From contig NZ_LT629771.1 of the NCBI RefSeq assembly GCF_900105175.1, positions 3,791,501-3,855,500 of the forward strand: a stretch of DNA of 64,000 bases, given 5' to 3'. Both the position numbers and the translations under genes were made by a program. Under the pieces are notes generated by a model. That model searched no databases. It was not told where the DNA came from and worked only from the letters and a program-made list of their open reading frames with translations. Below are positions 1-64,000 of this stretch, in pieces (positions within the stretch are counted from its first letter, which is position 1; each line of letters opens with the position of its first letter). Origin of the DNA: Jiangella sp. DSM 45060. GTDB taxonomy: Bacteria; Actinomycetota; Actinomycetes; Jiangellales; Jiangellaceae.

Positions 1-1
1 C

Positions 2-223
2 GACGAGCACCCCGACAAGACGGTGGTGTTCCTCGAGAAGACGGTCTGCTTCTGCGCCACCATGAACCGCATCGACCTCCCTCACCTCGTGTGGGCCCTG
101 GAGAGCCTGGTCGAGGGCCGCGTCGTCAACCGCATCGAGGTCGACGGCGACACCGCCCACTGGGCGCGGGTGGCGCTGGACCGCATGCTCGCCCTCCCCG
201 GCAGCGGCGCCGTCAAGGACTGA
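2..223 (+). CDS. nadA: quinolinate synthase NadA, C-terminal fragment
   Basis: The open frame enters from the left edge and encodes the last ~73 residues of a quinolinate synthase, the Fe-S enzyme that condenses iminoaspartate with dihydroxyacetone phosphate in de novo NAD synthesis. The stretch CFCATMNRIDLPHLVWALE followed by a VVNRIEVD segment is typical of the NadA C-terminus, and a Cys there probably ligates the 4Fe-4S cluster. The N-terminal part lies outside the window. Stop TGA is at 221-223. Confidence 0.88.
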   Translation, partial: DEHPDKTVVFLEKTVCFCATMNRIDLPHLVWALESLVEGRVVNRIEVDGDTAHWARVALDRMLALPGSGAVKD

Positions 224-299
224 CGGCTCGAAGCGGGTCCGGGCGCCGGCCCCAATGCCGGCGTCAGCGCGGCCGGCCCATCCCGGCGATACTGTGGGC

Positions 300-1139
300 G
301 TGGAGTACGTGTCCAGAGTGCCGCGACCGCCGCTGGACGGGCTGATCGACGACCTCTACTACCTGGAGGGCGCGCCGCCGTACGCCCGGCTGACGCTGCC
401 GCCGGCGCCGTCGGCGCTGCTCATCGTCAACCTCGGGGCGCCGTTCCGCATCCGCGGCGGCGCCGACGTCGAGGCGGCCGAGTACGCCGACGGCTGCGTG
501 GTCACCATCCCGACCCGGGCGTGGGAGTTCGGCTACCCACGCCGGACCCGGTCCGTCGGCGTGCACGTCAAACCGTGGGGGCTGGCGCCGTTCCTGCCGA
601 TGCCCGCGAGCGAGCTGTGCGACCGGCCGGTCACGATGGAGCAGGTGTGGGGCCGGCCCGCCATTGCCGAGCTGCGAGACCGGCTGGCCACGGCGGGCGG
701 ACCGCACGAGATGCTGACGCTGCTCGAGGAGGAGCTGATGCAACGGCTGTGCGAGACCGCCGGCCTGGGGCTGGTCCGCCATACGACCGGCGTCATCACG
801 GCGGCCAGCGGGGCGGTGGCGATCGGCGACCTGAGTGTGGCAGCCGGTGTCAGCAGCACTCATCTGGCACAGCGGTTCAAGAAGCTGATCGGCGTCACGC
901 CGAAGCGGCTGGCCCGCACCCACCGCTTCACCGCCACCGTCTTCGCGATCGACCCCGCCGGACCGATCGACTGGGCCGACCTCGCCCATGGCGCGGGCTA
1001 CTTCGACCAGGCCCACTTCGACCACGAGTTCCGGGCGTTCACCGGGCTCACGCCGACCCGGTACGTCGAGGTCCGGCGGCGGTTCCTGCGCGAACATCCC
1101 GGTCACGCGCTGGAGGGCTGGCCGCTGCCGGCCGATTGA
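300..1139 (+). CDS. AraC-family transcriptional regulator
   Basis: About 279 residues. The N-terminal half is a beta-rich sensor (DUF6597-like: PPAPSALLIVNLG, then VGVHVKPWGLAPFLP). The C-terminal ~100 residues form the double helix-turn-helix of AraC/XylS proteins (IGDLSVAAGVSSTHLAQRF and the diagnostic YFDQAHFDHEFRAFTGLTP). I prefer the GTG at 300 because the sensor homology begins just after it; an in-frame ATG at 255 would add 15 low-complexity residues. It lies directly upstream of a co-oriented RibD/DHFR-fold reductase (67 nt gap), which may be its target. No ligand can be inferred. Confidence 0.85.
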   Translation: MEYVSRVPRPPLDGLIDDLYYLEGAPPYARLTLPPAPSALLIVNLGAPFRIRGGADVEAAEYADGCVVTIPTRAWEFGYPRRTRSVGVHVKPWGLAPFLPMPASELCDRPVTMEQVWGRPAIAELRDRLATAGGPHEMLTLLEEELMQRLCETAGLGLVRHTTGVITAASGAVAIGDLSVAAGVSSTHLAQRFKKLIGVTPKRLARTHRFTATVFAIDPAGPIDWADLAHGAGYFDQAHFDHEFRAFTGLTPTRYVEVRRRFLREHPGHALEGWPLPAD

Positions 1140-1205
1140 TTTCTTACAAGAGCCACAGCTCGTGACGACGCTAGTTTGGGAGCACCCAGAGCAGAGGAGG
1201 CCCCC

Positions 1206-1784
1206 GTGGGCAAGGTCGTCGTGTACGCATCGGTGTCGGTGGACGGCTTCATCGCTGACGAGAACGACCAGCCCGGACCGCTGTTCGACTGGTTGCTCAG
1301 CGGTGACGTCCCGTTGGACAAGAGCGGTGTGGTGAAGGTGTCGCAGACGTCCTACGACTACACCCGGTCGTACTGGGACCAGGTCGGGGCGACCATCGCC
1401 GGCCGCCACGTCTTCGACCTGACCGACGGCTGGGACGGGACACCTCCGGCCGGGATCGACCACGTCGTCGTCGTGACCCATCGGGGCAGGCCCGAGGGCT
1501 GGCATCCCGGGGCGCCGTTCCACTTCGTCGACGGCGTCGAGGCAGCCGTGGCCAAGGCGCAGGAGCTCGCGGGTGACCGCATGGTCGAGGTCGCCGCCGG
1601 CGACGTCGGTGGCCAGGCACTTGCCGCGGGTCTGGTCGACGAGGTGCGCATGGACGTCGCACCCGTCGTGTTCGGATCCGGCAAGCGCTATTTCGGGTCG
1701 GTCGACGCGCAGCACCTGTTGGAGGATCCTGACGTGGTTCAGGGCGACCGGGTACTTCACCTGCGCTATCAGGTGCGCCGCTGA
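1206..1784 (+). CDS. dihydrofolate reductase-family (RibD C-terminal) protein
   Basis: 192 residues with the fold of bacterial DHFR/RibD C-terminal reductases. The N-terminus VYASVSVDGFIAD is the hallmark first strand; ATIAGRHVFD and the C-terminal DEVRMDVAPVVFGSGKRYF form the nucleotide-binding and closing strands. Start GTG at 1206 is chosen for the AGAGGAGG ribosome-binding site just upstream; the in-frame ATG at 1176 lies before that site. Family members are NADPH-dependent reductases of mostly unknown substrate, often beside small regulators as here. Confidence 0.87.
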   Translation: MGKVVVYASVSVDGFIADENDQPGPLFDWLLSGDVPLDKSGVVKVSQTSYDYTRSYWDQVGATIAGRHVFDLTDGWDGTPPAGIDHVVVVTHRGRPEGWHPGAPFHFVDGVEAAVAKAQELAGDRMVEVAAGDVGGQALAAGLVDEVRMDVAPVVFGSGKRYFGSVDAQHLLEDPDVVQGDRVLHLRYQVRR

Positions 1785-1795
1785 CCGGCCCGGCA

Positions 1796-2362
1796 TCAGA
1801 CGCCGGGGGCGCCCCAGACCGGGAACCAGCGGCTGACGTCGGGCTCAATCGGGAGGTCGCCGCCGACGAGCGCGCGCACCTGCAGCTCGAGCGCGTTGTC
1901 GCGGTCCTGCCGCTGGGCGTCGAGCGGCGCGAACGGGTAGAACGTGCCGCGCTTGTAGAGGTACACCAGCGCGACCCGGCGGCCGTCGTCGTCGCGCAGG
2001 CCGATGGTGGTGCACAGCAGCGACGGGCCGAAGCCGGCCTCCTCGAGGGTGGAGTTCACCGCGTGGAGGTCGGTGCACAGCTCGGACATCTGCGACGGCT
2101 CGCGCCGCACCACCAGCCAGGTGTAGCCGTAGTCGTCGTGCACCTCTTCCGGCTCGGCGCCGCCGAGCAGCGTGGTGACGTCGGCCTTGAGCCGGGCGAA
2201 CGGGCCGCCCTCGACCTGCCGGAAGCACACCGCGCCGACGCCGGTGGGGTGCTGCTGGGCCGACGCCTCCAGCGTCAGAGCCGCCGTGGGCAGCGCGAAC
2301 AGCGCGTCGAGATTCGGCTGGACCTGCTTGGAACGCCCGAAGATGGCGTCGAGGATGCCCAC
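1796..2362 (-). CDS. pspAB: PspA-associated protein PspAB
   Basis: 188 residues beginning MGILDAIFGRSKQVQPNLDALFALPTA-like, characteristic of the PspAB family, soluble proteins found beside PspA and HtpX in actinobacteria. It is the last gene of the minus-strand order pspA-pspAA-htpX-pspAB, with 7 nt separating it from the htpX stop. No catalytic motif is visible. The role is inferred from context: membrane or envelope stress response. The 3' end faces the reductase gene convergently, 11 nt away. Confidence 0.82.
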   Translation of the reverse strand: MGILDAIFGRSKQVQPNLDALFALPTAALTLEASAQQHPTGVGAVCFRQVEGGPFARLKADVTTLLGGAEPEEVHDDYGYTWLVVRREPSQMSELCTDLHAVNSTLEEAGFGPSLLCTTIGLRDDDGRRVALVYLYKRGTFYPFAPLDAQRQDRDNALELQVRALVGGDLPIEPDVSRWFPVWGAPGV

Positions 2363-2369
2363 GTAGGTG

Positions 2370-3269
2370 TCACTCCCGGCCCAGCTCGACGGAGATGCGG
2401 CTGAGCTGATCGAGCCGCTTGTCCAGCGGCGGGTGCGAGGCGAAGAGCGAGGCGATGTCGAGCTTGCCGGTCAGCGCCGGGACGAAGAAGAACGCGTTGT
2501 ACGGCTCGGCCGCGCGGAGGTCCTTCTTCGGGATGCGGGCCATGTCGCCGGAGATCTTGGTCAGCGCGCTGGCCAGGGCCGACGGCTGGCCGGTGAGGAT
2601 GGCGCCGGCGCGGTCGGCGGCCAGCTCGCGGTAGCGCGAGAGCAGCCGGGTGAGCAGGAAGCTGACACCGTAGACCACGGCCGCGACGACCGTGACGACC
2701 AGCACCATGATGGCGGCGTTGTTGTTGTTATTGTTCCGGCTGAGGCCGGACCACAGCAGCATGCGGGTCATGAACCCGGCCAGCACGCCCACCACCGACG
2801 CGATGGTCATGACCAGGACGTCGCGATGGGCCACGTGCGACAGCTCGTGCGAGAGCACGGCCTCGAGCTCGCGCTCGTCGAGGCGGCGCTGAAGCCCGGT
2901 GGTGACGGCGACGACGGCGCGCTCGGGGCTGCGGCCCGCCGCGAACGCGTTGGGGATGTCGGTGTCGGCGATGGCGACCTTCGGCTTGGGCATGTCGGCC
3001 AGCGCGCACAGCCGGTCGATCATGGCGTGCAGTTCGGGCGCCTCCTGCGGCGACACCTCACGCGCGCCCATGCCGGCCAGCGCCAGCTTGTCGGAGAAGT
3101 ACCACTGGCCCCAGAACACACCGAGGCCGATGATGACACCCAGCCAGATGCTGCTGGTGCCATAGGAGATGGCGCCGATGAGCACCACGTAGAGCAGAGC
3201 CAGGACCACCATCGTCAGGCCCATCCGGGCCGACAGACCGCGGTCCGGGGCGAACCTCGAGCGGGCCAA
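2370..3269 (-). CDS. htpX: zinc metalloprotease HtpX
   Basis: 299 residues, the usual length for M48B HtpX proteases, which degrade damaged membrane proteins from the cytoplasmic side. The zinc site HELSH lies mid-protein in VLSHELSHVAHRDV, followed by the downstream acid region ELAADRAGA. Hydrophobic segments occur near the N-terminus (two adjacent helices, MVVLALLYVVLIGAI and IIGLGVFWGQW) and after the zinc site. A run of six Asn after LLWSGLSR is an odd low-complexity loop. It sits inside the pspA cluster, which supports an envelope stress role. Confidence 0.92.
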   Translation of the reverse strand: MARSRFAPDRGLSARMGLTMVVLALLYVVLIGAISYGTSSIWLGVIIGLGVFWGQWYFSDKLALAGMGAREVSPQEAPELHAMIDRLCALADMPKPKVAIADTDIPNAFAAGRSPERAVVAVTTGLQRRLDERELEAVLSHELSHVAHRDVLVMTIASVVGVLAGFMTRMLLWSGLSRNNNNNNAAIMVLVVTVVAAVVYGVSFLLTRLLSRYRELAADRAGAILTGQPSALASALTKISGDMARIPKKDLRAAEPYNAFFFVPALTGKLDIASLFASHPPLDKRLDQLSRISVELGRE

Positions 3270-3394
3270 CGCGTGTTTCCTTTCCTACCTGCGGCGGCGG
3301 TACCGCATTCACCGTGTACAACGCCGCACGGGCGGCCGTTCGTTCCCGTGGCCGCCGGGGCGGGCCCGACGCGGACCCACCCGGCGGCACCGGG

Positions 3395-3688
3395 TCACTT
3401 GGCCGGCGGCTCCGACGGGACCAGGCCCTCGTCGGTGAGCAGCTCGCGCACCTCGTCGATGTGCGCCTCGTCGTACGGAAGCACGAGGTCGCTGTCGACC
3501 AGGACGTCGTCGGCGACCGCGGTGCCCGCCCGGCGGACCTCGTCGAGCAGCGCCTTCAACGCCGCGCGGAACGCGTCGTCGTCGCCGCCCTCGATGGACT
3601 CGCCCAGCGCGTCGTCGAGGCGGTTGAGCTCGTCGAGGTGGGTCTCGTCGACCTCGAACTGGCCCTCACCCATGATGCGGATGATCAC
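3395..3688 (-). CDS. pspAA: PspA-associated protein PspAA
   Basis: 97 residues: MIIRIMGEGQFEV, then an acidic helical body with repeated LDEL and EVRELL segments. This matches the short PspAA family encoded next to PspA in actinobacteria. Its ATG overlaps the pspA stop by 4 nt (ATGA), so the two are translationally coupled. It is thought to be a partner of PspA at the membrane. A 125-nt gap with no clear terminator separates it from htpX. Confidence 0.85.
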   Translation of the reverse strand: MIIRIMGEGQFEVDETHLDELNRLDDALGESIEGGDDDAFRAALKALLDEVRRAGTAVADDVLVDSDLVLPYDEAHIDEVRELLTDEGLVPSEPPAK

Positions 3689-4479
3689 AGCTGGCCCTCC
3701 TCGCGCTGCCGCTGCGGCTCGGCCGCCTCGGCCGCCGGGGCCGCGCCGTTGCCCTCGAGCTGCTTCGGCGGCTCGGCGCCACCGGTCAGCTCGCCCTTCA
3801 TGCGGGCCAGCTCGAGCTCGACGTCGCTGGTGGACGCCAGCCGGTCGAGCTCGAGCGAGATGTCGTCCTTCGACGTGCCGGTGGGGTCGTCGAGCGCGCC
3901 CGACGCCAGCAGCTCGTCGATGGCGCCGGCCCGCGCCTGCATGTTCGCCGTCTTGTCCTCGGCGCGCTGCACGGCCAGGCCGACGTCGCTCATCTCCTCG
4001 GAGATGCCGCTGAAGGCCTCACCGATGCGCGTCTGCGCCTCGGCAGCGGTGTAGCTGGCCTTGATGGTCTCCTTCTTCGTGCGGAAGGACTCGACCTTCG
4101 CCTGCAGCCGCTGGGCGGCGAGCGTGAGCTTCTCTTCCTCGCCCTGCAGCGACTGGTGCTGCGCCTCGAGGTCGTTGATCTGGTTCTGCAGACCGGACCG
4201 GCGGGTCAGCGCCTCGCGGGCGAGGTCCTCGCGGCCGAGCGACAGCGCCTTCTGCGCCTGCTCCTGCAGCTTGCCGGACTGCCCCTGCAGCTGCGTCATC
4301 TGGACCTCGATGCGCTTGCGGCTGGTGGCGACGTCGGCGACGCCGCGGCGCACCTTCTGAAGCAGTTCGAGCTGCTTCTTGTACGAGTAATCGAGCGTCT
4401 CCCGGGGGTCCTCGGCGCGGTCGAGCGCCTTCTCGGCCTTCGCCCGGAAGATCATGGACATTCGCTGGAGGATCCCCAT
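3685..4479 (-). CDS. pspA: PspA/IM30 (ESCRT-III-like) membrane stress protein
   Basis: 264 residues, almost entirely charged amphipathic helix, as in PspA/Vipp1/IM30 proteins that polymerise on damaged membrane. The start MGILQRMSMIFRAKAEKALD followed by EDPRETLDYSYKKQ is diagnostic. The ATG at 4479 gives the family N-terminus; an upstream in-frame start at 4539 would add 20 unrelated residues. The C-terminal tail beyond ~230 is Gly/Ala/Glu-rich and probably disordered. First gene of the minus-strand stress operon, divergent from the DUF3043 gene; the shared 120-nt region holds a 7-bp inverted repeat. Confidence 0.93.
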   Translation of the reverse strand: MGILQRMSMIFRAKAEKALDRAEDPRETLDYSYKKQLELLQKVRRGVADVATSRKRIEVQMTQLQGQSGKLQEQAQKALSLGREDLAREALTRRSGLQNQINDLEAQHQSLQGEEEKLTLAAQRLQAKVESFRTKKETIKASYTAAEAQTRIGEAFSGISEEMSDVGLAVQRAEDKTANMQARAGAIDELLASGALDDPTGTSKDDISLELDRLASTSDVELELARMKGELTGGAEPPKQLEGNGAAPAAEAAEPQRQREEGQL

Positions 4480-4572
4480 GAGGCCAGGTATCCCTTTCTC
4501 GAGCTGGTAAGCACTGCCACACACAGTGTTTCCACCCAACCCTACGGCGTATGGCGGCAGCGTGGCAGGGCC

Positions 4573-4592
4573 GGTAGGAATACTGTCCTACC
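4573..4592. promoter_or_regulatory. inverted repeat between pspA and the DUF3043 gene
   Basis: GGTAGGA-6 nt-TCCTACC is a perfect 7-bp inverted repeat, followed by a third half-like GGTAGAC directly before the GTG at 4602. It sits in the divergent intergenic region close to the DUF3043 start, so it could be an operator or part of a 5' hairpin. No regulator is assigned. Confidence 0.4.
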
Positions 4593-4601
4593 CTGGTAGA
4601 C

Positions 4602-5189
4602 GTGTTCCGTCGCCGAACTTCTCCCGAGACCGCCGACGTCCCCGTCGATGCCGACGCCGACGACGCCGCCCGCACCTCCGGAAAGGGCCGCCCGACGCCC
4701 AAGCGATCGGAGGCCGAGAAGGCCCGCAAACAGCGGGTCCGGCCCGCGCTGAACCGGCGCGAGGCCATGCGCCGCGAGCGCGAGCGCATGCGTGCCGACC
4801 GCGCCAAGACGCGCCAGGCCATGAACACCGGCGACGAGAAGCACTACCTCGCCCGCGACCAGGGCGAGGTGCGGCGGTTCGTCCGCAACTACGTCGACTC
4901 CCGGCGCACGGTGGCCGAGTTCTTCCTGCCGCTCATCCTGGTCATCCTGCTGACCAGCCTCATCGGCATCCCGGTCGTCCAGTTCGCGTCCACCATCATC
5001 TGGCTCGGCGTCATGGTGCTGCTCATCGTCGACTTGACGATTCTCGGCACACGGGTGAAGCGTGAGGTGCGCAAGCGCTTCCCCGACGACCCCGGGAAGG
5101 GACACGTGCTGTACGCCGTCACCCGCGCCACCCAGCTCCGCCGGCTCCGGCTGCCCAAGCCCCAGGTCAAGCCCGGGACGCTCGTGTGA
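4602..5189 (+). CDS. DUF3043 membrane protein
   Basis: 195 residues. The first ~100 are very basic and charged (KRSEAEKARKQRVRPALNRREAMRRERERMR), followed by YLARDQGEVRRFVRNYVDSRRTVAEFF and two hydrophobic helices (~110-130 and ~135-150). This is the actinobacterial DUF3043 architecture; function unknown. GTG start at 4602. The stop overlaps the next gene's GTG by 4 nt, indicating co-transcription with the acetyltransferase. Confidence 0.88.
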   Translation: MFRRRTSPETADVPVDADADDAARTSGKGRPTPKRSEAEKARKQRVRPALNRREAMRRERERMRADRAKTRQAMNTGDEKHYLARDQGEVRRFVRNYVDSRRTVAEFFLPLILVILLTSLIGIPVVQFASTIIWLGVMVLLIVDLTILGTRVKREVRKRFPDDPGKGHVLYAVTRATQLRRLRLPKPQVKPGTLV

Positions 5190-5692
5190 GCACGGCGCCC
5201 ACGGCCGACCGTGACGACACCGGCCTCTTCATCCGCGCGCTGCGCTACTCCGACCCCGTCGTGCGGGCGCTGGAGAGCGAGCTGCAGCTGGAGTACGCCG
5301 AGCGCTACGGCGACCCCGACGAGGGCCCCATCCTCCCCGAGCAGTTCACCCCGCCCGAGGGTCTGTTCCTCGTCGGCTTCGTCGGCAACGAGCCGGTCGC
5401 CACCGGCGGCTTCCGCAAGCACGACGACGGTGTCGCCGAGATCAAGCGCATGTACGTGGCGCACGAGCACCGCGGCGGCGGCCACGCCCGCCGGCTGCTG
5501 GCCGAGCTCGAGGCGCAGGCCGTCCGGGCCGGTTACCGCCGCGTCGTCCTCGAGACCGGGCTCAAGCAGCCCGAGGCGATGTCGCTCTACCAGTCCAGCG
5601 GGTACACCGAGACCGAGCCGTACGGCTACTACAGCGAGGCCGAGTTCAGCCGCTTCTTCACCAAGGACCTGGACCTCGCCTCCGGCGACTGA
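5186..5692 (+). CDS. GNAT-family N-acetyltransferase
   Basis: 168 residues with the GNAT acetyl-CoA-binding signature: AEIKRMYVAHEHRGGGHARRLL contains the R/Q-x-x-G-x-G/A-like loop (residues ~88-105), followed by the typical VVLETGLKQPEAMSLYQSSGY strand/helix. GTG start overlaps the DUF3043 stop by 4 nt. Such proteins move an acetyl group from acetyl-CoA to an amine; the acceptor cannot be told from sequence. Confidence 0.9.
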   Translation: MSTAPTADRDDTGLFIRALRYSDPVVRALESELQLEYAERYGDPDEGPILPEQFTPPEGLFLVGFVGNEPVATGGFRKHDDGVAEIKRMYVAHEHRGGGHARRLLAELEAQAVRAGYRRVVLETGLKQPEAMSLYQSSGYTETEPYGYYSEAEFSRFFTKDLDLASGD

Positions 5693-5710
5693 GCCGATAG
5701 ATTCCCGTGC

Positions 5711-6712
5711 ATGGAATTTCGCACCCTCGGCCGATCCGGCCTCAAGATCAGTGAGATCGCGTACGGCAACTGGATCACCCACGGCTCCCAGGTGCAGGAC
5801 GACACCGCCGTCGCCTGCGTGCGTGCGGCCCTCGACGCCGGCATCACCACGTTCGACACCGCCGACGTCTACGCGGCCGGCCGCGCCGAGGAGGTCCTCG
5901 GGCGGGCGCTGGCGGGCCTGCGGCGCGAGTCGCTGGAGATCTTCACCAAGGTGTTCTGGCCCGCCGGGCACGACGGCCCCAACGACCGCGGGCTGTCGCG
6001 CAAGCACATCCTCGAGTCCGTCGACAACTCGCTGCGCCGCCTCGGCGTCGACTACGTCGACCTCTACCAGGCGCACCGGTGGGACGCCACCACGCCGCTG
6101 GAGGAGACGATGGAGGCCTTCGCCGACGTCGTCCGGTCCGGCAAGGCGCTCTACATCGGCGTCTCGGAGTGGACCGCCGACCAGCTCAGGCAGGGTCACG
6201 CGCTGGCCCGCGAGCTGCACATCCCGTTCATCTCCAACCAGCCCGAGTACTCCATGCTGTGGCGGGTCATCGAGTCCGAGGTGATCCCCGCCGCCGAGGA
6301 CGTCGGCGTCTCCCAGATCGTCTTCTCCCCCATCGCCCAGGGCGTGCTGACCGGCAAGTACCGGCCCGGCCAGGCGCCGCCAGACGGCTCGCGCGGGGCG
6401 CTCACCAGCGGTGGCTCCGACATCGGGCGGCGCCTGCTGACCGACGACATCCTCGGCCGGGTGCAGCGGCTGCAGCCGCTGGCCGACCAGGCCGGGCTCT
6501 CGCTGGCCCAACTGGCGGTCGCGTGGGTCCTGCAGAACCCGAACGTCGCAGCCGCCATCGTCGGCGCGTCGCGGCCGGAACAAGTCACCGAGAACGTCGC
6601 CGCCAGCGGCGTCACGCTGGACGCTGACCTGCTCAAAGCCATCGACGACGTCCTCGGCGACGCCGTCGTGACCGACCCGGCCGAGACCGCCAAGAGGTCG
6701 CCGAAGCCCTGA
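5711..6712 (+). CDS. aldo/keto reductase (voltage-channel beta-subunit-like)
   Basis: 333 residues, a TIM-barrel NADPH-dependent aldo/keto reductase. The catalytic tetrad is visible: Asp and Tyr in FDTADVYAAGRAEEVLG, Lys in EIFTKVFW, His in LYQAHRWD. The C-terminal LAQLAVAWVLQNPNVAAAIVGAS is the cofactor-binding part. Opening MEFRTLGRSGLKISEIAYGNW resembles KCNAB/YghZ-type members. ATG at 5711, 18 nt after the acetyltransferase stop, so probably the third gene of that unit. Confidence 0.93.
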   Translation: MEFRTLGRSGLKISEIAYGNWITHGSQVQDDTAVACVRAALDAGITTFDTADVYAAGRAEEVLGRALAGLRRESLEIFTKVFWPAGHDGPNDRGLSRKHILESVDNSLRRLGVDYVDLYQAHRWDATTPLEETMEAFADVVRSGKALYIGVSEWTADQLRQGHALARELHIPFISNQPEYSMLWRVIESEVIPAAEDVGVSQIVFSPIAQGVLTGKYRPGQAPPDGSRGALTSGGSDIGRRLLTDDILGRVQRLQPLADQAGLSLAQLAVAWVLQNPNVAAAIVGASRPEQVTENVAASGVTLDADLLKAIDDVLGDAVVTDPAETAKRSPKP

Positions 6713-6732
6713 GGGGGTTCGCCCGCGGCGGG

Positions 6733-6978
6733 CCGGGTCCGGTGTGGTCCGGCCCGCTGGGGCGGGCGGCCGTGGCAGGTGGCCGTCGGCCCGGTTCGCC
6801 GCGGCGGGTGGCCGCCGGCCCGGTTCGCCGTGGCGGGTGGCCGCCCGTTCCTCAATGGTGGGTTGCAGGTGGTCGCCGGTTCCGCGGTGGCGAGCGCCGG
6901 GCCGGGGCTGAACGTGGGTATCGGCGCAAAGTCGCGTGGTAGGCATGACCCGCCCGGCCCGGGTGGGGCCCACCCTAG
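6733..6978 (+). repeat. left copy of a ~250-bp direct duplication (broken by IS)
   Basis: This stretch downstream of the aldo/keto reductase repeats at 8070-8306 with high similarity; both begin CCGGGTCCGGTGTGGTCC and contain CCGCCCGTTCCTC, GGGTATCGGCGCA and TCGCGTGGTAGGCATGACCC. It ends in the first half of the interspersed hairpin element (GGGTGGGGCCCACCCTAG), where the IS inserted. I see no gene: all frames are low-complexity Gly/Arg/Pro. Confidence 0.8.
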
Positions 6979-7973
6979 ATGAGTGAGTCCGATTGATCGT
7001 TAGTGGTCGTAGGCGATCAGGGATCGTTTGGTGAGCGCGCCGGTGTGCCAGTTGTGCCAGATCGCGGTGGCGAGGGCGAGGAGTCGTGCGGCGATGCGGG
7101 CGTAGAGGCCGGGCAGGGTGCGCGCGCCGTGGGCTTCGAGGGTGAGTTGACCTTTGAGCGAGTCGAAGACGGCTTCGATCCACTGCCGGACCCGGGCCAG
7201 CTTGCCCAGTCTGGTCGGCTCATCCCTGCGGTCGGGGCGGATCAGGTGCGCGCCCAGGCTGGTGACGAAGGTCTGGAAGTCGCGGCCGGAGAACCCCTTG
7301 TCGGCGAGAATGACCTGCCCGGATACGACGAGGTGGTGGTCGTGTTCAAGCAGTGCGGTCACGACCTCGCGTTCGCCGATCTTGGGGTGGGCCAGGCCCC
7401 AGATGATGGGCATGCCCTCGGCGGTGCAGATCAGATACAAGCGGAAACCCCAGAAGAACCGCGAGTGGCTGGCGCAGTAGCCGTAGCCGGCGTGCCCGGC
7501 CAGGCCCGAACGCTTCACCGTCTCCCGCGACGCCGCGCACGGCAGCACGGTGGAGTCCAGCAGCCGCAGGTCGTCGTGCCACGACGGCGTGTCCCGGGCG
7601 AGTTCGGTGATGACCGCGGCCAGCAGCCCTCCCAACGACCGAAGACGTTTGCCGTATCCGGATTGGCCGGGCAGGTAGGGGAACAACCCACCCAACCGGG
7701 CGCGCGCGAACCGGATCCAGCGGCGTTCGCTCGCCACACCGAGCAACTGCTGCGCCACCGCCAGCGTGATCAGCTCGCCGTCGGACAGCCCTGGCTTCCG
7801 CCCGGGCCGGTGATCACGCGACCACCCCAACGCCGGGAAGACACGATCCTCGACATGGACATAGAGTGCGGTCAGGAGGGCGTCAAGATCATTGCTCACA
7901 CACTGATCCTCGACGCCCTCCACCCATGTCTATCGGCAGCGACACACCCACAAGATCAATAGGACTCACTCAT
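6979..7973 (-). mobile_element. IS982-type insertion sequence, complete
   Basis: A 995-bp element with a single transposase gene. The ends are inverted repeats: left ATGAGTGAGTCC then G ATTGATC, right (complement) ATGAGTGAGTCC then T ATTGATC, about 20 matching bases. It is flanked by CTAG on both sides (6975-6978 and 7974-7977), best read as a 4-bp duplication of a CTAG target; removing it restores CCCACCCTAGGGGCGGGCACC, which is the intact sequence at 8310-8330. Because the target is palindromic, duplication length is ambiguous by a few bases. Confidence 0.88.
7000..7899 (-). CDS. IS982-family transposase
   Basis: About 299 residues from the GTG at 7899 (a longer GTG start at 7923 is possible). 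N-terminal LDALLTALYVHVED and RRWIRFARARLGGLFPYLPG are typical of IS982 transposases. The DDE triad is likely Asp in LRLLDSTVLP, Asp in VILADKGFSG and Glu in RQWIEAVFDSLKG. The frame is open to the end, so the enzyme may be functional. It nearly fills the element. Confidence 0.9.
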   Translation of the reverse strand: MSNDLDALLTALYVHVEDRVFPALGWSRDHRPGRKPGLSDGELITLAVAQQLLGVASERRWIRFARARLGGLFPYLPGQSGYGKRLRSLGGLLAAVITELARDTPSWHDDLRLLDSTVLPCAASRETVKRSGLAGHAGYGYCASHSRFFWGFRLYLICTAEGMPIIWGLAHPKIGEREVVTALLEHDHHLVVSGQVILADKGFSGRDFQTFVTSLGAHLIRPDRRDEPTRLGKLARVRQWIEAVFDSLKGQLTLEAHGARTLPGLYARIAARLLALATAIWHNWHTGALTKRSLIAYDH

Positions 7974-8069
7974 CTAGGGGCGGGCACCGACAACGTCGCC
8001 GCGCGTTTCCGGCGCGCCGCGGCCGGCCTTCGGTCCGTTCCGCCGTGGCGGGAGCTGCCGGGTCCGCCG

Positions 8070-8306
8070 TGCCGGGTCCGGTGTGGTCCGGCCCGCTGGG
8101 GCGGGTGGCCGTGGCTGGTGGAGGCGGGCCCGGTCCGCTGTGGCGGGTGGCCCGCCGGCCCGGTTCGCCGTGGCGGGTGGCCGCCCGTTCCTCCGTGGTG
8201 GGTGGCGGGTGGTCGCCGGATCCGCGGTGGCGATCGGCGGGCCGGGGCGAACGTGGGTATCGGCGCACAGTCGCGTGGTAGGCATGACCCTCCCGGCCCG
8301 GGTGGG
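8070..8306 (+). repeat. right copy of the ~250-bp direct duplication
   Basis: Matches 6733-6978 from CCGGGTCCGGTGTGG through the hairpin GGGTGGGGCCCACCC with scattered substitutions and small indels. Unlike the left copy it is uninterrupted, so it shows the pre-insertion state of the IS target site. Confidence 0.8.
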
Positions 8307-8340
8307 GCCCACCCTAGGGGCGGGCACCGACAAGGTCGCC
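8275..8340 (+). repeat. interspersed hairpin element, intact copy
   Basis: Order: TGGTAGGCATGACCC, then CCCGGCCCGGGTGGGGCCCACCC, then TAGGGGCGGGCACCGACAAGG. GGGTGGG and CCCACCC form a near-perfect stem with a one-base centre. Related copies lie at 6940-6978 plus 7974-8001, 18731-18804, 31209-31272 (reverse), three in 33742-34128 (reverse) and 62999-63060. Confidence 0.75.
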
Positions 8341-8554
8341 ATGCGCGAGTCGTGCCGCCCGCGCCCACCCCGCCGAGACCACCGCAACCGGCCACCCGCC
8401 GGGACCACCGCAACCGGCCGCTCGCCCAGACCACCGCGACCGATCGCCCACCGGGACAGCCCGCGGCGGCAGCGACCGGCCGCTGCCGGTCGGCCGGCCG
8501 AGACCGCCCGCAACCGGCCGGCCGCCGAGACCACCGCGGCCGCCCGCCCGCCGG

Positions 8555-8776
8555 TCAGTCCGGCGGGGCGAGGCTCATCGGGCCGTAGACCTCGCGGCCT
8601 TCCTCGACCAGCACGACCGAGTCGACGCCGGCGTCGACGAGTTCGCGCCAGTGTTCGCCGAGCCAGCTCTCGGCGTCGGACTGGGTCGGGAACCCGGCCT
8701 CGGAGCGTCCCGCGCCGTCGTCGACGCCCGCGGCGGGCGTTCCGTCCGGTGCCAGGAACCGCCACGTCCAGCTCAT
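8555..8776 (-). CDS. small conserved actinobacterial protein, 73 aa
   Basis: Begins MSWTWRFLAPDGTPA and contains FPTQSDAESWLGEHWRELVDAGVDSVVL, then EEGREVYGPMSL. The fold is predicted alpha/beta and the pattern resembles small conserved actinobacterial proteins of unknown role. I chose the ATG at 8776 because GGGAGG lies 5 nt upstream; an in-frame start at 8860 would add 28 residues without such a site. Not linked to any operon. Confidence 0.75.
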   Translation of the reverse strand: MSWTWRFLAPDGTPAAGVDDGAGRSEAGFPTQSDAESWLGEHWRELVDAGVDSVVLVEEGREVYGPMSLAPPD

Positions 8777-8915
8777 CTTCGCCTCCCGATCGACGCCTTC
8801 ACTCCGCCTGACAGTACGGTCCGCCGTTCGCGGACCGGCGACCGGCCCGATGTGCGCCACGTCACATCGATCGCGGCGTCATGACTCGGCGGCTGCTCTG
8901 TCTTGACGGGTACAA

Positions 8916-8956
8916 GGGCGCGTCGTTGCCGCGCAGGGGACGGCAACGACGCGCCC
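8916..8956. other. perfect 16-bp stem hairpin
   Basis: GGGCGCGTCGTTGCCG (8916-8931) pairs exactly with CGGCAACGACGCGCCC (8941-8956) around a 9-nt loop. It lies between divergent genes, 90 nt upstream of the MFS start, with no T-run after it. This may be a transcript-leader structure or the remains of a terminator of a lost gene. Confidence 0.7.
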
Positions 8957-9048
8957 TCGGCCTGTGCTCAGGGCTTCTTGACAAGACACGCGTCATGCTG
9001 TTGCCTTCCGCGTAAAGTTCAGTTCGCGGGGGGCGGGAGTTCATCGAC

Positions 9049-10302
9049 GTGGGTAGTTCAGCGCCCGCAAGGCGCGAGCGTCTGCTCAGCGACCCGGACG
9101 TCTTCCGGTACGTGGCGGCGCGCATCGTTTCACTGACCGGCTCGGCAGTCACCTTCATCGCCATGCCGGTCCTCATCTACGGCATCACCGCGTCGGCCAC
9201 GTGGACGTCGCTGGTCATCGTCGCCGAGGCCGTGCCGTACCTGCTGTTCGGCCTGTGGGCGGGCGCGCTGGCCGATCACGCCGACCGGCGCCGGATGATG
9301 GTCGGCGCCGACCTCCTGGCGGCGATCGCACTGGCCACGGTGCCGATCGCGTTCTGGCTCGACTCCCTGACGGCCGCCCACGTGCTGGTGGCCGCGTTCG
9401 TCGTCCGCACCATCTACGTGTTCTTCGACGCCGCGAACCAGGGGGCGCTGCCCACGCTCGTCGGGCGCGAACGGCTGCCCGCGGCGAACGCGCTGGTGGC
9501 GGGCGGCAGCACGGTCGCCGAGACGGTGGTGCCGATGATCGCCGGCGCCCTCATCGTGATCATCTCCCCCGCGTCGATCATCGCCATCGACGTGCTGACG
9601 TTCGTCGCGTCGGCGCTGCTCATCCGCGGCATCGTCCGGCCGCTGACCGGGGCGCGGACGGCCGAGAGCACGCTGCGGCTGTCCGCCGTCGCCGAGGGCA
9701 CGCGGTTCATCCTGCGGCACGAGATCATCCGGGTGATGATCATCATCGGCGTGCTGGTGGCGTTCAGCGCCGGGTCGCTGATGGCCATCCTCGTCGTCTG
9801 GGCCGACCGCACCCTCGGCGTCCAGGAGGGCGACTGGCGCCTCGGCATGCTGTTCGGCGCCTGGGGCATCGGCGCCGTCGCCGGCAGCATCCTCATGCCC
9901 CGGCTGATGCGCGCCTTCGGCGGGGCGAGGTCGGCGCTGATCGTGCTGCCGTTCGCGGCCGCCGCCGGCGTCACCGTCGCGCTGGCGGAGACCTGGCTGA
10001 CCGGCGCCCTGTCGATCGCCGGGTGGTCGCTGATGTACCTCGTCATCGCGACGATCTCGGTGACGCTGCGCCAGCAGGTGACGCCGGAGCGGCTGATGAG
10101 CCGCGTCATGACGGCCGGCCGCATGGCCACCTTCGGCGTCGGCTACCCCCTGGGCGCGGTCGCGGCCGGCGCGCTGGCCGGCGCGTTCGACACCGACGAG
10201 GCGGTGCTGGTCTGCCAGCTGTCGCTGGTGCTCGCGGCGGTCATCGCCTGGCTGTCGCCGCTGCGATCCGCGCCGAAGCGGCTCGACGTCGCCGAGGGCT
10301 GA
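9049..10302 (+). CDS. MFS transporter (enterobactin exporter EntS-like)
   Basis: 417 residues with about 11-12 hydrophobic helices. FRYVAARIVSLTGSAVTFIAMPVLIY at the N-terminus and GLWAGALADHADRRRMMVGADLL (MFS motif A between helices 2 and 3) place it in the MFS_3/EntS-like drug or siderophore exporter group. GTG start at 9049 with GCGGGAG upstream. Its TGA abuts the convergent gcvT stop with no gap, making TGATCA. Substrate unknown. Confidence 0.88.
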   Translation: MGSSAPARRERLLSDPDVFRYVAARIVSLTGSAVTFIAMPVLIYGITASATWTSLVIVAEAVPYLLFGLWAGALADHADRRRMMVGADLLAAIALATVPIAFWLDSLTAAHVLVAAFVVRTIYVFFDAANQGALPTLVGRERLPAANALVAGGSTVAETVVPMIAGALIVIISPASIIAIDVLTFVASALLIRGIVRPLTGARTAESTLRLSAVAEGTRFILRHEIIRVMIIIGVLVAFSAGSLMAILVVWADRTLGVQEGDWRLGMLFGAWGIGAVAGSILMPRLMRAFGGARSALIVLPFAAAAGVTVALAETWLTGALSIAGWSLMYLVIATISVTLRQQVTPERLMSRVMTAGRMATFGVGYPLGAVAAGALAGAFDTDEAVLVCQLSLVLAAVIAWLSPLRSAPKRLDVAEG

Positions 10303-11409
10303 TCAGCCCGTCTTCGTCGACGGCTGCACGAACGGCGGCTTGACCACCTCGAACGTCTCGGCCCGGCCGCGGACGTCGACCTGGACGTCGGCGCCGTCGG
10401 CGACGTCGGGCGGCAGCAGCGCCAGCCCGATGCCCTGCTTCAGCGTCGGCGAGAACGTCCCGGACGTCACCGTGCCGGCCGGCTCGCCGTCGACGGACAC
10501 CGTCATGCCCGGACGCGGAATGCCGCGGCCGCGCGCCTTGAGGCCCCGCAGGCGGCGGGCCGGCCCGGCCGCCTTCTCGGCCAGCAGCGCGTCGCGGCCC
10601 CAGAAGGCCGGCTTGGACCAGCCGACCGCCCAGCCGGCCCGCGCCTGCACCGGCGAGATGTCCAGCGAGAGGTCCTGGCCGTGCAGCGGGTAGCCCATCT
10701 CGGTGCGCAGGGTGTCGCGGGCGCCCAGTCCGGCCGGCGCGATGCCGAACCCGGAACCGGCCGCCAGCAGCGCGTCCCACACCCGCCCGGCGTCGTCCCA
10801 CGGGACGAGCAGCTCGTAGCCGCGCTCGCCGGTGTACCCGGTGCGGCAGACGGTGAGCGGGACGCCGTCGTGCGTGGCCTCGGCGAACGACATGTACGCG
10901 TGGCCGGTCGGCAGCCCGAGCGCGTCGAGCACCTCGTCGCTGTTCGGGCCCTGGACGGCGAGGACGGCGAAGTCGCGGTGCCGGTCGCGCACCTCGACGC
11001 CGGCGGGCGCGGCGGCCGCGAGCCGGCGGACCACCTCGGCGTTGTTGGCGGCGTTGGGCACCAGCAGGAGGTCGTCGTCGGCGCGCAGGTACACGATGAG
11101 GTCGTCGACGACGCCGCCGGACTCGTCGCAGCACAGCGTGTACTGCGCCTCCCCCGGCCCGATCTTCTCCAGCGCGTTCGTGAGGCACGAGTCGACGAAC
11201 GCCCGCGCGCCCGGCCCGGTGACCGACGCCTTGCCGAGGTGGCTGACGTCGAACAGGCCGGCCCGCTCGCGGACGGCCGTGTGCTCGTCGACGATGCCGG
11301 TGTACTGCAGCGGCATCGACCAGCCGCCGAACTCGGCGAACTTGGCGCCCAGCGCCACGTGGCGGTCGTACAGAGAGGTCCTGGCGAGGTCGTCGGTCGT
11401 CACGGCCAC
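10303..11409 (-). CDS. gcvT: glycine cleavage system T protein (aminomethyltransferase)
   Basis: 368 residues, normal for GcvT, which transfers the methylene group from aminomethyl-lipoyl-H protein to tetrahydrofolate. Visible family features: [26 protein letters not shown], the [19 protein letters not shown] segment and [25 protein letters not shown] start at 11409 is used (another GTG two codons in). Other gcv genes are not adjacent. It is divergent from the phosphoesterase gene, 25 nt away. Confidence 0.94.
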
Positions 11410-11434
11410 ACCCTACGGGGTCTACCCTCGGCGC

Positions 11435-12196
11435 ATGGTCGCCTCGGTCGCCGTCCTGTCCGATGTCCACGGCGCGCTGCCCGCGCTCGACGCGGTGCTG
11501 GCCGAGCCGGACGTGCGGTCGGCCGAGCGCATCGTGCTGACCGGCGACATCGCGGCCGGGCCGATGCCCGTCGAGACGCTGGACCGGCTGGTCGCCGAGG
11601 GCGACCGGGTGGTGTGGGTGCGCGGCAACGCCGACCGCGAGCTGGTCGCCGTCGCGCGCGGCGCGACGTCCGGCATCGACGTCTCGAACTGGGCCGGGAA
11701 GCAGCTGCGAGCCGATCAGGTCGACCTGCTGGCGAACCTGCCGCACCCCGTGACGCTGGACGTCGGCGGGTTCGGGCCGGTGCTGTTCTGCCACGGCACA
11801 CCCCGCGACGACGACGAGGTCGTCCTGGTCGACAGCTCGCTCGCCCGCTGGGCCGAGGTGCTCTCGACGGTGCCCGCCGACGTGCGCACCGTCGTCTGCG
11901 GGCACACCCACATGCCGTTCCAGCGCCTCGTCGACCGCCGCCTGGTGGTGAACCCGGGCAGCGTCGGCATGCCCTACGGCCGGCCCGGGCCGCACTGGGC
12001 GCTGCTGCGCGACGGCGTGGTGTCGTTGCGGCGCACGGCGATCGACCCGGACGCGCTGGGCGACGCGGTCGTGGCGGCGAGCGGGTATCCGGACCGGGCG
12101 GCGTGGGCGGACGAGTACGCGCGCGCCGTCCACTCCGACGCCGAGGCGCTGACGGTGTTCGCACCGCGGGCCGGACACGGGGTGACCCGGCGGTAG
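11435..12196 (+). CDS. metallophosphoesterase (YfcE/MJ0936-like)
   Basis: 253 residues of a calcineurin-like phosphoesterase. Metal-ligand motifs occur in order: LSDVHGALPALDAV (D-x-H), LTGDIAAGP (GD), VWVRGNADRE (GN), LFCHGTPRDDD (H) and VVCGHTHMPF (GHTH), then NPGSVGMP. ATG at 11435. Family enzymes hydrolyse phosphodiesters or phosphoproteins; the substrate is not evident. Confidence 0.92.
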   Translation: MVASVAVLSDVHGALPALDAVLAEPDVRSAERIVLTGDIAAGPMPVETLDRLVAEGDRVVWVRGNADRELVAVARGATSGIDVSNWAGKQLRADQVDLLANLPHPVTLDVGGFGPVLFCHGTPRDDDEVVLVDSSLARWAEVLSTVPADVRTVVCGHTHMPFQRLVDRRLVVNPGSVGMPYGRPGPHWALLRDGVVSLRRTAIDPDALGDAVVAASGYPDRAAWADEYARAVHSDAEALTVFAPRAGHGVTRR

Positions 12197-12239
12197 CATC
12201 GGGCGAATCGACTGAAACACGCGCGACGTCAGGAGAACC

Positions 12240-13736
<1,497 letters not shown>

Positions 13737-13768
13737 CGGCTCCGCTCAGGACGGCGGTCGCGTAGCGC

Positions 13769-14092
13769 TCAGGCGCCGCGGCCGCCGTTCTTGCGATTCC
13801 ACTCGCGCATGCGCTGCGGGTAGCCGACGACCTGCGCGTCGTAGGCCGGGATGCCCAGCTTGCGGGCCAGCCCGTGCGCCGCGGCGGCGTCGCGCACCCG
13901 CCGCCGCGTCCACTCGCCGTCGTGGGCGACGAAGACGACGGTGGTGGCCGTCATGGTGGTCGGCGGCTCGACGAACGCCTCGACGCCGCGGCGGGTGCGG
14001 GCGAACTCCTCGAGGTGCTTGACGTCGGCGGAGTCGGCAGCGCGGTCCAAGCTGCCGTCGGCGCTCTTCCGCCGTCGCCGGAACAACCCCAT
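13769..14092 (-). CDS. conserved hypothetical protein between pepA and lpd
   Basis: 107 residues starting MGLFRRRRKSADGSLD, with ADVKHLEEFARTRRGVEAFVEPPTTMTATTVVFVAHDGEWTRRRV and a C-terminal GIPAYDAQVVGYPQRMREWNRK. I chose the ATG at 14092 (GGAGG 8-9 nt upstream) over 14128. It is a familiar actinobacterial companion gene of the pepA-lpd region; function unknown. Convergent with pepA. Confidence 0.78.
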   Translation of the reverse strand: MGLFRRRRKSADGSLDRAADSADVKHLEEFARTRRGVEAFVEPPTTMTATTVVFVAHDGEWTRRRVRDAAAAHGLARKLGIPAYDAQVVGYPQRMREWNRKNGGRGA

Positions 14093-14245
14093 TGCCTCGA
14101 CCTCCGAGTCCGTTCGCCGGGTGGACACCAGACACTACCTGCTCACAGTGCAACGTCCCGGTCCGGTGAATGGTGTCGGAACAGCGAATGGAAGGATGCT
14201 GTTGACGCGGTAGAGCGCACAACGACGACACCGAGGAGCACCACC

Positions 14246-15628
14246 GTGGCCGACACTGCCGGTTTCGACGTCATCATCCTGGGCGGCGGGAGCGGCGGCT
14301 ACGCCGCGGCGTTCCGCGCCAGCGAACTGGGCATGAAGGTCGCCCTCGTCGAGAAGGACAAACTCGGCGGCACGTGTCTGCACTACGGCTGCATCCCCAC
14401 CAAGGCGCTGCTGCACGCCGCCGAGATCGCCGACAACTCCCGCGACAGCGAGCAGTTCGGCGTCAAGACCACCTTCGACGGCATCGACATGCCCGGCGTG
14501 AACACGTACAAGGACGGCGTCGTCGCCCGCATGTACAAGGGCCTGCAGGGCCTGTTCAAGGCCAACAAGGTCACCGTCATCGAGGGCGAGGGCAAGCTCG
14601 CCGGTCCCAACGCCGTCGAGGTCGGCGGCACGCGGTACGAGGGCCGTCACATCGTCCTGGCCACGGGGTCGCGGTCGCGGTCGCTGCCGGGTCTCGACAT
14701 CGACGGCACCCACGTCATCAGCAGCTACGAGGCGCTGCGGCTCGACCGCGTCCCGAAGTCGGCGGTCGTGCTCGGCGGCGGCGTCATCGGCGTCGAGTTC
14801 GCCAGCGTGTGGCGCTCCTTCGGCGCCGACGTCACCATCGTCGAGGCGCTGCCCCGGCTGGTGCCGGCCGAGGACGCGTCCGCCTCGAAGGTCGTCGAGC
14901 GGGTCTTCCGCAAGCGCGGCATCGGCTTCAAGACCGGCGTGCGGTTCGCCGGCGTCGAGAAGCACGACGGTGGCGTCACCGTGTCGCTGGAGAACGGCGA
15001 GACCCTCGACGCCGAGCTGCTGCTGGTCGCCGTCGGACGCGGCCCGGTCACCGAGAACCTCGGCTACGAGGAGAACGGCGTCACGCTCGACCGCGGCGTC
15101 GTCGTCACCGACGAGCGACTGCGCACGTCGGTGCCGAACGTGTACGCCGTCGGCGACATCGTCCCCGGCCTGCAGCTGGCGCACCGCGGCTTCGCGCACG
15201 GCATCTTCGTCGCCGAGGAGATCGCCGGCCTCAATCCCGTGCCCGTCGACGACCTCGGCATCCCCAAGGTCACCTACTGCGACCCCGAGGTCGCCTCCGT
15301 CGGCCTCACCGAGGCGCAGGCCAAGGAGCGGCTGGGCGACGACAAGGTCGAGACGCTCGAGTACGGCCTCGGCGGCAACGGCAAGAGCCAGATCCTCAAG
15401 ACGCAGGGCTTCGCCAAGCTCGTGCGCGAGAAGGACGGCCCGGTCATCGGCGTGCACCTCGTCGGCGCCCGGGTCGGCGAGCTCATCGCCGAGGCACAGC
15501 TCATCTACAACTGGGAGGCCATGCCGTACGAGGTCGCCCAGCTGATCCACCCGCACCCCACCCAGAGCGAGGCGCTGGGCGAGGCGCACCTCGCACTGGC
15601 CGGGAAGCCGTTGCACGTCCACGGCTGA
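14246..15628 (+). CDS. lpdA: dihydrolipoyl dehydrogenase (E3)
   Basis: 460 residues, the normal E3 length. FAD-binding GGGSGGYAAAFRASELG, redox disulfide in GGTCLHYGCIPTK (Cys44 and Cys49), NAD-binding LGGGVIGVEFASVW, and the C-terminal catalytic His-Glu in HPHPTQSEALGE. GTG at 14246 with GAGGAG upstream; the frame is open further upstream but without homology. It reoxidises the lipoyl groups of the E2 encoded 69 nt downstream. Confidence 0.96.
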   Translation: MADTAGFDVIILGGGSGGYAAAFRASELGMKVALVEKDKLGGTCLHYGCIPTKALLHAAEIADNSRDSEQFGVKTTFDGIDMPGVNTYKDGVVARMYKGLQGLFKANKVTVIEGEGKLAGPNAVEVGGTRYEGRHIVLATGSRSRSLPGLDIDGTHVISSYEALRLDRVPKSAVVLGGGVIGVEFASVWRSFGADVTIVEALPRLVPAEDASASKVVERVFRKRGIGFKTGVRFAGVEKHDGGVTVSLENGETLDAELLLVAVGRGPVTENLGYEENGVTLDRGVVVTDERLRTSVPNVYAVGDIVPGLQLAHRGFAHGIFVAEEIAGLNPVPVDDLGIPKVTYCDPEVASVGLTEAQAKERLGDDKVETLEYGLGGNGKSQILKTQGFAKLVREKDGPVIGVHLVGARVGELIAEAQLIYNWEAMPYEVAQLIHPHPTQSEALGEAHLALAGKPLHVHG

Positions 15629-15697
15629 CCTGCCGGGGCATAAGCTTGCCTCTGCCCAGTAGCGACGGACCGTACGTAGGACTCGAGAGGACATTCG

Positions 15698-17542
15698 ATG
15701 GCAACCTCCGTCACCTTGCCCGCACTCGGCGAGAGCGTCACCGAGGGCACAGTGACCCGCTGGCTCAAGCAGCCGGGTGACACGGTCGCCGTCGACGAGC
15801 CGCTGCTCGAGATCTCCACCGACAAGGTCGACACCGAGATCCCGTCGCCGGTCGGCGGCACGCTGCTGGAGATCAAGGTCGCCGAGGACGAGACCGTCGA
15901 GGTGGGCGCCGAGCTGGCGGTCATCGGCGAGGCGGGCGAGTCCGCGGGCGACGGCGGCAGCGGCGGCCAGGCGGCTGCCGAAGAGGCCGCCCCGGCTCAG
16001 GCCGAGGCCGCTCCGGCTCCGGCGGAGGCCGCGCCCGCTCCCGAGGCTGCTCCGGCGGCGGAGGCCGCTCCCGAGGCTGCTCCGGCTCCTGAGGCCCCGG
16101 CGGAGGCGCCGGCCGCTCCGGCCGCGTCGTCCGGGTCGTCCGGCGAGGGCACGCCGATCACGCTGCCGGCGCTGGGCGAGAGCGTCACCGAGGGCACGGT
16201 CACCCGCTGGCTCAAGCAGCCGGGCGACACCGTCGCCGTCGACGAGCCGCTGCTCGAGATCTCCACCGACAAGGTCGACACCGAGATCCCGTCGCCGGTC
16301 GGCGGCACACTGCTGGAGATCAAGGTCGCCGAGGACGAGACCGTCGAGGTCGGCGCGGTGCTCGCGCTGGTCGGCACGGGCGACGGCGCGGCCGCACCGG
16401 GTCCGGCTCCCGCCGCCCCGGCGCCGGCCCAGGAGGCGGCGCCCGAGCCCGCCCCCGAGCCGCAGCCCGCCCCGTCGGCCCCCACGCCCGCCCCGGTCCC
16501 GCAGGCGCCGCAGACCCCGGGCCCGCAGGCGACCGCCACGCAGGCTCCGCCCGCTTCGGCTCCGACCCCGGCGGCCCCCGCCGCGGCGCCGTCCGGCAAC
16601 GGCACCCCGTACGTCACGCCGCTGGTGCGCAAGCTGGCCGGCCAGCACGGCATCGACCTCGCCACCGTCAAGGGCACCGGCATCGGCGGCCGGGTCCGCA
16701 AGCAGGACGTGCTGGCCGCGGCCGAGGCCGCGAAGGCCGCCGCCGCGCAGCCGGCCCCGTCCGCCGCGGCGCCGGCGGCCCAGCCGGCCGCCGCGCCCGA
16801 GACGGTCGAGCCGTCGCCGCTGCGGGGCACCACCGAGAAGCTGACCCGCATGCGCAAGGTCATCGCCAAGCGCGTGCACGAGTCGCTGCAGGAGACCGCG
16901 CAGCTCACCAGCGTCGTCGAGATCGACATCACGACGCTGGCCCGGCTGCGCAACCGCGTCAAGGCCGACTTCGCCCAGCGCGAGGGCGTCAAGCTGTCGT
17001 TCCTGCCGTTCTTCGCGAAGGCCGCGGTCGAGGCGCTCAAGCAGCACCCGAAGATCAACGCCTCGATCGACGTCGAGAAGGGCGAGGTCACCTACCACGA
17101 CCGCGAGAACCTCGTCATCGCCGTCGACACCGAGCAGGGCCTGCTCGTGCCGGTCGTCAAGGACGCCGGCGACCTCAACATCGCCGGGCTGGCGCGCAAG
17201 ATCGCCGAGGTCGCCGAGAAAGCCCGCACCGGCAAACTGACGCCCGACGAGATCACCGGCGGCACGTTCACGCTGACGAACACCGGCAGCCGGGGCGCGC
17301 TGTTCGACACGCCGATCTTCTTCCAGCCGCAGGTCGCGATCCTCGGCACCGGCGCCGTCGTCAAGCGTCCGATGGTCATCGACGACCCCAACCTGGGCGA
17401 GACCATCGCCGTCCGGCACATGGTGTACTTCGCGCTCAGCTACGACCACCGGCTGGTCGACGGCGCCGACGCCGCCCGCTTCCTCACCACGGTGAAGCAG
17501 CGGCTCGAGGGCGGACGGTTCGAGGCCGACCTGGGCCTCTGA
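15698..17542 (+). CDS. sucB: 2-oxoacid dehydrogenase E2 with two lipoyl domains
   Basis: 614 residues. Lipoyl domain 1 is ~1-80 and lipoyl domain 2 ~150-230, each with the lipoylated Lys in [10 protein letters not shown]. Ala/Pro-rich linkers follow each; the peripheral subunit-binding domain is ~305-345 ([15 protein letters not shown]...GRVRKQDVL). The catalytic acyltransferase domain is ~375-614 with [12 protein letters not shown] (His and Asp). The name sucB follows the actinobacterial convention; this E2 may serve both pyruvate and 2-oxoglutarate complexes. The two lipoyl coding segments are almost identical in DNA. Confidence 0.92.
15718..15907 (+). repeat. lipoyl-domain coding repeat, copy 1
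   Basis: Nearly identical in DNA, including third positions, to 16165-16354 (offset 447 bases, 149 codons). Only a handful of silent changes are seen, which suggests recent duplication or gene conversion. Confidence 0.85.
16165..16354 (+). repeat. lipoyl-domain coding repeat, copy 2
   Basis: Second member of the pair with 15718-15907. The surrounding Ala/Pro linkers are not conserved between copies, so identity is confined to the folded domain. Confidence 0.85.
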
Positions 17543-17546
17543 CCCC

Positions 17547-18437
17547 GTGCGGGTCGCTGTCGCGGGCTCCAGCGGCTTCGTCGGGTCGGCGCTGGTCGCC
17601 GGGCTGGAGTCCGCCGGACACGAGGTCGTGCGGCTGGTGCGGCACGCTCCGGCGGCCGCGAACGAGGCGCGGTGGGACCCCGAGCAGGGCGTGGTCCCGC
17701 TCGCCCGCCTCACCGACGTCGAGGCCGTCGTGCACCTCGGCGGCGTCAACGTCGGCTCGCACCGCTGGACCCGCCGGTTCAAGAAGGAGCTGCACCACAG
17801 CCGCATCCGCTCGACGACGGTGCTCGCGTCCGCGCTGACGGGTCTGTCCGTGCGGCCGCGGGTCTTCGTCTGCGCGTCGGCCATGGGCTACTACGGCCCC
17901 GACCGCGGCCGCGAGCTCCTGGACGAGGAGTCCGGTCCCGGCGACGGCTTCCTCGCCGGCCTGTGCCAGGACTGGGAGCACGCCGCCCAGCCCGCCCGGG
18001 CCGCCGACATCGCCGTCTGCCACTCGCGCTTCGGCCTCGTGATCGGGCCCGGCGGCGGGGCGCTGAAGCCGTTGCTGCCGCTGTTCCGGCTCGGGCTGGG
18101 CGGCCACTTCGGCAACGGCGAGCAGTTCTGGAGCCCCGTCTCCCTGCACGACACCGTGCGGGCCCTCCGCTTCCTCGTCGAGCAACACGGCTGCGTCGGC
18201 CCCTACAACGTGACGGCGCCCGAGCCGGTGTCGAACGGCGAGTTCAGCCGGGTGCTCGCGGCGGAACTGCACCGGCCGCGGCTGCTGCCCGTGCCCGGGT
18301 TCGCCCTGCAGATCGCCATCGGCCAGGCGTCGTCCGAGCTGCTCGGCAGCCTGCGGGTCGTGCCGACGCGGCTCAGTGAGGCCGGGTTCGAGTTCGAGCA
18401 TCCGGAGGTGCGGGCGATCATCCGCTCCGCTCTCTGA
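17547..18437 (+). CDS. TIGR01777-family epimerase-like protein
   Basis: 296 residues of an extended SDR fold: VAVAGSSGFVGSALVAGLESAGHEVVRLVR is the Rossmann GxxGxxG, RIRSTTVLASAL and SAMGYYGPDRGRELLDEESGPGDGFLA are typical of the YfcH/SulA TIGR01777 group, and a DUF1731 tail (PTRLSEAGFEFEHPEVRAI) closes it. GTG start, 4 nt after the E2 stop. The biochemical role is unknown; linkage to lpd-sucB is common in actinobacteria. Confidence 0.9.
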   Translation: MRVAVAGSSGFVGSALVAGLESAGHEVVRLVRHAPAAANEARWDPEQGVVPLARLTDVEAVVHLGGVNVGSHRWTRRFKKELHHSRIRSTTVLASALTGLSVRPRVFVCASAMGYYGPDRGRELLDEESGPGDGFLAGLCQDWEHAAQPARAADIAVCHSRFGLVIGPGGGALKPLLPLFRLGLGGHFGNGEQFWSPVSLHDTVRALRFLVEQHGCVGPYNVTAPEPVSNGEFSRVLAAELHRPRLLPVPGFALQIAIGQASSELLGSLRVVPTRLSEAGFEFEHPEVRAIIRSAL

Positions 18438-18820
18438 TCTCTCGGTTCGCCGGGCCGCTGGTTGGCTGAGTGGCCGCGTTGGCCAGCCCCCTGCTGCTCT
18501 CGATCGTCGGGGGCCGGCCGGAAAATGGGCCCGGGCTTCTAGGTCTGCTGCGCTTCTTCTCCGTTGGCCGCTCACTGGCCGTGGGTGGCGTTTCGGCTAC
18601 CGGCTCCGCTGCTGGGCCCGGTCCGCTGGCCGCCTCTGGCCGCTTCGGGTAGGGCTACCGGCTCCGCTCGGCTCGTCCATCGCTGGCCGCTGACGTGGCA
18701 TGGAAGCGGCGCTGCTCGAGCGTCGCGTCGCGCCGTGGTAGGTCGACCCCTCCCGGCCCGGGTGGGGCCCACCCTACGGGCGGGCACCGACAACGTCGCT
18801 GCGCCGCGACGCCGCGCGGG
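18438..18820. other. intergenic region between convergent genes
   Basis: About 380 bases without a supported gene. It has GC-rich, Leu/Ala/Gly low-complexity frames with repeated CTGGCCGC-type words, and one copy of the interspersed hairpin element near its right end. No obvious T-run terminator. Confidence 0.65.
18731..18804 (+). repeat. interspersed hairpin element
   Basis: Contains GTGGTAGGTCGACCCC, CCCGGCCCGGGTGGGGCCCACCC and TACGGGCGGGCACCGACAACG in the same order as the 8275-8340 copy. It lies between the 3' ends of two convergent genes, where it could serve as a bidirectional transcription barrier. Confidence 0.75.
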
Positions 18821-20656
18821 CTAGCCGAAGCGCCAGGAGCTGGTGCCGTCGGGGTTGGCGACCGCGACGAGGTCGGCGTCCCAGGTCTGCTCCTCGAAGC
18901 CGTCCATCTCCTGCTCGACCCCGCCGTCGTCGTTGACGAGGGTGTAGGGGGGCGTGCGCTGCGTGATGGTGACCGTCGCCCGGCCGCCCTCCTGGGACAC
19001 CACCTCGGCGTTGACGACCTCGAAGGTGAGTCCGTCGGTGTGGACGCCGGCGTCCTCGTACTCCTGGAGCAGCTCGGCGTCGTCGGTGAGGGTCGGGTTG
19101 GTCGGGGCGTGCACCTGGCAGAGCAGCTCGGGGTCGCTGTCCTCGAACGCCTGCGCCCGCAGCGAGTACAGCCGCTGCACCTCCTGGGTCCAGTCGGTGA
19201 CGGTGGGCGGCGGGACGGTGGGCGCGGGCTGCGGGCCGCCGCAGAGGTCTGTCGACGCCTCGGAGTCGGGGCTGGAGCCGCTGGCCGGGCCGTCGGTCGG
19301 GGTGTCGTCGCCGAAGATGCGCCAGCCGACGATCGCCACGCCGGCGACCAGCAGGAGCGCCACCAGGGTGCTGACGATCCAGAGGCGGTCCTTGCGCTTC
19401 GGCGGGGCGTCGTCGTCAGGGGGCGGTGGGGCGCCGCGGCGGGACTCCTTCGCGGCCGGAGCGGCAGCCGGGCGGCCAGCCGGAGCCGCGCCCGCAGGGG
19501 CTGCAGCAGGACGGCGGGCGGCGGGCGGACGCTCGTCGGGCGGCGGGCCCGAGGGCGGAGCCGACGCCGGGCCCGTCGGCGGACCCGAGGGTGGGCCCGA
19601 CGGCGGCGGCTCCTCGCTGCGGCCGCGGCGCCCGCGCCGCGGGGTGCGGATGGGCCCGGTCGGCGCCGTGGGGCTCGCCCCGGCCCCGCCGGGCACCGTG
19701 GCCGGCCCGGCCCCCGCGGGCGCCGTCAGCCCGCCCACGGCGCCGGACGCGAGCGACTCGGACGGCGGCTCGGGAGCCTCCGTGCGACGGCGGGCGCGGC
19801 GGCCGGTGGCGGTGGAGCGGCGCATGAACGCGGCGACGTCGTCGTCGGCGCCCATGACGGGGGCGTCGATGACGGGCCGCATGGTGCCGGTGGTGGCGTG
19901 GTTCTCCTCGAGGACCAGCTCGACGGGCGCGGGGTCGGCCACGGCGAAGAAGACGTTGCCGATGCTGCTGACGGGCGGGCGCCGGTTCGGCGCGGGGTCG
20001 AGCGCGCTGGCCAGCAGCGCCTGCGTGGCCGGCGGGACGGCGGGCAGCGCCAGCCGCGCGGACGGCAGATACCCCGTCAGCGCGACCACGGCGGCCGTGA
20101 CCAGCCCGTACACGTCGGCCGGCGGCCCGGGCGGCGAGCCGGCCTGGACCTCGGGCGGCACCGGCCGGGCCCGCTGGCCGACCCGCAGCGGCACCCCGGC
20201 CTGCACCAGCCCGACGCCGGCGACCATGGGCCGGCCGTCGAGGCTGAAGACGAGGTCGTCGAGGGTGAGGTCGCCGTGGACGATGCCGCGGCGGTGGATC
20301 TCGGCCAGCCCTTCGGCGACCGGCGCGCACGCCGTGACCACCTCGCCGGCCGGCAGCACGCCGCGGGCGCCGATGATGCCGGCCAGGCTGCCGCCCTCGG
20401 CCGCGCCCAGCACGACGACGATGCCGCCGGGACCGTCGACGACGTCGAGGAACGGGATGACATGCGGGTGGTCGACGGCGCGCAGGGCCTGGGCGGCCAG
20501 CCGCAGCCGGTCGCGCACCTGCGGGCCGACCTGGCCGATGAAGCGCAGGGTCACGGACGCACCGGTGGCGTCCTCTCGCGCGAGGTACATGGCCGACGCG
20601 TCGGAGCCGAGCCGCCGGGTGATCGTGTAACCCGCGGGAGTCTCGAGACCCTGCAT
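18821..20656 (-). CDS. membrane protein with degenerate Ser/Thr-kinase-like domain
   Basis: 611 residues. Residues ~1-255 follow the protein kinase fold (GYTITRRLGSDASAMYLARE, then HRRGIVHGDLTLDDLVFS and PPEVQAG...ADVYGL), but the ATP-lysine strand reads SVTLRFI and the DFG position reads VAGVGL, so phosphotransfer is doubtful. A Pro/Ala/Gly-rich segment (~280-415) leads to one transmembrane helix (~423-447) and an extracellular domain with DTLC-like Cys and repeated Asp/Glu. ATG at 20656 is preferred over 20761 because the upstream extension lies in the tandem repeats. Likely a pseudokinase or signalling scaffold. Confidence 0.8.
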   Translation of the reverse strand: MQGLETPAGYTITRRLGSDASAMYLAREDATGASVTLRFIGQVGPQVRDRLRLAAQALRAVDHPHVIPFLDVVDGPGGIVVVLGAAEGGSLAGIIGARGVLPAGEVVTACAPVAEGLAEIHRRGIVHGDLTLDDLVFSLDGRPMVAGVGLVQAGVPLRVGQRARPVPPEVQAGSPPGPPADVYGLVTAAVVALTGYLPSARLALPAVPPATQALLASALDPAPNRRPPVSSIGNVFFAVADPAPVELVLEENHATTGTMRPVIDAPVMGADDDVAAFMRRSTATGRRARRRTEAPEPPSESLASGAVGGLTAPAGAGPATVPGGAGASPTAPTGPIRTPRRGRRGRSEEPPPSGPPSGPPTGPASAPPSGPPPDERPPAARRPAAAPAGAAPAGRPAAAPAAKESRRGAPPPPDDDAPPKRKDRLWIVSTLVALLLVAGVAIVGWRIFGDDTPTDGPASGSSPDSEASTDLCGGPQPAPTVPPPTVTDWTQEVQRLYSLRAQAFEDSDPELLCQVHAPTNPTLTDDAELLQEYEDAGVHTDGLTFEVVNAEVVSQEGGRATVTITQRTPPYTLVNDDGGVEQEMDGFEEQTWDADLVAVANPDGTSSWRFG

Positions 20657-20670
20657 CCGCTTATCGTTGC

Positions 20671-21098
20671 AAACCTCGCGCCCGGATGCCGCATCGGCCG
20701 TGTCACAACTCGCGTCACACGACATCCTCAGGCCCCGGATCCGCGCCACCACCCCAGGCAAACCTCGCGCCCGGATGCCGCATCGGCCGTGTCACAACTC
20801 GCGTCACACGACATCCTCAGGCCCCGGACCCGCGCCACCACCCCAGGCAAACCTCGCGCCCGGATGCCGCATCGGCCGTGTCACAACTCGCGTCACACGA
20901 CATCCTCAGGCCCCGGACCCGCGCCACCACCCCAGGCAAACCTCGCGCCCGGATGCCGCATCGGCCGTGTCACAACTCGCGTCACACGACATCCTCAGGC
21001 CCCGGACCCGCGCCACTACCCCAGGCAAACCTCGCGCCCGGATGCCGCATCGGCCGTGTCACAACTCGCGTCACACGACATCCTCAGGCCCCGGGCCC
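20671..21098. repeat. 89-bp tandem repeats, 4.8 copies
   Basis: Units begin at 20671, 20760, 20849, 20938 and 21027 (AAACCTCGCGCCCGGATGCC in each); the fifth is truncated near 21098. Copies differ at only one or two bases. Every unit contains GTGTCACAACTCGCGTCACAC, and ends with GCGCCACCACCCCAGGC. Period 89 is not a multiple of three, so it is not a protein repeat. It fills the divergent promoter region of the pseudokinase and DedA-like genes. Confidence 0.95.
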
Positions 21099-21141
21099 GC
21101 CGTATCTCGGCCGCGTCGCCGAGCTGATTACGATCGGAGCC

Positions 21142-21663
21142 ATGGACGGGGTCACGCCGCTCGCTGCGCCCGAGAGCCCGTTCGGCCTGCCGCTCTGGCT
21201 GGGCATCGCCGTCATGTTCGGCATCGTCGTCGCCCGGGCTCAGGCGACGTACTGGCTGGGCCGGGCGGCGGGGACGGGCATCGCGCGGTCGCGCTGGGGC
21301 GAGCGCCTCGGCCGCGACCGGCTGCACCGCGCCGAGCGGGTCGTCGGGCGCTACGGGCCGGTCGCCGTCACGCTCTCGTTCCTGACCATCGGCGTGCAGA
21401 CGGCGGTCAACGCGGTCGCCGGCGCCACCCGCATGCCGTTCGGCCGCTACCTGGCCGCCATGCTGGTCGGGTCGGCCCTGTGGGCGGTCATCTGGACGGT
21501 CGGCGGCCTGGGCGTGATCTGGGGCGCGGTGACGGTGGCGTCGGCGGCGCCGCTGGCGGCCGCGGCGGTGCTGGTCGCGGCCGTCGCCGTCGTGACGGCG
21601 GTCATCGGCTACCGTCGTCGGCGCACCCGTCGCCAGCTCGTCCCCGACCAGGAGGCCCGATGA
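21142..21663 (+). CDS. DedA/VTT-like small membrane protein
   Basis: 173 residues, with hydrophobic helices at ~18-35, ~75-95, ~110-130 and ~135-160. LGRAAGTGIARSRWGERLGRDRLHRAERVVGRYGPVAVTLSFLTIGVQTAVNAVAGATRMPFGRYLAAMLVGSALWA resembles the DedA/SNARE-associated core, slightly shortened. Such proteins are linked to lipid flipping and membrane homeostasis. ATG at 21142 with CGGAG upstream; its stop overlaps the next ATG. Confidence 0.78.
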   Translation: MDGVTPLAAPESPFGLPLWLGIAVMFGIVVARAQATYWLGRAAGTGIARSRWGERLGRDRLHRAERVVGRYGPVAVTLSFLTIGVQTAVNAVAGATRMPFGRYLAAMLVGSALWAVIWTVGGLGVIWGAVTVASAAPLAAAAVLVAAVAVVTAVIGYRRRRTRRQLVPDQEAR

Positions 21664-22376
21664 CCCGCACACCGACGATCCTCGCCACCAGCGGCGGGTT
21701 CTCGTACGACGCGCGCGAGAACCTCCGCCCGGCCGGGCTGGCGCGGCTCGCGCTGCGGCTCACCGAGGCCGAGCGGCCGAAGCTGTGCTTCGTCCCCACG
21801 GCGTCCGGCGACAGCACGCTCTACGTGCAGCGGACGTACGCGGCGTTCGCCGGCTGGTCGGTCGACGTGTCGCACCTGAGCCTGTTCCCGATGCCGAACG
21901 TCGAGGACATCCGGGCGCACGTGCTGGCGCAGGACGTGCTGTGGGTCGGCGGCGGGTCGGTCGCCGGGCTGCTGGCGATGTGGCGGCTGCACGGCCTCGA
22001 CGACGTCATGCGCGAGGCCTGGGATGCCGGCGTCGTGCTGGCCGGGGTGTCGGCCGGGTCGATCTGCTGGCACGTCGGCGGCCCCACCGACTCCTTCGGC
22101 CCGCGGCTGCGCGCGGTCACCGACGGCCTCGCGCTACTGCCGTACGGCAACGGCGTCCACTACGACTCCGAGGAGCAGCGCCGCCCGCTGCTGCACCGCA
22201 TGGTCGCGAGCGGTGAGCTGCCCACGTCGTTGGCCACCGACGACGGCGCCGGCGTGCTGTACCGCGGCACCGAGCCGGCCGGCGTGTTCACCGAGCGCGA
22301 CGGCGCCGGTGGCTACCTGGTCGAGGCGTCCGGTGGGGAGGCCAAGGAGACCGCCCTCCCCGCCGAACGCCTCTGA
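21660..22376 (+). CDS. pepE: peptidase E (S51 family)
   Basis: 238 residues. Visible S51 features: LATSGGF near the start, FVPTASGDSTLYVQRTYAAF, DVLWVGGGSVAGLLAMWRLHGLD and the nucleophile elbow VLAGVSAGSICWH with catalytic Ser; a following HYDSEEQRRPLLH carries the likely His. The family cleaves Asp-Xaa dipeptides in the cytoplasm, without signal peptide as here. ATGA overlap with the DedA-like gene. Confidence 0.88.
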   Translation: MTRTPTILATSGGFSYDARENLRPAGLARLALRLTEAERPKLCFVPTASGDSTLYVQRTYAAFAGWSVDVSHLSLFPMPNVEDIRAHVLAQDVLWVGGGSVAGLLAMWRLHGLDDVMREAWDAGVVLAGVSAGSICWHVGGPTDSFGPRLRAVTDGLALLPYGNGVHYDSEEQRRPLLHRMVASGELPTSLATDDGAGVLYRGTEPAGVFTERDGAGGYLVEASGGEAKETALPAERL

Positions 22377-22379
22377 GCC

Positions 22380-24122
22380 TCAGCGGCGCGGGTCCGGATC
22401 GTCGCGCGGCGCCATACCGTCGACGCCGCTCTTCACCTGCAGGTGGAACTCGCCGTCGTAGCGTTCCAGCCCGTAGTCGACGGCCTGCTCGACGGCCTCG
22501 ACGCCGCGGTCCTCGCGCAGCATCATCGGATCGGTGCGCAGGTCCTTGGCCAGTGCCACGCACACGCCGACCATCACCAGCATGAACGGCGCCCCGGCCA
22601 GGATGGTGATGTTCTGCAGGCCTTCCAAGGCGGTCGCACCGCCTTCGCCGATCATCAGCATGATCGCCGCCACGGCGCCCATGAGCAGCCCCCAGAAGAC
22701 GACTACGCCCTTCGACGGCTCGATCGACCCGCGCTGCGACAGCGTGCCGGTGACGATGGACGCGGCGTCGGCGCCGGACACGAAGAAGATCGCCACCAGC
22801 AGCATGACCAGCACGCTCGCGATGGTCGTGATCGGCAGGTGTTGCAGCACGGAGAACAGCTGTTCCTCCTGCCCGGTCGGGTTCTCCGCGGTGCCGGCGA
22901 TGTCCTCGCCGCCGCGTTGCAGGTCGATGGCGGTGCCGCCGAAGATGCAGAACCAGATCACGCTGACGACGCTGGGCACCAGCAGGACGCCCACGACGAA
23001 CTGTCTGATGGTGCGGCCGCGGCTGATGCGGGCGATGAACATGCCGACGAACGGGGTCCACGACATCCACCAGGCCCAGTAGAAGATCGTCCAGCCGGAC
23101 ACCCACTCCTGCATGGCGTCGCCGCCGCTGGCCTCGGTGCGGGCGGCCATCTCGGCGAGGTCGGCGAAGTAGTCGCCGATGGCCGTCGGGAGCAGGTTGA
23201 GGATGAAGATCGTCGGGCCGGCGACGAACACGAAGAACGCCAGCGCCGCGGCCAGCACCATGTTCGTGTTGGACAGCCACTGGATGCCGCGCTCGATGCC
23301 CGACACCGCGGACGCGACGAACGCGAAGGTCAGCACGGCGATGATCGCCACCAGCAGCCCGGTGCTCACGTCGTTGAGCCAGCCGACCTCCTGCAGGCCG
23401 CTGCCGATCTGCAGCGCGCCCAGGCCCAGCGACGCGGCCGTGCCGAACACCGTCGCGAAGATCGCGAAGACGTTGATCGCCCGGCCGAAGCCGCCCTCGA
23501 TGCGCCGTCGTCCCAGCAGCGGCGTGAACACCGAACTGATCAGCTGGCTGCGGCCGCGCCGGAACGTGCCGTAGGCGATGGCCAGGCCCACGACGGCGTA
23601 GATGGCCCACGGGTGCAGCGTCCAGTGGAACAGCGTCGTGGCCATGGCGGTGTTCATCGCCTCGATGCTCTCCGGCTCACCCGTCCCCGGCACGGGGTCG
23701 GTGGTGAAGAACGTCAGCGGCTCGTTGACGCCGAAGAACATCAGGCCGATGCCCATGCCGGCGCTGAACATCATCGCGACCCAGGAGGACGTGCGGAACT
23801 CCGGCCGCTCGTCGTCGGCGCCGAGCGGAATGCGTCCGTACCGGCTGAACGCCACCCAGAGGATGAAGACGACGAACCCGGTGGCGGTCAGCGCGAACGC
23901 CCAGCCGGCGTTGTGCGTGATCCACGACAACGCCTCGGACGAGGCGCTGGCCAGCGAGTCGGTGTCGACGAAGCCCCAGATCACGAACGCGAGAACGATG
24001 CCGCCGGCGATGCCGAAGACGATCTTGTCGGTCGGACGTCTCTCCGCGGCGGCGGGCGCGTCGGATCCGGGTCCTTGGACGCCGGCCTTGCGGGCTTGTG
24101 TCGTTCCTCGTTCAACAGTCAC
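22380..24122 (-). CDS. BCCT-family glycine betaine/choline/carnitine transporter
   Basis: About 580 residues with ~12 membrane helices. GMGIGLMFFGVNEPL and the tryptophan-rich FYWAWWMSWTPFVGMFIARISRGRTIRQF are the BCCT signature. A charged C-terminal tail of ~60 residues could be an osmosensing domain. The start is uncertain: GTG at 24122 is used, but the frame continues to a TTG at 24173 with GAGAGGAG between them. It imports a betaine-type osmolyte, most likely driven by Na+. Convergent with pepE, 3 nt apart. Confidence 0.92.
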   Translation of the reverse strand: MTVERGTTQARKAGVQGPGSDAPAAAERRPTDKIVFGIAGGIVLAFVIWGFVDTDSLASASSEALSWITHNAGWAFALTATGFVVFILWVAFSRYGRIPLGADDERPEFRTSSWVAMMFSAGMGIGLMFFGVNEPLTFFTTDPVPGTGEPESIEAMNTAMATTLFHWTLHPWAIYAVVGLAIAYGTFRRGRSQLISSVFTPLLGRRRIEGGFGRAINVFAIFATVFGTAASLGLGALQIGSGLQEVGWLNDVSTGLLVAIIAVLTFAFVASAVSGIERGIQWLSNTNMVLAAALAFFVFVAGPTIFILNLLPTAIGDYFADLAEMAARTEASGGDAMQEWVSGWTIFYWAWWMSWTPFVGMFIARISRGRTIRQFVVGVLLVPSVVSVIWFCIFGGTAIDLQRGGEDIAGTAENPTGQEEQLFSVLQHLPITTIASVLVMLLVAIFFVSGADAASIVTGTLSQRGSIEPSKGVVVFWGLLMGAVAAIMLMIGEGGATALEGLQNITILAGAPFMLVMVGVCVALAKDLRTDPMMLREDRGVEAVEQAVDYGLERYDGEFHLQVKSGVDGMAPRDDPDPRR

Positions 24123-24252
24123 GTCGGATGGCGTACCCCGGTGGGGCACTTCTCCTCTCTTCACCCACAGCAATGACGCGATTCAACGTAACGGCCGGGG
24201 CGCGCCGGGGCACGTCGATCAGTGCTGCCGGTGGGTCGCGTCGAGGAGACGG

Positions 24253-25266
24253 TCAGGGCTGCAGGACGCTCAGCAGCTCGTACGAGCGCAGCCGGTCGGC
24301 GTGTGGCGTCACCGTGGCGACGACCATCAGCTCGTCCGCGCCGGTCCGTTCCACCAGCGCGGACAGCTCCCGCCGGACGGTGTCGGGGCCGCCGGCGATC
24401 TGGCCGCCGAGGAACGGCGCGAGCATGTCCAGCTCGGCCGGGGCGAACTCGTGCGCCGCGGCCTCCTCCGGCGTGGGCAGCGGGCCGGGCGCACCCGTCC
24501 GGAGCCGCAGCATCGACAGCTTCATCGGCCCGGCCAGCCACTGCGCGCGCTCGTCGTCGTCGGCGAGGATGACGCTGACGGCGACCATCGCGTACGGCGC
24601 GGGGTGCGCGGCCGACGGCTGGTACCCGTCGCGGTACAGCGTCAGGGCCGGGACGGTGTTCGCGGCGCTGAAGTGGTGGGCGAAGGAGAACGGCAGCCCG
24701 AGCGCCGCCGCTGCCCGCGCGCTGTAGTCGCTGGACCCGAGCAGCCAGACGAGGACGTCCTCGCCGCGGCCCGGCGTCGCGGTGATCGCGGCGTACGGGT
24801 GATCGTCCGGCCACTCCCCCGAGAGGAACGCCCGGACCTGGGCCAGGTGCTGCGGGAACTCCTCGACCAGCCGGGGGTCGCTGCTGCCGCGCAGCGCGTG
24901 CGCCGTCAGCCCGTCGGTGCCGGGCGCGCGGCCGATGCCGAGGTCGATGCGGCCCGGATGCAGCGCCGCCAGCGTGCCGAACTGCTCGGCGACGACCAGC
25001 GGCATGTGGTTCGGCAGCATCACCCCGCCCGACCCGACCCGCATCGACGTCGTCGCCGCGGCCACCGCCGCGATGAGGACCGGCGGCGACGAGCTGGCGA
25101 TGCCCGGCATGTTGTGGTGCTCGGCCATCCAGTAACGGCGAAAGCCGAGGTCATCGGCGTGCCGGGCCAGCTCCAGGGTCTGTGCCAGCGCGACGGACGG
25201 CGTGGAGCCGGTCACGACGGGCGCGAGGTCGAGGACGGACAGGGGTACTCCGCGGAAGGTCGCCAC
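24253..25266 (-). CDS. LLM-class flavin-dependent oxidoreductase
   Basis: About 337 residues of the luciferase-like monooxygenase TIM barrel, group with [53 protein letters not shown] at the N-terminus. [16 protein letters not shown] and [29 protein letters not shown] are further hallmarks. GTG at 25266 is preferred to a TTG at 25278. It uses reduced FMN; substrate unknown. It starts 59 nt from lipB, divergently. Confidence 0.88.
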
Positions 25267-25325
25267 GACAGGTCCCAACCGCGCGGTTGCCGCAGGACTT
25301 CCCGGCGGGCGTAGGCTCGACGTCC

Positions 25326-25976
25326 GTGGGCGAGCTACGGATCATCCGGCATGACGGGTTCGTGCCGTATCAGGAGGCGTGGGACGAGCAGCGGCGCCTG
25401 CACGCCGCGCGGGTGGCCGGCGAGATCGGCGACACCGTCGTCCTGCTGGAACACGAGGCGGTCTACACCGCGGGCAAGCGCACCACGCCCGAGGAACGGC
25501 CGCTGCTGGATGCCGGTGCGCCGGTCATCGATGTCGATCGCGGCGGCAAGATCACCTGGCACGGGCCAGGGCAGCTCACCGGCTACCCGATCCTGCAGCT
25601 GCCCGAGCCGTACGACGTCATCGGCTACGTCCGGCGGGTCGAGCAGCTCATGCTCGACGTCTGCCGCGACTTCGGCGTCGACGCGGTCCGGGTCGACGGC
25701 CGCAGCGGCGTCTGGATCCAGCCCGGCGACGGCTCCCCCGACCGCAAGCTCGGCGCCGTCGGGCTGCGCGTCGCCCAGGGCGTCACCATGCACGGCTTCG
25801 CCCTGAACTGCGACAACGACCTCGGCTGGTACGACCGCATCATCGCCTGCGGCATCAGCGACGCCGGCACCACCACGCTGTCGCGGGAGCTGGGCCGCCG
25901 GGTCACCGTCGCCGAGGCGCTGCCGTATGTCGAAGGTCACCTCGACGAGCTGCTCGCGCTGCAGCCGCAGACGTAG
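25326..25976 (+). CDS. lipB: lipoyl(octanoyl) transferase
   Basis: 216 residues. The family motif [18 protein letters not shown] binds the octanoyl-ACP substrate; the catalytic Lys lies in [10 protein letters not shown] and the acyl-thioester Cys in [15 protein letters not shown]. It moves octanoate from ACP to target lipoyl domains such as those of the E2 encoded at 15.7 kb. GTG at 25326. lipA follows after 9 nt. Confidence 0.95.
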
Positions 25977-25985
25977 GGTGGAGGG

Positions 25986-26915
25986 GTGACTGTCGCGCCG
26001 GAGGGACGTCGGCTGCTGCGCCTCGAAGTGCGCAACGCCGAGACGCCGATCGAGAAGAAGCCTTCCTGGATCAAGACGAAGGCGACCATGGGCCCGGAGT
26101 ACCGCGAGCTGCAGTCGCTGGTGAAACGCGAGGGCCTGCACACGGTCTGCCAGGAGGCCGGTTGTCCCAACATCTTCGAGTGCTGGGAAGACCGCGAGGC
26201 CACGTTCCTCATCGGCGGCGACCACTGCACCCGCCGTTGTGACTTCTGCCTCATCGACACCGGCAAGCCCGACGACCTCGACCGCGACGAGCCCCGCCGC
26301 GTCGCCGAGTCCGTCCAGGCCATGGGGCTGCGCTACGCCACCGTCACCGGCGTCACCCGCGACGACCTCCCCGACGAAGGTGCCTGGCTGTACGCCGAGA
26401 CCATCCGCGAGATCCACAAGTTCAACCCCAACACCGGGGTCGAGATCCTCACCCCCGACTTCTCCGGCAAGGCCGACCTCCTGCAGCAGGTGTTCGACGC
26501 GCAGCCGCAGGTGTTCGCGCACAACGTCGAGACCGTGCCGCGCATCTTCAAGCGCATCCGGCCGGCGTTCCGGTACGAGCGCTCGCTGGACGTCATCTCC
26601 ATCGCCCGCGCCGCCGGCATGATCACCAAGTCCAACCTCATCCTGGGCATGGGCGAGACCCGCGAGGAGATCTCCCAGGCGCTGGCCGACCTCCACGGCG
26701 CCGGCTGCGACCTCATCACCATCACGCAGTACCTGCGCCCGTCCGTGCGTCACCACCCGATCGAGCGGTGGGTGAAGCCCGAGGAGTTCGTCGAGCTGCA
26801 GGCCGAGGCCGAGGAGCTGGGCTTCGCCGGCGTCATGTCCGGGCCGCTGGTGCGCTCGTCGTACCGCGCCGGACGGCTCTACCGGCAGGCCATGGAGGCC
26901 CGCGCCGCCCGCTGA
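25986..26915 (+). CDS. lipA: lipoyl synthase
   Basis: 309 residues. The auxiliary cluster motif is [12 protein letters not shown] and the radical-SAM motif is CTRRCDFC; the C-terminal [10 protein letters not shown] carries the Ser ligand of the auxiliary cluster. It inserts two sulfur atoms into octanoyl groups made by LipB. GTG start at 25986. In related genomes a DUF4191 gene soon follows lipA; here about 10 kb of other genes intervenes. Confidence 0.96.
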
Positions 26916-26956
26916 CCCGTGATCGGTAGGCGCCGCCATGGCGCGAGGCTGCCCGC

Positions 26957-27718
26957 ATGACGCAGCAACCGTGGCCCGGCGACCCCGCGGCGGCCTGGCG
27001 GCGTGCACCGATCGACGGCCCGGCCCCGCCGTCGAGGCGCCCGGCTCCGCCCGACCTGTCCGACTTCGAGACCTTCACCAGGCTGCTGCCGCACCGTGGC
27101 GAGTACCTGGCGATGCCGCTGATGTACGGCATCGGCGGCGCGTTCTGCGTCGCCGTGGGCCTGCACCTCATGCGCTACCAGAGGCCGCTCGACCCGTTCG
27201 ACGGCACGCTGCCGGGGTGGCTGGGGCTGATCGCGTACTGGCCGCCGTGGTTCCTGGTGCTCGGGCTGGGCGTGGCCTGGCTGTGCTGGGCGCCGATGTC
27301 GTACGTGCGCGGCAAGCGCGACCACCCGCGCCGCCTGCGGGAGCTGTACGAGCGGATCAACCGCGACGGCATCATGGTCCAGACGTTCCTGAGCACCCTG
27401 CGACTGGAGGCGCACGAGGGCACCGACCCGTCCAGGATCGCCATCGAGACCCGAATCGGCGATACCCAGGCGGGCCGGCTGCACGCCGCCTTCCACCACT
27501 GGCTGGACGCGCTGCGCGACGACGGCGACGCGCGCACAGCCGCGCAGGAGCGCATCGGCGAGCGCCGGGTGCTGCCCGCCACCGAACTGTTCGGCCCCGA
27601 GGCGCAGGGCGGCTACCTCATCCGCGCCACGTCCATCAACCCGTGGCAGGTCCTGCTGCCCGAGACGGGCGACGACGGCACCGTGCGATGGACCATCGAA
27701 GGAGTCCGCGACCGCTGA
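26957..27718 (+). CDS. hypothetical two-helix membrane protein
   Basis: 253 residues. A Pro-rich N-terminus leads to two membrane segments (~52-70, MPLMYGIGGAFCVAVGLHL; ~92-115, WPPWFLVLGLGVAWLCW), then a cytoplasmic domain starting YVRGKRDHPRRLRELYERINRDGIMVQTFLSTLRLEAHEGTD. ATG at 26957. I do not recognise a family. It is the first gene after lipA and marks the left edge of the accessory segment. Confidence 0.72.
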   Translation: MTQQPWPGDPAAAWRRAPIDGPAPPSRRPAPPDLSDFETFTRLLPHRGEYLAMPLMYGIGGAFCVAVGLHLMRYQRPLDPFDGTLPGWLGLIAYWPPWFLVLGLGVAWLCWAPMSYVRGKRDHPRRLRELYERINRDGIMVQTFLSTLRLEAHEGTDPSRIAIETRIGDTQAGRLHAAFHHWLDALRDDGDARTAAQERIGERRVLPATELFGPEAQGGYLIRATSINPWQVLLPETGDDGTVRWTIEGVRDR

Positions 27719-27786
27719 GGTCCGCGCGGGGCACGACGCCGTTGCGAATCCATGAACAGCAGGTCGACCTCCTGAGTCGACGTGGA

Positions 27787-28122
27787 ATGGACGTCGGCGA
27801 CCGGAACGACGAGGCCGGGCGAGCCGACGAGTTCTACCCGGGCACTCGGCTGTCCGACGTGGTCGCACTGGACGACTTCGATGCCAGGCTGAGAGCCGCC
27901 ACCTTCTCCGTCCTCGCACCGACCGAGCTGGCACTTCGCGCGCCGCTCGGTCATGAGCTCGGCCGCGTGGACCCATGCGTGCACCTCGATCCCAGCAAGC
28001 TGTCGACAAGGGCCCAGCGAGGCGAGACCTATCGCAGATGGCTCGCTCGTTACCGGGCCGAGCTGAGCTCCTCGCGGGAGGACTTCGGCTCGGACGAACC
28101 ACGCTTCTGCCTGCCGTGGTGA
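27787..28122 (+). CDS. possible small gene or gene remnant
   Basis: Encodes 111 residues beginning MDVGDRNDEAGRADEFYP and ending SDEPRFCLPW, with coding-like third-position GC and no low complexity. The frame is open upstream to the stop-free region at ~27740 (a TTG at 27742 would add LRIHEQQVDLLSRR). No ribosome-binding site is clear, so it may be the tail of a degraded gene. The 27719-28221 interval holds nothing else I can support. Confidence 0.4.
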   Translation: MDVGDRNDEAGRADEFYPGTRLSDVVALDDFDARLRAATFSVLAPTELALRAPLGHELGRVDPCVHLDPSKLSTRAQRGETYRRWLARYRAELSSSREDFGSDEPRFCLPW

Positions 28123-28221
28123 GGTCGTTCCCCGCCTTCCGAGCCGTACCGCTGGCACATCTGGGTGCACAAGACAACTGGCAGGTCGCAAGTCGCCTCT
28201 GGCGGCGCTGACCCCGATCGG

Positions 28222-29373
28222 TCAGAGGCCGAACCAGCCCTTCTCCGCCACGACGATGTCGCGCGCGGCGCCGTCGGTGCCGACGATCACCACGTGGTCG
28301 GTGGGCGACGGGCCGCCCGGTGAGCCGAACGGTCCCTCCCAGCCGGCCTCGACGATCAGGACGACCTCGCCGGACGGGGCGGTGGAGGCCGACTCGACGC
28401 CGCCGCGCACGTCGAGGGTCGCGGTGATCTCGCCGGACTCGACGTCGACCACGGTGAGCCGCCGGTTCTCCTCGTCGTTGGGGCCGGCGCTGCTCTGGAC
28501 GATGACGTGGCCGCTCGCCAGGCCGGCGGTCGTCAGAACCGCCTCGTCGCCGGGTTCGAAGAGGTCGTACGGCCAGTCCAGGCCGACGCAGGACCGCTCC
28601 GGCGGCAGCCGCGGCACGACCTCCTGGACCAGCCCGGCGGCGTAGAAGTCGACCGGCGACAGCTCGCGCCGCACCCCGTTCTCGACGACGTTCAGCCGCG
28701 TGATCGCCAGCCCGGCCGGCGTGCCTTCCGGCGGCACGAGGCCGATGTCGCCGGTCTCGGCCACCTCGCGGGTCTGGTCGTACGTGACGTGCGCGGCGCC
28801 GCCCTCGCGCCCGAGCTGGCACCCCCACGCGTCGCGGGTCGCGTCGTCGGCGGCCGTCGCGGCGGTCTCGTCGAGCGGGAACAGCCGGGTCTCACCGTCG
28901 TCGGTCGCGAACAGGACGGCCTCGCGACGCGGGTCGTACACGTAGTTGTCCCACCGGCCGTGCGGCACCTCGTCGCCGAGCCCGTCGATGTCCTCGTCGC
29001 TCGCCACGGTGTCGCCGTCGTCCAGCTCGATGATCGCCACACCGAACGTGTGCCGCACGTACACGTACCGTTCGCCGGCCGCCACGACCTCCGGACCCCA
29101 CGTCGCCTCCGGCAGGTCCGCGTCCCAGACCGTCTCCCCCGTCGCGACGTCGACGGCCAGGACGCCCGTGCCCAGGCCGCCGGGGCGCAGGCCCGGCATG
29201 CCGTTGTCGTCGTACCCGATCAGCGCGACGTCGCGCCCGTCGATGGTGGTGAGGAACGGCGGGCCTTCGATCGACGCGGTCGTCCGGATCACGAAGCCCG
29301 GCACGACGTATGCGCCGAGGAGGAGGACGAGCAGCATCAGGCCGGATACGACCGCGCCCAGGCGTTTGAGCAT
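28222..29373 (-). CDS. PA2928-like beta-propeller membrane-anchored protein
   Basis: 383 residues. An N-terminal anchor (MLKRLGAVVSGLMLLVLLLGAYVVPGF) is followed by a probable extracellular beta-propeller with PQQ/YVTN-like blades (GVLAVDVATGETVWDADLP; YVYVRHTFGVAIIELDDGD). This resembles PA2928-family proteins. ATG at 29373 overlaps the upstream gene's TGA (ATGA). It is a paralogue of the gene before it: both share TTIDGRDVA near the start and an IDGLG segment. Confidence 0.75.
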   Translation of the reverse strand: MLKRLGAVVSGLMLLVLLLGAYVVPGFVIRTTASIEGPPFLTTIDGRDVALIGYDDNGMPGLRPGGLGTGVLAVDVATGETVWDADLPEATWGPEVVAAGERYVYVRHTFGVAIIELDDGDTVASDEDIDGLGDEVPHGRWDNYVYDPRREAVLFATDDGETRLFPLDETAATAADDATRDAWGCQLGREGGAAHVTYDQTREVAETGDIGLVPPEGTPAGLAITRLNVVENGVRRELSPVDFYAAGLVQEVVPRLPPERSCVGLDWPYDLFEPGDEAVLTTAGLASGHVIVQSSAGPNDEENRRLTVVDVESGEITATLDVRGGVESASTAPSGEVVLIVEAGWEGPFGSPGGPSPTDHVVIVGTDGAARDIVVAEKGWFGL

Positions 29374-30359
29374 CAGAACCACCGCATTCCGGGAGCGCCG
29401 ACCGGAAACTCGGTGAAGCCGCCGGCGGTGACCACGACCAGCAGGCCGGTCTCGTCGCCGGTCTCGGTGAGGATCAGCACCCGGTCGCCGGGCGCGTTCA
29501 CCACCTGCCGAAGCGATCCGGGCAGCCGGTACGTGTGGGCCGGTTCGTAGGTCGCCGGGTCGACGATCGACAGCATCGAGTGCGGCTGTTCCAGCGCCTC
29601 CAGGACGTAGAACCCGGACCCGGCGGCGATGCCGTACCGCTCGGCGCCGGTGTCGAGCAGGAAGAAGTCGGTCCGGGTGGCCCAGGTGTTGAGGTCGATC
29701 GAGCTGCCGTCGGCCGCGAGGGCGCTCTTCGACGTCGTGCCCGACTCGTCGCCGTAGAGGTCGCGGACGGTGTCGACGTTCAGGGCGTCGCGCCACCGGT
29801 CGGCGGCGTCGGGGTCGGCCGGCTGCGCCGTCATGGTCCCCACCGGCACGGCGAGCACCTCGCCGCCGGACGTGAGGGTGACGACGGCGTCCGTCGCGGC
29901 GTCGTAGGCGTACGCGGTGAGCGACGCCAGGTACCCCGCGCCGAGGCCGTCGATGCCGTCGCCGCGGGCCACCACGTCGCCGTCGCCCAGGTCGACGATC
30001 ACCAGGCCGTCGTCGGTGGTGACGTACGCGTACCCGTCGCCGGCCGCCAGCACACCGGCTTCGATGGCCGGGTACGCGGCGGAGAGCTGGCGGTCCCAGA
30101 GGTGCTCGCCGGTCTCGAGGTCGATCGCCGCCACCCGGACGGTGATCTCGCGTGCGAAGGCCCACAGGATCGCGCCCATGGTCCCGCCCGCCTCGTGCCG
30201 GTACGCGACGACGGCGACGTCGCGGCCGTCGATCGTGGTGACCGCGAGGTCCAGCGACGGCCGCGTGGGCCCGTCGACGCCGTCGACGGCGAGGGCGGTG
30301 ACACCGGCTCCCAGCACGGCGACGACCAGCGCGAGCACGACGAGCAGCCGGCGCCTCAT
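29373..30359 (-). CDS. PA2928-like beta-propeller protein, paralogue
   Basis: 328 residues with a signal-anchor (MRRRLLVVLALVVAVLGAGVTALAV) and then TTIDGRDVAVVAY and blade-like repeats (AIDLETGEHLWDRQLSAAYPAIEAGVLAAGDGYAYVTTDDGLVIVDLGDGD). Shorter than its downstream paralogue. Overlaps both neighbours by 4 nt, so the three genes are one operon. Function unknown; exported or periplasm-facing display is inferred. Confidence 0.75.
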   Translation of the reverse strand: MRRRLLVVLALVVAVLGAGVTALAVDGVDGPTRPSLDLAVTTIDGRDVAVVAYRHEAGGTMGAILWAFAREITVRVAAIDLETGEHLWDRQLSAAYPAIEAGVLAAGDGYAYVTTDDGLVIVDLGDGDVVARGDGIDGLGAGYLASLTAYAYDAATDAVVTLTSGGEVLAVPVGTMTAQPADPDAADRWRDALNVDTVRDLYGDESGTTSKSALAADGSSIDLNTWATRTDFFLLDTGAERYGIAAGSGFYVLEALEQPHSMLSIVDPATYEPAHTYRLPGSLRQVVNAPGDRVLILTETGDETGLLVVVTAGGFTEFPVGAPGMRWF

Positions 30360-31162
30360 GCGCCACCACCTCCGCCGTCGCCGCAGGGCTGGCGATACTC
30401 GTCGGCCCGCGGGTCGAACGCGACCGGCCCGTCGCCGTCCAGCTCGATCAGGGCGTCGGAGCCGCCGGGGACCGTGTGCACCCACAGCCGGGCGCCCGGC
30501 AGCGGCACCCGCTCGGGGTCGGTCACCAGCCGGGCGGTCAGCCGCTGCCCCGCTCCGTAGCCGACGACCACCTCGAACTCCGGCAGCGACGACGGCCACG
30601 ACTTCAGGAACCGCACCGACTCCAGGACACCGGCGTCGCGCCGGCCGCGAGCGCGCAGCTCCCGCATACCCGCCTGACGGCGCATCGCGCCCCGCGCCAG
30701 CACGACCCCGCGGCCGGTCAGGATCGCGCCGGCCAGCGCGACCGAGCCCGGGAAGGCGGCGCCGATCAGCACCGGGACGTTCGAGCTGTGGTCGGACCAC
30801 GCGTGCCTGAGGGGCGCCGTCAGAGCGCCGCCGAACCCCAGCAGCCCGAGTCCCAGCATGAGCCGCGTCCCCGCGCTAGACCGGCCGGTCAGCCACTCAC
30901 CCATCGCGTTGACGGCGACACCGCCGGCCAGCGCCACGACCGCCGGCGGCCCGGCCCACAGGGCGACGGTGCCGAGCCCGTGGCCCGCCATCATCACGTC
31001 CATGAGCACCACGGTCGTGACCGGGACGGCCGCCGCGTAGACCAGGCACACGAGGACGAACAGCGTCCAGGCTCCGGCGCTGCGACGCGGCCGCTCCCGC
31101 ACGATGTGGTCGCCGGTGTCGTGGACCGAGAACACGACGTCGGAGTAGTCGGTGGTTCCCAT
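30356..31162 (-). CDS. hypothetical multi-helix membrane protein
   Basis: 268 residues with hydrophobic segments at ~35-55, ~65-90, ~100-120 and ~135-155, then a soluble C-terminal domain (ESVRFLKSWPSSLPEFEVVVGYGAGQRLTARLVTDPERVPLPGARLWVHTVPG) reminiscent of DUF3592-like proteins. The end is Gly-rich. ATG at 31162 is preferred over a GTG at 31201. First gene of the three-gene propeller operon; an interspersed hairpin element lies directly upstream. Confidence 0.72.
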   Translation of the reverse strand: MGTTDYSDVVFSVHDTGDHIVRERPRRSAGAWTLFVLVCLVYAAAVPVTTVVLMDVMMAGHGLGTVALWAGPPAVVALAGGVAVNAMGEWLTGRSSAGTRLMLGLGLLGFGGALTAPLRHAWSDHSSNVPVLIGAAFPGSVALAGAILTGRGVVLARGAMRRQAGMRELRARGRRDAGVLESVRFLKSWPSSLPEFEVVVGYGAGQRLTARLVTDPERVPLPGARLWVHTVPGGSDALIELDGDGPVAFDPRADEYRQPCGDGGGGGA

Positions 31163-31208
31163 GCGCCCGACGTTGTCAGGCGCGTCGTCCCTACCGATCA
31201 CGGATTCG

Positions 31209-31272
31209 GCCGACGTTGTCGGTGCCCGCCCGTAGGGAGGGCACCCTCCCTCGAGGGGCGGGCCATACTCCG
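31209..31272 (-). repeat. interspersed hairpin element, reverse orientation
   Basis: Reads CGACGTTGTCGGTGCCCGCC then GTAGGGAGGGCACCCTCCCT on the plus strand; AGGGAGGG and CCCTCCCT form its stem. Complement matches the conserved CTACGGGCGGGCACCGACA side of the family. It lies just past the CHAT gene stop and 47 nt before the membrane-protein start. Confidence 0.72.
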
Positions 31273-31280
31273 GCTCGCGT

Positions 31281-32558
31281 TCATGTCGCCGTCCCTGCGG
31301 TCGCGGGCGCGTACGCCGTCGAGAAGGCGCCCCAGAACAGCGGCGAGCAGGACGGGTCGCCGGTGCGCCACCAGCGGGCGGCTCGGTCGCGCTGCCAGGC
31401 CACCTGCGCCGCCACCGGGTCGGGCGCCTCGTGCGCGTCGTTCACCGCGACGACGGCGTCGGCCAGCCCGCCGCCCGGCAGCCCGGCGTCGGTCGGCAGC
31501 GGCCAGCGCGCGGCCGTCACGTGCTCGGCCCCGCCTTGCACCATGGCCGCGACCAGCCCGGACGACTCGGCGAAGCGGGCGTCGCCGCCGCTTTCGCAGG
31601 CGATCAGGGCGACCCGGGCGGGCAGCCGCCACGGCCGCGGATCGTCGGTGCGGTGCCCGAAGGCGAGGTCGGCCGCGGTGAGCGGACGGTGCGCGCCGAC
31701 CGGCGCCGCGCGGCCGGGCGCCGACGCCGGGCAGGAGAGGTGCAGTGCGGCGCCGAGCCCGTGCTCGGCCGTCGTCACGTGCCCGACGTAGAGGAACCGG
31801 GCGGCGGTGGCCAGCTCACCCTCCAGCCGATCGCGGTCGACGTCGTCGCGGCGGAACGCGTCGGTGGCCGACGAGACGGCCGGGCGCAGCCGCGGCCTGA
31901 GGGCGTCGGCCATCGCCGCCAGCGTGGACCCGGCCTCGACCGGCCCGAGCACCGAGCCGAGCGCGGACCCGTCCGGGAAGCCGGGCACCCGCGGGTCCAG
32001 CGCCGCTGCCAACGGACCGTCCGGGTCCCACGGCGCGACCCGGCGGCCGATCGCGTGGCGCACGGTCGCGGGCGGCAGCACTGAGACGTCGACGAGATCG
32101 GCGACCCGCTCCCCCGCGTCGCCGGGCAGCGCCTCCCAGGGCACCTGCGCGGTCGACGGCGACGGCTGGACGCGCAGGTGCGGGCGGACGCCGCGGACGC
32201 CCAGTTCGTTCAGCTCGGCCGCCAGGCGGAACGGCAGCAGCGTCTGCGCCAGCCGGGTGCTGAGGGCGTGCTCGCGCTCGCGGTCCAGCAGCGGGCCGCC
32301 GAGCGCACGGGCGAGCGCCGCGGCCGAGTCCTCGCCGGGCAGCGGCGACGGCAGTGCCCGGGCGAGGTCGTCGAGGGCGGGCTGGACGCGGGAACGCTCC
32401 AGCGCCGTGACGCGCGGCTCGCCCGGCGCGTGCTCCCACCGCCACGTCACATACAGGTCACCGGCGTCGACGAACTTCACCTGGACGACCGGCCGCGCGG
32501 CGCCGAGGCCGTCGAGCACCCGCAGGTCGACGGCGGGCCGGCGGCGCAGGCTCACCAT
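31281..32558 (-). CDS. CHAT-domain (caspase-like) protease
   Basis: 425 residues. The C-terminal half is a CHAT peptidase: catalytic His likely His260 in LYVGHVTTAEHG, catalytic Cys likely Cys321 in RVALIACESGGDARFAESSGLVAAMVQGGAEHVTAARWPLP. The N-terminal ~200 residues contain PHLRVQPSPSTAQVPWEALP, typical of CHAT proteins. No signal peptide. ATG at 32558 overlaps the TPR gene by 7 nt; a GTG one codon later would give the common 4-nt overlap. CHAT proteases paired with TPR proteins act in regulated proteolysis, and some in conflict or cell-suicide systems (family knowledge). Last gene of a four-gene operon. Confidence 0.88.
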   Translation of the reverse strand: MVSLRRRPAVDLRVLDGLGAARPVVQVKFVDAGDLYVTWRWEHAPGEPRVTALERSRVQPALDDLARALPSPLPGEDSAAALARALGGPLLDREREHALSTRLAQTLLPFRLAAELNELGVRGVRPHLRVQPSPSTAQVPWEALPGDAGERVADLVDVSVLPPATVRHAIGRRVAPWDPDGPLAAALDPRVPGFPDGSALGSVLGPVEAGSTLAAMADALRPRLRPAVSSATDAFRRDDVDRDRLEGELATAARFLYVGHVTTAEHGLGAALHLSCPASAPGRAAPVGAHRPLTAADLAFGHRTDDPRPWRLPARVALIACESGGDARFAESSGLVAAMVQGGAEHVTAARWPLPTDAGLPGGGLADAVVAVNDAHEAPDPVAAQVAWQRDRAARWWRTGDPSCSPLFWGAFSTAYAPATAGTAT

Positions 32559-34603
32559 GCCGGCACCACCTCGGCGGAGCGCACCGGGAACCCGTAGCGC
32601 TCCTCGGCGGCGTCGATGAAGCCGTCCAGCACGCCGTCGCCGGACGGCAGCATCCGCAGCCGCGGCGGCAGCGCCAGCAGCTCGGTGTCCGGCGGAGCGA
32701 ACCCGGGGCCGTCGGTCGCGGCGGCGCTGAGCGCGGCCCAGGCATGCCCGGCGAACGCGTCGTCGGCGTCGAGCAGCCGGGGCGAGTCGGCGGACGGCGT
32801 CAGGGTCACCGTCGCGGCCGCGTGTTCGACCAGCTCGAACGCCAGAGCCGTCCACTCCAACCGGGTGACCAGCTCGAACGCCAGCGTCAGCGCGGGCGCG
32901 GCGACGGAGCGGGCCCACCGTTCGCGCACCGGCCCGGCGGCGAAGCCGTACCGGATCGCGTCGGTCGCGAGCGCGGCGGGCAGCACCAGGCCGAGCGCGG
33001 CCTCGCGGCGGCGGACGCGTTCCTTGCGGCGCGGCGTGATGCGGGTCGAGGCGGCGACGATCATCGCCCGGCGGACGTCGACGCGGGCGGTCTCGTGCCG
33101 CAGCCCGAGCCGTTCGCACCGCTCCCGGGCGGCCAGGTAGACCTCCTCACCGGCGGCGAAGCCCTGGACGACGGTGGTGAGGTCGCCCTGCAGCAGCAGG
33201 CACTCGGTCAGCTGCGCGGCGTCGCCGGCATCGGCCAGCACCGTCACGGCGGACGACAGCAGCTGCTGCGCCGCACCCGGCCGCGCGCGGCGCAGCGCGA
33301 CCGCCGCCCGCCCCACCTGGCAGCCGGCGACGTCGTGGACCCGGCCGAGCCGCTCGTACGCCTCCTGCGCGGCGGCGAACCCACGCTCGGCCGCCGCGAG
33401 GTCGCCGCGACCCAGCGCCTGCCGGGCCTGGTTCTCCAGCGCGAGGGCCTGTGCGGCCTCGTCGCCGGTCAGCGCGTGCAGTTCGGCGGCCAGGCCGAGC
33501 TGCTGGGCGGCGGCCTCGTGGTCGCCGACGCGGGCGGCCAGCGCCGCGAGGTTCGCGTGCGCGTGCCCGGCCAGCCCCGGGTCGCGCTCGTGCGCGACGG
33601 CGAGCGCCCGGCGCAGCGCCGCCTCGGCCTCCGCCGCCCGGCCCAGGCTCAGCAGCGAGACGCCGCGGCTGTTGTGCAGCGCGAAGACGAGGACAGCCGG
33701 CGCCTCAGGAGCGGCGCCGGGCGCGGGACCGGCCGGGAGGTCCGCGGCCGCGGCGCCGTGCCGGGCGACCTTGTCGGTGCGCGCCCCTACAGTAGGTGGC
33801 CCACCCGGCCGGGAGGGGTGGGTACTGTCCGGCTCCGGCCCGCCGTCCACGTCGGCGGCGGCCGGGTCGTCCGCGGCCGCGGCGCCGTGCCGGACGACCT
33901 TGTCGGTGCGCGCCCCTACAGTAGGTGGCCCACCCGGCCGGGAGGGGTGGATACTGCCCCGCTCCGCCCCGCCGTCCACGTCGGCGGCGGCCGGGTCGTC
34001 CGCGGCCGCCGCGCCGCGCCGGACGACCTTGTCGGTGCGCAGCCCTACAGTAGGTGGCCCACCCGGCCGGGAGGGGTGGATACTCCCCCGCTCCGCCCCG
34101 CCGTCCACGTCGGCGGCGGCCGGGTCAAGGACCGCGACGGCAGCCGGGTCGTCCGCGGCCGGGTCGCCGATGGCGGCCGCGGCGGCGTCCAGGTCGCGCA
34201 GCGCGTCGGCGCTGCGGCCCAGCCGCTCCAGCGTCTGCGCCCGGTTGACCAGCGTCGCCGCCCGGGTGGCCGGGCCGCCCGCGGCGAGGCTCTCGTCGGC
34301 CAGCGCCAGCGCGGCGGCGAGGTCACCCTGGTCGTCGGCGACCATGGCGAGCAGGTGCAGGGCGCGGGCCCGCAGATCGCGGCCCTCGGCGTCGTCGCAG
34401 CCCTCCGTGGCGGCACGGATCGCGGCGAGGATCGCCTCGGCCGCCTCCGGCCGGCCCGCCGCCAACTCCGCCGCGGCGGTGGCGAGCTCGCGCCCGTGCT
34501 CCGCCCAGCGCGGGCCGTACGCCGCCGCGGAGCCGAGCCCCGCCCGGGCGGCGGAGCCGAGCCCCGCCCGGGCGGCGGGGCCGAGCCCGGCCCGGGCGGT
34601 CAC
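32552..34603 (-). CDS. TPR-repeat protein partner of the CHAT protease
   Basis: 683 residues. TPR-type helix pairs occupy ~20-130 (ARALHLLAMVADDQGDLAAALALADESLAAGG; LVNRAQTLERLGRSADALRDLDAA) and resume at ~295-480 (NSRGVSLLSLGRAAEAEAALRRALAVAHERD; LENQARQALGRGDLAAAERGFAAAQEAYERLG). Between them, about 159-287, lie three 43-residue repeats of disordered Pro/Gly/Ala sequence. After ~510 a helical C-terminal domain follows (PRRKERVRRREAALGLVLPAALATDAIRYGF). GTG at 34603 overlaps the preceding stop by 4 nt. The N-terminus also has short GLGPAARA-like repeats. Likely a sensor or scaffold for the CHAT protease. Confidence 0.85.
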   Translation of the reverse strand: MTARAGLGPAARAGLGSAARAGLGSAAAYGPRWAEHGRELATAAAELAAGRPEAAEAILAAIRAATEGCDDAEGRDLRARALHLLAMVADDQGDLAAALALADESLAAGGPATRAATLVNRAQTLERLGRSADALRDLDAAAAAIGDPAADDPAAVAVLDPAAADVDGGAERGSIHPSRPGGPPTVGLRTDKVVRRGAAAADDPAAADVDGGAERGSIHPSRPGGPPTVGARTDKVVRHGAAAADDPAAADVDGGPEPDSTHPSRPGGPPTVGARTDKVARHGAAAADLPAGPAPGAAPEAPAVLVFALHNSRGVSLLSLGRAAEAEAALRRALAVAHERDPGLAGHAHANLAALAARVGDHEAAAQQLGLAAELHALTGDEAAQALALENQARQALGRGDLAAAERGFAAAQEAYERLGRVHDVAGCQVGRAAVALRRARPGAAQQLLSSAVTVLADAGDAAQLTECLLLQGDLTTVVQGFAAGEEVYLAARERCERLGLRHETARVDVRRAMIVAASTRITPRRKERVRRREAALGLVLPAALATDAIRYGFAAGPVRERWARSVAAPALTLAFELVTRLEWTALAFELVEHAAATVTLTPSADSPRLLDADDAFAGHAWAALSAAATDGPGFAPPDTELLALPPRLRMLPSGDGVLDGFIDAAEERYGFPVRSAEVVPAW
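33742..34128 (-). repeat. three in-frame 129-bp repeats inside the TPR gene
   Basis: TTGTCGGTGC recurs at 33771, 33900 and 34029, a period of exactly 129 bases (43 codons). Each unit contains the reverse complement of the interspersed hairpin element (CCTACAGTAGGTGGCCCACC, then CGGCCGGGAGGGGTGG) plus GTCCACGTCGGCGGCGGCC. Units differ at a few bases. The reading frame is preserved. Confidence 0.92.
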
Positions 34604-35613
34604 GTGGCCGCCCGCTCGGTCAGCGTGGCGTCCGGCGCGGCCGGCCGGGCCCGCGCGGCGGCGACGATCGCAGCCCGGCGGGCGAGGTCGTCCGGGCGCA
34701 CCGGCTCGGGCGCGGTCGTCAGGGCCGGCACGTAGACGAGCGCGGCCCGCTCGGCGGCCGGCAGCAGCAGCGCAGACGCCGGGATCGTCGCCGTCCCGGC
34801 GAACAGTCCCTCGCGGGTCGGCGCGAGCACGACATCCGCCGGGCCGAACCGGGCGCGCAGCGCCGTCGCGGGCGCCCATGGATCGGGCGCGGCCGGCACC
34901 GAGACCTCCACGACGGTGTCGTCGGCGCGGCGGATCGTCCAGCTCGCCTCCGCGGCGGCGTCGACGAGGCCCGGCGGGACGTCCGTCCAGCTCACCGGCG
35001 TGGACCCGCGCGCCACCAGCACGCCGGCGCCGTCGCCGGGACCACCGGCGGCAAGCGCGAGGCCGGCCCGCTCCGGGGTGACGACGGCGGCGGGCAGCGC
35101 GACGCCGTAGTCCTCGGCGACGGCGACGAGCGCCGCCGCCAGCTCGGGGTGCCCGTGCGGCGGCGCGGCGACCGCGAGCGCCCGCTCCACCGCCTCGTCG
35201 TCGTCCAGCAGGTGCTCCGCCGCGGCGGCCGCGACGGCACGCTCGGCCCGCAGCAGGCCGCGGTCCAGCGCCAGCACCCCGGCGGCGGCCGACGCGGGCC
35301 ACCAGGCCTCGGCCCAGGTCAGCCGCGCGAGCGTGCGGACGGCGTCGAGGACCCGCCGGTCCGCGGGCACGGCCGCGACGTCGATGCCGTCCGGTGTCGC
35401 GTCCTGAACCGCCGCGGCGACGTCTACGCCGTACAGCTCCCAGAGCCACCCGGCGGCGCGGCCGGTGTCGTGGACCGTGGCGGACGGCAGCTCCGTCGGC
35501 GCGACGACGTCCCAGGTCAGCAGCGCGCCAGCGGCCTCGACCAGCGCCGTCCGCTCCGGGTGCGCGGGCGGCGGCCCGACGCTCACGCCGTCGGCCGTGC
35601 GGGTGACGATCAC
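34600..35613 (-). CDS. hypothetical protein of the CHAT operon (second gene)
   Basis: 337 residues, rich in Ala, Val and Asp. It opens VIVTRTADGVSVGPPPAHPERTALVEAAGALLTWDVV, has a Trp-rich TWAEAWWPASAAAGVLALDRGLL helix, and a C-terminal region of beta character (EASWTIRRADDTVVEVSVPAAPD; GPADVVLAPTREGLFAGTATIPASALLLP). No catalytic motif or membrane helix is seen and I do not recognise a family. Start and stop overlap both neighbours by 4 nt (GTGA), so stoichiometric expression with the TPR and CHAT proteins is likely. Confidence 0.75.
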   Translation of the reverse strand: MIVTRTADGVSVGPPPAHPERTALVEAAGALLTWDVVAPTELPSATVHDTGRAAGWLWELYGVDVAAAVQDATPDGIDVAAVPADRRVLDAVRTLARLTWAEAWWPASAAAGVLALDRGLLRAERAVAAAAAEHLLDDDEAVERALAVAAPPHGHPELAAALVAVAEDYGVALPAAVVTPERAGLALAAGGPGDGAGVLVARGSTPVSWTDVPPGLVDAAAEASWTIRRADDTVVEVSVPAAPDPWAPATALRARFGPADVVLAPTREGLFAGTATIPASALLLPAAERAALVYVPALTTAPEPVRPDDLARRAAIVAAARARPAAPDATLTERAAT

Positions 35614-36899
35614 GGCCGGGCCTCCGCGTCGCGGGACAGCGCGGTGCGCAGCCGGTCGCGCTGGTCGAGGATGACCGAGCGCAGCACGCCGTCCAGCAGG
35701 TCCCAGCACTGACCGGCGTCGACGTCCTGACCGCGCAGCTCACGGCCGTGCAGCCGGACCCACAGCCGGCGCAGGTACGCGGCCCGCACGTCGCGCACCT
35801 CGGCCCGCAGCTCGTCCGGGACGGCGGCCGCCTCGGCCGGAGGCAGCCGCAGCACGCGGTGCACGTACGCCTCGCGCCGCCAGCGCGACCGCAGCCGGGA
35901 CCGCGCGTCGTCCGGCGCCCGTCCGGTGTCGTCGTCCAGGGCCGCGGCGGCGGCGCGGCCCAGCGCCAGCAGCACCCGGCCGGGCTCGCCGGCCAGCTGC
36001 CACGGCCGCGCGGACCGGCCGATCTCGGCGCCGACCAGCGCGGCGACGTCGCCGTCGATCGGGTGCCCCGTCGCGACCCCGGCGAACAGCCGCTCCAGGA
36101 CGGAGCGGTCGAACGGCTTCGGCAGTCCCCGCTTCGACGCGGCGTCGCCGAGCCCGGGCGGCGTGACGGACGCGCGGTCGGTCAGGCCGTGGTGGCGGGC
36201 CGCGCCGGGCGGCTCCAGGTGCGCGGCGTCGCAGCTGCCGTGCCCGCCGTCGACGAGCGCCGCCCAGGCCCGCGGATCGGGCGCCGTGGCGCAGGTCGCC
36301 AGCACCTCGTCCAGCTGCGGCGCCGGTTCGGACGGAGCGGCCGGCGCCTCGCGCGCCGTCCAGGCCGCGTCCAGCCGGCGGGCCAGCTCGGCGGCGTGCG
36401 CGGGGTCGGTGACGTAGGCGCGCACGGCGGCCGCCGTCACCCGTCCGTCCGCCGTCCGAGCCGCCGCGACGGTGGCGGCGGCCAGCTCGGCGGCGCCCGC
36501 GACGTCGTCGGGGTGACCGTGCCGGTGGGCCAGCTCGTAGCAGCGCTGGAAGTACCGCTCCTGCGGATTGCCGTCGGTGACCCCGGCGCGCCGTCGCTCC
36601 CGCTTGACCAGCACGAACCAGGCCGCCGTCGCCGTCAGGACGGGTCCGGCGGCGGCCACGAGCCGGGTGAGGTCCGCCGCGTCGGCCGCGGCGACCGTCG
36701 CGCCGGCGAACCGCGGGTTCTGCGCCGGCCGCAGCACCAGGGGGTCGAGGATCAGCCGGACCGTGCGGACCAGCGGCCGGCCGGAGGCGTTGCTCAGCGG
36801 AGTGACGCCGTCGCCGAGCCCGGCCCAGGCCTGCGCCAGCAGCTGATCGCGCGGGACTCGGGTGGCCGCGTCGAGGGTGGTCCCGCCGCGGCTGCTCAC
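35610..36899 (-). CDS. hypothetical protein of the CHAT operon (first gene)
   Basis: 429 residues, mostly helical. Segments of note: RTVRLILDPLVLRPAQNPRF, a hydrophobic stretch TRLVAAAGPVLTATAAWFVLVKRERRRAG, QERYFQRCYELAHRHGHPDD and a C-terminal AAYLRRLWVRLHGRELRGQDVDAGQCWDLLDGVLRSVILDQRDRLRTAL. No recognised domain. GTG at 36899; 87 nt separate it from the divergent DUF4191 gene, so the operon promoter must lie there. Probable input or structural component of the CHAT module, by context only. Confidence 0.75.
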   Translation of the reverse strand: MSSRGGTTLDAATRVPRDQLLAQAWAGLGDGVTPLSNASGRPLVRTVRLILDPLVLRPAQNPRFAGATVAAADAADLTRLVAAAGPVLTATAAWFVLVKRERRRAGVTDGNPQERYFQRCYELAHRHGHPDDVAGAAELAAATVAAARTADGRVTAAAVRAYVTDPAHAAELARRLDAAWTAREAPAAPSEPAPQLDEVLATCATAPDPRAWAALVDGGHGSCDAAHLEPPGAARHHGLTDRASVTPPGLGDAASKRGLPKPFDRSVLERLFAGVATGHPIDGDVAALVGAEIGRSARPWQLAGEPGRVLLALGRAAAAALDDDTGRAPDDARSRLRSRWRREAYVHRVLRLPPAEAAAVPDELRAEVRDVRAAYLRRLWVRLHGRELRGQDVDAGQCWDLLDGVLRSVILDQRDRLRTALSRDAEARP

Positions 36900-36986
36900 G
36901 GTGTCGGATTCTACCGGCCGCCCGTTGGCCGACCTCGGCGTTCACCCGGTCGGGCGAGCGGCCCGCCAGGAAGTACTCTTCTCCCC

Positions 36987-37688
36987 ATGGCACGCAACGA
37001 CGACCAGGGGACGCCCGAGAAGACCGGGCGCATCGCGCAGATCCGCCAGACGTACAAGATGGCGCGCCGGTCCGACCGCTGGGTCGGCTGGATCACGCTG
37101 GGCATCCTGCTCGGCGTCCTCGCGCTCGCGGTCGTCGTCGGCATCTTCGTCGGCCCGCTGTGGCTGTGGATCATCGTCGGCCTGCCCATCGCGCTGCTGG
37201 GCGCCGCCATCGTGTTCGGGCGGCGGGCCGAGCGGGCCGCGTACTCCCAGATCGAGGGGCAGCCCGGCGCCGCCGCGGCCGCGCTCGGCACGCTGCGCCG
37301 CGGCTGGGAGACCACCCCCATGGTGGGCGCCAACCGCTACCAGGACGTCGTCCACCGCGCCGTCGGCCGGCCCGGCATCGTGCTCATCGGTGAGGGCAGC
37401 GTCCCCGGCCGGGTCGCCAACCTGCTCGCGCAGGAGAAGAAGCGGCACAGCCGGGTCGCGCCGGAGATGCCGGTCGTCGAGGTCATCGTCGGGCGCGAAG
37501 AGGGCCAGGTGCCGCTCCCCCGGCTCACCCGGCACCTCAACAAGCTGCCGAAGAACATCCGCCCGGCCGAGGTCACCGAGCTGCGGGCGCGGCTGCGCGC
37601 GCTCGGCAGCACGCCCATCGGCATCCCGAAGGGCCCGCTGCCCAAGGGCGCCCGCATCCCGCGCGGCACCCAGATGCCCGGGCGCTGA
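36987..37688 (+). CDS. DUF4191 membrane protein
   Basis: 233 residues. A basic N-terminus (TGRIAQIRQTYKMARRSDR) leads into two adjacent membrane helices (~35-57 and ~60-80), then AYSQIEGQPGAAAAALGTLRRGWETTPMVGANRYQDVVHRAVGRPGIVLIGEG and a basic C-terminus KGPLPKGARIPRGTQMPGR. This is the DUF4191 family, usually next to lipA and glnA in actinobacteria; function unknown. ATG at 36987. Confidence 0.9.
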   Translation: MARNDDQGTPEKTGRIAQIRQTYKMARRSDRWVGWITLGILLGVLALAVVVGIFVGPLWLWIIVGLPIALLGAAIVFGRRAERAAYSQIEGQPGAAAAALGTLRRGWETTPMVGANRYQDVVHRAVGRPGIVLIGEGSVPGRVANLLAQEKKRHSRVAPEMPVVEVIVGREEGQVPLPRLTRHLNKLPKNIRPAEVTELRARLRALGSTPIGIPKGPLPKGARIPRGTQMPGR

Positions 37689-37694
37689 GCCCGG

Positions 37695-38108
37695 TCAGCG
37701 GGCGTTCACGACCACCGTGTTCGACGCGAGGTCGTGCAGGCCGCGGCCGTCGCGCAGGGCCACCACCGGTGGGATGATCAGCGCGATCATCAACGTCCGC
37801 ACCGCCGCGATGAGCGGGCTGATGCGCCGTCCGCCCAGGTGAGCGACGCGCAGCCCGAGCATCAGCTGCCCGAGGCTGCCGCCGGCCAGCGTCGTCGACG
37901 CCACCACCAGCAGGTACCAGCAGATCAGCGGCAGCCAGAACACGTCGCTCTGCGCGTCCCACACGCCGGTGTTCCCGCCGGTGACGATGAACGCGACCAG
38001 GTTGCCGGCCAGCCAGTCGAGCAGCAGCGCGGCGAACCGCCGTCCCCAGCCGGCGGCGGAGCCGGGGCCGTGGTCGGGCAGCTGCAGATCGGGGGACGTG
38101 GAGCTCAC
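37695..38108 (-). CDS. RDD-family membrane protein
   Basis: 137 residues. GSAAGWGRRFAALLLDWLAGNLVAFIVTG carries the R...D of the RDD family, followed by a WLPLICWYLLVVASTTLAGGSLGQLMLGLRV helix pair and a third helix near the C-terminus. GTG start at 38108. Convergent with DUF4191 (6 nt apart) and divergent from glnA. RDD proteins are small transporters or exchangers of debated function. Confidence 0.88.
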   Translation of the reverse strand: MSSTSPDLQLPDHGPGSAAGWGRRFAALLLDWLAGNLVAFIVTGGNTGVWDAQSDVFWLPLICWYLLVVASTTLAGGSLGQLMLGLRVAHLGGRRISPLIAAVRTLMIALIIPPVVALRDGRGLHDLASNTVVVNAR

Positions 38109-38162
38109 CCTGTGAGCCTAGGCGGTGGGCGCCGCGCCGCGCGGACCGCCTCCACATCGCAC

Positions 38163-38200
38163 GTAACACTGGCGAAACACTCGGGACACGGCCGGGAAAT
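38163..38200 (+). promoter_or_regulatory. GlnR binding box upstream of glnA
   Basis: Four half-sites with exact 6-nt spacing: GTAAC (38163), GAAAC (38174), GACAC (38185), GAAAT (38196). This is the actinobacterial GlnR pattern gTnAC-n6-GaAAC repeated twice. It ends 96 nt before the glnA ATG, and a TAGCGT that could be a -10 lies just after it. Nitrogen-limitation control of glnA by GlnR is the direct reading. Confidence 0.85.
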
Positions 38201-38296
38201 CCCGGGAATCTAGCGTCCCGACCACGAGGGTCATACGGTCAACGCCGACTGTGACGGATGCGGATACTGCGCCGCCGAGGCGCGAAGGAGATGCGG

Positions 38297-39721
38297 ATGT
38301 TCACCAACCCGGACGAGCTGCTGAGGTTCGTCAAGGACGAGGGCGTCGAGTTCATCGATGTCCGCTTCTGCGACCTGCCAGGCGTCATGCAGCACTTCAA
38401 CGTGCCGGCCTCGGCCTTCGACGCCGACGCCATCGCCGAGGGCCTCATGTTCGACGGCTCCTCGATCCGTGGCTTCCAGGCCATCCACGAGTCCGACATG
38501 AAGCTCATGGCCGACCCCGCCACGGCGTTCGTCGACCCGTTCCGCAAGGCCAAGACCCTCGCGCTGAACTTCTCCATCGTCGACCCCTTCACCAACGAGC
38601 CGTACAGCCGCGACCCCCGCAACATCGCAGCCAAGGCCGAGGCGTACCTCGCCAGCTCCGGCATCGCCGACACCGTGTACTTCGGCCCCGAGGCCGAGTT
38701 CTACGTCTTCGACGACGTCCGCTTCGAGACCAAGGCGAACGCCGGCTACTACCACATCGACTCCATCGAGGGCGCCTGGAACACCGGCCGCGTCGAAGAG
38801 GGCGGCAACCGCGGCTACAAGACGCGGTACAAGGGCGGCTACTTCCCCGTCCCGCCGGTCGACCACTACGCCGACCTGCGCGACGACATGGTCAAGGCGA
38901 TGACCACCGTCGGCATCGAGATCGAGCGGGCCCACCACGAGGTCGGCACCGCCGGCCAGGCCGAGATCAACTACAAGTTCGACACCCTCAAGCACGCCGG
39001 CGACCGCCTGATGCTGTTCAAGTACATCGTCAAGAATGTCGCCTGGGAAGCCGGCAAGACCGCCACCTTCATGCCGAAGCCGCTGTTCGGCGACAACGGC
39101 TCGGGCATGCACTGCCACCAGTCGCTGTGGAAGAACGGCGACCCGCTGTTCTACGACGAGCTCGGCTACGGCGGCCTGTCCGACATGGCGCGCTGGTACA
39201 TCGGCGGCCTGATCAAGCACGCCGACTCCCTGCTGGCCTGGACCAACCCGACGGTGAACTCGTACCACCGCCTGGTGCCGGGCTTCGAGGCGCCGGTCAA
39301 CCTGGTCTACTCGCAGCGCAACCGGTCGGCGGCGGTCCGCATCCCCGTCACCGGCACGTCGCCGAAGGCCAAGCGCATCGAGTTCCGCGTCCCGGACCCG
39401 TCCAGCAACCCGTACCTCGCCTTCTCCGCCATGCTCATGGCCGGCGTCGACGGCATCCGCAACAAGATCGAGCCGCCCGAGCCGGTCGACAAGGACCTGT
39501 ACGAGCTGCCGCCCGAGGAGCACGCCAGCATCGCCACCGTCCCGGCATCGCTCGGCGAGGCCCTCGACGCCCTCGAGTCCGACCACGACTACCTCCTCGA
39601 GGGCGGCGTCTTCACCGATGACCTGGTCGAGACCTGGATCGACTGGAAGCGCACCAACGAGATCGACCCGATCCGGCTGCGTCCGCACCCGCACGAGTTC
39701 GAGCTCTACTTCGACATCTGA
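38297..39721 (+). CDS. glnA: glutamine synthetase type I (adenylylatable)
   Basis: 474 residues. It condenses glutamate and ammonia with ATP. Motifs: [16 protein letters not shown] (latch region), EAEFYVFDD and [11 protein letters not shown] at the active site, [13 protein letters not shown]. The adenylylation Tyr is Tyr402 in [12 protein letters not shown], the target of the GlnE encoded at 52-55 kb. ATG at 38297 is chosen since GAAGGAG lies 6 nt upstream and it gives the family N-terminus [12 protein letters not shown]. Followed by a strong terminator. Confidence 0.97.
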
Positions 39722-39738
39722 TCGCAGGGCACTCCCCT

Positions 39739-39790
39739 GACGGGAGCCGCCGGCCGCCTGCCTCGAGGCGCGGCCGGCGGTTCTCTTTTT
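39739..39790 (+). terminator. glnA intrinsic terminator; left 47-bp direct repeat
   Basis: GAGCCGCCGGCCGC and GCGGCCGGCGGTTC arms around a CTGCCTCGAGGC-type loop, followed by TCTCTTTTT. It starts 18 nt after the glnA stop. Bases 39739-39785 are repeated without a mismatch at 51333-51379. Confidence 0.92.
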
Positions 39791-39820
39791 GGAGCCGTCC
39801 GCCGGGCCGAGACGTCCGGG

Positions 39821-41653
39821 TCACGGCCGGCCGAAGATCGCCCGGAGACTCTCGATCGGGACCTTGGGCACCCGGTCGGCGGAGGTCAGGCCGTTCTGTT
39901 CCTGGAGGGTGTCGGTGAGCTGGGTGTAGCAGTAGCCGGCGAGACCGCTCGAGAGCGTCGCCGCCACCAGCGCACTCAGCTGCGACAGGAAGTCCTGCTC
40001 GTCCTCGGCGTCGCCGTACCCGCTCCACGCCTCGTCACCGTTGTGCAGGTTGATCCCGCCGAACTCGGTGAGCACCATCGGGCGACGCGGCCCGTCGCCG
40101 TGGCCGGCGAGCAGCAGCCGGCGGCCGCCGGAGCGCTCGGTCCGGACGGTGTTCCGTGCCGCTTCGAGGCTGCCGAAGCGGCCGCGGAGGGCGGCCGCGT
40201 CGTGGGTGTAGTCGTGGATCCCGACGACGTCGCCGGCGACGTACTCCCAGCCGTCGTTCCCGAGCACGACGCGCGTGGGGTCCAGCGCCTTGAGGAGTGC
40301 GTGGACGCCGGCGACGGCCGAGCGCTGCGCCGCGCTGTGCTCGAGGTGGGCGACGCCCCAGCTCTCGTTGTACGGCACCCACGCGACGACGCACGGGTGG
40401 TTCCGATCGCGTTCGACGATCTCGAACCACTCCTGGGTGAGCCGGCGCAGCGACCGAGGGCTGAAGGCGTAGCTCGCCGCGGTGTCCGCCCAGACGACCA
40501 GACCGAGGCGGTCGCACTCGTACAGGAACCGGGGGTCGGCGACCTTCTGGTGCACCCGCAGCCCGTTGAACCCGAGGTCCTTGATCAGTTCCGCCTCGGC
40601 CCGCAGGGCCTGCGGAGACGGCGCCGCGAGATGGGTCGCCGGCCAGTAGCCCTGCTCGAGCACCATGCGCAGGAAGTAGGGGTGTCCGTTGAGGATGAAG
40701 TGCCGGTCGTCGACGCCGACGGTGCGCAGCCCCAGATAGGACGTCACGTGATCGACCCGGTCCGCGCCTCGCGCCACGACGACCTCGACGTCGATGAGAT
40801 GCGGGTGTTCGGGCGCCCATCGCAGGTCGTTCGGTTCGATGTGCAGCTGCGGATCGACCAGGTGCACCCGGGTGGTCAGCGTGGCGCCCAGGAGCTGGTG
40901 CCGTGACCGGCTCAGGGTCCGGCCGCCGAACGAGAACACCAGCTCGACGTCGATGCCGTCCCACGGTCCGGTGACCTCGACGGTCGTCTCGACGGAGTCG
41001 TCCGCGGCGACAGCGAGGCCGAGCCGGCTGACGTGGGTCCGCGGGACGTGCTCGAGCCAGACCGAGCGCCAGATGCCGGAGGTGCGCCGGTACCAGATGG
41101 CGTGCGGCTCGGCCTGCCAGTCCTGCTTGCCGCGGGGTTGTTCGAGGTCCTCCGCGGCGTCGTAGCTGCGAACCGTCAGGATGTTGGCGCCCCGCGGGCT
41201 CAGGCTCTGGGTGATGTCGAAGCTGAAGCGCGCCTGCCCGCCTTCGTGGAAGCCGAGGTACTGGCCGTTGAGCCACACGTGCGCGTGGTAGTCGACGGCC
41301 TCGAAATGCAGCAGGACGCGCTGGTCAGCGGGGATGTCGATGGGGCCGAGGTCGCGCCGGTACCACAGCACGTTCGCGACGTCGCGGCCGATGCCCGAAG
41401 CGGTGGACTCCGGCGGGAACGGCACGGTGATCGTGTCCGCCGCGCCCCAGTCGCTGCCGGCGTCGAAGAGCCGGAGGTCGACGCCACGGTCCGCCGCGTC
41501 CTCCAGGAACGACCACGGGCCGTCGAGGAGAACCCAGCCCGTCCGGCGCAGTTGCGGCCGGGGGTAGGCGTCGTCGTTCTCAGCTCGGCCGCCGGGCGCC
41601 CAGCCGGCGCGGATCGTGGCGGTCGGGGCGGCGGGCGTGATGCTGGTCGTCAT
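39821..41653 (-). CDS. glycoside hydrolase family 2 enzyme
   Basis: 610 residues, cytoplasmic (no signal peptide). The N-terminal jelly-roll sugar-binding domain spans ~20-190 (GWVLLDGPWSFLED; FEAVDYHAHVWLNGQYLGFHEGGQARFSFD), an Ig-like domain follows, and the TIM barrel begins near 300 (LRMVLEQGYWP). Acid/base Glu lies in VAWVPYNESWG and nucleophile Glu in MVLTEFGGINL. Beta-galactosidase/glucuronidase/mannosidase specificities are all possible. ATG at 41653 overlaps the GH39-like stop. Last gene of the sugar operon. Confidence 0.9.
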   Translation of the reverse strand: MTTSITPAAPTATIRAGWAPGGRAENDDAYPRPQLRRTGWVLLDGPWSFLEDAADRGVDLRLFDAGSDWGAADTITVPFPPESTASGIGRDVANVLWYRRDLGPIDIPADQRVLLHFEAVDYHAHVWLNGQYLGFHEGGQARFSFDITQSLSPRGANILTVRSYDAAEDLEQPRGKQDWQAEPHAIWYRRTSGIWRSVWLEHVPRTHVSRLGLAVAADDSVETTVEVTGPWDGIDVELVFSFGGRTLSRSRHQLLGATLTTRVHLVDPQLHIEPNDLRWAPEHPHLIDVEVVVARGADRVDHVTSYLGLRTVGVDDRHFILNGHPYFLRMVLEQGYWPATHLAAPSPQALRAEAELIKDLGFNGLRVHQKVADPRFLYECDRLGLVVWADTAASYAFSPRSLRRLTQEWFEIVERDRNHPCVVAWVPYNESWGVAHLEHSAAQRSAVAGVHALLKALDPTRVVLGNDGWEYVAGDVVGIHDYTHDAAALRGRFGSLEAARNTVRTERSGGRRLLLAGHGDGPRRPMVLTEFGGINLHNGDEAWSGYGDAEDEQDFLSQLSALVAATLSSGLAGYCYTQLTDTLQEQNGLTSADRVPKVPIESLRAIFGRP

Positions 41654-43347
41654 CAGGTGGCATCTTCCGGTGCGAGGACCCACTGGGTGTCAGGGGTCAG
41701 GGACGAGAGGACGAAGGTCAGCCGGGTCGTGCCGGGTCGCCGCGCCCGTGGTGGCTCGCCGGTGACGGGGCAGCGGGCCGGCGCTCCGCCGAGCTGTTCG
41801 CGGGTGGTGTCGTCGTCGGTCTCGACGATGAGGTGGATCGTCGGCGTAGCGGTGTCACCGGGTGCCCCGACCAGACGCCACATGCTCGCGGCCAGGCCGG
41901 GCGCCGCCGTCTCGATGCGCACCACCCGGCAGGCGGGCGGCCGGGTTCCGGTCCCGACGTGAACGGTCCCGGTGGCCTCGTCGACGTCGGCCCATCCGTC
42001 GTCGTCCCGGTTCGGGCGCTCGAGGATGGACGTGCAGCGCCGCGGCCGGCGATCCCGCACCGGACCGAAGCCGAGGAGGGCGACCGCACCCGCCTCCAGG
42101 TGGACGGCGCCGGCGGCGGACGAGTCCACGTCCCGCGTGTGGGTTCCGGTGGAGTCGACGACGGTGAGCCGTCCCGGTGCATCGGCGGAGCCGGTGAGGA
42201 GGATCGTGGTGTCGACCGCATTCTGGGCCCGGTTCCAGACCAGCACGGCGCTGCTGGGTCCGTCGGCACTCGCGATGGCGCCCATGCCCACGGGACCATC
42301 GACCTCGACGGCGACCCGGGTCAGCGGCATCTGCTGGTAGAACTCGTAGACCTCGTAGATGGGCTTGGGCCGGCCGTCGATGTCGATCATCCCGGAGAAG
42401 TTGCCCTGGCCGCTGTCGAGGAACTGGGCCCAGTGCGTTCTGGTGATCGCCCGATGAGACAGCAGGCGGGGGATCTCCGCGGCGAACGAGGACGCCAGCC
42501 AGTGCGTGTCCTGCATGCCGCCGCGCGGGTAGTCGATCGTGAAGGAGTTGTACTCGTTGAGGTGCAGCTCGAGGTGTTCGAAGCCGGAGAACCGGTCGAG
42601 GACGTCGTGGACCAGCCGGATCGTGTTCTCGGTGCCGAAGTGCCCGTAGTGGTGGAACGAGAGGAAGTCCAGCGGCAGGTGCTCACGCTGGACGACGTCG
42701 AGGAACGCCGCCAGCCAGTGCGCGTTGATCGAGGTCACCGCGAGCGCGGGGCCGCCGATCTTCGCGTGCGGGTCGGCGGCACGGATGGCCGCCGAGGTCG
42801 CGCGGTAGAGGTCCAGGTAGTCGTCGAGATCGCCTTCGTAGAAGTGCGGGGCGCCGGTGCGCTCGTCGCGCAGGTCGGGCTCGTTGTAGACCTCGTGGTA
42901 CCCGACGTCGACGCCGCGTTCTCGCACCCCGGCGACATAGCTGCGGACGGTGTTCACCCAGACGCTGTCGTCGGCCGCCATGCCCATCCAGCCCTGCCCG
43001 GGCCGGCGCGCGGCGGCGGGCACGTAACAGTAGGACCAGTAGGGGCGGGTCGCGGTGCTCGTGAGGAACGTCGCGAGAGCGTCGGTCTCGTCGAAATGGT
43101 AGGTGTAGCCGCCGCCCCCGTCAGCCTGGACGACCTCGACGGTGCGGGGCATCCACTCCGCGCCCCAGCCGAGATCGATGCGCAGGGACTCCGCGCCGGC
43201 GCGGACGAAGTACTCGCGGTCGCGTTCGTACCGCTCGATCGGGACCAGACCGGAGTTGTAGATCGCGATCCTGTCCTTGGACAAGGGTGGGCCGTCGGGG
43301 CGATCGGTGGCGACCCGAATGGTGGCCTCGGTGCGTGGCGTCCGCAT
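41653..43347 (-). CDS. GH39-like glycosidase, cytoplasmic
   Basis: 564 residues, no signal peptide. The barrel carries acid/base Glu in VGYHEVYNEPDL and nucleophile Glu in LELHLNEYNSFTIDYPRGG; HWAQFLDSGQGNFSGMIDIDG follows. A beta-sandwich C-terminal part (from ~330) extends to WVLAPEDAT. ATG at 43347 with AAGGAG ~10 nt upstream. Closely related in its barrel to the secreted enzyme at 48.0 kb, suggesting one acts outside and the other on imported oligosaccharide. Confidence 0.85.
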   Translation of the reverse strand: MRTPRTEATIRVATDRPDGPPLSKDRIAIYNSGLVPIERYERDREYFVRAGAESLRIDLGWGAEWMPRTVEVVQADGGGGYTYHFDETDALATFLTSTATRPYWSYCYVPAAARRPGQGWMGMAADDSVWVNTVRSYVAGVRERGVDVGYHEVYNEPDLRDERTGAPHFYEGDLDDYLDLYRATSAAIRAADPHAKIGGPALAVTSINAHWLAAFLDVVQREHLPLDFLSFHHYGHFGTENTIRLVHDVLDRFSGFEHLELHLNEYNSFTIDYPRGGMQDTHWLASSFAAEIPRLLSHRAITRTHWAQFLDSGQGNFSGMIDIDGRPKPIYEVYEFYQQMPLTRVAVEVDGPVGMGAIASADGPSSAVLVWNRAQNAVDTTILLTGSADAPGRLTVVDSTGTHTRDVDSSAAGAVHLEAGAVALLGFGPVRDRRPRRCTSILERPNRDDDGWADVDEATGTVHVGTGTRPPACRVVRIETAAPGLAASMWRLVGAPGDTATPTIHLIVETDDDTTREQLGGAPARCPVTGEPPRARRPGTTRLTFVLSSLTPDTQWVLAPEDAT

Positions 43348-43370
43348 GGTCCAGCCGCTCCTTCGGTCGG

Positions 43371-44282
43371 TCAGTTGGCGAGGCCGGTCATCGAGATGCC
43401 GCGCACGATCCAGCGCTGCACGATGACGTAGGCGACGAGGATGGGCAGGGACGTGAGGGTGACGCCGGCCATGATCTCGCCGTACTGCGCGTTGTAGCGG
43501 CCGATCAGGGACTGCAGCGCCTGGGTGAGCACCCAGCTGTCCTGGGTGCTCAGGTAGATCGAGTTCACGAAGAAGCTGTTCCACAGGCCGACGAACGTCA
43601 GCAGCCCGAGCGCGAGGTATGCCGGCCCGGCCAGCGGCACGATGATGGAGAAGAAGGTGCGCCCGGGCCCGGCCCCGTCGATCGCCGCCGCGTCCTCGAG
43701 TTCGCGCGGCAGCGTCAGGAAGAACTGACGGAAGAAGAAGGTCGCGAACGCCGTCCCGAACAACATCGGCACGATGATCGGCAGCGGTCCGTTGAGCCAG
43801 CCGAGATTGCGGAAGATGACGTACTGCGGGATCAGCGTCGCGTGCACCGGCACCATCAGCGTGAGCAGGAGCGTCACCAACAGCGGGGTCCGGCCGGGAA
43901 ACCGGAACCGGGCCAGCGCATAGCCCGCGAGCGAGCTCGAGAACAGTGTGCCGGCGGTCCCGGCCACGGCGATGACGACCGTGTTGAGGAAGTAGCGCCA
44001 CAAGTCGGGCAGCACGTCGAACAGGTTCGCGTAGTGCTCGAAGGTGATCGGGTGCGGAATCAGCTGGTCGGAGCGGAACATGTTCGCGTCGGTGCGCAGC
44101 GACATCGACACCGCCCACAGCGCGGGGAACACGTAGGCGACGACCAGCACGATCATGAGCGCGTGGTAGGTGGCGGTGGTGACCCGGCCGGACATCCGGC
44201 GCGAGACCCGGCGGCGGGACTCGACGGGATCGCCCGGGCCGGCGGCAGCGGCAGCGGGCTGCTGCGGCGGTGCGAGTGTCAT
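43371..44282 (-). CDS. carbohydrate ABC transporter permease (MalG/LacG type)
   Basis: 303 residues with six membrane helices. The EAA loop that docks the ATPase is RELEDAAAIDGAGPGRTFFSIIVPLAGPA. N-terminal ~35 residues are Pro/Ala-rich and cytoplasmic. ATG at 44282 overlaps the preceding permease stop by 4 nt. Forms the second half of the membrane channel. Confidence 0.93.
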   Translation of the reverse strand: MTLAPPQQPAAAAAGPGDPVESRRRVSRRMSGRVTTATYHALMIVLVVAYVFPALWAVSMSLRTDANMFRSDQLIPHPITFEHYANLFDVLPDLWRYFLNTVVIAVAGTAGTLFSSSLAGYALARFRFPGRTPLLVTLLLTLMVPVHATLIPQYVIFRNLGWLNGPLPIIVPMLFGTAFATFFFRQFFLTLPRELEDAAAIDGAGPGRTFFSIIVPLAGPAYLALGLLTFVGLWNSFFVNSIYLSTQDSWVLTQALQSLIGRYNAQYGEIMAGVTLTSLPILVAYVIVQRWIVRGISMTGLAN

Positions 44283-45325
44283 GGGCGTCGACGCCCCCTT
44301 CCGGTGCGCCCGGCCGGGGCGTCGGTGTAGTGGACCCAGCGGCGGCTGACCGCGAACTGGACGGCGGTGATGAAGAACGTGAGCAGCGCGAGCATCCAGG
44401 CCAGCGCCGCGGCGTAGCCGAGTCCGGAGAGCGACTCGTTGTAGTTGAACATCTGGTTGTACAGGTAGAGGACCAGCGTCCGGGTGGAGTTCTCCGGCCC
44501 GCCCGCGGTGGACGGACCGGACGTCGAGGAGGTCATCGCGACGACGGGGTCGAACAGCTGCAGAGCGCCGATCAGCGACGTCACGACCAGGAAGAAGACG
44601 GTCGGCGAGATCATCGGGACGGTGACGTGGCGGAACCGTTGCAGCCAGTTGGCGCCGTCGACGGTCGCCGCCTCGGTCAGCGTGGCCGGAACGCCCTGCA
44701 GCGACGCGATGAACAGCGTCATGCCGAAGCCGAGGGCCTGCCAGGTGGTGACCAGCGCGATCGACGCCATCGCGGTGGCGGGGTCCAGCAGCCAGTCCGG
44801 ACTGTTGATCCCGAACAGCTCGACGCCGAGCGTGATCGGACCCGACTGGCTGTTGAACATCCATCGCCAGATCACGCCGATCGCGATCTGGGACAGGACG
44901 TACGGGAGGAAGATCGCCGCTCGGTACAGGCCCACGCCACGCCTCGGCACGTAGGTCATCAGCGCGGCCACGAGCGAGAACAGCAGGAAGCTGCTGGTGC
45001 CGATCAGGACGAACTTGGCGGTGTTGAGCAGGACCGTCGGGACCCGGTCGTCCTGCAGCAGGTACCGCCAGTTCTCCAGGCCGATGAACTCCGGCGACGG
45101 GGCGATCAGGTCCCAGCGGGTGAACGAGTAACCGAGCGACACCACGAGCGGCACCGCCGTGAAGGCGAGCAGGCCGATCACCTGCGGCAGCACGAACCAG
45201 TAGGCGACACGTGCCTGCCGCCGTCCCAGCGTCCCGTTCCGGGATCGGTTGCGCGCCCTGCGCGCGTTCCGCTCCGGCATCGCTCGGTTGCTCTCGTTCA
45301 CCAGCGCGTTGTCAGCCTGCGGCAT
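44279..45325 (-). CDS. carbohydrate ABC transporter permease (MalF/LacF type)
   Basis: About 348 residues with six helices; YWFVLPQVIGLLAFTAVPLVVSLGYSFTRWDLI begins the first. The EAA loop is PATLTEAATVDGANWLQRFRHVTVPMISP. Start choice is open: ATG at 45325 overlaps the binding-protein stop by 14 nt, while GTG at 45301 or ATG at 45280 are alternatives. Pairs with the downstream permease. Confidence 0.92.
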   Translation of the reverse strand: MPQADNALVNESNRAMPERNARRARNRSRNGTLGRRQARVAYWFVLPQVIGLLAFTAVPLVVSLGYSFTRWDLIAPSPEFIGLENWRYLLQDDRVPTVLLNTAKFVLIGTSSFLLFSLVAALMTYVPRRGVGLYRAAIFLPYVLSQIAIGVIWRWMFNSQSGPITLGVELFGINSPDWLLDPATAMASIALVTTWQALGFGMTLFIASLQGVPATLTEAATVDGANWLQRFRHVTVPMISPTVFFLVVTSLIGALQLFDPVVAMTSSTSGPSTAGGPENSTRTLVLYLYNQMFNYNESLSGLGYAAALAWMLALLTFFITAVQFAVSRRWVHYTDAPAGRTGRGRRRP

Positions 45326-46673
45326 TGAGGATGGGGTCGATCTTGGCTTCGCAGACGCCGTCGAGTGCCTCGGCGGCGGTCTTCTTGTTGGTGATGATCT
45401 CCTCGATGGCCGGGCCGATGCCGTCCTGGCTGGAGACCCCGCTCCACACCACCGACGGGTCGGTGTTGGTGAAGGCGAGCGGCCAGCCGGCCGGGTCGAG
45501 CTGCGCCTCGACGAGCCCCTCGGGCTCGCCCTCGGCCTCGGCGAAGTCGGGGCCGAGCGCCCGGTCGCCATAGGCGGGGATCAGCCCCATCTGGCCGCCG
45601 GAGCCCTCGGTCGCCATGTACTTGATGAACTCCCAGGCTCCGTCCTTCACGTCGGAGTCGTCGAGCATCGCCCAGGTGTGGATCTGGAACAGCGTCGCCT
45701 GCCCCGCGGGCCCGGACGGTAGCGCCGCGATGCCGTAGTTCAGGCCGGGGTTCTGCTCACGCACCGCGAGCACCTGCTCGTGGGAGCCCTGTTGCATGGC
45801 GACCTGGCCGCGCACCCAGCGGGTGTGCCCCGGCTCCTCCTGCTGCAGCTGCGGAGTGATGGCCGAGTGGTCCACCCACATCAGGTCCTGCAGCCACTGG
45901 AAGCCGGCCACGGTTCCGGGGTCCTCGGCCAGGCACTCGTTGCGCAGCTCGCCGCCGAGGATGCCGCCGCCGAACGCCCGGAGCACCGGCGCGTAGCCGG
46001 GCTCGATCGGCGCGGCCGCGAAGTTGAAGTAGCCGTACTGCTGGATGTCGTCGGGGTCGAAGTCCGGGTCCGTGGCGTTGCGCCCGGCGCCGTCCAGCGT
46101 CAGCAGGGCCGCCCATTCCCGAAGGTCGTCGTAGGTGTACGACCCGTCGGCCGGCGGCTCCTCGAGGCCAGCCGCCTGGAACATGTCCTTGTTGAAGAAC
46201 AGCGACTGGATGTTGTAGCCCATCGGCAGGGCGTACACCTTGTCGTCCGACGGGGACGTGAGCGCGTCGAGCACCGCGGGCGTGAAGTCGTCCCGCGCGA
46301 CCTCGCCGTCCTCGAAGTACGGCGTGAGGTCGGCCAGGACACCGTCGTGAGCGGCCTCGAAGTAGTTCCAGCTGCCGGTGACGAAGACGTCGGCCATGTT
46401 GCCGCCGGCGATCAGGGTCTTGCAGGCGGCGTAGTCGACCGCGCAGTCGCCGGTCTCCCACGCGATCTCGATGTCGGGGTTGGCCTCGATGAAGCCGGCG
46501 GCCGCCTCCTGGATGGAGCTGATATCGGCGTCATTGCCCCAGAGCATGACCCGCACGGTCTGCTTGCCCGACGACTGGTCGCCGTCGTCGTTGCTGGTGT
46601 TGCTGCATGCCGCCGTCAGGGCGAGCACGCCGGCCGCTGCCGCGGCGAGGGACGGTCTGGTGCGGTGTGCCAC
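45312..46673 (-). CDS. sugar-binding lipoprotein of ABC transporter
   Basis: 453 residues. Signal peptide with lipobox LTAAC (Cys ~23) followed by an Asn/Ser/Asp linker, then the SBP family 1 fold (VRVMLWGNDADISSIQEAAAGFIEANPDIEIAWET; VYALPMGYNIQSLFFNKDMFQAAGLEEPP; WEFIKYMATEGSGGQMGLIPAYGDRAL). GTG at 46673 with GAAGGAGAG upstream. First gene of the operon; two LacI operators lie 38-94 nt upstream. No ATP-binding subunit is encoded in the cluster, so a shared MsiK-like ATPase is presumed. Confidence 0.93.
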   Translation of the reverse strand: MAHRTRPSLAAAAAGVLALTAACSNTSNDDGDQSSGKQTVRVMLWGNDADISSIQEAAAGFIEANPDIEIAWETGDCAVDYAACKTLIAGGNMADVFVTGSWNYFEAAHDGVLADLTPYFEDGEVARDDFTPAVLDALTSPSDDKVYALPMGYNIQSLFFNKDMFQAAGLEEPPADGSYTYDDLREWAALLTLDGAGRNATDPDFDPDDIQQYGYFNFAAAPIEPGYAPVLRAFGGGILGGELRNECLAEDPGTVAGFQWLQDLMWVDHSAITPQLQQEEPGHTRWVRGQVAMQQGSHEQVLAVREQNPGLNYGIAALPSGPAGQATLFQIHTWAMLDDSDVKDGAWEFIKYMATEGSGGQMGLIPAYGDRALGPDFAEAEGEPEGLVEAQLDPAGWPLAFTNTDPSVVWSGVSSQDGIGPAIEEIITNKKTAAEALDGVCEAKIDPILNAAG

Positions 46674-46708
46674 GCGATCTCTCCTTCGAGTCCGAACGCC
46701 GGCCTGCG

Positions 46709-46724
46709 TCTGCCACGTGGCAGA
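46709..46724. promoter_or_regulatory. LacI operator O1 (sugar operon)
   Basis: TCTGCCACGTGGCAGA is a perfect 16-bp palindrome with the central CG typical of LacI-family operators, 36 nt upstream of the binding-protein start. Confidence 0.9.
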
Positions 46725-46755
46725 ACAGGTGTGCCCTGATGTAACACCCCACCTC

Positions 46756-46767
46756 TGCCACGTGGCA
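46756..46767. promoter_or_regulatory. LacI operator O2 (sugar operon)
   Basis: TGCCACGTGGCA palindrome, centre 45 nt from O1, so on about the same face of the helix (roughly four turns). It precedes the same operon. Confidence 0.88.
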
Positions 46768-46850
46768 AATGGTGTTATCGGATTGTGACGACGACAAGGG
46801 TGTGGCCCCCGGGTCTCGGTCGCGCAGTAGGCGGGCGCGGGAGGCAGACC

Positions 46851-47846
46851 TTAGGTGGACTCGCGCACGACCAGCCGGTGCGGGATGACCATCTCGGCCG
46901 GGTCGACCGCGCCGTCGTCGATCCGCTTCACGACGAGCTCCACGGCAAGCTCCGCGATGCGCCGCTTGTCCGGTGAGATCGTGGTCAGGCTCGGGATCGA
47001 GTACCGCCCCTCCTCCAGGTCGTCGAATCCGACCACCGCGAGGTCACCGGGTACGCCGACACCGATGTCGAATGCCTCGCGGAGCGCGCCGAGGGCCAGC
47101 AGATCGGTGGCGCAGAAGATGGCGTCCGGGTGTTCGGGGGCGCGCCACAGGCGGCGCAGCGCGTCGCGCCCGTCGTCGCGGTGGTAGGCGGACACCGGCA
47201 GCACGAGCGCGTCGTCGACGTCCGCACCGGCCTCGGCGACGGCCCGGCGGTAGCCGGCCTCACGCTCGCGGGCCATCGTCAGCAGGTCGTCGGGATCTGA
47301 GCCGATGAAGGCGATCCGGCGCCGACCGCGCGCGATCAGGTGCCGCGTGGCGTCGTAGGCCGCCGCCTCGTCGTCGATGCCGACATGGTCGTAGACGCCG
47401 GCTCTGCCGCTCTCGCCGATCAGCACCACCGGTGCGTCCCGCGGGCTCTCGTCGAGCCAGTCGGTCCCGCCTCCGACCGGGCTGAGGATCGTTCCCTCGG
47501 CGTACTGAGCGGCGGGGCCGAGGAGGGCGTCCTGCTCGACGGCGTGGTCGCCGAGGGTCTGCCGGACCAGCACGATGTAACCGCGATCCTCGGCGGCCTT
47601 CACCACCCTGCGGGCGAGCTCGGCGAAGTACGCCACGTCCAGCTCCGGCACGACCAGCTGAATCACGCCGGTGCGACCGAGACGGAGACTCCGGGCCACC
47701 TGGCTGGGCAGGTAGCCGAGCTCGGCGATCGCCTGGTTGACCCGCCGCAGCACGTCGGCGCTGATGTGGGGATAGCCGTTGACGACGTTCGAGACCGTTC
47801 GCCGGGAAACCCCGGCCCGCGCTGCAACATCGGCTTGGGTCGCCAT
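46851..47846 (-). CDS. LacI-family transcriptional repressor
   Basis: 331 residues. N-terminal HTH: TQADVAARAGVSRRTVSNVVNGYPHISADVLRRVNQAIAELGYLPS, with the hinge helix VARSLRLGRTGVIQLVVP. The periplasmic-binding-like effector domain follows (FCATDLLALGALREAFDIGVGVPGDLAVVGFDD). ATG at 47846 with AAGGAG upstream. A variant operator overlaps its leader, so autoregulation is likely. It should repress both the transporter operon and the secreted glycosidase. Confidence 0.94.
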   Translation of the reverse strand: MATQADVAARAGVSRRTVSNVVNGYPHISADVLRRVNQAIAELGYLPSQVARSLRLGRTGVIQLVVPELDVAYFAELARRVVKAAEDRGYIVLVRQTLGDHAVEQDALLGPAAQYAEGTILSPVGGGTDWLDESPRDAPVVLIGESGRAGVYDHVGIDDEAAAYDATRHLIARGRRRIAFIGSDPDDLLTMAREREAGYRRAVAEAGADVDDALVLPVSAYHRDDGRDALRRLWRAPEHPDAIFCATDLLALGALREAFDIGVGVPGDLAVVGFDDLEEGRYSIPSLTTISPDKRRIAELAVELVVKRIDDGAVDPAEMVIPHRLVVREST

Positions 47847-47854
47847 CGAACTCC

Positions 47855-47866
47855 TTCCACGTGGCA
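47855..47866. promoter_or_regulatory. variant LacI operator at the repressor's own leader
   Basis: Reads TTCCACGTGGCA on the plus strand; on the repressor's strand TGCCACGTGGAA runs directly into AAGGAG, the ribosome-binding site. Two mismatches in one arm suggest weaker autoregulation. Confidence 0.75.
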
Positions 47867-47954
47867 AAGACGTTAGCGCACCGACGCGTCCGGCCTCACC
47901 CGAGTTGCTCGAGGCACGCCGCCCGACCCGTCGCCCGACCCTGGACGCGGCGTC

Positions 47955-47966
47955 TGCCACGTGGTA
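47955..47966. promoter_or_regulatory. LacI operator O4 (secreted glycosidase)
   Basis: TGCCACGTGGTA, one mismatch from the palindrome, followed by AAAAA. Lies 47 nt before the secreted enzyme's ATG. Confidence 0.82.
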
Positions 47967-47977
47967 AAAATCCGTCG

Positions 47978-47993
47978 TCTGCCACGTGGCAGA
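47978..47993. promoter_or_regulatory. LacI operator O5 (secreted glycosidase)
   Basis: TCTGCCACGTGGCAGA, identical to O1, centre 25 nt from O4 and 19 nt before the ATG, so a bound repressor would block transcription start or early elongation. Confidence 0.88.
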
Positions 47994-48012
47994 CCCAGCC
48001 CAGGAGGACGCC

Positions 48013-51000
48013 ATGGCCAGACTCCCCGACCGCACCTCGCGCCCGCGGCGGGCCCGCTCGGCCCTGCTCGCGACCGCCCTCGCCCTCGCCGCGGCGGGCG
48101 CCCCGCTCCCGGTCACCCCGGCCCACGCCGGCACCGCCACCGTGACGGCCGACTTCGGAACGTACGTCGACTACCCCTTGGTGAATTCGAAGTTCGGTGT
48201 CTACAACTCCTGCTTGGTGCCCACCGGTCGCTACGACCGCGACATCAACATCATCAACGAATTGGACACCGACTCGCTGCGGATCGACGGCGGCTTCGGC
48301 GGGGATCCGAACTGCGGCTACGTCACCGATCCGGTCTCGGGGACGGCCGGCAACCTGATCTACGACTGGACCGATCCCGACCAGTTCGTGCGGAACCTGA
48401 ACGACCGCGACGTCGCGCCGTACTTCTCCTACGGCTATCAGCCCACTCCCCTGCAGATCGGCGGCGACTGGCGAAGCAAGCCGTCGAGCTATCCGGCCTG
48501 GCAGAACCTGTCGCGCGACACCGCTGCCCACTTCGAGCAGACCGGCAACCCGCTCGGCTATCACGAGATCTGGAACGAGCCCGACTTCGGGACGACGTTC
48601 TTCACCGGCACCCGCGACGAGTACTTCCAGCTGTACGGCACGGGCGTCACCGGAATCCGCCAGGGCGACCCGGACGCCGTCGTGGGCGGCCTCTCGTCTG
48701 CGTTCCGCACCGAGTGGATCAGCCCGTTCCTCGACTACGTCGAGACCAACGACCTGCCGCTGGACTTCATCTCGTTCCACCAGTACCCCGGGAGCGCCGC
48801 ACAGGAGCCGGCGTTGATGAACAGCTACCTGAACGAGTTCAAGACGAGGCTCGCCACGCGCGCGTTGCACACCGCCGAACTGCACCTCAACGAGTACAAC
48901 TCCTACCCCATCAACTACCCCCAGGGCGGGACGCAGGACAAGTTCGGTCTGGCCTCCTCCCTGCTGCGCGACTACAAGAACGTCCTGTCGCAGCCGTCGT
49001 TCGACAAGATCAGCTGGGCCCAGTTCATGGACAGCGGCCTCGGCAACTTCTCCGGCATGGTGACGATCGACGGCTACCGCAAGGCGGTGTTCAACGCCGC
49101 CAAGATCTATGCGATGCTGCCGACCGAGCGCCGGCAGCTCACGATCGCCGGCGGCACCGGCATCGACGGGCTGGCCGCGGCCGACGACCACCGGGCCGGG
49201 ATGGTCCTGTGGAACAAGACCGGCAGCAGCCACACGATCAACGCCGTCCTCAACGGCATCGCCTTCCCGACCGGCACCCTGCGCGTGTACCGGATCGACG
49301 CGAACAACGCCAGCTACGGCGACAACCCCGCGACCGAGGACCTCGCCCCGGTCGAGACCTACGCCAACGTCGCCACCGCCGGGCGAACCTGGTCGGGCAG
49401 CATCCCGAGCGACGGGGTCGTCTACCTGGAGTTCACCGACGGGACCGACCTCGCCGCCAACCCCAAGGCCGACAACGGCGAGATCGTTCGCACCCACAGC
49501 TACCGGCCGGACCGGTTCAAGACCTCCTACGCCGACTTCGAGCCGAACACCTGGACGGCGCACCTCGGCATGGCCACGGAGACCTGGGCCGACGAGGAGG
49601 TCGGCGTCACGGTCGACCAGACACCCGCCCTGCTCAACTTCCGCAACCGCGTCGACGGAACCCTGCAGAACCTCGACGCCAACAGCTGCGCCTGCGTCCG
49701 CATCGACTACCAGGTCGGGTCCGGCTACACCAAGAGCGTCTTGTTCCACGGCCCGTACAACGGCAGCGCCGACCTCTACAGCAGCACCAGATCGGCCCCG
49801 TTCCCGTGGGGAACCCAGGCGCAGGCGACCCAGATCGTCGCCGTGCCGAACCTGGCCCGGTTCGCCGTCGACACCGCCGCCTACGCACCCGCGAATTGGA
49901 CCGGCCGCACCCAGATCACCTGGCTCCTCCAGAACGCCGGACCCGGAACGCGGCTCACCTCAGCGGTCGGCAACGGCATCGTCGGCGCCTGGGGATTCGA
50001 CGAGGCATCCGGAACCACCGCTATCGACGGCTCCGGCGTCGGCAACACAGGCACCATCGCCAACGGAACGCGCGGCGCCGGCGTGACCCGATCGGCACTG
50101 ACCTTCAACGGCACCTCGTCGTCGGTGAGCGCCGGCACGTCGGGCAGCACCAGCTTCGGCGCCGGGGACTTCACCATCGCCACCTGGTTCAAGTCCTCCG
50201 CCGCTGGCTTCACGCGACTGGTCAGCAAGGGCGACTTCGGCAACACCGACGGCTACCTGCTCGCGCTCAACAACGGCACCATCACGCTCGCGGTCGGAGC
50301 CGGCGGCAACCAGAGCCAGTCCTTGGGCCTGAACACGCCGAGCGGGTTCAACGACGGAGCCTGGCACCAGGTCACCGCCATCGTCGACCGCGCGAACGGC
50401 ACCGTCCGGATCCTGATCGACGGGGTTCCGCAAGCCCTGACCGTCGGAGCGGGCTACTGCGGGACCGCGAACGGCTCGACGGTGGACGTCTCGGCCTGCA
50501 CCGCCGCGACGGCCTCCTCGTCGCAGGCGCTGACACTCGGCAGCTACAACGGCACCGCCGAGTTCTTCACCGGAGCCCTCGACGACGTGCGGCTCTACAA
50601 CCGGGCGATCGACGACGTGGACGTCCGCGCCCTGGCCGGCCTCGGCAAGCTGCCCGTGGCGCGGTGGACTCTGGACGATGCCGGCGGCACCCGCGCGCTG
50701 GACGGATCCGGCGGGCGCAACCACGGTTTCGTCACGGCTCCGACGTGGACGACCGGGTCCCTCGGCGGCGCCCTCGGCCTGAACGGGACCGCCACCACCG
50801 TGGGGCTCGGCAATCCGGGCCGGGTCAACTTCGGCACCGGGAGCTTCACCCTGGCCACCCACCTCAGGACCACGGGAACCTCGTTCCAGCGCGTCATCAG
50901 CAAGGGGAACTTCGGCAATACCAACGGCTACCTACTCGCGACCAACGGCGGCGGCATCACCTTCGCCATGGGCTCCGGCGGAAACCAGGCCCAGTCGTTG

Positions 51001-51321
51001 GGGATGAACACGCCCGCAGGCTTCAACGACGGGAACTGGCACCACGTCGCGGTGGTCGTGAACGGCACGGCCAAGACGGTGCAGATCTACGTCGACGGTG
51101 TGGCACGACCACTGGCCGTGGGCACCGGCTACTGCGGCACGGCGAGCGGCACCACCGTCACCTACACCGGCTGCAGCCCGAAGGCGACCAGCAAGGATCG
51201 GCTCCAGCTGGGCAGCTACAACGGCACGACCGAGTTCTTCGCCGGAGCCCTCGACGACGTCCGGCTCTACAACCGGGCGATCGCCTCCAGCGAGCTCACG
51301 GGAATCCGAGCCGGCAACTGA
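48013..51321 (+). CDS. secreted GH39-like glycosidase with two LamG modules
   Basis: 1102 residues. Signal peptide ~1-40 (RRARSALLATALALAAAGAPLPVTPAHAG). Catalytic barrel ~45-370 with acid/base Glu in LGYHEIWNEPDFG and nucleophile Glu in AELHLNEYNSYPINYPQGG, then a beta domain to ~510, a further module ~515-645 with a CACVRIDY cysteine pair, and two LamG/concanavalin-like carbohydrate-binding modules (~653-879 and ~880-1102), each ending LGSYNGT..EFF.GALDDVRLYNRAI. ATG at 48013 follows AGGAGG. It presumably releases oligosaccharides for the divergent ABC system. Alternatives: xylosidase, arabinobiosidase or other GH39 activity. Confidence 0.87.
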   Translation: MARLPDRTSRPRRARSALLATALALAAAGAPLPVTPAHAGTATVTADFGTYVDYPLVNSKFGVYNSCLVPTGRYDRDINIINELDTDSLRIDGGFGGDPNCGYVTDPVSGTAGNLIYDWTDPDQFVRNLNDRDVAPYFSYGYQPTPLQIGGDWRSKPSSYPAWQNLSRDTAAHFEQTGNPLGYHEIWNEPDFGTTFFTGTRDEYFQLYGTGVTGIRQGDPDAVVGGLSSAFRTEWISPFLDYVETNDLPLDFISFHQYPGSAAQEPALMNSYLNEFKTRLATRALHTAELHLNEYNSYPINYPQGGTQDKFGLASSLLRDYKNVLSQPSFDKISWAQFMDSGLGNFSGMVTIDGYRKAVFNAAKIYAMLPTERRQLTIAGGTGIDGLAAADDHRAGMVLWNKTGSSHTINAVLNGIAFPTGTLRVYRIDANNASYGDNPATEDLAPVETYANVATAGRTWSGSIPSDGVVYLEFTDGTDLAANPKADNGEIVRTHSYRPDRFKTSYADFEPNTWTAHLGMATETWADEEVGVTVDQTPALLNFRNRVDGTLQNLDANSCACVRIDYQVGSGYTKSVLFHGPYNGSADLYSSTRSAPFPWGTQAQATQIVAVPNLARFAVDTAAYAPANWTGRTQITWLLQNAGPGTRLTSAVGNGIVGAWGFDEASGTTAIDGSGVGNTGTIANGTRGAGVTRSALTFNGTSSSVSAGTSGSTSFGAGDFTIATWFKSSAAGFTRLVSKGDFGNTDGYLLALNNGTITLAVGAGGNQSQSLGLNTPSGFNDGAWHQVTAIVDRANGTVRILIDGVPQALTVGAGYCGTANGSTVDVSACTAATASSSQALTLGSYNGTAEFFTGALDDVRLYNRAIDDVDVRALAGLGKLPVARWTLDDAGGTRALDGSGGRNHGFVTAPTWTTGSLGGALGLNGTATTVGLGNPGRVNFGTGSFTLATHLRTTGTSFQRVISKGNFGNTNGYLLATNGGGITFAMGSGGNQAQSLGMNTPAGFNDGNWHHVAVVVNGTAKTVQIYVDGVARPLAVGTGYCGTASGTTVTYTGCSPKATSKDRLQLGSYNGTTEFFAGALDDVRLYNRAIASSELTGIRAGN

Positions 51322-51332
51322 CCCTGCCGCTG

Positions 51333-51379
51333 GACGGGAGCCGCCGGCCGCCTGCCTCGAGGCGCGGCCGGCGGTTCTC
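51333..51379 (+). terminator. hairpin after the secreted glycosidase; right 47-bp direct repeat
   Basis: Identical base for base to 39739-39785 (GACGGGAGCC...GGTTCTC), including the loop. Here the hairpin is followed by CCGTTCTACC rather than a T-run. It starts 12 nt after the glycosidase stop. Confidence 0.85.
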
Positions 51380-51384
51380 CCGTT

Positions 51385-51861
51385 CTACCCCCGCACCGCC
51401 CGCTCGTGGATGGCCCGCATCTGCTCGTCGAACGGCGGCACGGGCCCGATGACCTCGACGCCGGGCGCGACCTCGGCGATAGGGAGGGCTCTGACGGGCG
51501 CGGCCGGGAGCCCCCATTCGGCCCGCCAGGCGACTAGCTGGGCGCTCGACGCGGCGTAGACGATGCGGCCGAGGCCGACCCACCCGTGCGCGGCGGCGCA
51601 CATCGGGCAGTGCTCGCCGGACGTGTAGACGGTGGCGGCGGCCCGCTCCGGCGCCGTCAGGTTCCGGCCGGCCCACTGCGCCAGCGCCAGCTCCGGATGC
51701 GCGGTCTCGTCGCCCCGCGACGTCTCGTGGTTGTGGTCCTCCGCCAGCACCGCGCCGTCGGCGCTCACCAGCACCGACCCGAACGGCCCGTCGCCGGCGG
51801 CCAGCGCGGCCTCGGCCAGCTCGACGCACCGTTCGAGGTACGCGGAGTCAGCGAGCGTCAT
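51385..51861 (-). CDS. nucleoside/tRNA-type deaminase
   Basis: 158 residues of the cytidine/deoxycytidylate deaminase fold: DGPFGSVLVSADGAVLAEDHN, zinc ligand His and catalytic Glu in ETAHPELALAQW, and the two zinc Cys in SGEHCPMCAAAHGWVGLGRIVY. HPE rather than HAE is closer to guanine/nucleoside deaminases than TadA. ATG at 51861; it overlaps the upstream small membrane gene by 14 nt. Its TAG lies 5 nt past the right 47-bp repeat. Confidence 0.88.
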   Translation of the reverse strand: MTLADSAYLERCVELAEAALAAGDGPFGSVLVSADGAVLAEDHNHETSRGDETAHPELALAQWAGRNLTAPERAAATVYTSGEHCPMCAAAHGWVGLGRIVYAASSAQLVAWRAEWGLPAAPVRALPIAEVAPGVEVIGPVPPFDEQMRAIHERAVRG

Positions 51862-52009
51862 CGCTGTTCCGTTTGATCCAACCCCATGCCGACGTGGCCA
51901 GGAACAGGACCACGCCGATGAAGAAGAGCCAGAGCAGGCCCTTGATGACCAGGCCCAGGACCGAGATGACGAGCCAGGCCACGAGCAGGAGCAGAATGAT
52001 TCCCCACAT
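51848..52009 (-). CDS. small single-pass/hairpin membrane protein
   Basis: 53 residues: MWGIILLLLVAWLVISVLGLVIKGLLWLFFIGVVLFLATSAWGWIKRNSDDAR. Two hydrophobic helices with a Lys between, then a basic tail; the hydrophobic-helix type (DUF-like small membrane proteins) is common in actinobacteria. ATG at 52009 is preferred over GTG at 52033. Overlaps the deaminase start. Confidence 0.7.
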   Translation of the reverse strand: MWGIILLLLVAWLVISVLGLVIKGLLWLFFIGVVLFLATSAWGWIKRNSDDAR

Positions 52010-52036
52010 GACGCCATTATCGCGGCCGGGCACCCC

Positions 52037-55000
52037 TCAGCGGGCGTCGTCGTAGAAGAGGCGTTCGACGACGGAGCGGGCCTTGCGGGCGCAGCGGTGG
52101 TAGTCGTCGACGAAGAGGGTGGACTCGCCGGCGCCGTAGCCGAGGACCTGCGAGACCGCGGCCAGCGTCTTGGGGTCCTTGGGCAGCATGTCCGACGGGC
52201 GGCCGGTGACGAGGACGGTGGCGTTGCGGATGCGGGCCGCCAGCCGCCAGGAGTCCTCCAGGACCGAGCGGTCGTCCGCCGCCAGCAACCCGGCCGAGAC
52301 GGCGGCGGCCAGCGCACCGGGCGTCGAGGTCGTGCGCAGGGCGGGCACGGACGACGCGTGGCGCAGCTGCAGGAGCTGGGCCGTCCACTCGACATCCGCC
52401 AGGCCGCCGGGCCCCAGCTTGAGGTGCATGGACGGGTCGGCGCCGCGGGGCAGCCGCTCGGACTCGACGCGCGCCTTGATGCGGCGCACGTCGCGGATCT
52501 GCCCGTCGGTGAGACCGGCGGTCGGCCAGCGCAGGGGGTCGATCAGGGCGGAGAACCGGCGCAGCAGCTCGGGATCGCCGCAGCACGGGGCCGCCCGCAG
52601 CAGCGCCTGCCGCTCCCACACCTCGCCCCACCGGTCGTAGTACGCGGCGTACGACGCGAGCGTCCGCACCAGCGGCCCCTGTTTCCCCTCGGGCCGCAGC
52701 GCCGCGTCGACGGTGAGGGACGGCTCGGGCGAGGGCAGCGACAGCAGCCGGGTCAGCTCGTTGGCGACGGCGAGCGCTGCCGTCGCCGCCTCGGTCTCGT
52801 CCTCGTCGGGATACGGCGTGTGGACGAACAGGACGTCGGCGTCGGACGCGTACCCCATCTCGCGACCGCCGAGCCGGCCCATCGCGACGACGGCCAGCCG
52901 GGTCGGCAGCGGCCCGCCGCGCGACGCCTCGACGGCGCGGGTGGCGGCGGCCAGCGCGCCGGACAGCGTGGCCTCCGCGATGGCCGTCAACGCCTCCCCG
53001 ACGGCCTCGACGGGGGCCGCGGCGGCGAGGTCGGCGACGGTGACGCGGAACAGCTCGCGCCGCCGCATGGCTCGCACGACGCCGATGGCGGCGACGGGGT
53101 CGTCATGGCGCTGGACTCCGGCCAGCACCTCCTTCTCCAGCGGCCCGCGCTCGCGCAGGCGCAGGGCGTCGTCGTCGCCGAGCATGGCGACCGACTCGGG
53201 CGCGCGCAGCAGCAGCTCGGTGGCGTACCGGCCGGACGCCAGCACCCGCGCCATGCGCTCGGCCGCCGCGCCGTCGTCGCGCAGCAGCCGCAGGTACCAG
53301 GGCGTCGTGCCCAGCGCCTCGCTGACCTTGCGGAACCCGGCCAGCCCGGTGTCGGGCTCGGGCGCGTCGGCGAACCAGCCGAGCAGCACCGGCAGCAGCG
53401 TCCGCTGGATCGCCGCCCGCCGCGAGACCCCCGTCGTCAGCGCCTCGAGATGCCGCAGCGCGCCCGCGGGGTCGGCGTAGCCGAGCGCCCGCAGCCGGGC
53501 CAGCGCCGCCTCGGGGCTGAGCCGGACGCCGTCGCCGGGCAGCCGCGCGACGGCGGACAGCAGCGGCCGGTAGAACAGCTTCTCGTGCAGCCGTCGCACC
53601 TCGCGCGCCTGCTGGTGCCAGACGTCGTCCAGCTCCGCGGGCTGGCGCAGCGCCAGCGACCGCGCGAGGACCCGCAGCAGCTCGTCGGAGTCGGGGACGA
53701 CGTGCGTGCGGCGCAGCCCGCGCAGCTGGATGCGGTGCTCGAACGTGCGCAGGAACCGGTACGCGGCGTCGAGCACGGCGCCGTCGTCGCGCCCGACGTA
53801 CCCGCCGGCGGTCAGCGCCGCGAGCGCGCCCAGCGTGTTGCCGTCGTGCAGGCTGACGTCGGCCCGGCCGTGCACGAGCTGCAGCAGCTGGACGGCGAAC
53901 TCGACGTCGCGCAGGCCGCCGGGGCCGAGCTTGAGCTGACGGTCGGCCTCGGCCGGGCGGATGTGGTCCTCGACCCGCCGCCGCATGGCGTGCACGTCGT
54001 CGACGAAGTGGTCGCGGCCGGCCGCGGTCCACACCATCGGCATGACGGCGTCGACGTACTGCTGGCCGAGCTCGTGGTCGCCGGCCACCGGACGGGCCTT
54101 GAGCAGCGCCTGGAACTCCCACGTCTTCGCCCAGTCGCGGTAGTAGGCGGCGTGGCTGGCGACGGTGCGCACCAGCGGCCCCTGCTTGCCCTCGGGCCGC
54201 AGCGCCGCGTCGACCGGCCAGATGGTGCCCTCACCGGTGTAGACCGAGCAGGCCCGCATGAGCGCCGTGGCCAGCGTCGTCGCGGTGGTCAGCCAGCCGG
54301 TCGCGTCGTCGGGCGCGTCGGCGGGCGGCTCGGCGACGAACACGACGTCGACGTCGGAGGCGTAGTTCAGCTCGCGGCCGCCGGCCTTGCCCATGGCGAT
54401 GACGGCGAGCCGGCAGCCGGGCGCGCCCGGCGGCAGCCCGGCCCGGGCGACGGCGAGCGCGGCCTCCAGCGTGGCGCCGGCGAGGTCGGCCAGGTCGGCG
54501 GCGACGGCGGCGACGTCGAGGCGGTCGGCGAGGTCGAGCGCCGCCAGCGCCGTGACGTGCCGCCGGTACGCCACCCGCAACGCGTCGAGCAACTCGGGCT
54601 GCTCCCCCGAGGCGACGGGCACGGCGGCGGCGGGGTCGGCCCCGACGGCGGTCAGCAGCGCGGCCCGGACGGCGTCGGCGCCGGGCCGGTCGTCGGGGTC
54701 CAGCGCGCCGAGGTCGCGCCAGTGGTCCGGATGCCGGCAGAGGTGGTCGGCCAGCGCCGAGCTGAACCCGAGGACGGCCAGCAGCCGGCGCCGGTGCGGC
54801 GAGTCGTCGGCCAGCAGCGCCCGCAGCTCCGCGCGTCGCGGCTCGGTCTCGAGCGCCGCCATCAGCCGGCCCACGCCGCGCAGCCCGAGATCGGGGTCGG
54901 CGACGGCGGCCAGCGCGGCCACGAGGTCGGTGCCGTCGAGGCCGTCGAGCAGCGGGTCGTCGAGTTCGCGCTGCGCCGCGGCGGTGTCGGCGAACCCGGC

Positions 55001-55045
55001 CTTGGCCAGCGACGCGACGCGGCCCTCCGTCCGGTTCACAGACAT
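52037..55045 (-). CDS. glnE: glutamine synthetase adenylyltransferase/deadenylase
   Basis: 1002 residues, full length. Two nucleotidyltransferase domains: the N-terminal deadenylase with GGRELNYASDVDVVFV and the C-terminal adenylylase with GGREMGYASDADVLFV, each followed by DAALRPEGKQGPLVR and LKLGPGGLRDVEF / LKLGPGGLADVEW. It modifies Tyr402 of the nearby GlnA to tune activity to nitrogen state. ATG at 55045. Confidence 0.96.
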   Translation of the reverse strand: MSVNRTEGRVASLAKAGFADTAAAQRELDDPLLDGLDGTDLVAALAAVADPDLGLRGVGRLMAALETEPRRAELRALLADDSPHRRRLLAVLGFSSALADHLCRHPDHWRDLGALDPDDRPGADAVRAALLTAVGADPAAAVPVASGEQPELLDALRVAYRRHVTALAALDLADRLDVAAVAADLADLAGATLEAALAVARAGLPPGAPGCRLAVIAMGKAGGRELNYASDVDVVFVAEPPADAPDDATGWLTTATTLATALMRACSVYTGEGTIWPVDAALRPEGKQGPLVRTVASHAAYYRDWAKTWEFQALLKARPVAGDHELGQQYVDAVMPMVWTAAGRDHFVDDVHAMRRRVEDHIRPAEADRQLKLGPGGLRDVEFAVQLLQLVHGRADVSLHDGNTLGALAALTAGGYVGRDDGAVLDAAYRFLRTFEHRIQLRGLRRTHVVPDSDELLRVLARSLALRQPAELDDVWHQQAREVRRLHEKLFYRPLLSAVARLPGDGVRLSPEAALARLRALGYADPAGALRHLEALTTGVSRRAAIQRTLLPVLLGWFADAPEPDTGLAGFRKVSEALGTTPWYLRLLRDDGAAAERMARVLASGRYATELLLRAPESVAMLGDDDALRLRERGPLEKEVLAGVQRHDDPVAAIGVVRAMRRRELFRVTVADLAAAAPVEAVGEALTAIAEATLSGALAAATRAVEASRGGPLPTRLAVVAMGRLGGREMGYASDADVLFVHTPYPDEDETEAATAALAVANELTRLLSLPSPEPSLTVDAALRPEGKQGPLVRTLASYAAYYDRWGEVWERQALLRAAPCCGDPELLRRFSALIDPLRWPTAGLTDGQIRDVRRIKARVESERLPRGADPSMHLKLGPGGLADVEWTAQLLQLRHASSVPALRTTSTPGALAAAVSAGLLAADDRSVLEDSWRLAARIRNATVLVTGRPSDMLPKDPKTLAAVSQVLGYGAGESTLFVDDYHRCARKARSVVERLFYDDAR

Positions 55046-55145
55046 GCGACCAACCTACCGCCGCCGGCTCCGCCGCCCTGCCCGCCCCGGCGCCGACCGC
55101 GCGGCGGCGGCATCGCCGCAGGCCCGGGCGTTCGAACGTCAGCCG

Positions 55146-55499
55146 TCACGCCACGAGGGTCCAGCCGAGGGCCGCGGCGCCCAGCCCGGCGCCCATGCTG
55201 ACCAGCACGTTCGCCACACCGCGGGACCACGCGCCGTCCTCCAGCAGCCGCAGCGTCTCGTAGCCGAACGTGCTGTACGTCGTCAGCGCGCCGCAGAAGC
55301 CGGTCGCGAGCAGCGCCCGCAGCTCGGGCCCGGCCGACGGCGACCCCAGCACGAGCCCGAGGATGAACGACCCCACGACGTTGACCACCAGCGTGCCCCA
55401 CGGGAGCGCGCCGTCCAGCCGCAGCTGCACCCAGCGGTCGACGACGTAGCGCAGCGGCGCGCCGACCGCCGCGCCGGCGGCCACCAGCAGCAGAGTCAC
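55146..55499 (-). CDS. crcB: fluoride channel CrcB/FluC, second subunit
   Basis: 117 residues, four helices. [26 protein letters not shown] and [15 protein letters not shown] are the Fluc motifs (the conserved Asn and the Phe-box/STF region). Overlaps DUF190 by 4 nt. Probably forms a heterodimer with the other CrcB in this operon to expel F-. Confidence 0.92.
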
Positions 55500-55834
55500 G
55501 AGCCGCGGCCCACGTACCGGACGACCTCGACGTCGGCCAGCGTGATGAGGCCCTCCTCGACCAGCGGGGCGACCTCGTCGACGAACCGGTGCACGGGCTC
55601 GGCGCGGTCGACGATCACGATGGCCACTGGGAGGTCCTCGGACAGGCTGAGGATGCGCGTGGTGTGGATGTGGTTCGACGCGCCGAACCCCTCGATGCCG
55701 CGGAACACGCTGGCGCCGGCCAGTCCGGCGGCGTGCGCCCGGTGCACGATCTCGGTGTACAGCGGCCGGCCGTGCCAGGTGTCGTTCTCGCCGACGACGA
55801 TGGTCAGCCGCCGGGCTGGTCCCTCCAGCGTCAT
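55496..55834 (-). CDS. DUF190 PII-like protein
   Basis: 112 residues. [69 protein letters not shown] is the DUF190 signature, a small trimeric fold related to PII. Sits between two crcB genes with ATGA overlaps at both ends, an arrangement seen widely and suggesting control of the channel. Confidence 0.93.
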
Positions 55835-56241
55835 GCGCGTCTCCCTCCTCGCAGGGCCCGGGTGGCCGCGGTCCCGATCCAGACCGCCAGCAGCGCCAGC
55901 ACCGGCGTCACCAGGTAGTACGTCAGCGCGGCGGCGGCCCGGCCGTCGGCCAGCAGCCGCTGGGTGTCCACCGCGTAGGTGGAGAACGTGGTGTACCCGC
56001 CCAGCACGCCGATGCCGAGGAACGGCCGCAGCAGCCGGTGCGGCGCGGTGAGGTCGAGCAGCACCGCCATGAGCACGCCGATCAGCAGGCAGCCGGTCAC
56101 GTTGACGACGAGGATCGCCCACGGCCAGCCGGTGCCGGCGTCGGTCTGCAGCGACGCCACGCCGTGGCGGGCCAGTGCGCCGAGCACGCCGCCCGCGGCG
56201 ATGACCGCGAGCACGGGGAGCTGACGGCGCAGCCTGGACAC
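55831..56241 (-). CDS. crcB: fluoride channel CrcB/FluC, first subunit
   Basis: 136 residues, four helices. [31 protein letters not shown] and [20 protein letters not shown] give the Fluc motifs. First gene of the three-gene operon; no fluoride riboswitch is evident in the 10 nt or so before it and the amidotransferase stop. ATG at 56241. Confidence 0.92.
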
Positions 56242-56250
56242 CGTCCGAGC

Positions 56251-56949
56251 CTAGCGAGGCGCCGCCGCTGTCTCGACGATGCGGGCGAACCGGGTGGCCA
56301 GCTCCCGACCGGCTGCGACGACCTCGGCGTCGCGACCGGCCAGCTCGCGCACCACCGGTGCCGCGTCGACATCGGGCAGTTCACGAGCCCAGCCGGCGAA
56401 CGTCGGCTCGGACACCTCCGGGTGGAACTGCACGCCCCACGCGGCCGCGCCGACCCGGAACGCCTGGTGCGGGTACATCGCCGACGACCCGAGCCAGACG
56501 GCGCCGGGCGGCAGCTCCGCGACCGCGTCGGCGTGCATGCTCGGGCCGGGGAACGGGTCGGGCAGATCGCCGAGCAGCGGGTCGCCGGCCGCCTCGGGCC
56601 GCCAGTGGACGTCGACGACGCCCGACTCGCGGCCCGGCGCCGCGCCGACGGCGACCGTCCCGCCGCACGCGAGCGCCAGCAGCTGCGCGCCCAGGCAGAT
56701 CCCGAGCGTCGGCGTGCCGTCGGCCGCGGCGGCGCGCAGCAGTACCCGCGTCGCGGGCAGCCACGGCGCGGCGTCGTCGGCGTAGGCGTCGACCTGCCCG
56801 CCGAGCACGATCAGCCCGTCGCCCGGCGTCGAGGGGACGGCGTCGCCGGCGTAGGGACGCAGCACCCGCACCTTCGCGCCGGCGTCCTCCAGCCAGCCGC
56901 CGAAGCGGTCCAGCGGGCAGCCGGGCTCGTGCTCGACGACGTCGATCAA
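56251..56949 (-). CDS. class I glutamine amidotransferase-like protein
   Basis: 232 residues. Nucleophile Cys in [17 protein letters not shown], then [12 protein letters not shown] and catalytic His-Glu in [15 protein letters not shown]. Such stand-alone GATase1 proteins accompany glnA-type genes (polyamine or gamma-glutamyl degradation). The start appears to be a TTG at 56949, 4 nt after the glnA2 stop, so co-translated. It could hydrolyse gamma-glutamyl products of GlnA2. Confidence 0.88.
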
Positions 56950-56953
56950 CGCG

Positions 56954-58291
56954 TCACATCACCGGCAGCATCTTGGCCCGCTCGAACGCGGTGACCTGCA
57001 GGCTGTACTCGTTCCACTCGGCCCGCTTGTTGCGCAGGAAGAACTCGAAGACGTGCTCGCCCAGCGTCTCGGCGACCAGCTCGGAGTTCTCCATGGCCTC
57101 GATCGCCTCGTCCAGCGAGGCCGGCAGCGGGTCGATGCCCATGGCCCGGCGCTCGCGGTCGGTCAGCGCCCACACGTCGTCCTCGGCGCCCGGCGGCAGC
57201 TCGTAGCCCTCCTCGATGCCCTTCAGGCCGGCCGCGAGGATGACGGCGTAGGCGAGGTACGGGTTGCAGGCGGAGTCGAGCGAACGGAACTCGACCCGCG
57301 CCGACTGCCCCTTGTCGGGCTTGTACATCGGGACGCGCACCAGCGCCGACCGGTTGTTGTGGCCCCAGCAGACGTAGGCCGGCGCCTCGCCGCCGCCGCG
57401 CAGCCGCTTGTAGGAGTTGACCCACTGGTTGGTGACGGCGGTGATCTCGGGCGCGTGCCGGAGCAGCCCGGCGATGAACGACCGCGCCGTCTTGGACAGC
57501 TGGTACTCGGCGCCCGGCTCGTGGAAGACGTTGCGGTCGCCCTCGAACAGCGACACGTGGGTGTGCATGCCCGACCCCGGCCACGCGGTGAACGGCTTGG
57601 GCATGAACGACGCGTAGAGGTCCTGCGACAGCGCCACCTCGCGGACGACGGCGCGGAACGTCATGAGGTTGTCGGCCGTGGCCAGCGCGTCGGCGTAGCG
57701 CAGGTCGATCTCCTGCTGCCCGGGCGCCCCCTCGTGGTGGCTGAACTCGACCGAGATGCCCATGTCCTCGAGCATGGTGATGGTGTCGCGGCGGAAGTCC
57801 TGCGCGATGCCGTGCGCGGTGTGGTCGAAGAAGCCGCTGGCGTCGACGGGGGTCGGCTCCTCGCCGCCGGACGGCTGGTTCTTGAAGACGAAGAACTCGA
57901 CCTCGGGGTGGGTGTAGAAGGTGAACCCCTGCTCCGCGGCCCGGCTGAGCGCGCGCTTGAGCACGTGCCGCGGGTCGGCGTACGACGGCGAGCCGTCGGG
58001 CATGAGGATGTCGCAGAACATGCGGGCCGTGCCGTTGGACCCGCCCCGCCACGGCAGCACCTGGAACGTCGACGGGTCGGGCTTGGCCAGCATGTCGGCC
58101 TCGTAGACACGGGCGAACCCCTCGATGGCGGAGCCGTCGAAGCCGATGCCCTCGGAGAACGCGTTCTCCAGCTCGGCCGGCGCGACCGCGACCGACTTCA
58201 GGAACCCGAGCACGTCGGTGAACCAGAGCCGGACGAACCGGATGTCGCGCTCTTCCAGCGACCGGAGGACGAACTGCTGCTGCTTCTCCAC
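56954..58291 (-). CDS. glnA2: glutamine synthetase-like enzyme GlnA2
   Basis: 445 residues. GS catalytic motifs are kept (FDGSAIEGFARVYEADM, HPEVEFFVF, GSGMHTHVSLF, WGHNNRSALVRVP, NPYLAYAVILAAG), but the adenylylation Tyr is absent: the matching loop reads GAEDDVWALTDRERR. GTG start at 58291. Linked to glnE and nadE as in mycobacteria and Streptomyces, where GlnA2 acts as a gamma-glutamylpolyamine synthetase; that function is inferred. Confidence 0.9.
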   Translation of the reverse strand: MEKQQQFVLRSLEERDIRFVRLWFTDVLGFLKSVAVAPAELENAFSEGIGFDGSAIEGFARVYEADMLAKPDPSTFQVLPWRGGSNGTARMFCDILMPDGSPSYADPRHVLKRALSRAAEQGFTFYTHPEVEFFVFKNQPSGGEEPTPVDASGFFDHTAHGIAQDFRRDTITMLEDMGISVEFSHHEGAPGQQEIDLRYADALATADNLMTFRAVVREVALSQDLYASFMPKPFTAWPGSGMHTHVSLFEGDRNVFHEPGAEYQLSKTARSFIAGLLRHAPEITAVTNQWVNSYKRLRGGGEAPAYVCWGHNNRSALVRVPMYKPDKGQSARVEFRSLDSACNPYLAYAVILAAGLKGIEEGYELPPGAEDDVWALTDRERRAMGIDPLPASLDEAIEAMENSELVAETLGEHVFEFFLRNKRAEWNEYSLQVTAFERAKMLPVM

Positions 58292-58363
58292 GTCGCCAGT
58301 GTGCCCCACCGGTGTGTCCGCCGGGTAGCGGGACGGTGACGGCCGTGGCATTAGGCTCGGACC

Positions 58364-60385
58364 GTGCCGCAGATCAGAATCGCGCTCGCTCAGGTGAACC
58401 CGACCGTCGGTGCGCTCGAGGCCAACGCGGACCTCGTCGTCCGCATGACCAAGCACGCCGCCGCGCAGCACGCCCACCTGGTCGCCTTCCCCGAGATGAT
58501 GCTCACCGGCTACCCGGTCGAGGACCTCGCGCTGCGGGCGTCCTTCGTCGACGAGTCGCGCGCCACGCTGGAGAAGCTGGCGGCCCGCCTCGACGGCGAG
58601 GGTCTCGGCGCCACCGCGGTCGTCGTCGGCTACCTGGGCCGCGACGACGCCACGGCCGGCCAGTTCCAGCTGGGCCGGCCCAAGGGGTCGCCGCAGAACG
58701 CCGTCGCCGTCCTCTACGGCGGGCGCGTCGTGGCCCGGCAGGCCAAACACCACCTGATCAACTACGGCGTCTTCGACGAGGTCCGCTACTTCGTCCCCGG
58801 CGACCACCTCGGCGTGTTCCGGCTGCACGGCATCGACGTAGCGCTCGCGATCTGCGAGGACATCTGGCAGGACGGCGGGCCGGTCTCCGTCGCGCGCGAG
58901 GCGCGGGCCGGGCTGCTGCTTGTCGTCAACGGGTCGCCGTACGAGCGCAACAAGGACGACACCCGCCTCGACCTCGCCCGCCGCCGGGCCGCCGACGCGC
59001 AGGCGACGTTGGCGTACGTCAACATGGTCGGCGGCCAGGACGAACTGGTCTTCGACGGCGACTCCCTCGTCGTCCGCCCCGACGGCGAGCTGCTCGCCCG
59101 GGCGCCGCAGTTCGAGGAGGGCTGCCTGGTCGTCGACCTCCAGCTGCCCGAGGCGGTCGCGCCGGCGCCCGGCCCGTGGGGCATGACGCAGGAGCGCGTC
59201 GCCGGGTTCGCCGTCCACCGCAGCACACTGACCACGGCGCCGCTGCCCGCGTACACGCCCGATCCCGGCGCACTGGCGCCGCGGCTGTCCGACCACGCCG
59301 AGGTGTACGCGGCCATCGTCACCGGGCTGCGCGACTACGTGCGCAAGAACGGCTTCACGTCGGTGGTGCTGGGGCTGTCCGGCGGCATCGACTCCGCGCT
59401 GGTCGCCGCCATCGCCGTCGACGCGCTCGGGGCCGAGAACGTGCACGGCGTCTCGATGCCCAGCTCGTACTCGTCCGAGCACTCCAGGACCGACGCGCAG
59501 CAGCTGGCCGAGCGCACCGGGCTGCGGTACCGGACCATTCCCATCGCGCCGATGGTCCGCGCGTTCCTCGACAACGTCCAGCTCACCGGGCTGGCCGAGG
59601 AGAACCTGCAGGCCCGCGTGCGCGGCATGACGCTCATGGCGCTGTCGAACCAGGAAGGGCACCTCGTCCTCGCCACCGGCAACAAGACCGAGCTGGCGGT
59701 CGGCTACTCCACCATCTACGGCGACGCCGTCGGCGGCTACGCGCCGATCAAGGACGTCCCGAAGACGCTGACCTGGGAGCTGGCCCGCTGGCGCAACGCC
59801 ACGGCGGCCGAGCGCGGCGAGACGCCGCCCATCCCTCAGGGCTCCATCGACAAGCCGCCGAGCGCCGAGCTGCGTCCCGGCCAGCTCGACTCCGACTCGC
59901 TGCCCGACTACCCGCTGCTCGACGACATCCTGTACCGCCACCTCGAGCAGGACCTCGGCGCCGGCGAGCTGCGCGCCGCCGGGTTCGACGCCGGCCTCGT
60001 CGCCAAGGTGCTGCGCATGGTCGACACCGCCGAGTACAAGCGGCGGCAGTACCCGCCCGGCCCGAAGATCACCATGCGCAACTTCGGCCGCGACCGCCGG
60101 GTGCCGATCACCAGCGCCTGGCGCGAGGCGGCCCGCGAGGGGTCCGTTCCGGCCGACGCGCCCAAGGACGACGTGCCGGCGGCCGGTCCCGCGGCGAGCG
60201 AGCCGGCGCCCGTCGAGGCGCAGGCCGAGGCCGTCCAGCCGGAAGCGCAGGCCGCCGAGCCGCAGCCGGATGCCGTCCAGCCGGAGGCGCCCGGCGACCA
60301 GCCGGACGCGGACGCCGTCCAGCCCGAGACCGAGGCGCTGGTGCAGCCGGCCCGGGAGCTGCCGCCACCGCCTCCCCCGCACTGA
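58364..60385 (+). CDS. nadE: glutamine-dependent NAD+ synthetase
   Basis: 673 residues. N-terminal nitrilase-like amidase with the Glu-Lys-Cys set (AFPEMMLTGYP, AKHHLINYGVF, LAICEDIWQDGG), C-terminal ATP-pyrophosphatase with VVLGLSGGIDSALV. It makes NAD from NaAD using glutamine. The last ~70 residues form a Gln/Pro/Ala/Glu-rich disordered tail ending in a six-Pro run, longer than most homologues. GTG at 58364, divergent from glnA2 (72 nt). Confidence 0.94.
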   Translation: MPQIRIALAQVNPTVGALEANADLVVRMTKHAAAQHAHLVAFPEMMLTGYPVEDLALRASFVDESRATLEKLAARLDGEGLGATAVVVGYLGRDDATAGQFQLGRPKGSPQNAVAVLYGGRVVARQAKHHLINYGVFDEVRYFVPGDHLGVFRLHGIDVALAICEDIWQDGGPVSVAREARAGLLLVVNGSPYERNKDDTRLDLARRRAADAQATLAYVNMVGGQDELVFDGDSLVVRPDGELLARAPQFEEGCLVVDLQLPEAVAPAPGPWGMTQERVAGFAVHRSTLTTAPLPAYTPDPGALAPRLSDHAEVYAAIVTGLRDYVRKNGFTSVVLGLSGGIDSALVAAIAVDALGAENVHGVSMPSSYSSEHSRTDAQQLAERTGLRYRTIPIAPMVRAFLDNVQLTGLAEENLQARVRGMTLMALSNQEGHLVLATGNKTELAVGYSTIYGDAVGGYAPIKDVPKTLTWELARWRNATAAERGETPPIPQGSIDKPPSAELRPGQLDSDSLPDYPLLDDILYRHLEQDLGAGELRAAGFDAGLVAKVLRMVDTAEYKRRQYPPGPKITMRNFGRDRRVPITSAWREAAREGSVPADAPKDDVPAAGPAASEPAPVEAQAEAVQPEAQAAEPQPDAVQPEAPGDQPDADAVQPETEALVQPARELPPPPPPH

Positions 60386-60461
60386 CCCCTCGTTCGTGGG
60401 ACAATCGGAGGCGTTAGGGGACCCGGACACGGGCCTCGAGACGCACCCAAGGAGTCCTGCG

Positions 60462-61298
60462 ATGACGCACGAGACCGTCCCGCTGTACGGCGGCCAGCTC
60501 TCCCGCCGGGTCACCATCCGTGACCTCCGCCTCGCCAAGGAGCGCGGCGAACGCTGGCCCATGCTCACTTCGTACGACATGTACACCGCCGAGATCTTCG
60601 ACGCCGCCGGCATCCCGGTGCTGCTGGTCGGCGACTCCGCGGGCAACAACGTGTTCGCTCATGCCGACACCGTCCCGGTCACCGTCGACGAGCTTGTCCC
60701 GCTGGCCCGCGCGGTCGTGCGGTCCACCAGCCGGGCGCTCGTCGTGTGCGACCTCCCGTTCGGCTCGTACCAGCTGGGCCCCGAGCAGGCGCTGGCCACG
60801 TCCATCCGCATCATGAAAGAGACCGGCGCCCAGGCGGTGAAGCTCGAGGGCGGGCTGCCGGTCGTCGAGTCGGTGCGCCGCATCGTCGAGGCCGGCGTGC
60901 CGGTCATGGCGCACATCGGGTTCACCCCGCAGAGCGTCAACGCGCTCGGCGGCTACCGTGTGCAGGGCCGCGGGCCCGAGGCCGACAAGCTGATCGAGTC
61001 TGCGCTGGCACTCGAGGAGGCCGGCGCGTTCTCCGTCGTCCTCGAGATGGTGACGGCGCAGGTGGCGGCCGAGGTGACGAAGCGGCTGAGCATCCCGACC
61101 ATCGGCATCGGCGCCGGTCCCGACGTCGACGCGCAGGTGCTGGTCTGGCAGGACATGGCCGGTCTGCGCGAGGGCCGCCTCCCCCGGTTCGTCAAGCAGT
61201 ACGGCAACCTCCGCGGCGCCCTCGCCGACGCCACCAAGGCCTTCGCCGACGACGTCGTCAGCGGCGCGTTCCCGGCCGAGGAGCACTCCTACCACTGA
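60462..61298 (+). CDS. panB: ketopantoate hydroxymethyltransferase
   Basis: 278 residues. It adds a hydroxymethyl group to 2-oxoisovalerate in pantothenate synthesis. Motifs: YDMYTAEIFDAAGIPVLLVGDSAGNNV (metal-binding Asp), VCDLPFGSYQ, KLEGG, VMAHIGFTPQSVNALGGYRVQG and IGIGAGPDVDAQVLVWQDM. ATG at 60462 with AAGGAG upstream. Placement after nadE is the actinobacterial norm. Confidence 0.95.
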   Translation: MTHETVPLYGGQLSRRVTIRDLRLAKERGERWPMLTSYDMYTAEIFDAAGIPVLLVGDSAGNNVFAHADTVPVTVDELVPLARAVVRSTSRALVVCDLPFGSYQLGPEQALATSIRIMKETGAQAVKLEGGLPVVESVRRIVEAGVPVMAHIGFTPQSVNALGGYRVQGRGPEADKLIESALALEEAGAFSVVLEMVTAQVAAEVTKRLSIPTIGIGAGPDVDAQVLVWQDMAGLREGRLPRFVKQYGNLRGALADATKAFADDVVSGAFPAEEHSYH

Positions 61299-61313
61299 CC
61301 GGGGCGCCCGTCG

Positions 61314-62240
61314 TCAGGCGGCGGCCTCGAGACCCGCCAGCCCGAAGGTCCGCGCGACCAGCCGGTCGCGCAGGCCCGCGGGCAGGTGCGAGACCAGCCG
61401 CAGCAGCCTGACCTCGCCGGTCGCGGCGTACCAGCGCCGCGGCCGGCGTGCCTCGACCGCCCTGACGATCGCCGCGGCGGCCTTCTCCGGCGGGCTGGTC
61501 CGCTGGTTCGCGGCCGCCTTCTCCACCGCGGCGAGGTGCTGCCGGTAGAGCGCGACGCGGCCCGGGTCGGTGCCGTCCAGGGCAGCGCGGGCGGCGGCCT
61601 CGGCCTTGGCGAAGATGAGCGTCTTCGTCGACCCCGGCTCGACCAGGACGACGGGGATGCGCCACGCCGCGAGCTCCCCGCGCAGCGCGTCGGACAGCGA
61701 CTCCAGCGCCGCCTTGCTGGCGCCGATCGGGCCAAGGAACGGCACCGGCACCCACGCCGTCGGCGCGCTGACGTTGACGACGCGGCCGCGGCCGGCCCGC
61801 AGCAGCGGCAGGAACGCCTGCGTGACGTGGGCCGGGCCGAACGTGTTGACCTCGAACTGGCGGCGCAGCTCGTGCGGCGGGACCAGTTCGAGCGGCCCTT
61901 GCACGATGACGCCCGCGTTGTTGACGACGGCGCGCAGCCCGGCCGCGCCGACGTCGTGGCCGATCTTCTTCGCCGCGAGCGCGACGGCGACCGGGTCGGT
62001 GACGTCCATCTCGACGACGCGGACGCCCTTCACCCCGGCGACGGCGCTCGCGCCGGTGCCGCCGGTGCCGCCGGTGCTGGCGGAGCCGCCGGCGCTGCCG
62101 GTGGCGCTGGCGCCGCCGTTCCCGTCGCCGCGGACCGTCGCGAACACCGTCATGCCGCGGTCGGCCAGCGCCCGGACGGCGGCCGCCCCGATGCCGCCGT
62201 TGGCGCCCGTCACCAGGACCGCGCCGGTGGTCTCAGCCAT
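61314..62240 (-). CDS. short-chain dehydrogenase/reductase-like protein lacking catalytic Tyr
   Basis: 308 residues. Rossmann VLVTGANGGIGAAAVRAL and VVNNAGV are intact. The catalytic Tyr-xxx-Lys reads FLGPIGASKAALESL, so Tyr is replaced by Ile. A Gly/Ser/Thr-rich insert of ~30 residues (NGGASATGSAGGSASTGGTGG) sits after the second strand. ATG at 62240 with GAGGGAG upstream (62261 also in frame). Divergent from a PadR gene with shared palindromic operators. Reductase activity is doubtful. Confidence 0.85.
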   Translation of the reverse strand: MAETTGAVLVTGANGGIGAAAVRALADRGMTVFATVRGDGNGGASATGSAGGSASTGGTGGTGASAVAGVKGVRVVEMDVTDPVAVALAAKKIGHDVGAAGLRAVVNNAGVIVQGPLELVPPHELRRQFEVNTFGPAHVTQAFLPLLRAGRGRVVNVSAPTAWVPVPFLGPIGASKAALESLSDALRGELAAWRIPVVLVEPGSTKTLIFAKAEAAARAALDGTDPGRVALYRQHLAAVEKAAANQRTSPPEKAAAAIVRAVEARRPRRWYAATGEVRLLRLVSHLPAGLRDRLVARTFGLAGLEAAA

Positions 62241-62257
62241 GCTCTGCTCCCTCATTA

Positions 62258-62277
62258 ACATGTCCTTAGGGACATGT
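62258..62277. promoter_or_regulatory. palindromic operator, likely PadR site 1
   Basis: ACATGTCC-TTAG-GGACATGT is a perfect 8+4+8 palindrome in the divergent SDR/PadR promoter, 18 nt upstream of the SDR ATG. The ATGT...ACAT form suits PadR-family binding. Confidence 0.82.
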
Positions 62278-62285
62278 CCGAGTAT

Positions 62286-62307
62286 TCATGTGGCCGGAGG
62301 GACATGT
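62286..62307. promoter_or_regulatory. imperfect operator, likely PadR site 2
   Basis: TCATGTGG-6 nt-GGACATGT repeats one exact half-site and one degenerate half of site 1, and lies 42 nt before the padR ATG, suiting autoregulation. Confidence 0.7.
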
Positions 62308-62348
62308 CAAGATGGTCGACCGGGGTCCGGTTCCGAGGAGGAGTGGCG

Positions 62349-62891
62349 ATGTCGCTGCGGCACGGTCTGCTGGGGCTGCTCGCGGAGGGCCCGGCCAGCG
62401 GCTACGACCTCGCCGGCCGGTTCCAGGACCTGCTCGGCACGGTGTGGCCGGCCCAGCACCCGAAGATCTACGCCGAGCTGGGCAAACTCGCCGACGAGGG
62501 CCTCATCGAGGTCGACTCCGTCGGCGCCCGCGGCCGCAAGGCCTACCGCATCACCCCCGACGGCCTCGCCGAGGTCCGCCGCTGGCTCACCTCCACCGAG
62601 GTCGACCACACCATGCGGCTGCAGGCGCTGCTGCGCTCCGTGTTCTTCTGGCTCATGCCACCCGACGACCTCCGGCGGCACCTCGCCGCGGAGGCGACGT
62701 ACTACCGGCAGACCGCCGACTTCTACCGACAGATCGCCGCCGCCAAGGACCGCGGCGACTACGGCGACAGCCCGCCGACGCAGGCCATCCGGATCGCCGC
62801 GGAGGCCGGGATCCGGCTGCACCAGGCCCTTGCCGACTGGGCCGAATGGGCGCAGACCGCGCCCCTCAGCACGGACGACGGCGTGGAGTAG
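62349..62891 (+). CDS. PadR-family transcriptional regulator
   Basis: 180 residues. Winged helix at the N-terminus: RHGLLGLLAEGPASGYDLAGRFQDLLGTVWPAQHPKIYAELGKLADEGLIEVD, then the GRKAYRITPDGLAEVRRWL wing and a long helical C-terminal dimer domain (Vir-like). ATG at 62349 after GAGGAGGAG. It should repress the divergent SDR gene and itself through the ACATGTCC sites. Confidence 0.92.
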   Translation: MSLRHGLLGLLAEGPASGYDLAGRFQDLLGTVWPAQHPKIYAELGKLADEGLIEVDSVGARGRKAYRITPDGLAEVRRWLTSTEVDHTMRLQALLRSVFFWLMPPDDLRRHLAAEATYYRQTADFYRQIAAAKDRGDYGDSPPTQAIRIAAEAGIRLHQALADWAEWAQTAPLSTDDGVE

Positions 62892-62998
62892 GCGAGCTCG
62901 CCGGCCGGCGGCGGTTCCCGTCCCGCCCGGGGCGCCCCAGCGCGAAGCCCCAGCACCCGGGCGCCGACGTTCGCCGACGTTCGCCGACGTTCGCCGAG

Positions 62999-63060
62999 GT
63001 ACGGTCCCCGCCCGGCTGGGAGGGCTTCCCACCCTACGGGCGGGCACCGACAGTGTTCGC
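62999..63060 (+). repeat. interspersed hairpin element
   Basis: GTACGGTCCCCGCCCGGC, GGGAGGGCTTCCCACCC and TACGGGCGGGCACCGACAG, between the convergent padR and small-protein genes. It is preceded by three copies of the 10-bp word CGCCGACGTT (62971-63000). Confidence 0.7.
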
Positions 63061-63168
63061 GCGATCGACGGACGTGACGCCGAGGCGGGCTGTCGCCGCA
63101 GCGCACCACGGCCCGCGGACGAAGGCAGTCCGGGCGCTTCTCACCGCGCTCGCGAAAGCCGAGCTCCG

Positions 63169-63354
63169 TCAGGCGTCGTCGTCCCAGTCGCGGTCGAGGG
63201 CGTCCTGCTGCGCCGTGCGCTCGTGCGCCCGTGCCAGCGCGTCCTCGGCTTCCGCACGCGTCTCGTACGGCCCGAGACGCCGGTCGTTGGGGCAGCCGTC
63301 GACCGGCTCGACCCGCGAATGGTCGAGGCACCAGTACCAGGGTCCGTCGGCCAC
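63169..63354 (-). CDS. small conserved actinobacterial protein, 61 aa
   Basis: MADGPWYWCLDHSRVEPVDGCPNDRRLGPYETRAEAEDALARAHERTAQQ-like: Trp/Cys-rich first half with a Cys at 9 and 21, then an acidic Ala-rich helix. Such SPOR-like small proteins recur beside map in actinobacteria. GTG at 63354; divergent from map by 49 nt. Function unknown. Confidence 0.8.
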   Translation of the reverse strand: MADGPWYWCLDHSRVEPVDGCPNDRRLGPYETRAEAEDALARAHERTAQQDALDRDWDDDA

Positions 63355-63403
63355 GATGACTCCCTTCGCCTGAGAAGCGCACCTCAGCCTAGACTTTCAC
63401 ACC

Positions 63404-64000
63404 ATGTCGCCCGTCGTACCCGGCATCGTGTCGCCCGAGCGCCCCGTCCCGCCGTCCATCGTCCGTCCCGAGTACGTCGGCAAGGCCCGGCCCCAGCCGT
63501 TCGAGGGCTCCGAGGTGAAGGACGCCGGCACCATCGAGCGCATCCGCGTCGCCGCCCAGCTGGCCGCGCAGGCGCTGGCCGAGGTCGGCAAGCACGTCGC
63601 GCCGGGCATCACCACCGACGAGCTCGACGCCATCGGCCACGACTTCCTGGTCGAGCGTGGCGCGTACCCGTCGACGCTCGGGTACCGGGGATTCCCGAAG
63701 TCGCTGTGCACGAGCGTCAACGAGGTCATCTGCCACGGCATCCCCGACTCCACCGTCGTCCGCGACGGCGACATCGTGAACATCGACATCACCGCCTACA
63801 TCGACGGCGTGCACGGCGACAACAACGCGACCTTCCTGGCCGGCGACGTCGACGAGGAGACGCGGCTGCTGGTCGAGCGCACGCAGGAGGCGCTGAACCG
63901 CGCCATCAAGGCGGTGAAGCCGGGCCGCGCCATCAACGTCATCGGGCGGGTCATCGAGTCCTACGCGAAGCGGTTCGGCTACGGCGTCGTGCGCGAGTTC
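63404..64000 (+). CDS. map: type I methionine aminopeptidase, N-terminal part
   Basis: The frame runs off the right edge after 199 residues. [30 protein letters not shown] is the usual actinobacterial N-terminal extension; [17 protein letters not shown] carries the substrate His, and [24 protein letters not shown] the first metal Asp residues. It removes initiator Met co-translationally. ATG at 63404. Confidence 0.95.

Follow-up and report, generated by a model that had tools for sequence, protein, structure and literature searches.

A conserved four-gene CHAT module of undescribed composition in Jiangella and other actinobacteria

The safest statement about the four adjacent genes analysed here, which we call A, B, C and D, is that they make up one four-protein CHAT module. 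Since this gene set turns up again in numerous other actinobacteria, we believe that it is very probably one undescribed protease-based control or defence system, a judgment that we reach by comparing sequences. The genes lie in a Jiangella genome of 7.49 Mb, within a stretch of 64,000 nucleotides that was analysed as a whole (the window) and to which all positions given below refer (Table 1).

The first-pass annotation of this DNA had described four genes joined by overlaps of 4-7 nt, the first two encoding unrecognised proteins and the others a TPR and a CHAT protein, and in this respect it was right. Namely, the open reading frame coordinates in Jiangella give overlaps of 4 nt between A and B, 4 nt between B and C, and 7 nt between C and D, while Pfam finds TPR PF13424 in C (37 bits against a cut-off of 30.1) and CHAT PF12770 in D (43.5 bits against 24), these being the only Pfam families matched by the four proteins. 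His260 and Cys321 of D, which had also been singled out and which we take to be its CHAT catalytic pair, are both kept in 76 of 76 homologues. A search of the PDB with the D profile returned no chain up to E 10. C is weakly conserved in part of the lineages, its profile matching the g300 and f90 loci at E 1e-12 to 1e-20.

Table 1. Features of the module and of the accessory segment that carries it
Feature	Position in window	Strand	Remarks
Gene A, 429 aa	36899-35610	minus	GTG start; undescribed family
Gene B, 337 aa	35613-34600	minus	GTG start; undescribed family
Gene C, 683 aa, TPR protein	34603-32552	minus	GTG start; PF13424
Tandem repeat of 129 bp, 3.1 copies	33730..34126	minus	In-frame inside C; a related repeat is dispersed through the genome
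Gene D, 425 aa, CHAT (caspase-like) protein	32558-31281	minus	ATG start; PF12770, His260/Cys321
Gene E, 281 aa, three hydrophobic stretches	31201-30356	minus	C-terminal part weakly like the DUF3592-like partner
Gene F, PQQ-like, N-terminal hydrophobic stretch (by eye)	30359-29373	minus	PF13360 19.5 bits, cut-off 27.6
Gene G, second PQQ-like, related to F	29373-28222	minus	PF13360 19.2 bits, cut-off 27.6
Predicted membrane protein, 253 aa	26957-27718	plus	Same accessory segment as A-G
Accessory segment	26920..36940		Missing at the site in 7/7 Jiangella genomes without A

Evidence for a single system comes from the way in which the four genes travel together. Searches with protein A gave matches in Jiangella (J. 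endophytica, J. rhizosphaerae) and Actinophytocola, as well as in two genera (g4, g5) of a second family. Within Mycobacteriales, a profile of A matched 67 of 397 genomes (13 of 85 genera), and at class level it matched 33 of 393, which adds three genera (g3, g269 and g430). The B profile matched 66 of the 397 Mycobacteriales genomes, 64 genomes being positive for both A and B; those with A only have one degraded copy, one truncated copy and one weak match, and those with B only one weak match and one fragment. For the analysis of loci, we took the surroundings of all 67 A-positive genomes, the Jiangella copies, the six new class-level matches and three of the six plasmid-collection matches (L124-L126, which may duplicate species counted elsewhere), with the Actinophytocola gossypii locus (L005 = L099) counted once. 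Profiles of the four genes find all of them in 76 of the 80 loci examined, in 14 genera, and these co-occurrence counts ignore kinship among the genomes, whose genus and family labels are automatic. Of the four incomplete loci, L036 is cut by a contig end, L035 is a Jiangella remnant, L080 is a degraded copy of A, and the last is the truncated A. gossypii copy. Two weak matches to A (G114 and G825, loci L033 and L100) contain no A by profile at E<=1e-4 and lie outside the 80 loci.

Seen from the side of D, the picture is the same. The D profile matched 63 of 328 Mycobacteriales genomes: 58 score above 180 bits and all 58 are A-positive, and the other five have CHAT matches below 33 bits only. 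One high-scoring copy of D lies away from A, namely in a genome (G050) that has a C-D pair without A or B besides a complete locus. Consequently, this CHAT subfamily is hardly ever seen outside the module, and the lone pair means that A and B are not absolutely required. The association of the four genes is more than chance, and simple vertical synteny is insufficient to account for it, given the 14 genera, the two orders and the fusions of C with D described below. The four genes, whose products the first-pass annotation took to be made together, are a conserved unit, and A adjoins the CHAT gene in all 76 intact loci rather than occurring mostly outside CHAT neighbourhoods.

The joins between the genes give the module an internal structure. 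A start codon for B that produces a 4-nt overlap with A is found in 67 of the 76 loci, and any overlapping start in 75; at the C/D join, a 4-nt overlap is available in 47 loci and any overlap in 52, and a further 14 loci have C and D within one open frame. Gene starts outside the window are those that we picked ourselves. The B-C and D-A joins are looser than these two. What is more, the gene order is ABCD in 43 loci and CDAB in 33, the latter forming one group on a FastTree tree of D. We take the module to consist of two tight pairs, AB and CD, which, most simply, would have changed places once. The loci with C and D in one frame occupy at least three separate places on the D tree, which argues that the TPR and CHAT proteins probably work as one machine. 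Finally, distances measured on the trees of A, B and D show correlations of 0.90-0.95, values that are uncorrected for species relatedness and partly reflect it.

As for the first two genes, A and B are, judging by their sequences, two undescribed protein families. Searches of Pfam, PADLOC and NCBIfam (E<=1) and of PHROGs (E<=0.01) returned nothing for either protein, in keeping with the early impression that these proteins were unrecognised. Searching Pfam with 15 homologues of A and 13 of B gave stray matches only (best E 0.11 and 0.013, respectively); an Ig-like Pfam model touched by two B members at E 0.19 was set aside. Among PDB sequences, A matched no chain up to E 10, and B matched seven, the best of which, a desulfoferrodoxin at E 0.05, we likewise set aside. 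Comparison of homologues shows that the first and last parts of A are conserved and its middle is variable. An additional N-terminal domain of A, suggested by 704-codon frames at two loci (L028, L031), was dropped, since the extra part runs antisense to a small gene lying between D and A there. Structure models were of low confidence: that of A, built from four sequences, has a mean pLDDT of 54.6, with residues ~11-150 mostly at 70-90 and the remainder low, and predicts an all-helical protein, while that of B, from three sequences, has a mean pLDDT of 45.4. Searching with the A model, Foldseek returned no match at E<=0.001 and VIA-align no convincing one (best Z 5.8 over 88 residues, rmsd 3.3). 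In short, neither model identifies a fold.

All seven Jiangella genomes that lack A align with the window as far as ~26,916 and resume at ~36,924-36,979, with 7 to 158 bp in between; A is absent from 7 of 12 Jiangella genomes, and a DUF4191-type gene is present in 12 of 12. The flanking genes are presumably lipA (25986-26915), DUF4191 (from 36987), RDD and glnA. That the operon sits in an accessory segment, as the first-pass annotation held, is borne out by these seven empty sites, and its extent has to be revised: the accessory unit measures ~10 kb, not 5.6 kb, and takes in four more genes, so that it contains A-G on the minus strand and one opposite gene. G+C content is 76-82% over 30-37 kb, compared with 68-74% around. 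We noticed no integrase in the segment. In another Jiangella genome (G398), a remnant of A adjoins a C-terminal remnant of G, and in A. gossypii six bases separate the end of the match to A from the tail of a G homologue (E 1e-6), while profiles of B, C and D find nothing at that locus. The intervening genes have therefore been lost from both genomes. The tree of D places Jiangella with the f113 and f7 loci, the former being the family to which A. gossypii belongs, and this grouping suggests transfer between orders.

One can argue that such behaviour points to anti-phage abortive infection, in which A and B would sense infection and the TPR-CHAT protease, once unleashed, would kill or arrest the cell. 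The patchy distribution, the accessory segment and the repeated loss are consistent with this, and so are two further observations. Namely, the genes that flank the locus in g4 genomes fall into three or more distinct sets, each common to several genomes, and A is carried by 6 of 72,556 plasmid records, five of which are Streptomyces records of 1.2-1.6 Mb. (A Nocardia farcinica record of 2.66 Mb, labelled as a plasmid, may be part of a chromosome.) In addition, TPR-CHAT proteases serve in defence, Craspase being an example, and a defence role is plausible by analogy with such relatives. That said, proteins A-D match none of the families in PADLOC-DB 2.0.0 at E<=1, and a PADLOC scan of neighbouring proteins (96 of 116 picked proteins, from 17 of the 76 loci) gave only scattered matches to 14 models: TPR in four proteins, mad2, mad3, mad8 and AriA in two each, and others, including AbiEi and AbiLi, in one each. 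Abortive infection also leaves unexplained the envelope-type neighbours described below, and on balance we consider it rather unlikely.

Individual known systems share some features with the module. Craspase, the type III-E CRISPR system in which Cas7-11 (gRAMP) is combined with the TPR-CHAT protein Csx29, resembles the module in that CHAT is tied to TPRs and accompanied by partner proteins, and the 14 loci with C and D in one open frame recall its TPR-CHAT polypeptide. It differs in that TPR and CHAT are usually separate genes in the module, whose A and B match no family. What is more, Cas7-11 is described as one polypeptide of four Cas7-like segments and one Cas11-like segment; no such effector is present in the operon, since its products, at 337-683 aa, are too small and A and B have no family match.

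Another multi-gene conflict system, CATRA, combines a caspase-superfamily peptidase with a TPR protein and partner proteins, and was reportedly defined in a 2020 paper in the Journal of Bacteriology. A caspase-superfamily peptidase, TPRs and partner proteins are found in the module too, and this general composition is what would speak for a variant of CATRA. However, the Pfam models of CATRA-N (PF20269) and CATRA-C (PF20270) have no match at E<=1 in 15 A and 13 B members, and we regard such a relationship as very improbable. Searching the source genome with the same two models gave nothing, and 14 control genomes likewise gave nothing, which is why the genome searches for CATRA prove nothing when taken alone. 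CHAT-linked defence and cell-death proteins exist more widely, e.g. gasdermin-associated proteases; the CHAT catalytic pair is common to them and the module, which contains no Pfam family beyond TPR and CHAT. The view of the first-pass annotation that the composition is undescribed is supported for the systems compared here, with no PADLOC model matched by A-D and no CATRA model by A or B. In the open-licence PMC literature, we found no description of a four-gene CHAT module; combining the CHAT domain with Mycobacterium or with TPR, operon or actinobacteria also gave nothing there, and with Streptomyces only unrelated matches among the texts as far as they were accessible. Caspase and TPR-repeat associated (CATRA) conflict systems are mentioned in PMC8195603, and the accessible part of PMC7159879 contains no occurrence of either CATRA or CHAT.

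A further feature of the loci, absent from the first-pass annotation, is the presence of envelope-type companion genes. In 73 of the 76 loci, at least one of three neighbour profiles, namely a DUF3592-like membrane protein, a Mycobacterium 19-kDa family lipoprotein or a PQQ-like protein, is matched within 2 kb (50, 41 and 17 loci, respectively), and the lipoprotein and PQQ-like genes occur together in none of them. The lipoprotein assignment is firm (Myco_19_kDa PF05481, 103 and 81 bits in two examples), whereas the other two labels are sub-threshold: DUF3592 (PF12158) scores 16.6, 19.7 and 20.3 bits against a cut-off of 25.3, with no score for the L023 member, and PF13360 scores 19.2-20.2 bits against 27.6. 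Most examples of the DUF3592-like neighbour that we examined have two N-terminal hydrophobic stretches. Three loci (L125, L144 and L149) have none of the three profiles within 2 kb; by eye, L125 and L149 have a DUF3592-like protein, and none was noted at L144.

These envelope neighbours vary by lineage. In the 14 non-Jiangella loci that have it, the PQQ-like gene lies upstream on the opposite strand, and homologues of F adjoin A in other genera; Jiangella has two PQQ-like copies, F and G, downstream of D, plus the membrane protein E. The C-terminal part of E resembles the DUF3592-like partner of other loci at an hhalign probability of 17% (E 0.0014), and E has no Pfam match at E<=0.1 and does not resemble the Streptomyces-type partner. 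Genes for DUF3592-like proteins and lipoproteins abound in actinobacteria; for this reason local synteny may explain some of the association, and we treat the coupling of the module to the envelope as a lead. We know of no Myco_19_kDa or DUF3592 protein that partners a CHAT protein, and no joint mention of the CHAT domain and DUF3592 was found in the open-licence PMC literature.

If the envelope neighbours are taken as the whole story, the module would serve envelope homeostasis or developmental proteolysis: the lipoprotein or PQQ-like protein would be the real sensor, D would process a membrane or cell-wall protein, and no conflict would be involved. The frequency of envelope-type genes around the module, the flanks common within groups of g4 genomes, and the failure to find A in 50,697 phage records or, by a pattern scan, in viral contigs are all in line with such a role. 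However, the module is dispensable, given that A is present in only 67 of the 397 Mycobacteriales genomes and absent from most of the Jiangella genomes, and we hold this possibility to be a doubtful one.

The overall explanation that we prefer, and to which we give somewhat better than even chances, combines a TPR-docked CHAT protease, the AB partner pair and an envelope signal into a response switched by cleavage. It takes as observed the composition, co-occurrence, catalytic pair, C-D fusions, overlaps, accessory location and envelope-type neighbours, and as what we infer the protease activity, complex formation, direction of signalling, substrate and final effect. Namely, C and D would form a TPR-docked CHAT cysteine protease, and A and B a partner pair that restrains the protease, is its first substrate, or both. 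The weakly DUF3592-like membrane protein, together with the exported lipoprotein or PQQ-like protein, would feed an envelope signal to the module, upon which the TPR protein would change shape and the CHAT domain would cut A, B or another protein. This cleavage may then switch a stress, growth-arrest or death response. In the sensor-scaffold-protease module that the first-pass annotation inferred, a sensor role of A or B would likewise be putative.

A narrower possibility is that A or B is no more than the substrate and is cut by D to free an active fragment, by analogy with Csx30, the natural substrate that Craspase cuts into two fragments (PMC11106740). The variable middle of A, lying between conserved parts, might be a cleavage region, and both A and B accompany D in every intact locus. 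The lack of homology of A and B to any family does not help this proposal, which we would not count as probable; it is, in any case, compatible with the explanation preferred above rather than opposed to it. Going one step further with the preferred explanation, one may tentatively picture a widespread actinobacterial caspase-like signalling pathway, in which an envelope sensor would switch a TPR-CHAT protease that has A and B as gate or first substrate, so that surface damage would lead to proteolysis or death.

Caspases and separases have bacterial relatives in the CHAT proteins, few of which, to our knowledge, have a known partner set. The module described here is a fixed four-protein CHAT composition in 14 actinobacterial genera, with two families that carry no annotation and a repeated tie to envelope-type genes. 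As such, it offers a defined and expressible set in which one can test directly how a bacterial caspase-like protein is activated, what it acts on and what role it plays, and it marks a possible connection of the cell surface with regulated proteolysis.

A dispersed repeat seems to have invaded the coding gene C of the module, which encodes its TPR protein, and then to have multiplied there. Namely, when the Jiangella genome was searched with the 68-nt core of the in-frame 129-bp repeat of this gene, 26 matches were found, only three of them being the copies in gene C itself, while the other 23 lie at approximately 14 further genomic sites, several of which carry the core as clusters of 2-4. 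Comparison of the C genes showed that the repeat is absent from that of J. endophytica and present in diverged form in that of a close relative. A second, 24-bp repeat, likewise not found in J. endophytica, encodes in its three copies the repeated Ala/Gly/Leu N-terminus of the protein.

Coordinates of the repeats and of the loci elsewhere
Feature	Location	Remark
129-bp tandem repeat	window 33730-34126	inside gene C, in frame, 3.1 copies
24-bp repeat	window 34527-34599	extreme start of gene C, 3 copies
Solitary C-D pair	G050, L170 7993-10903	
Small protein	L170 12645-12962	near C-D pair
Locus L171	G000:C1:5823000-5837000	
CHAT match in L171	G000:C1:5829299-5830027	82 bits
Lysyl-tRNA synthetase/phosphatidylglycerol lysyltransferase fusion	L023 2026-5343	Pfam, one example

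In the Mycobacteriales genome G050, genes C and D occur, in addition to a complete A-B-C-D locus, as a pair lacking both A and B, and the small protein encoded near this pair resembles, by eye, DUF3592 proteins. Away from the module, the Jiangella genome encodes another CHAT protein, a 933-codon open frame at a locus (L171) with no match to the A, B, C or D profiles.

Finally, in one genome group of g4, one of two genera of a second family with the module, the tabulated fusion, an envelope-lipid enzyme, is encoded in the vicinity of the module (neighbour cluster c6, 16 loci, identified from the single example).
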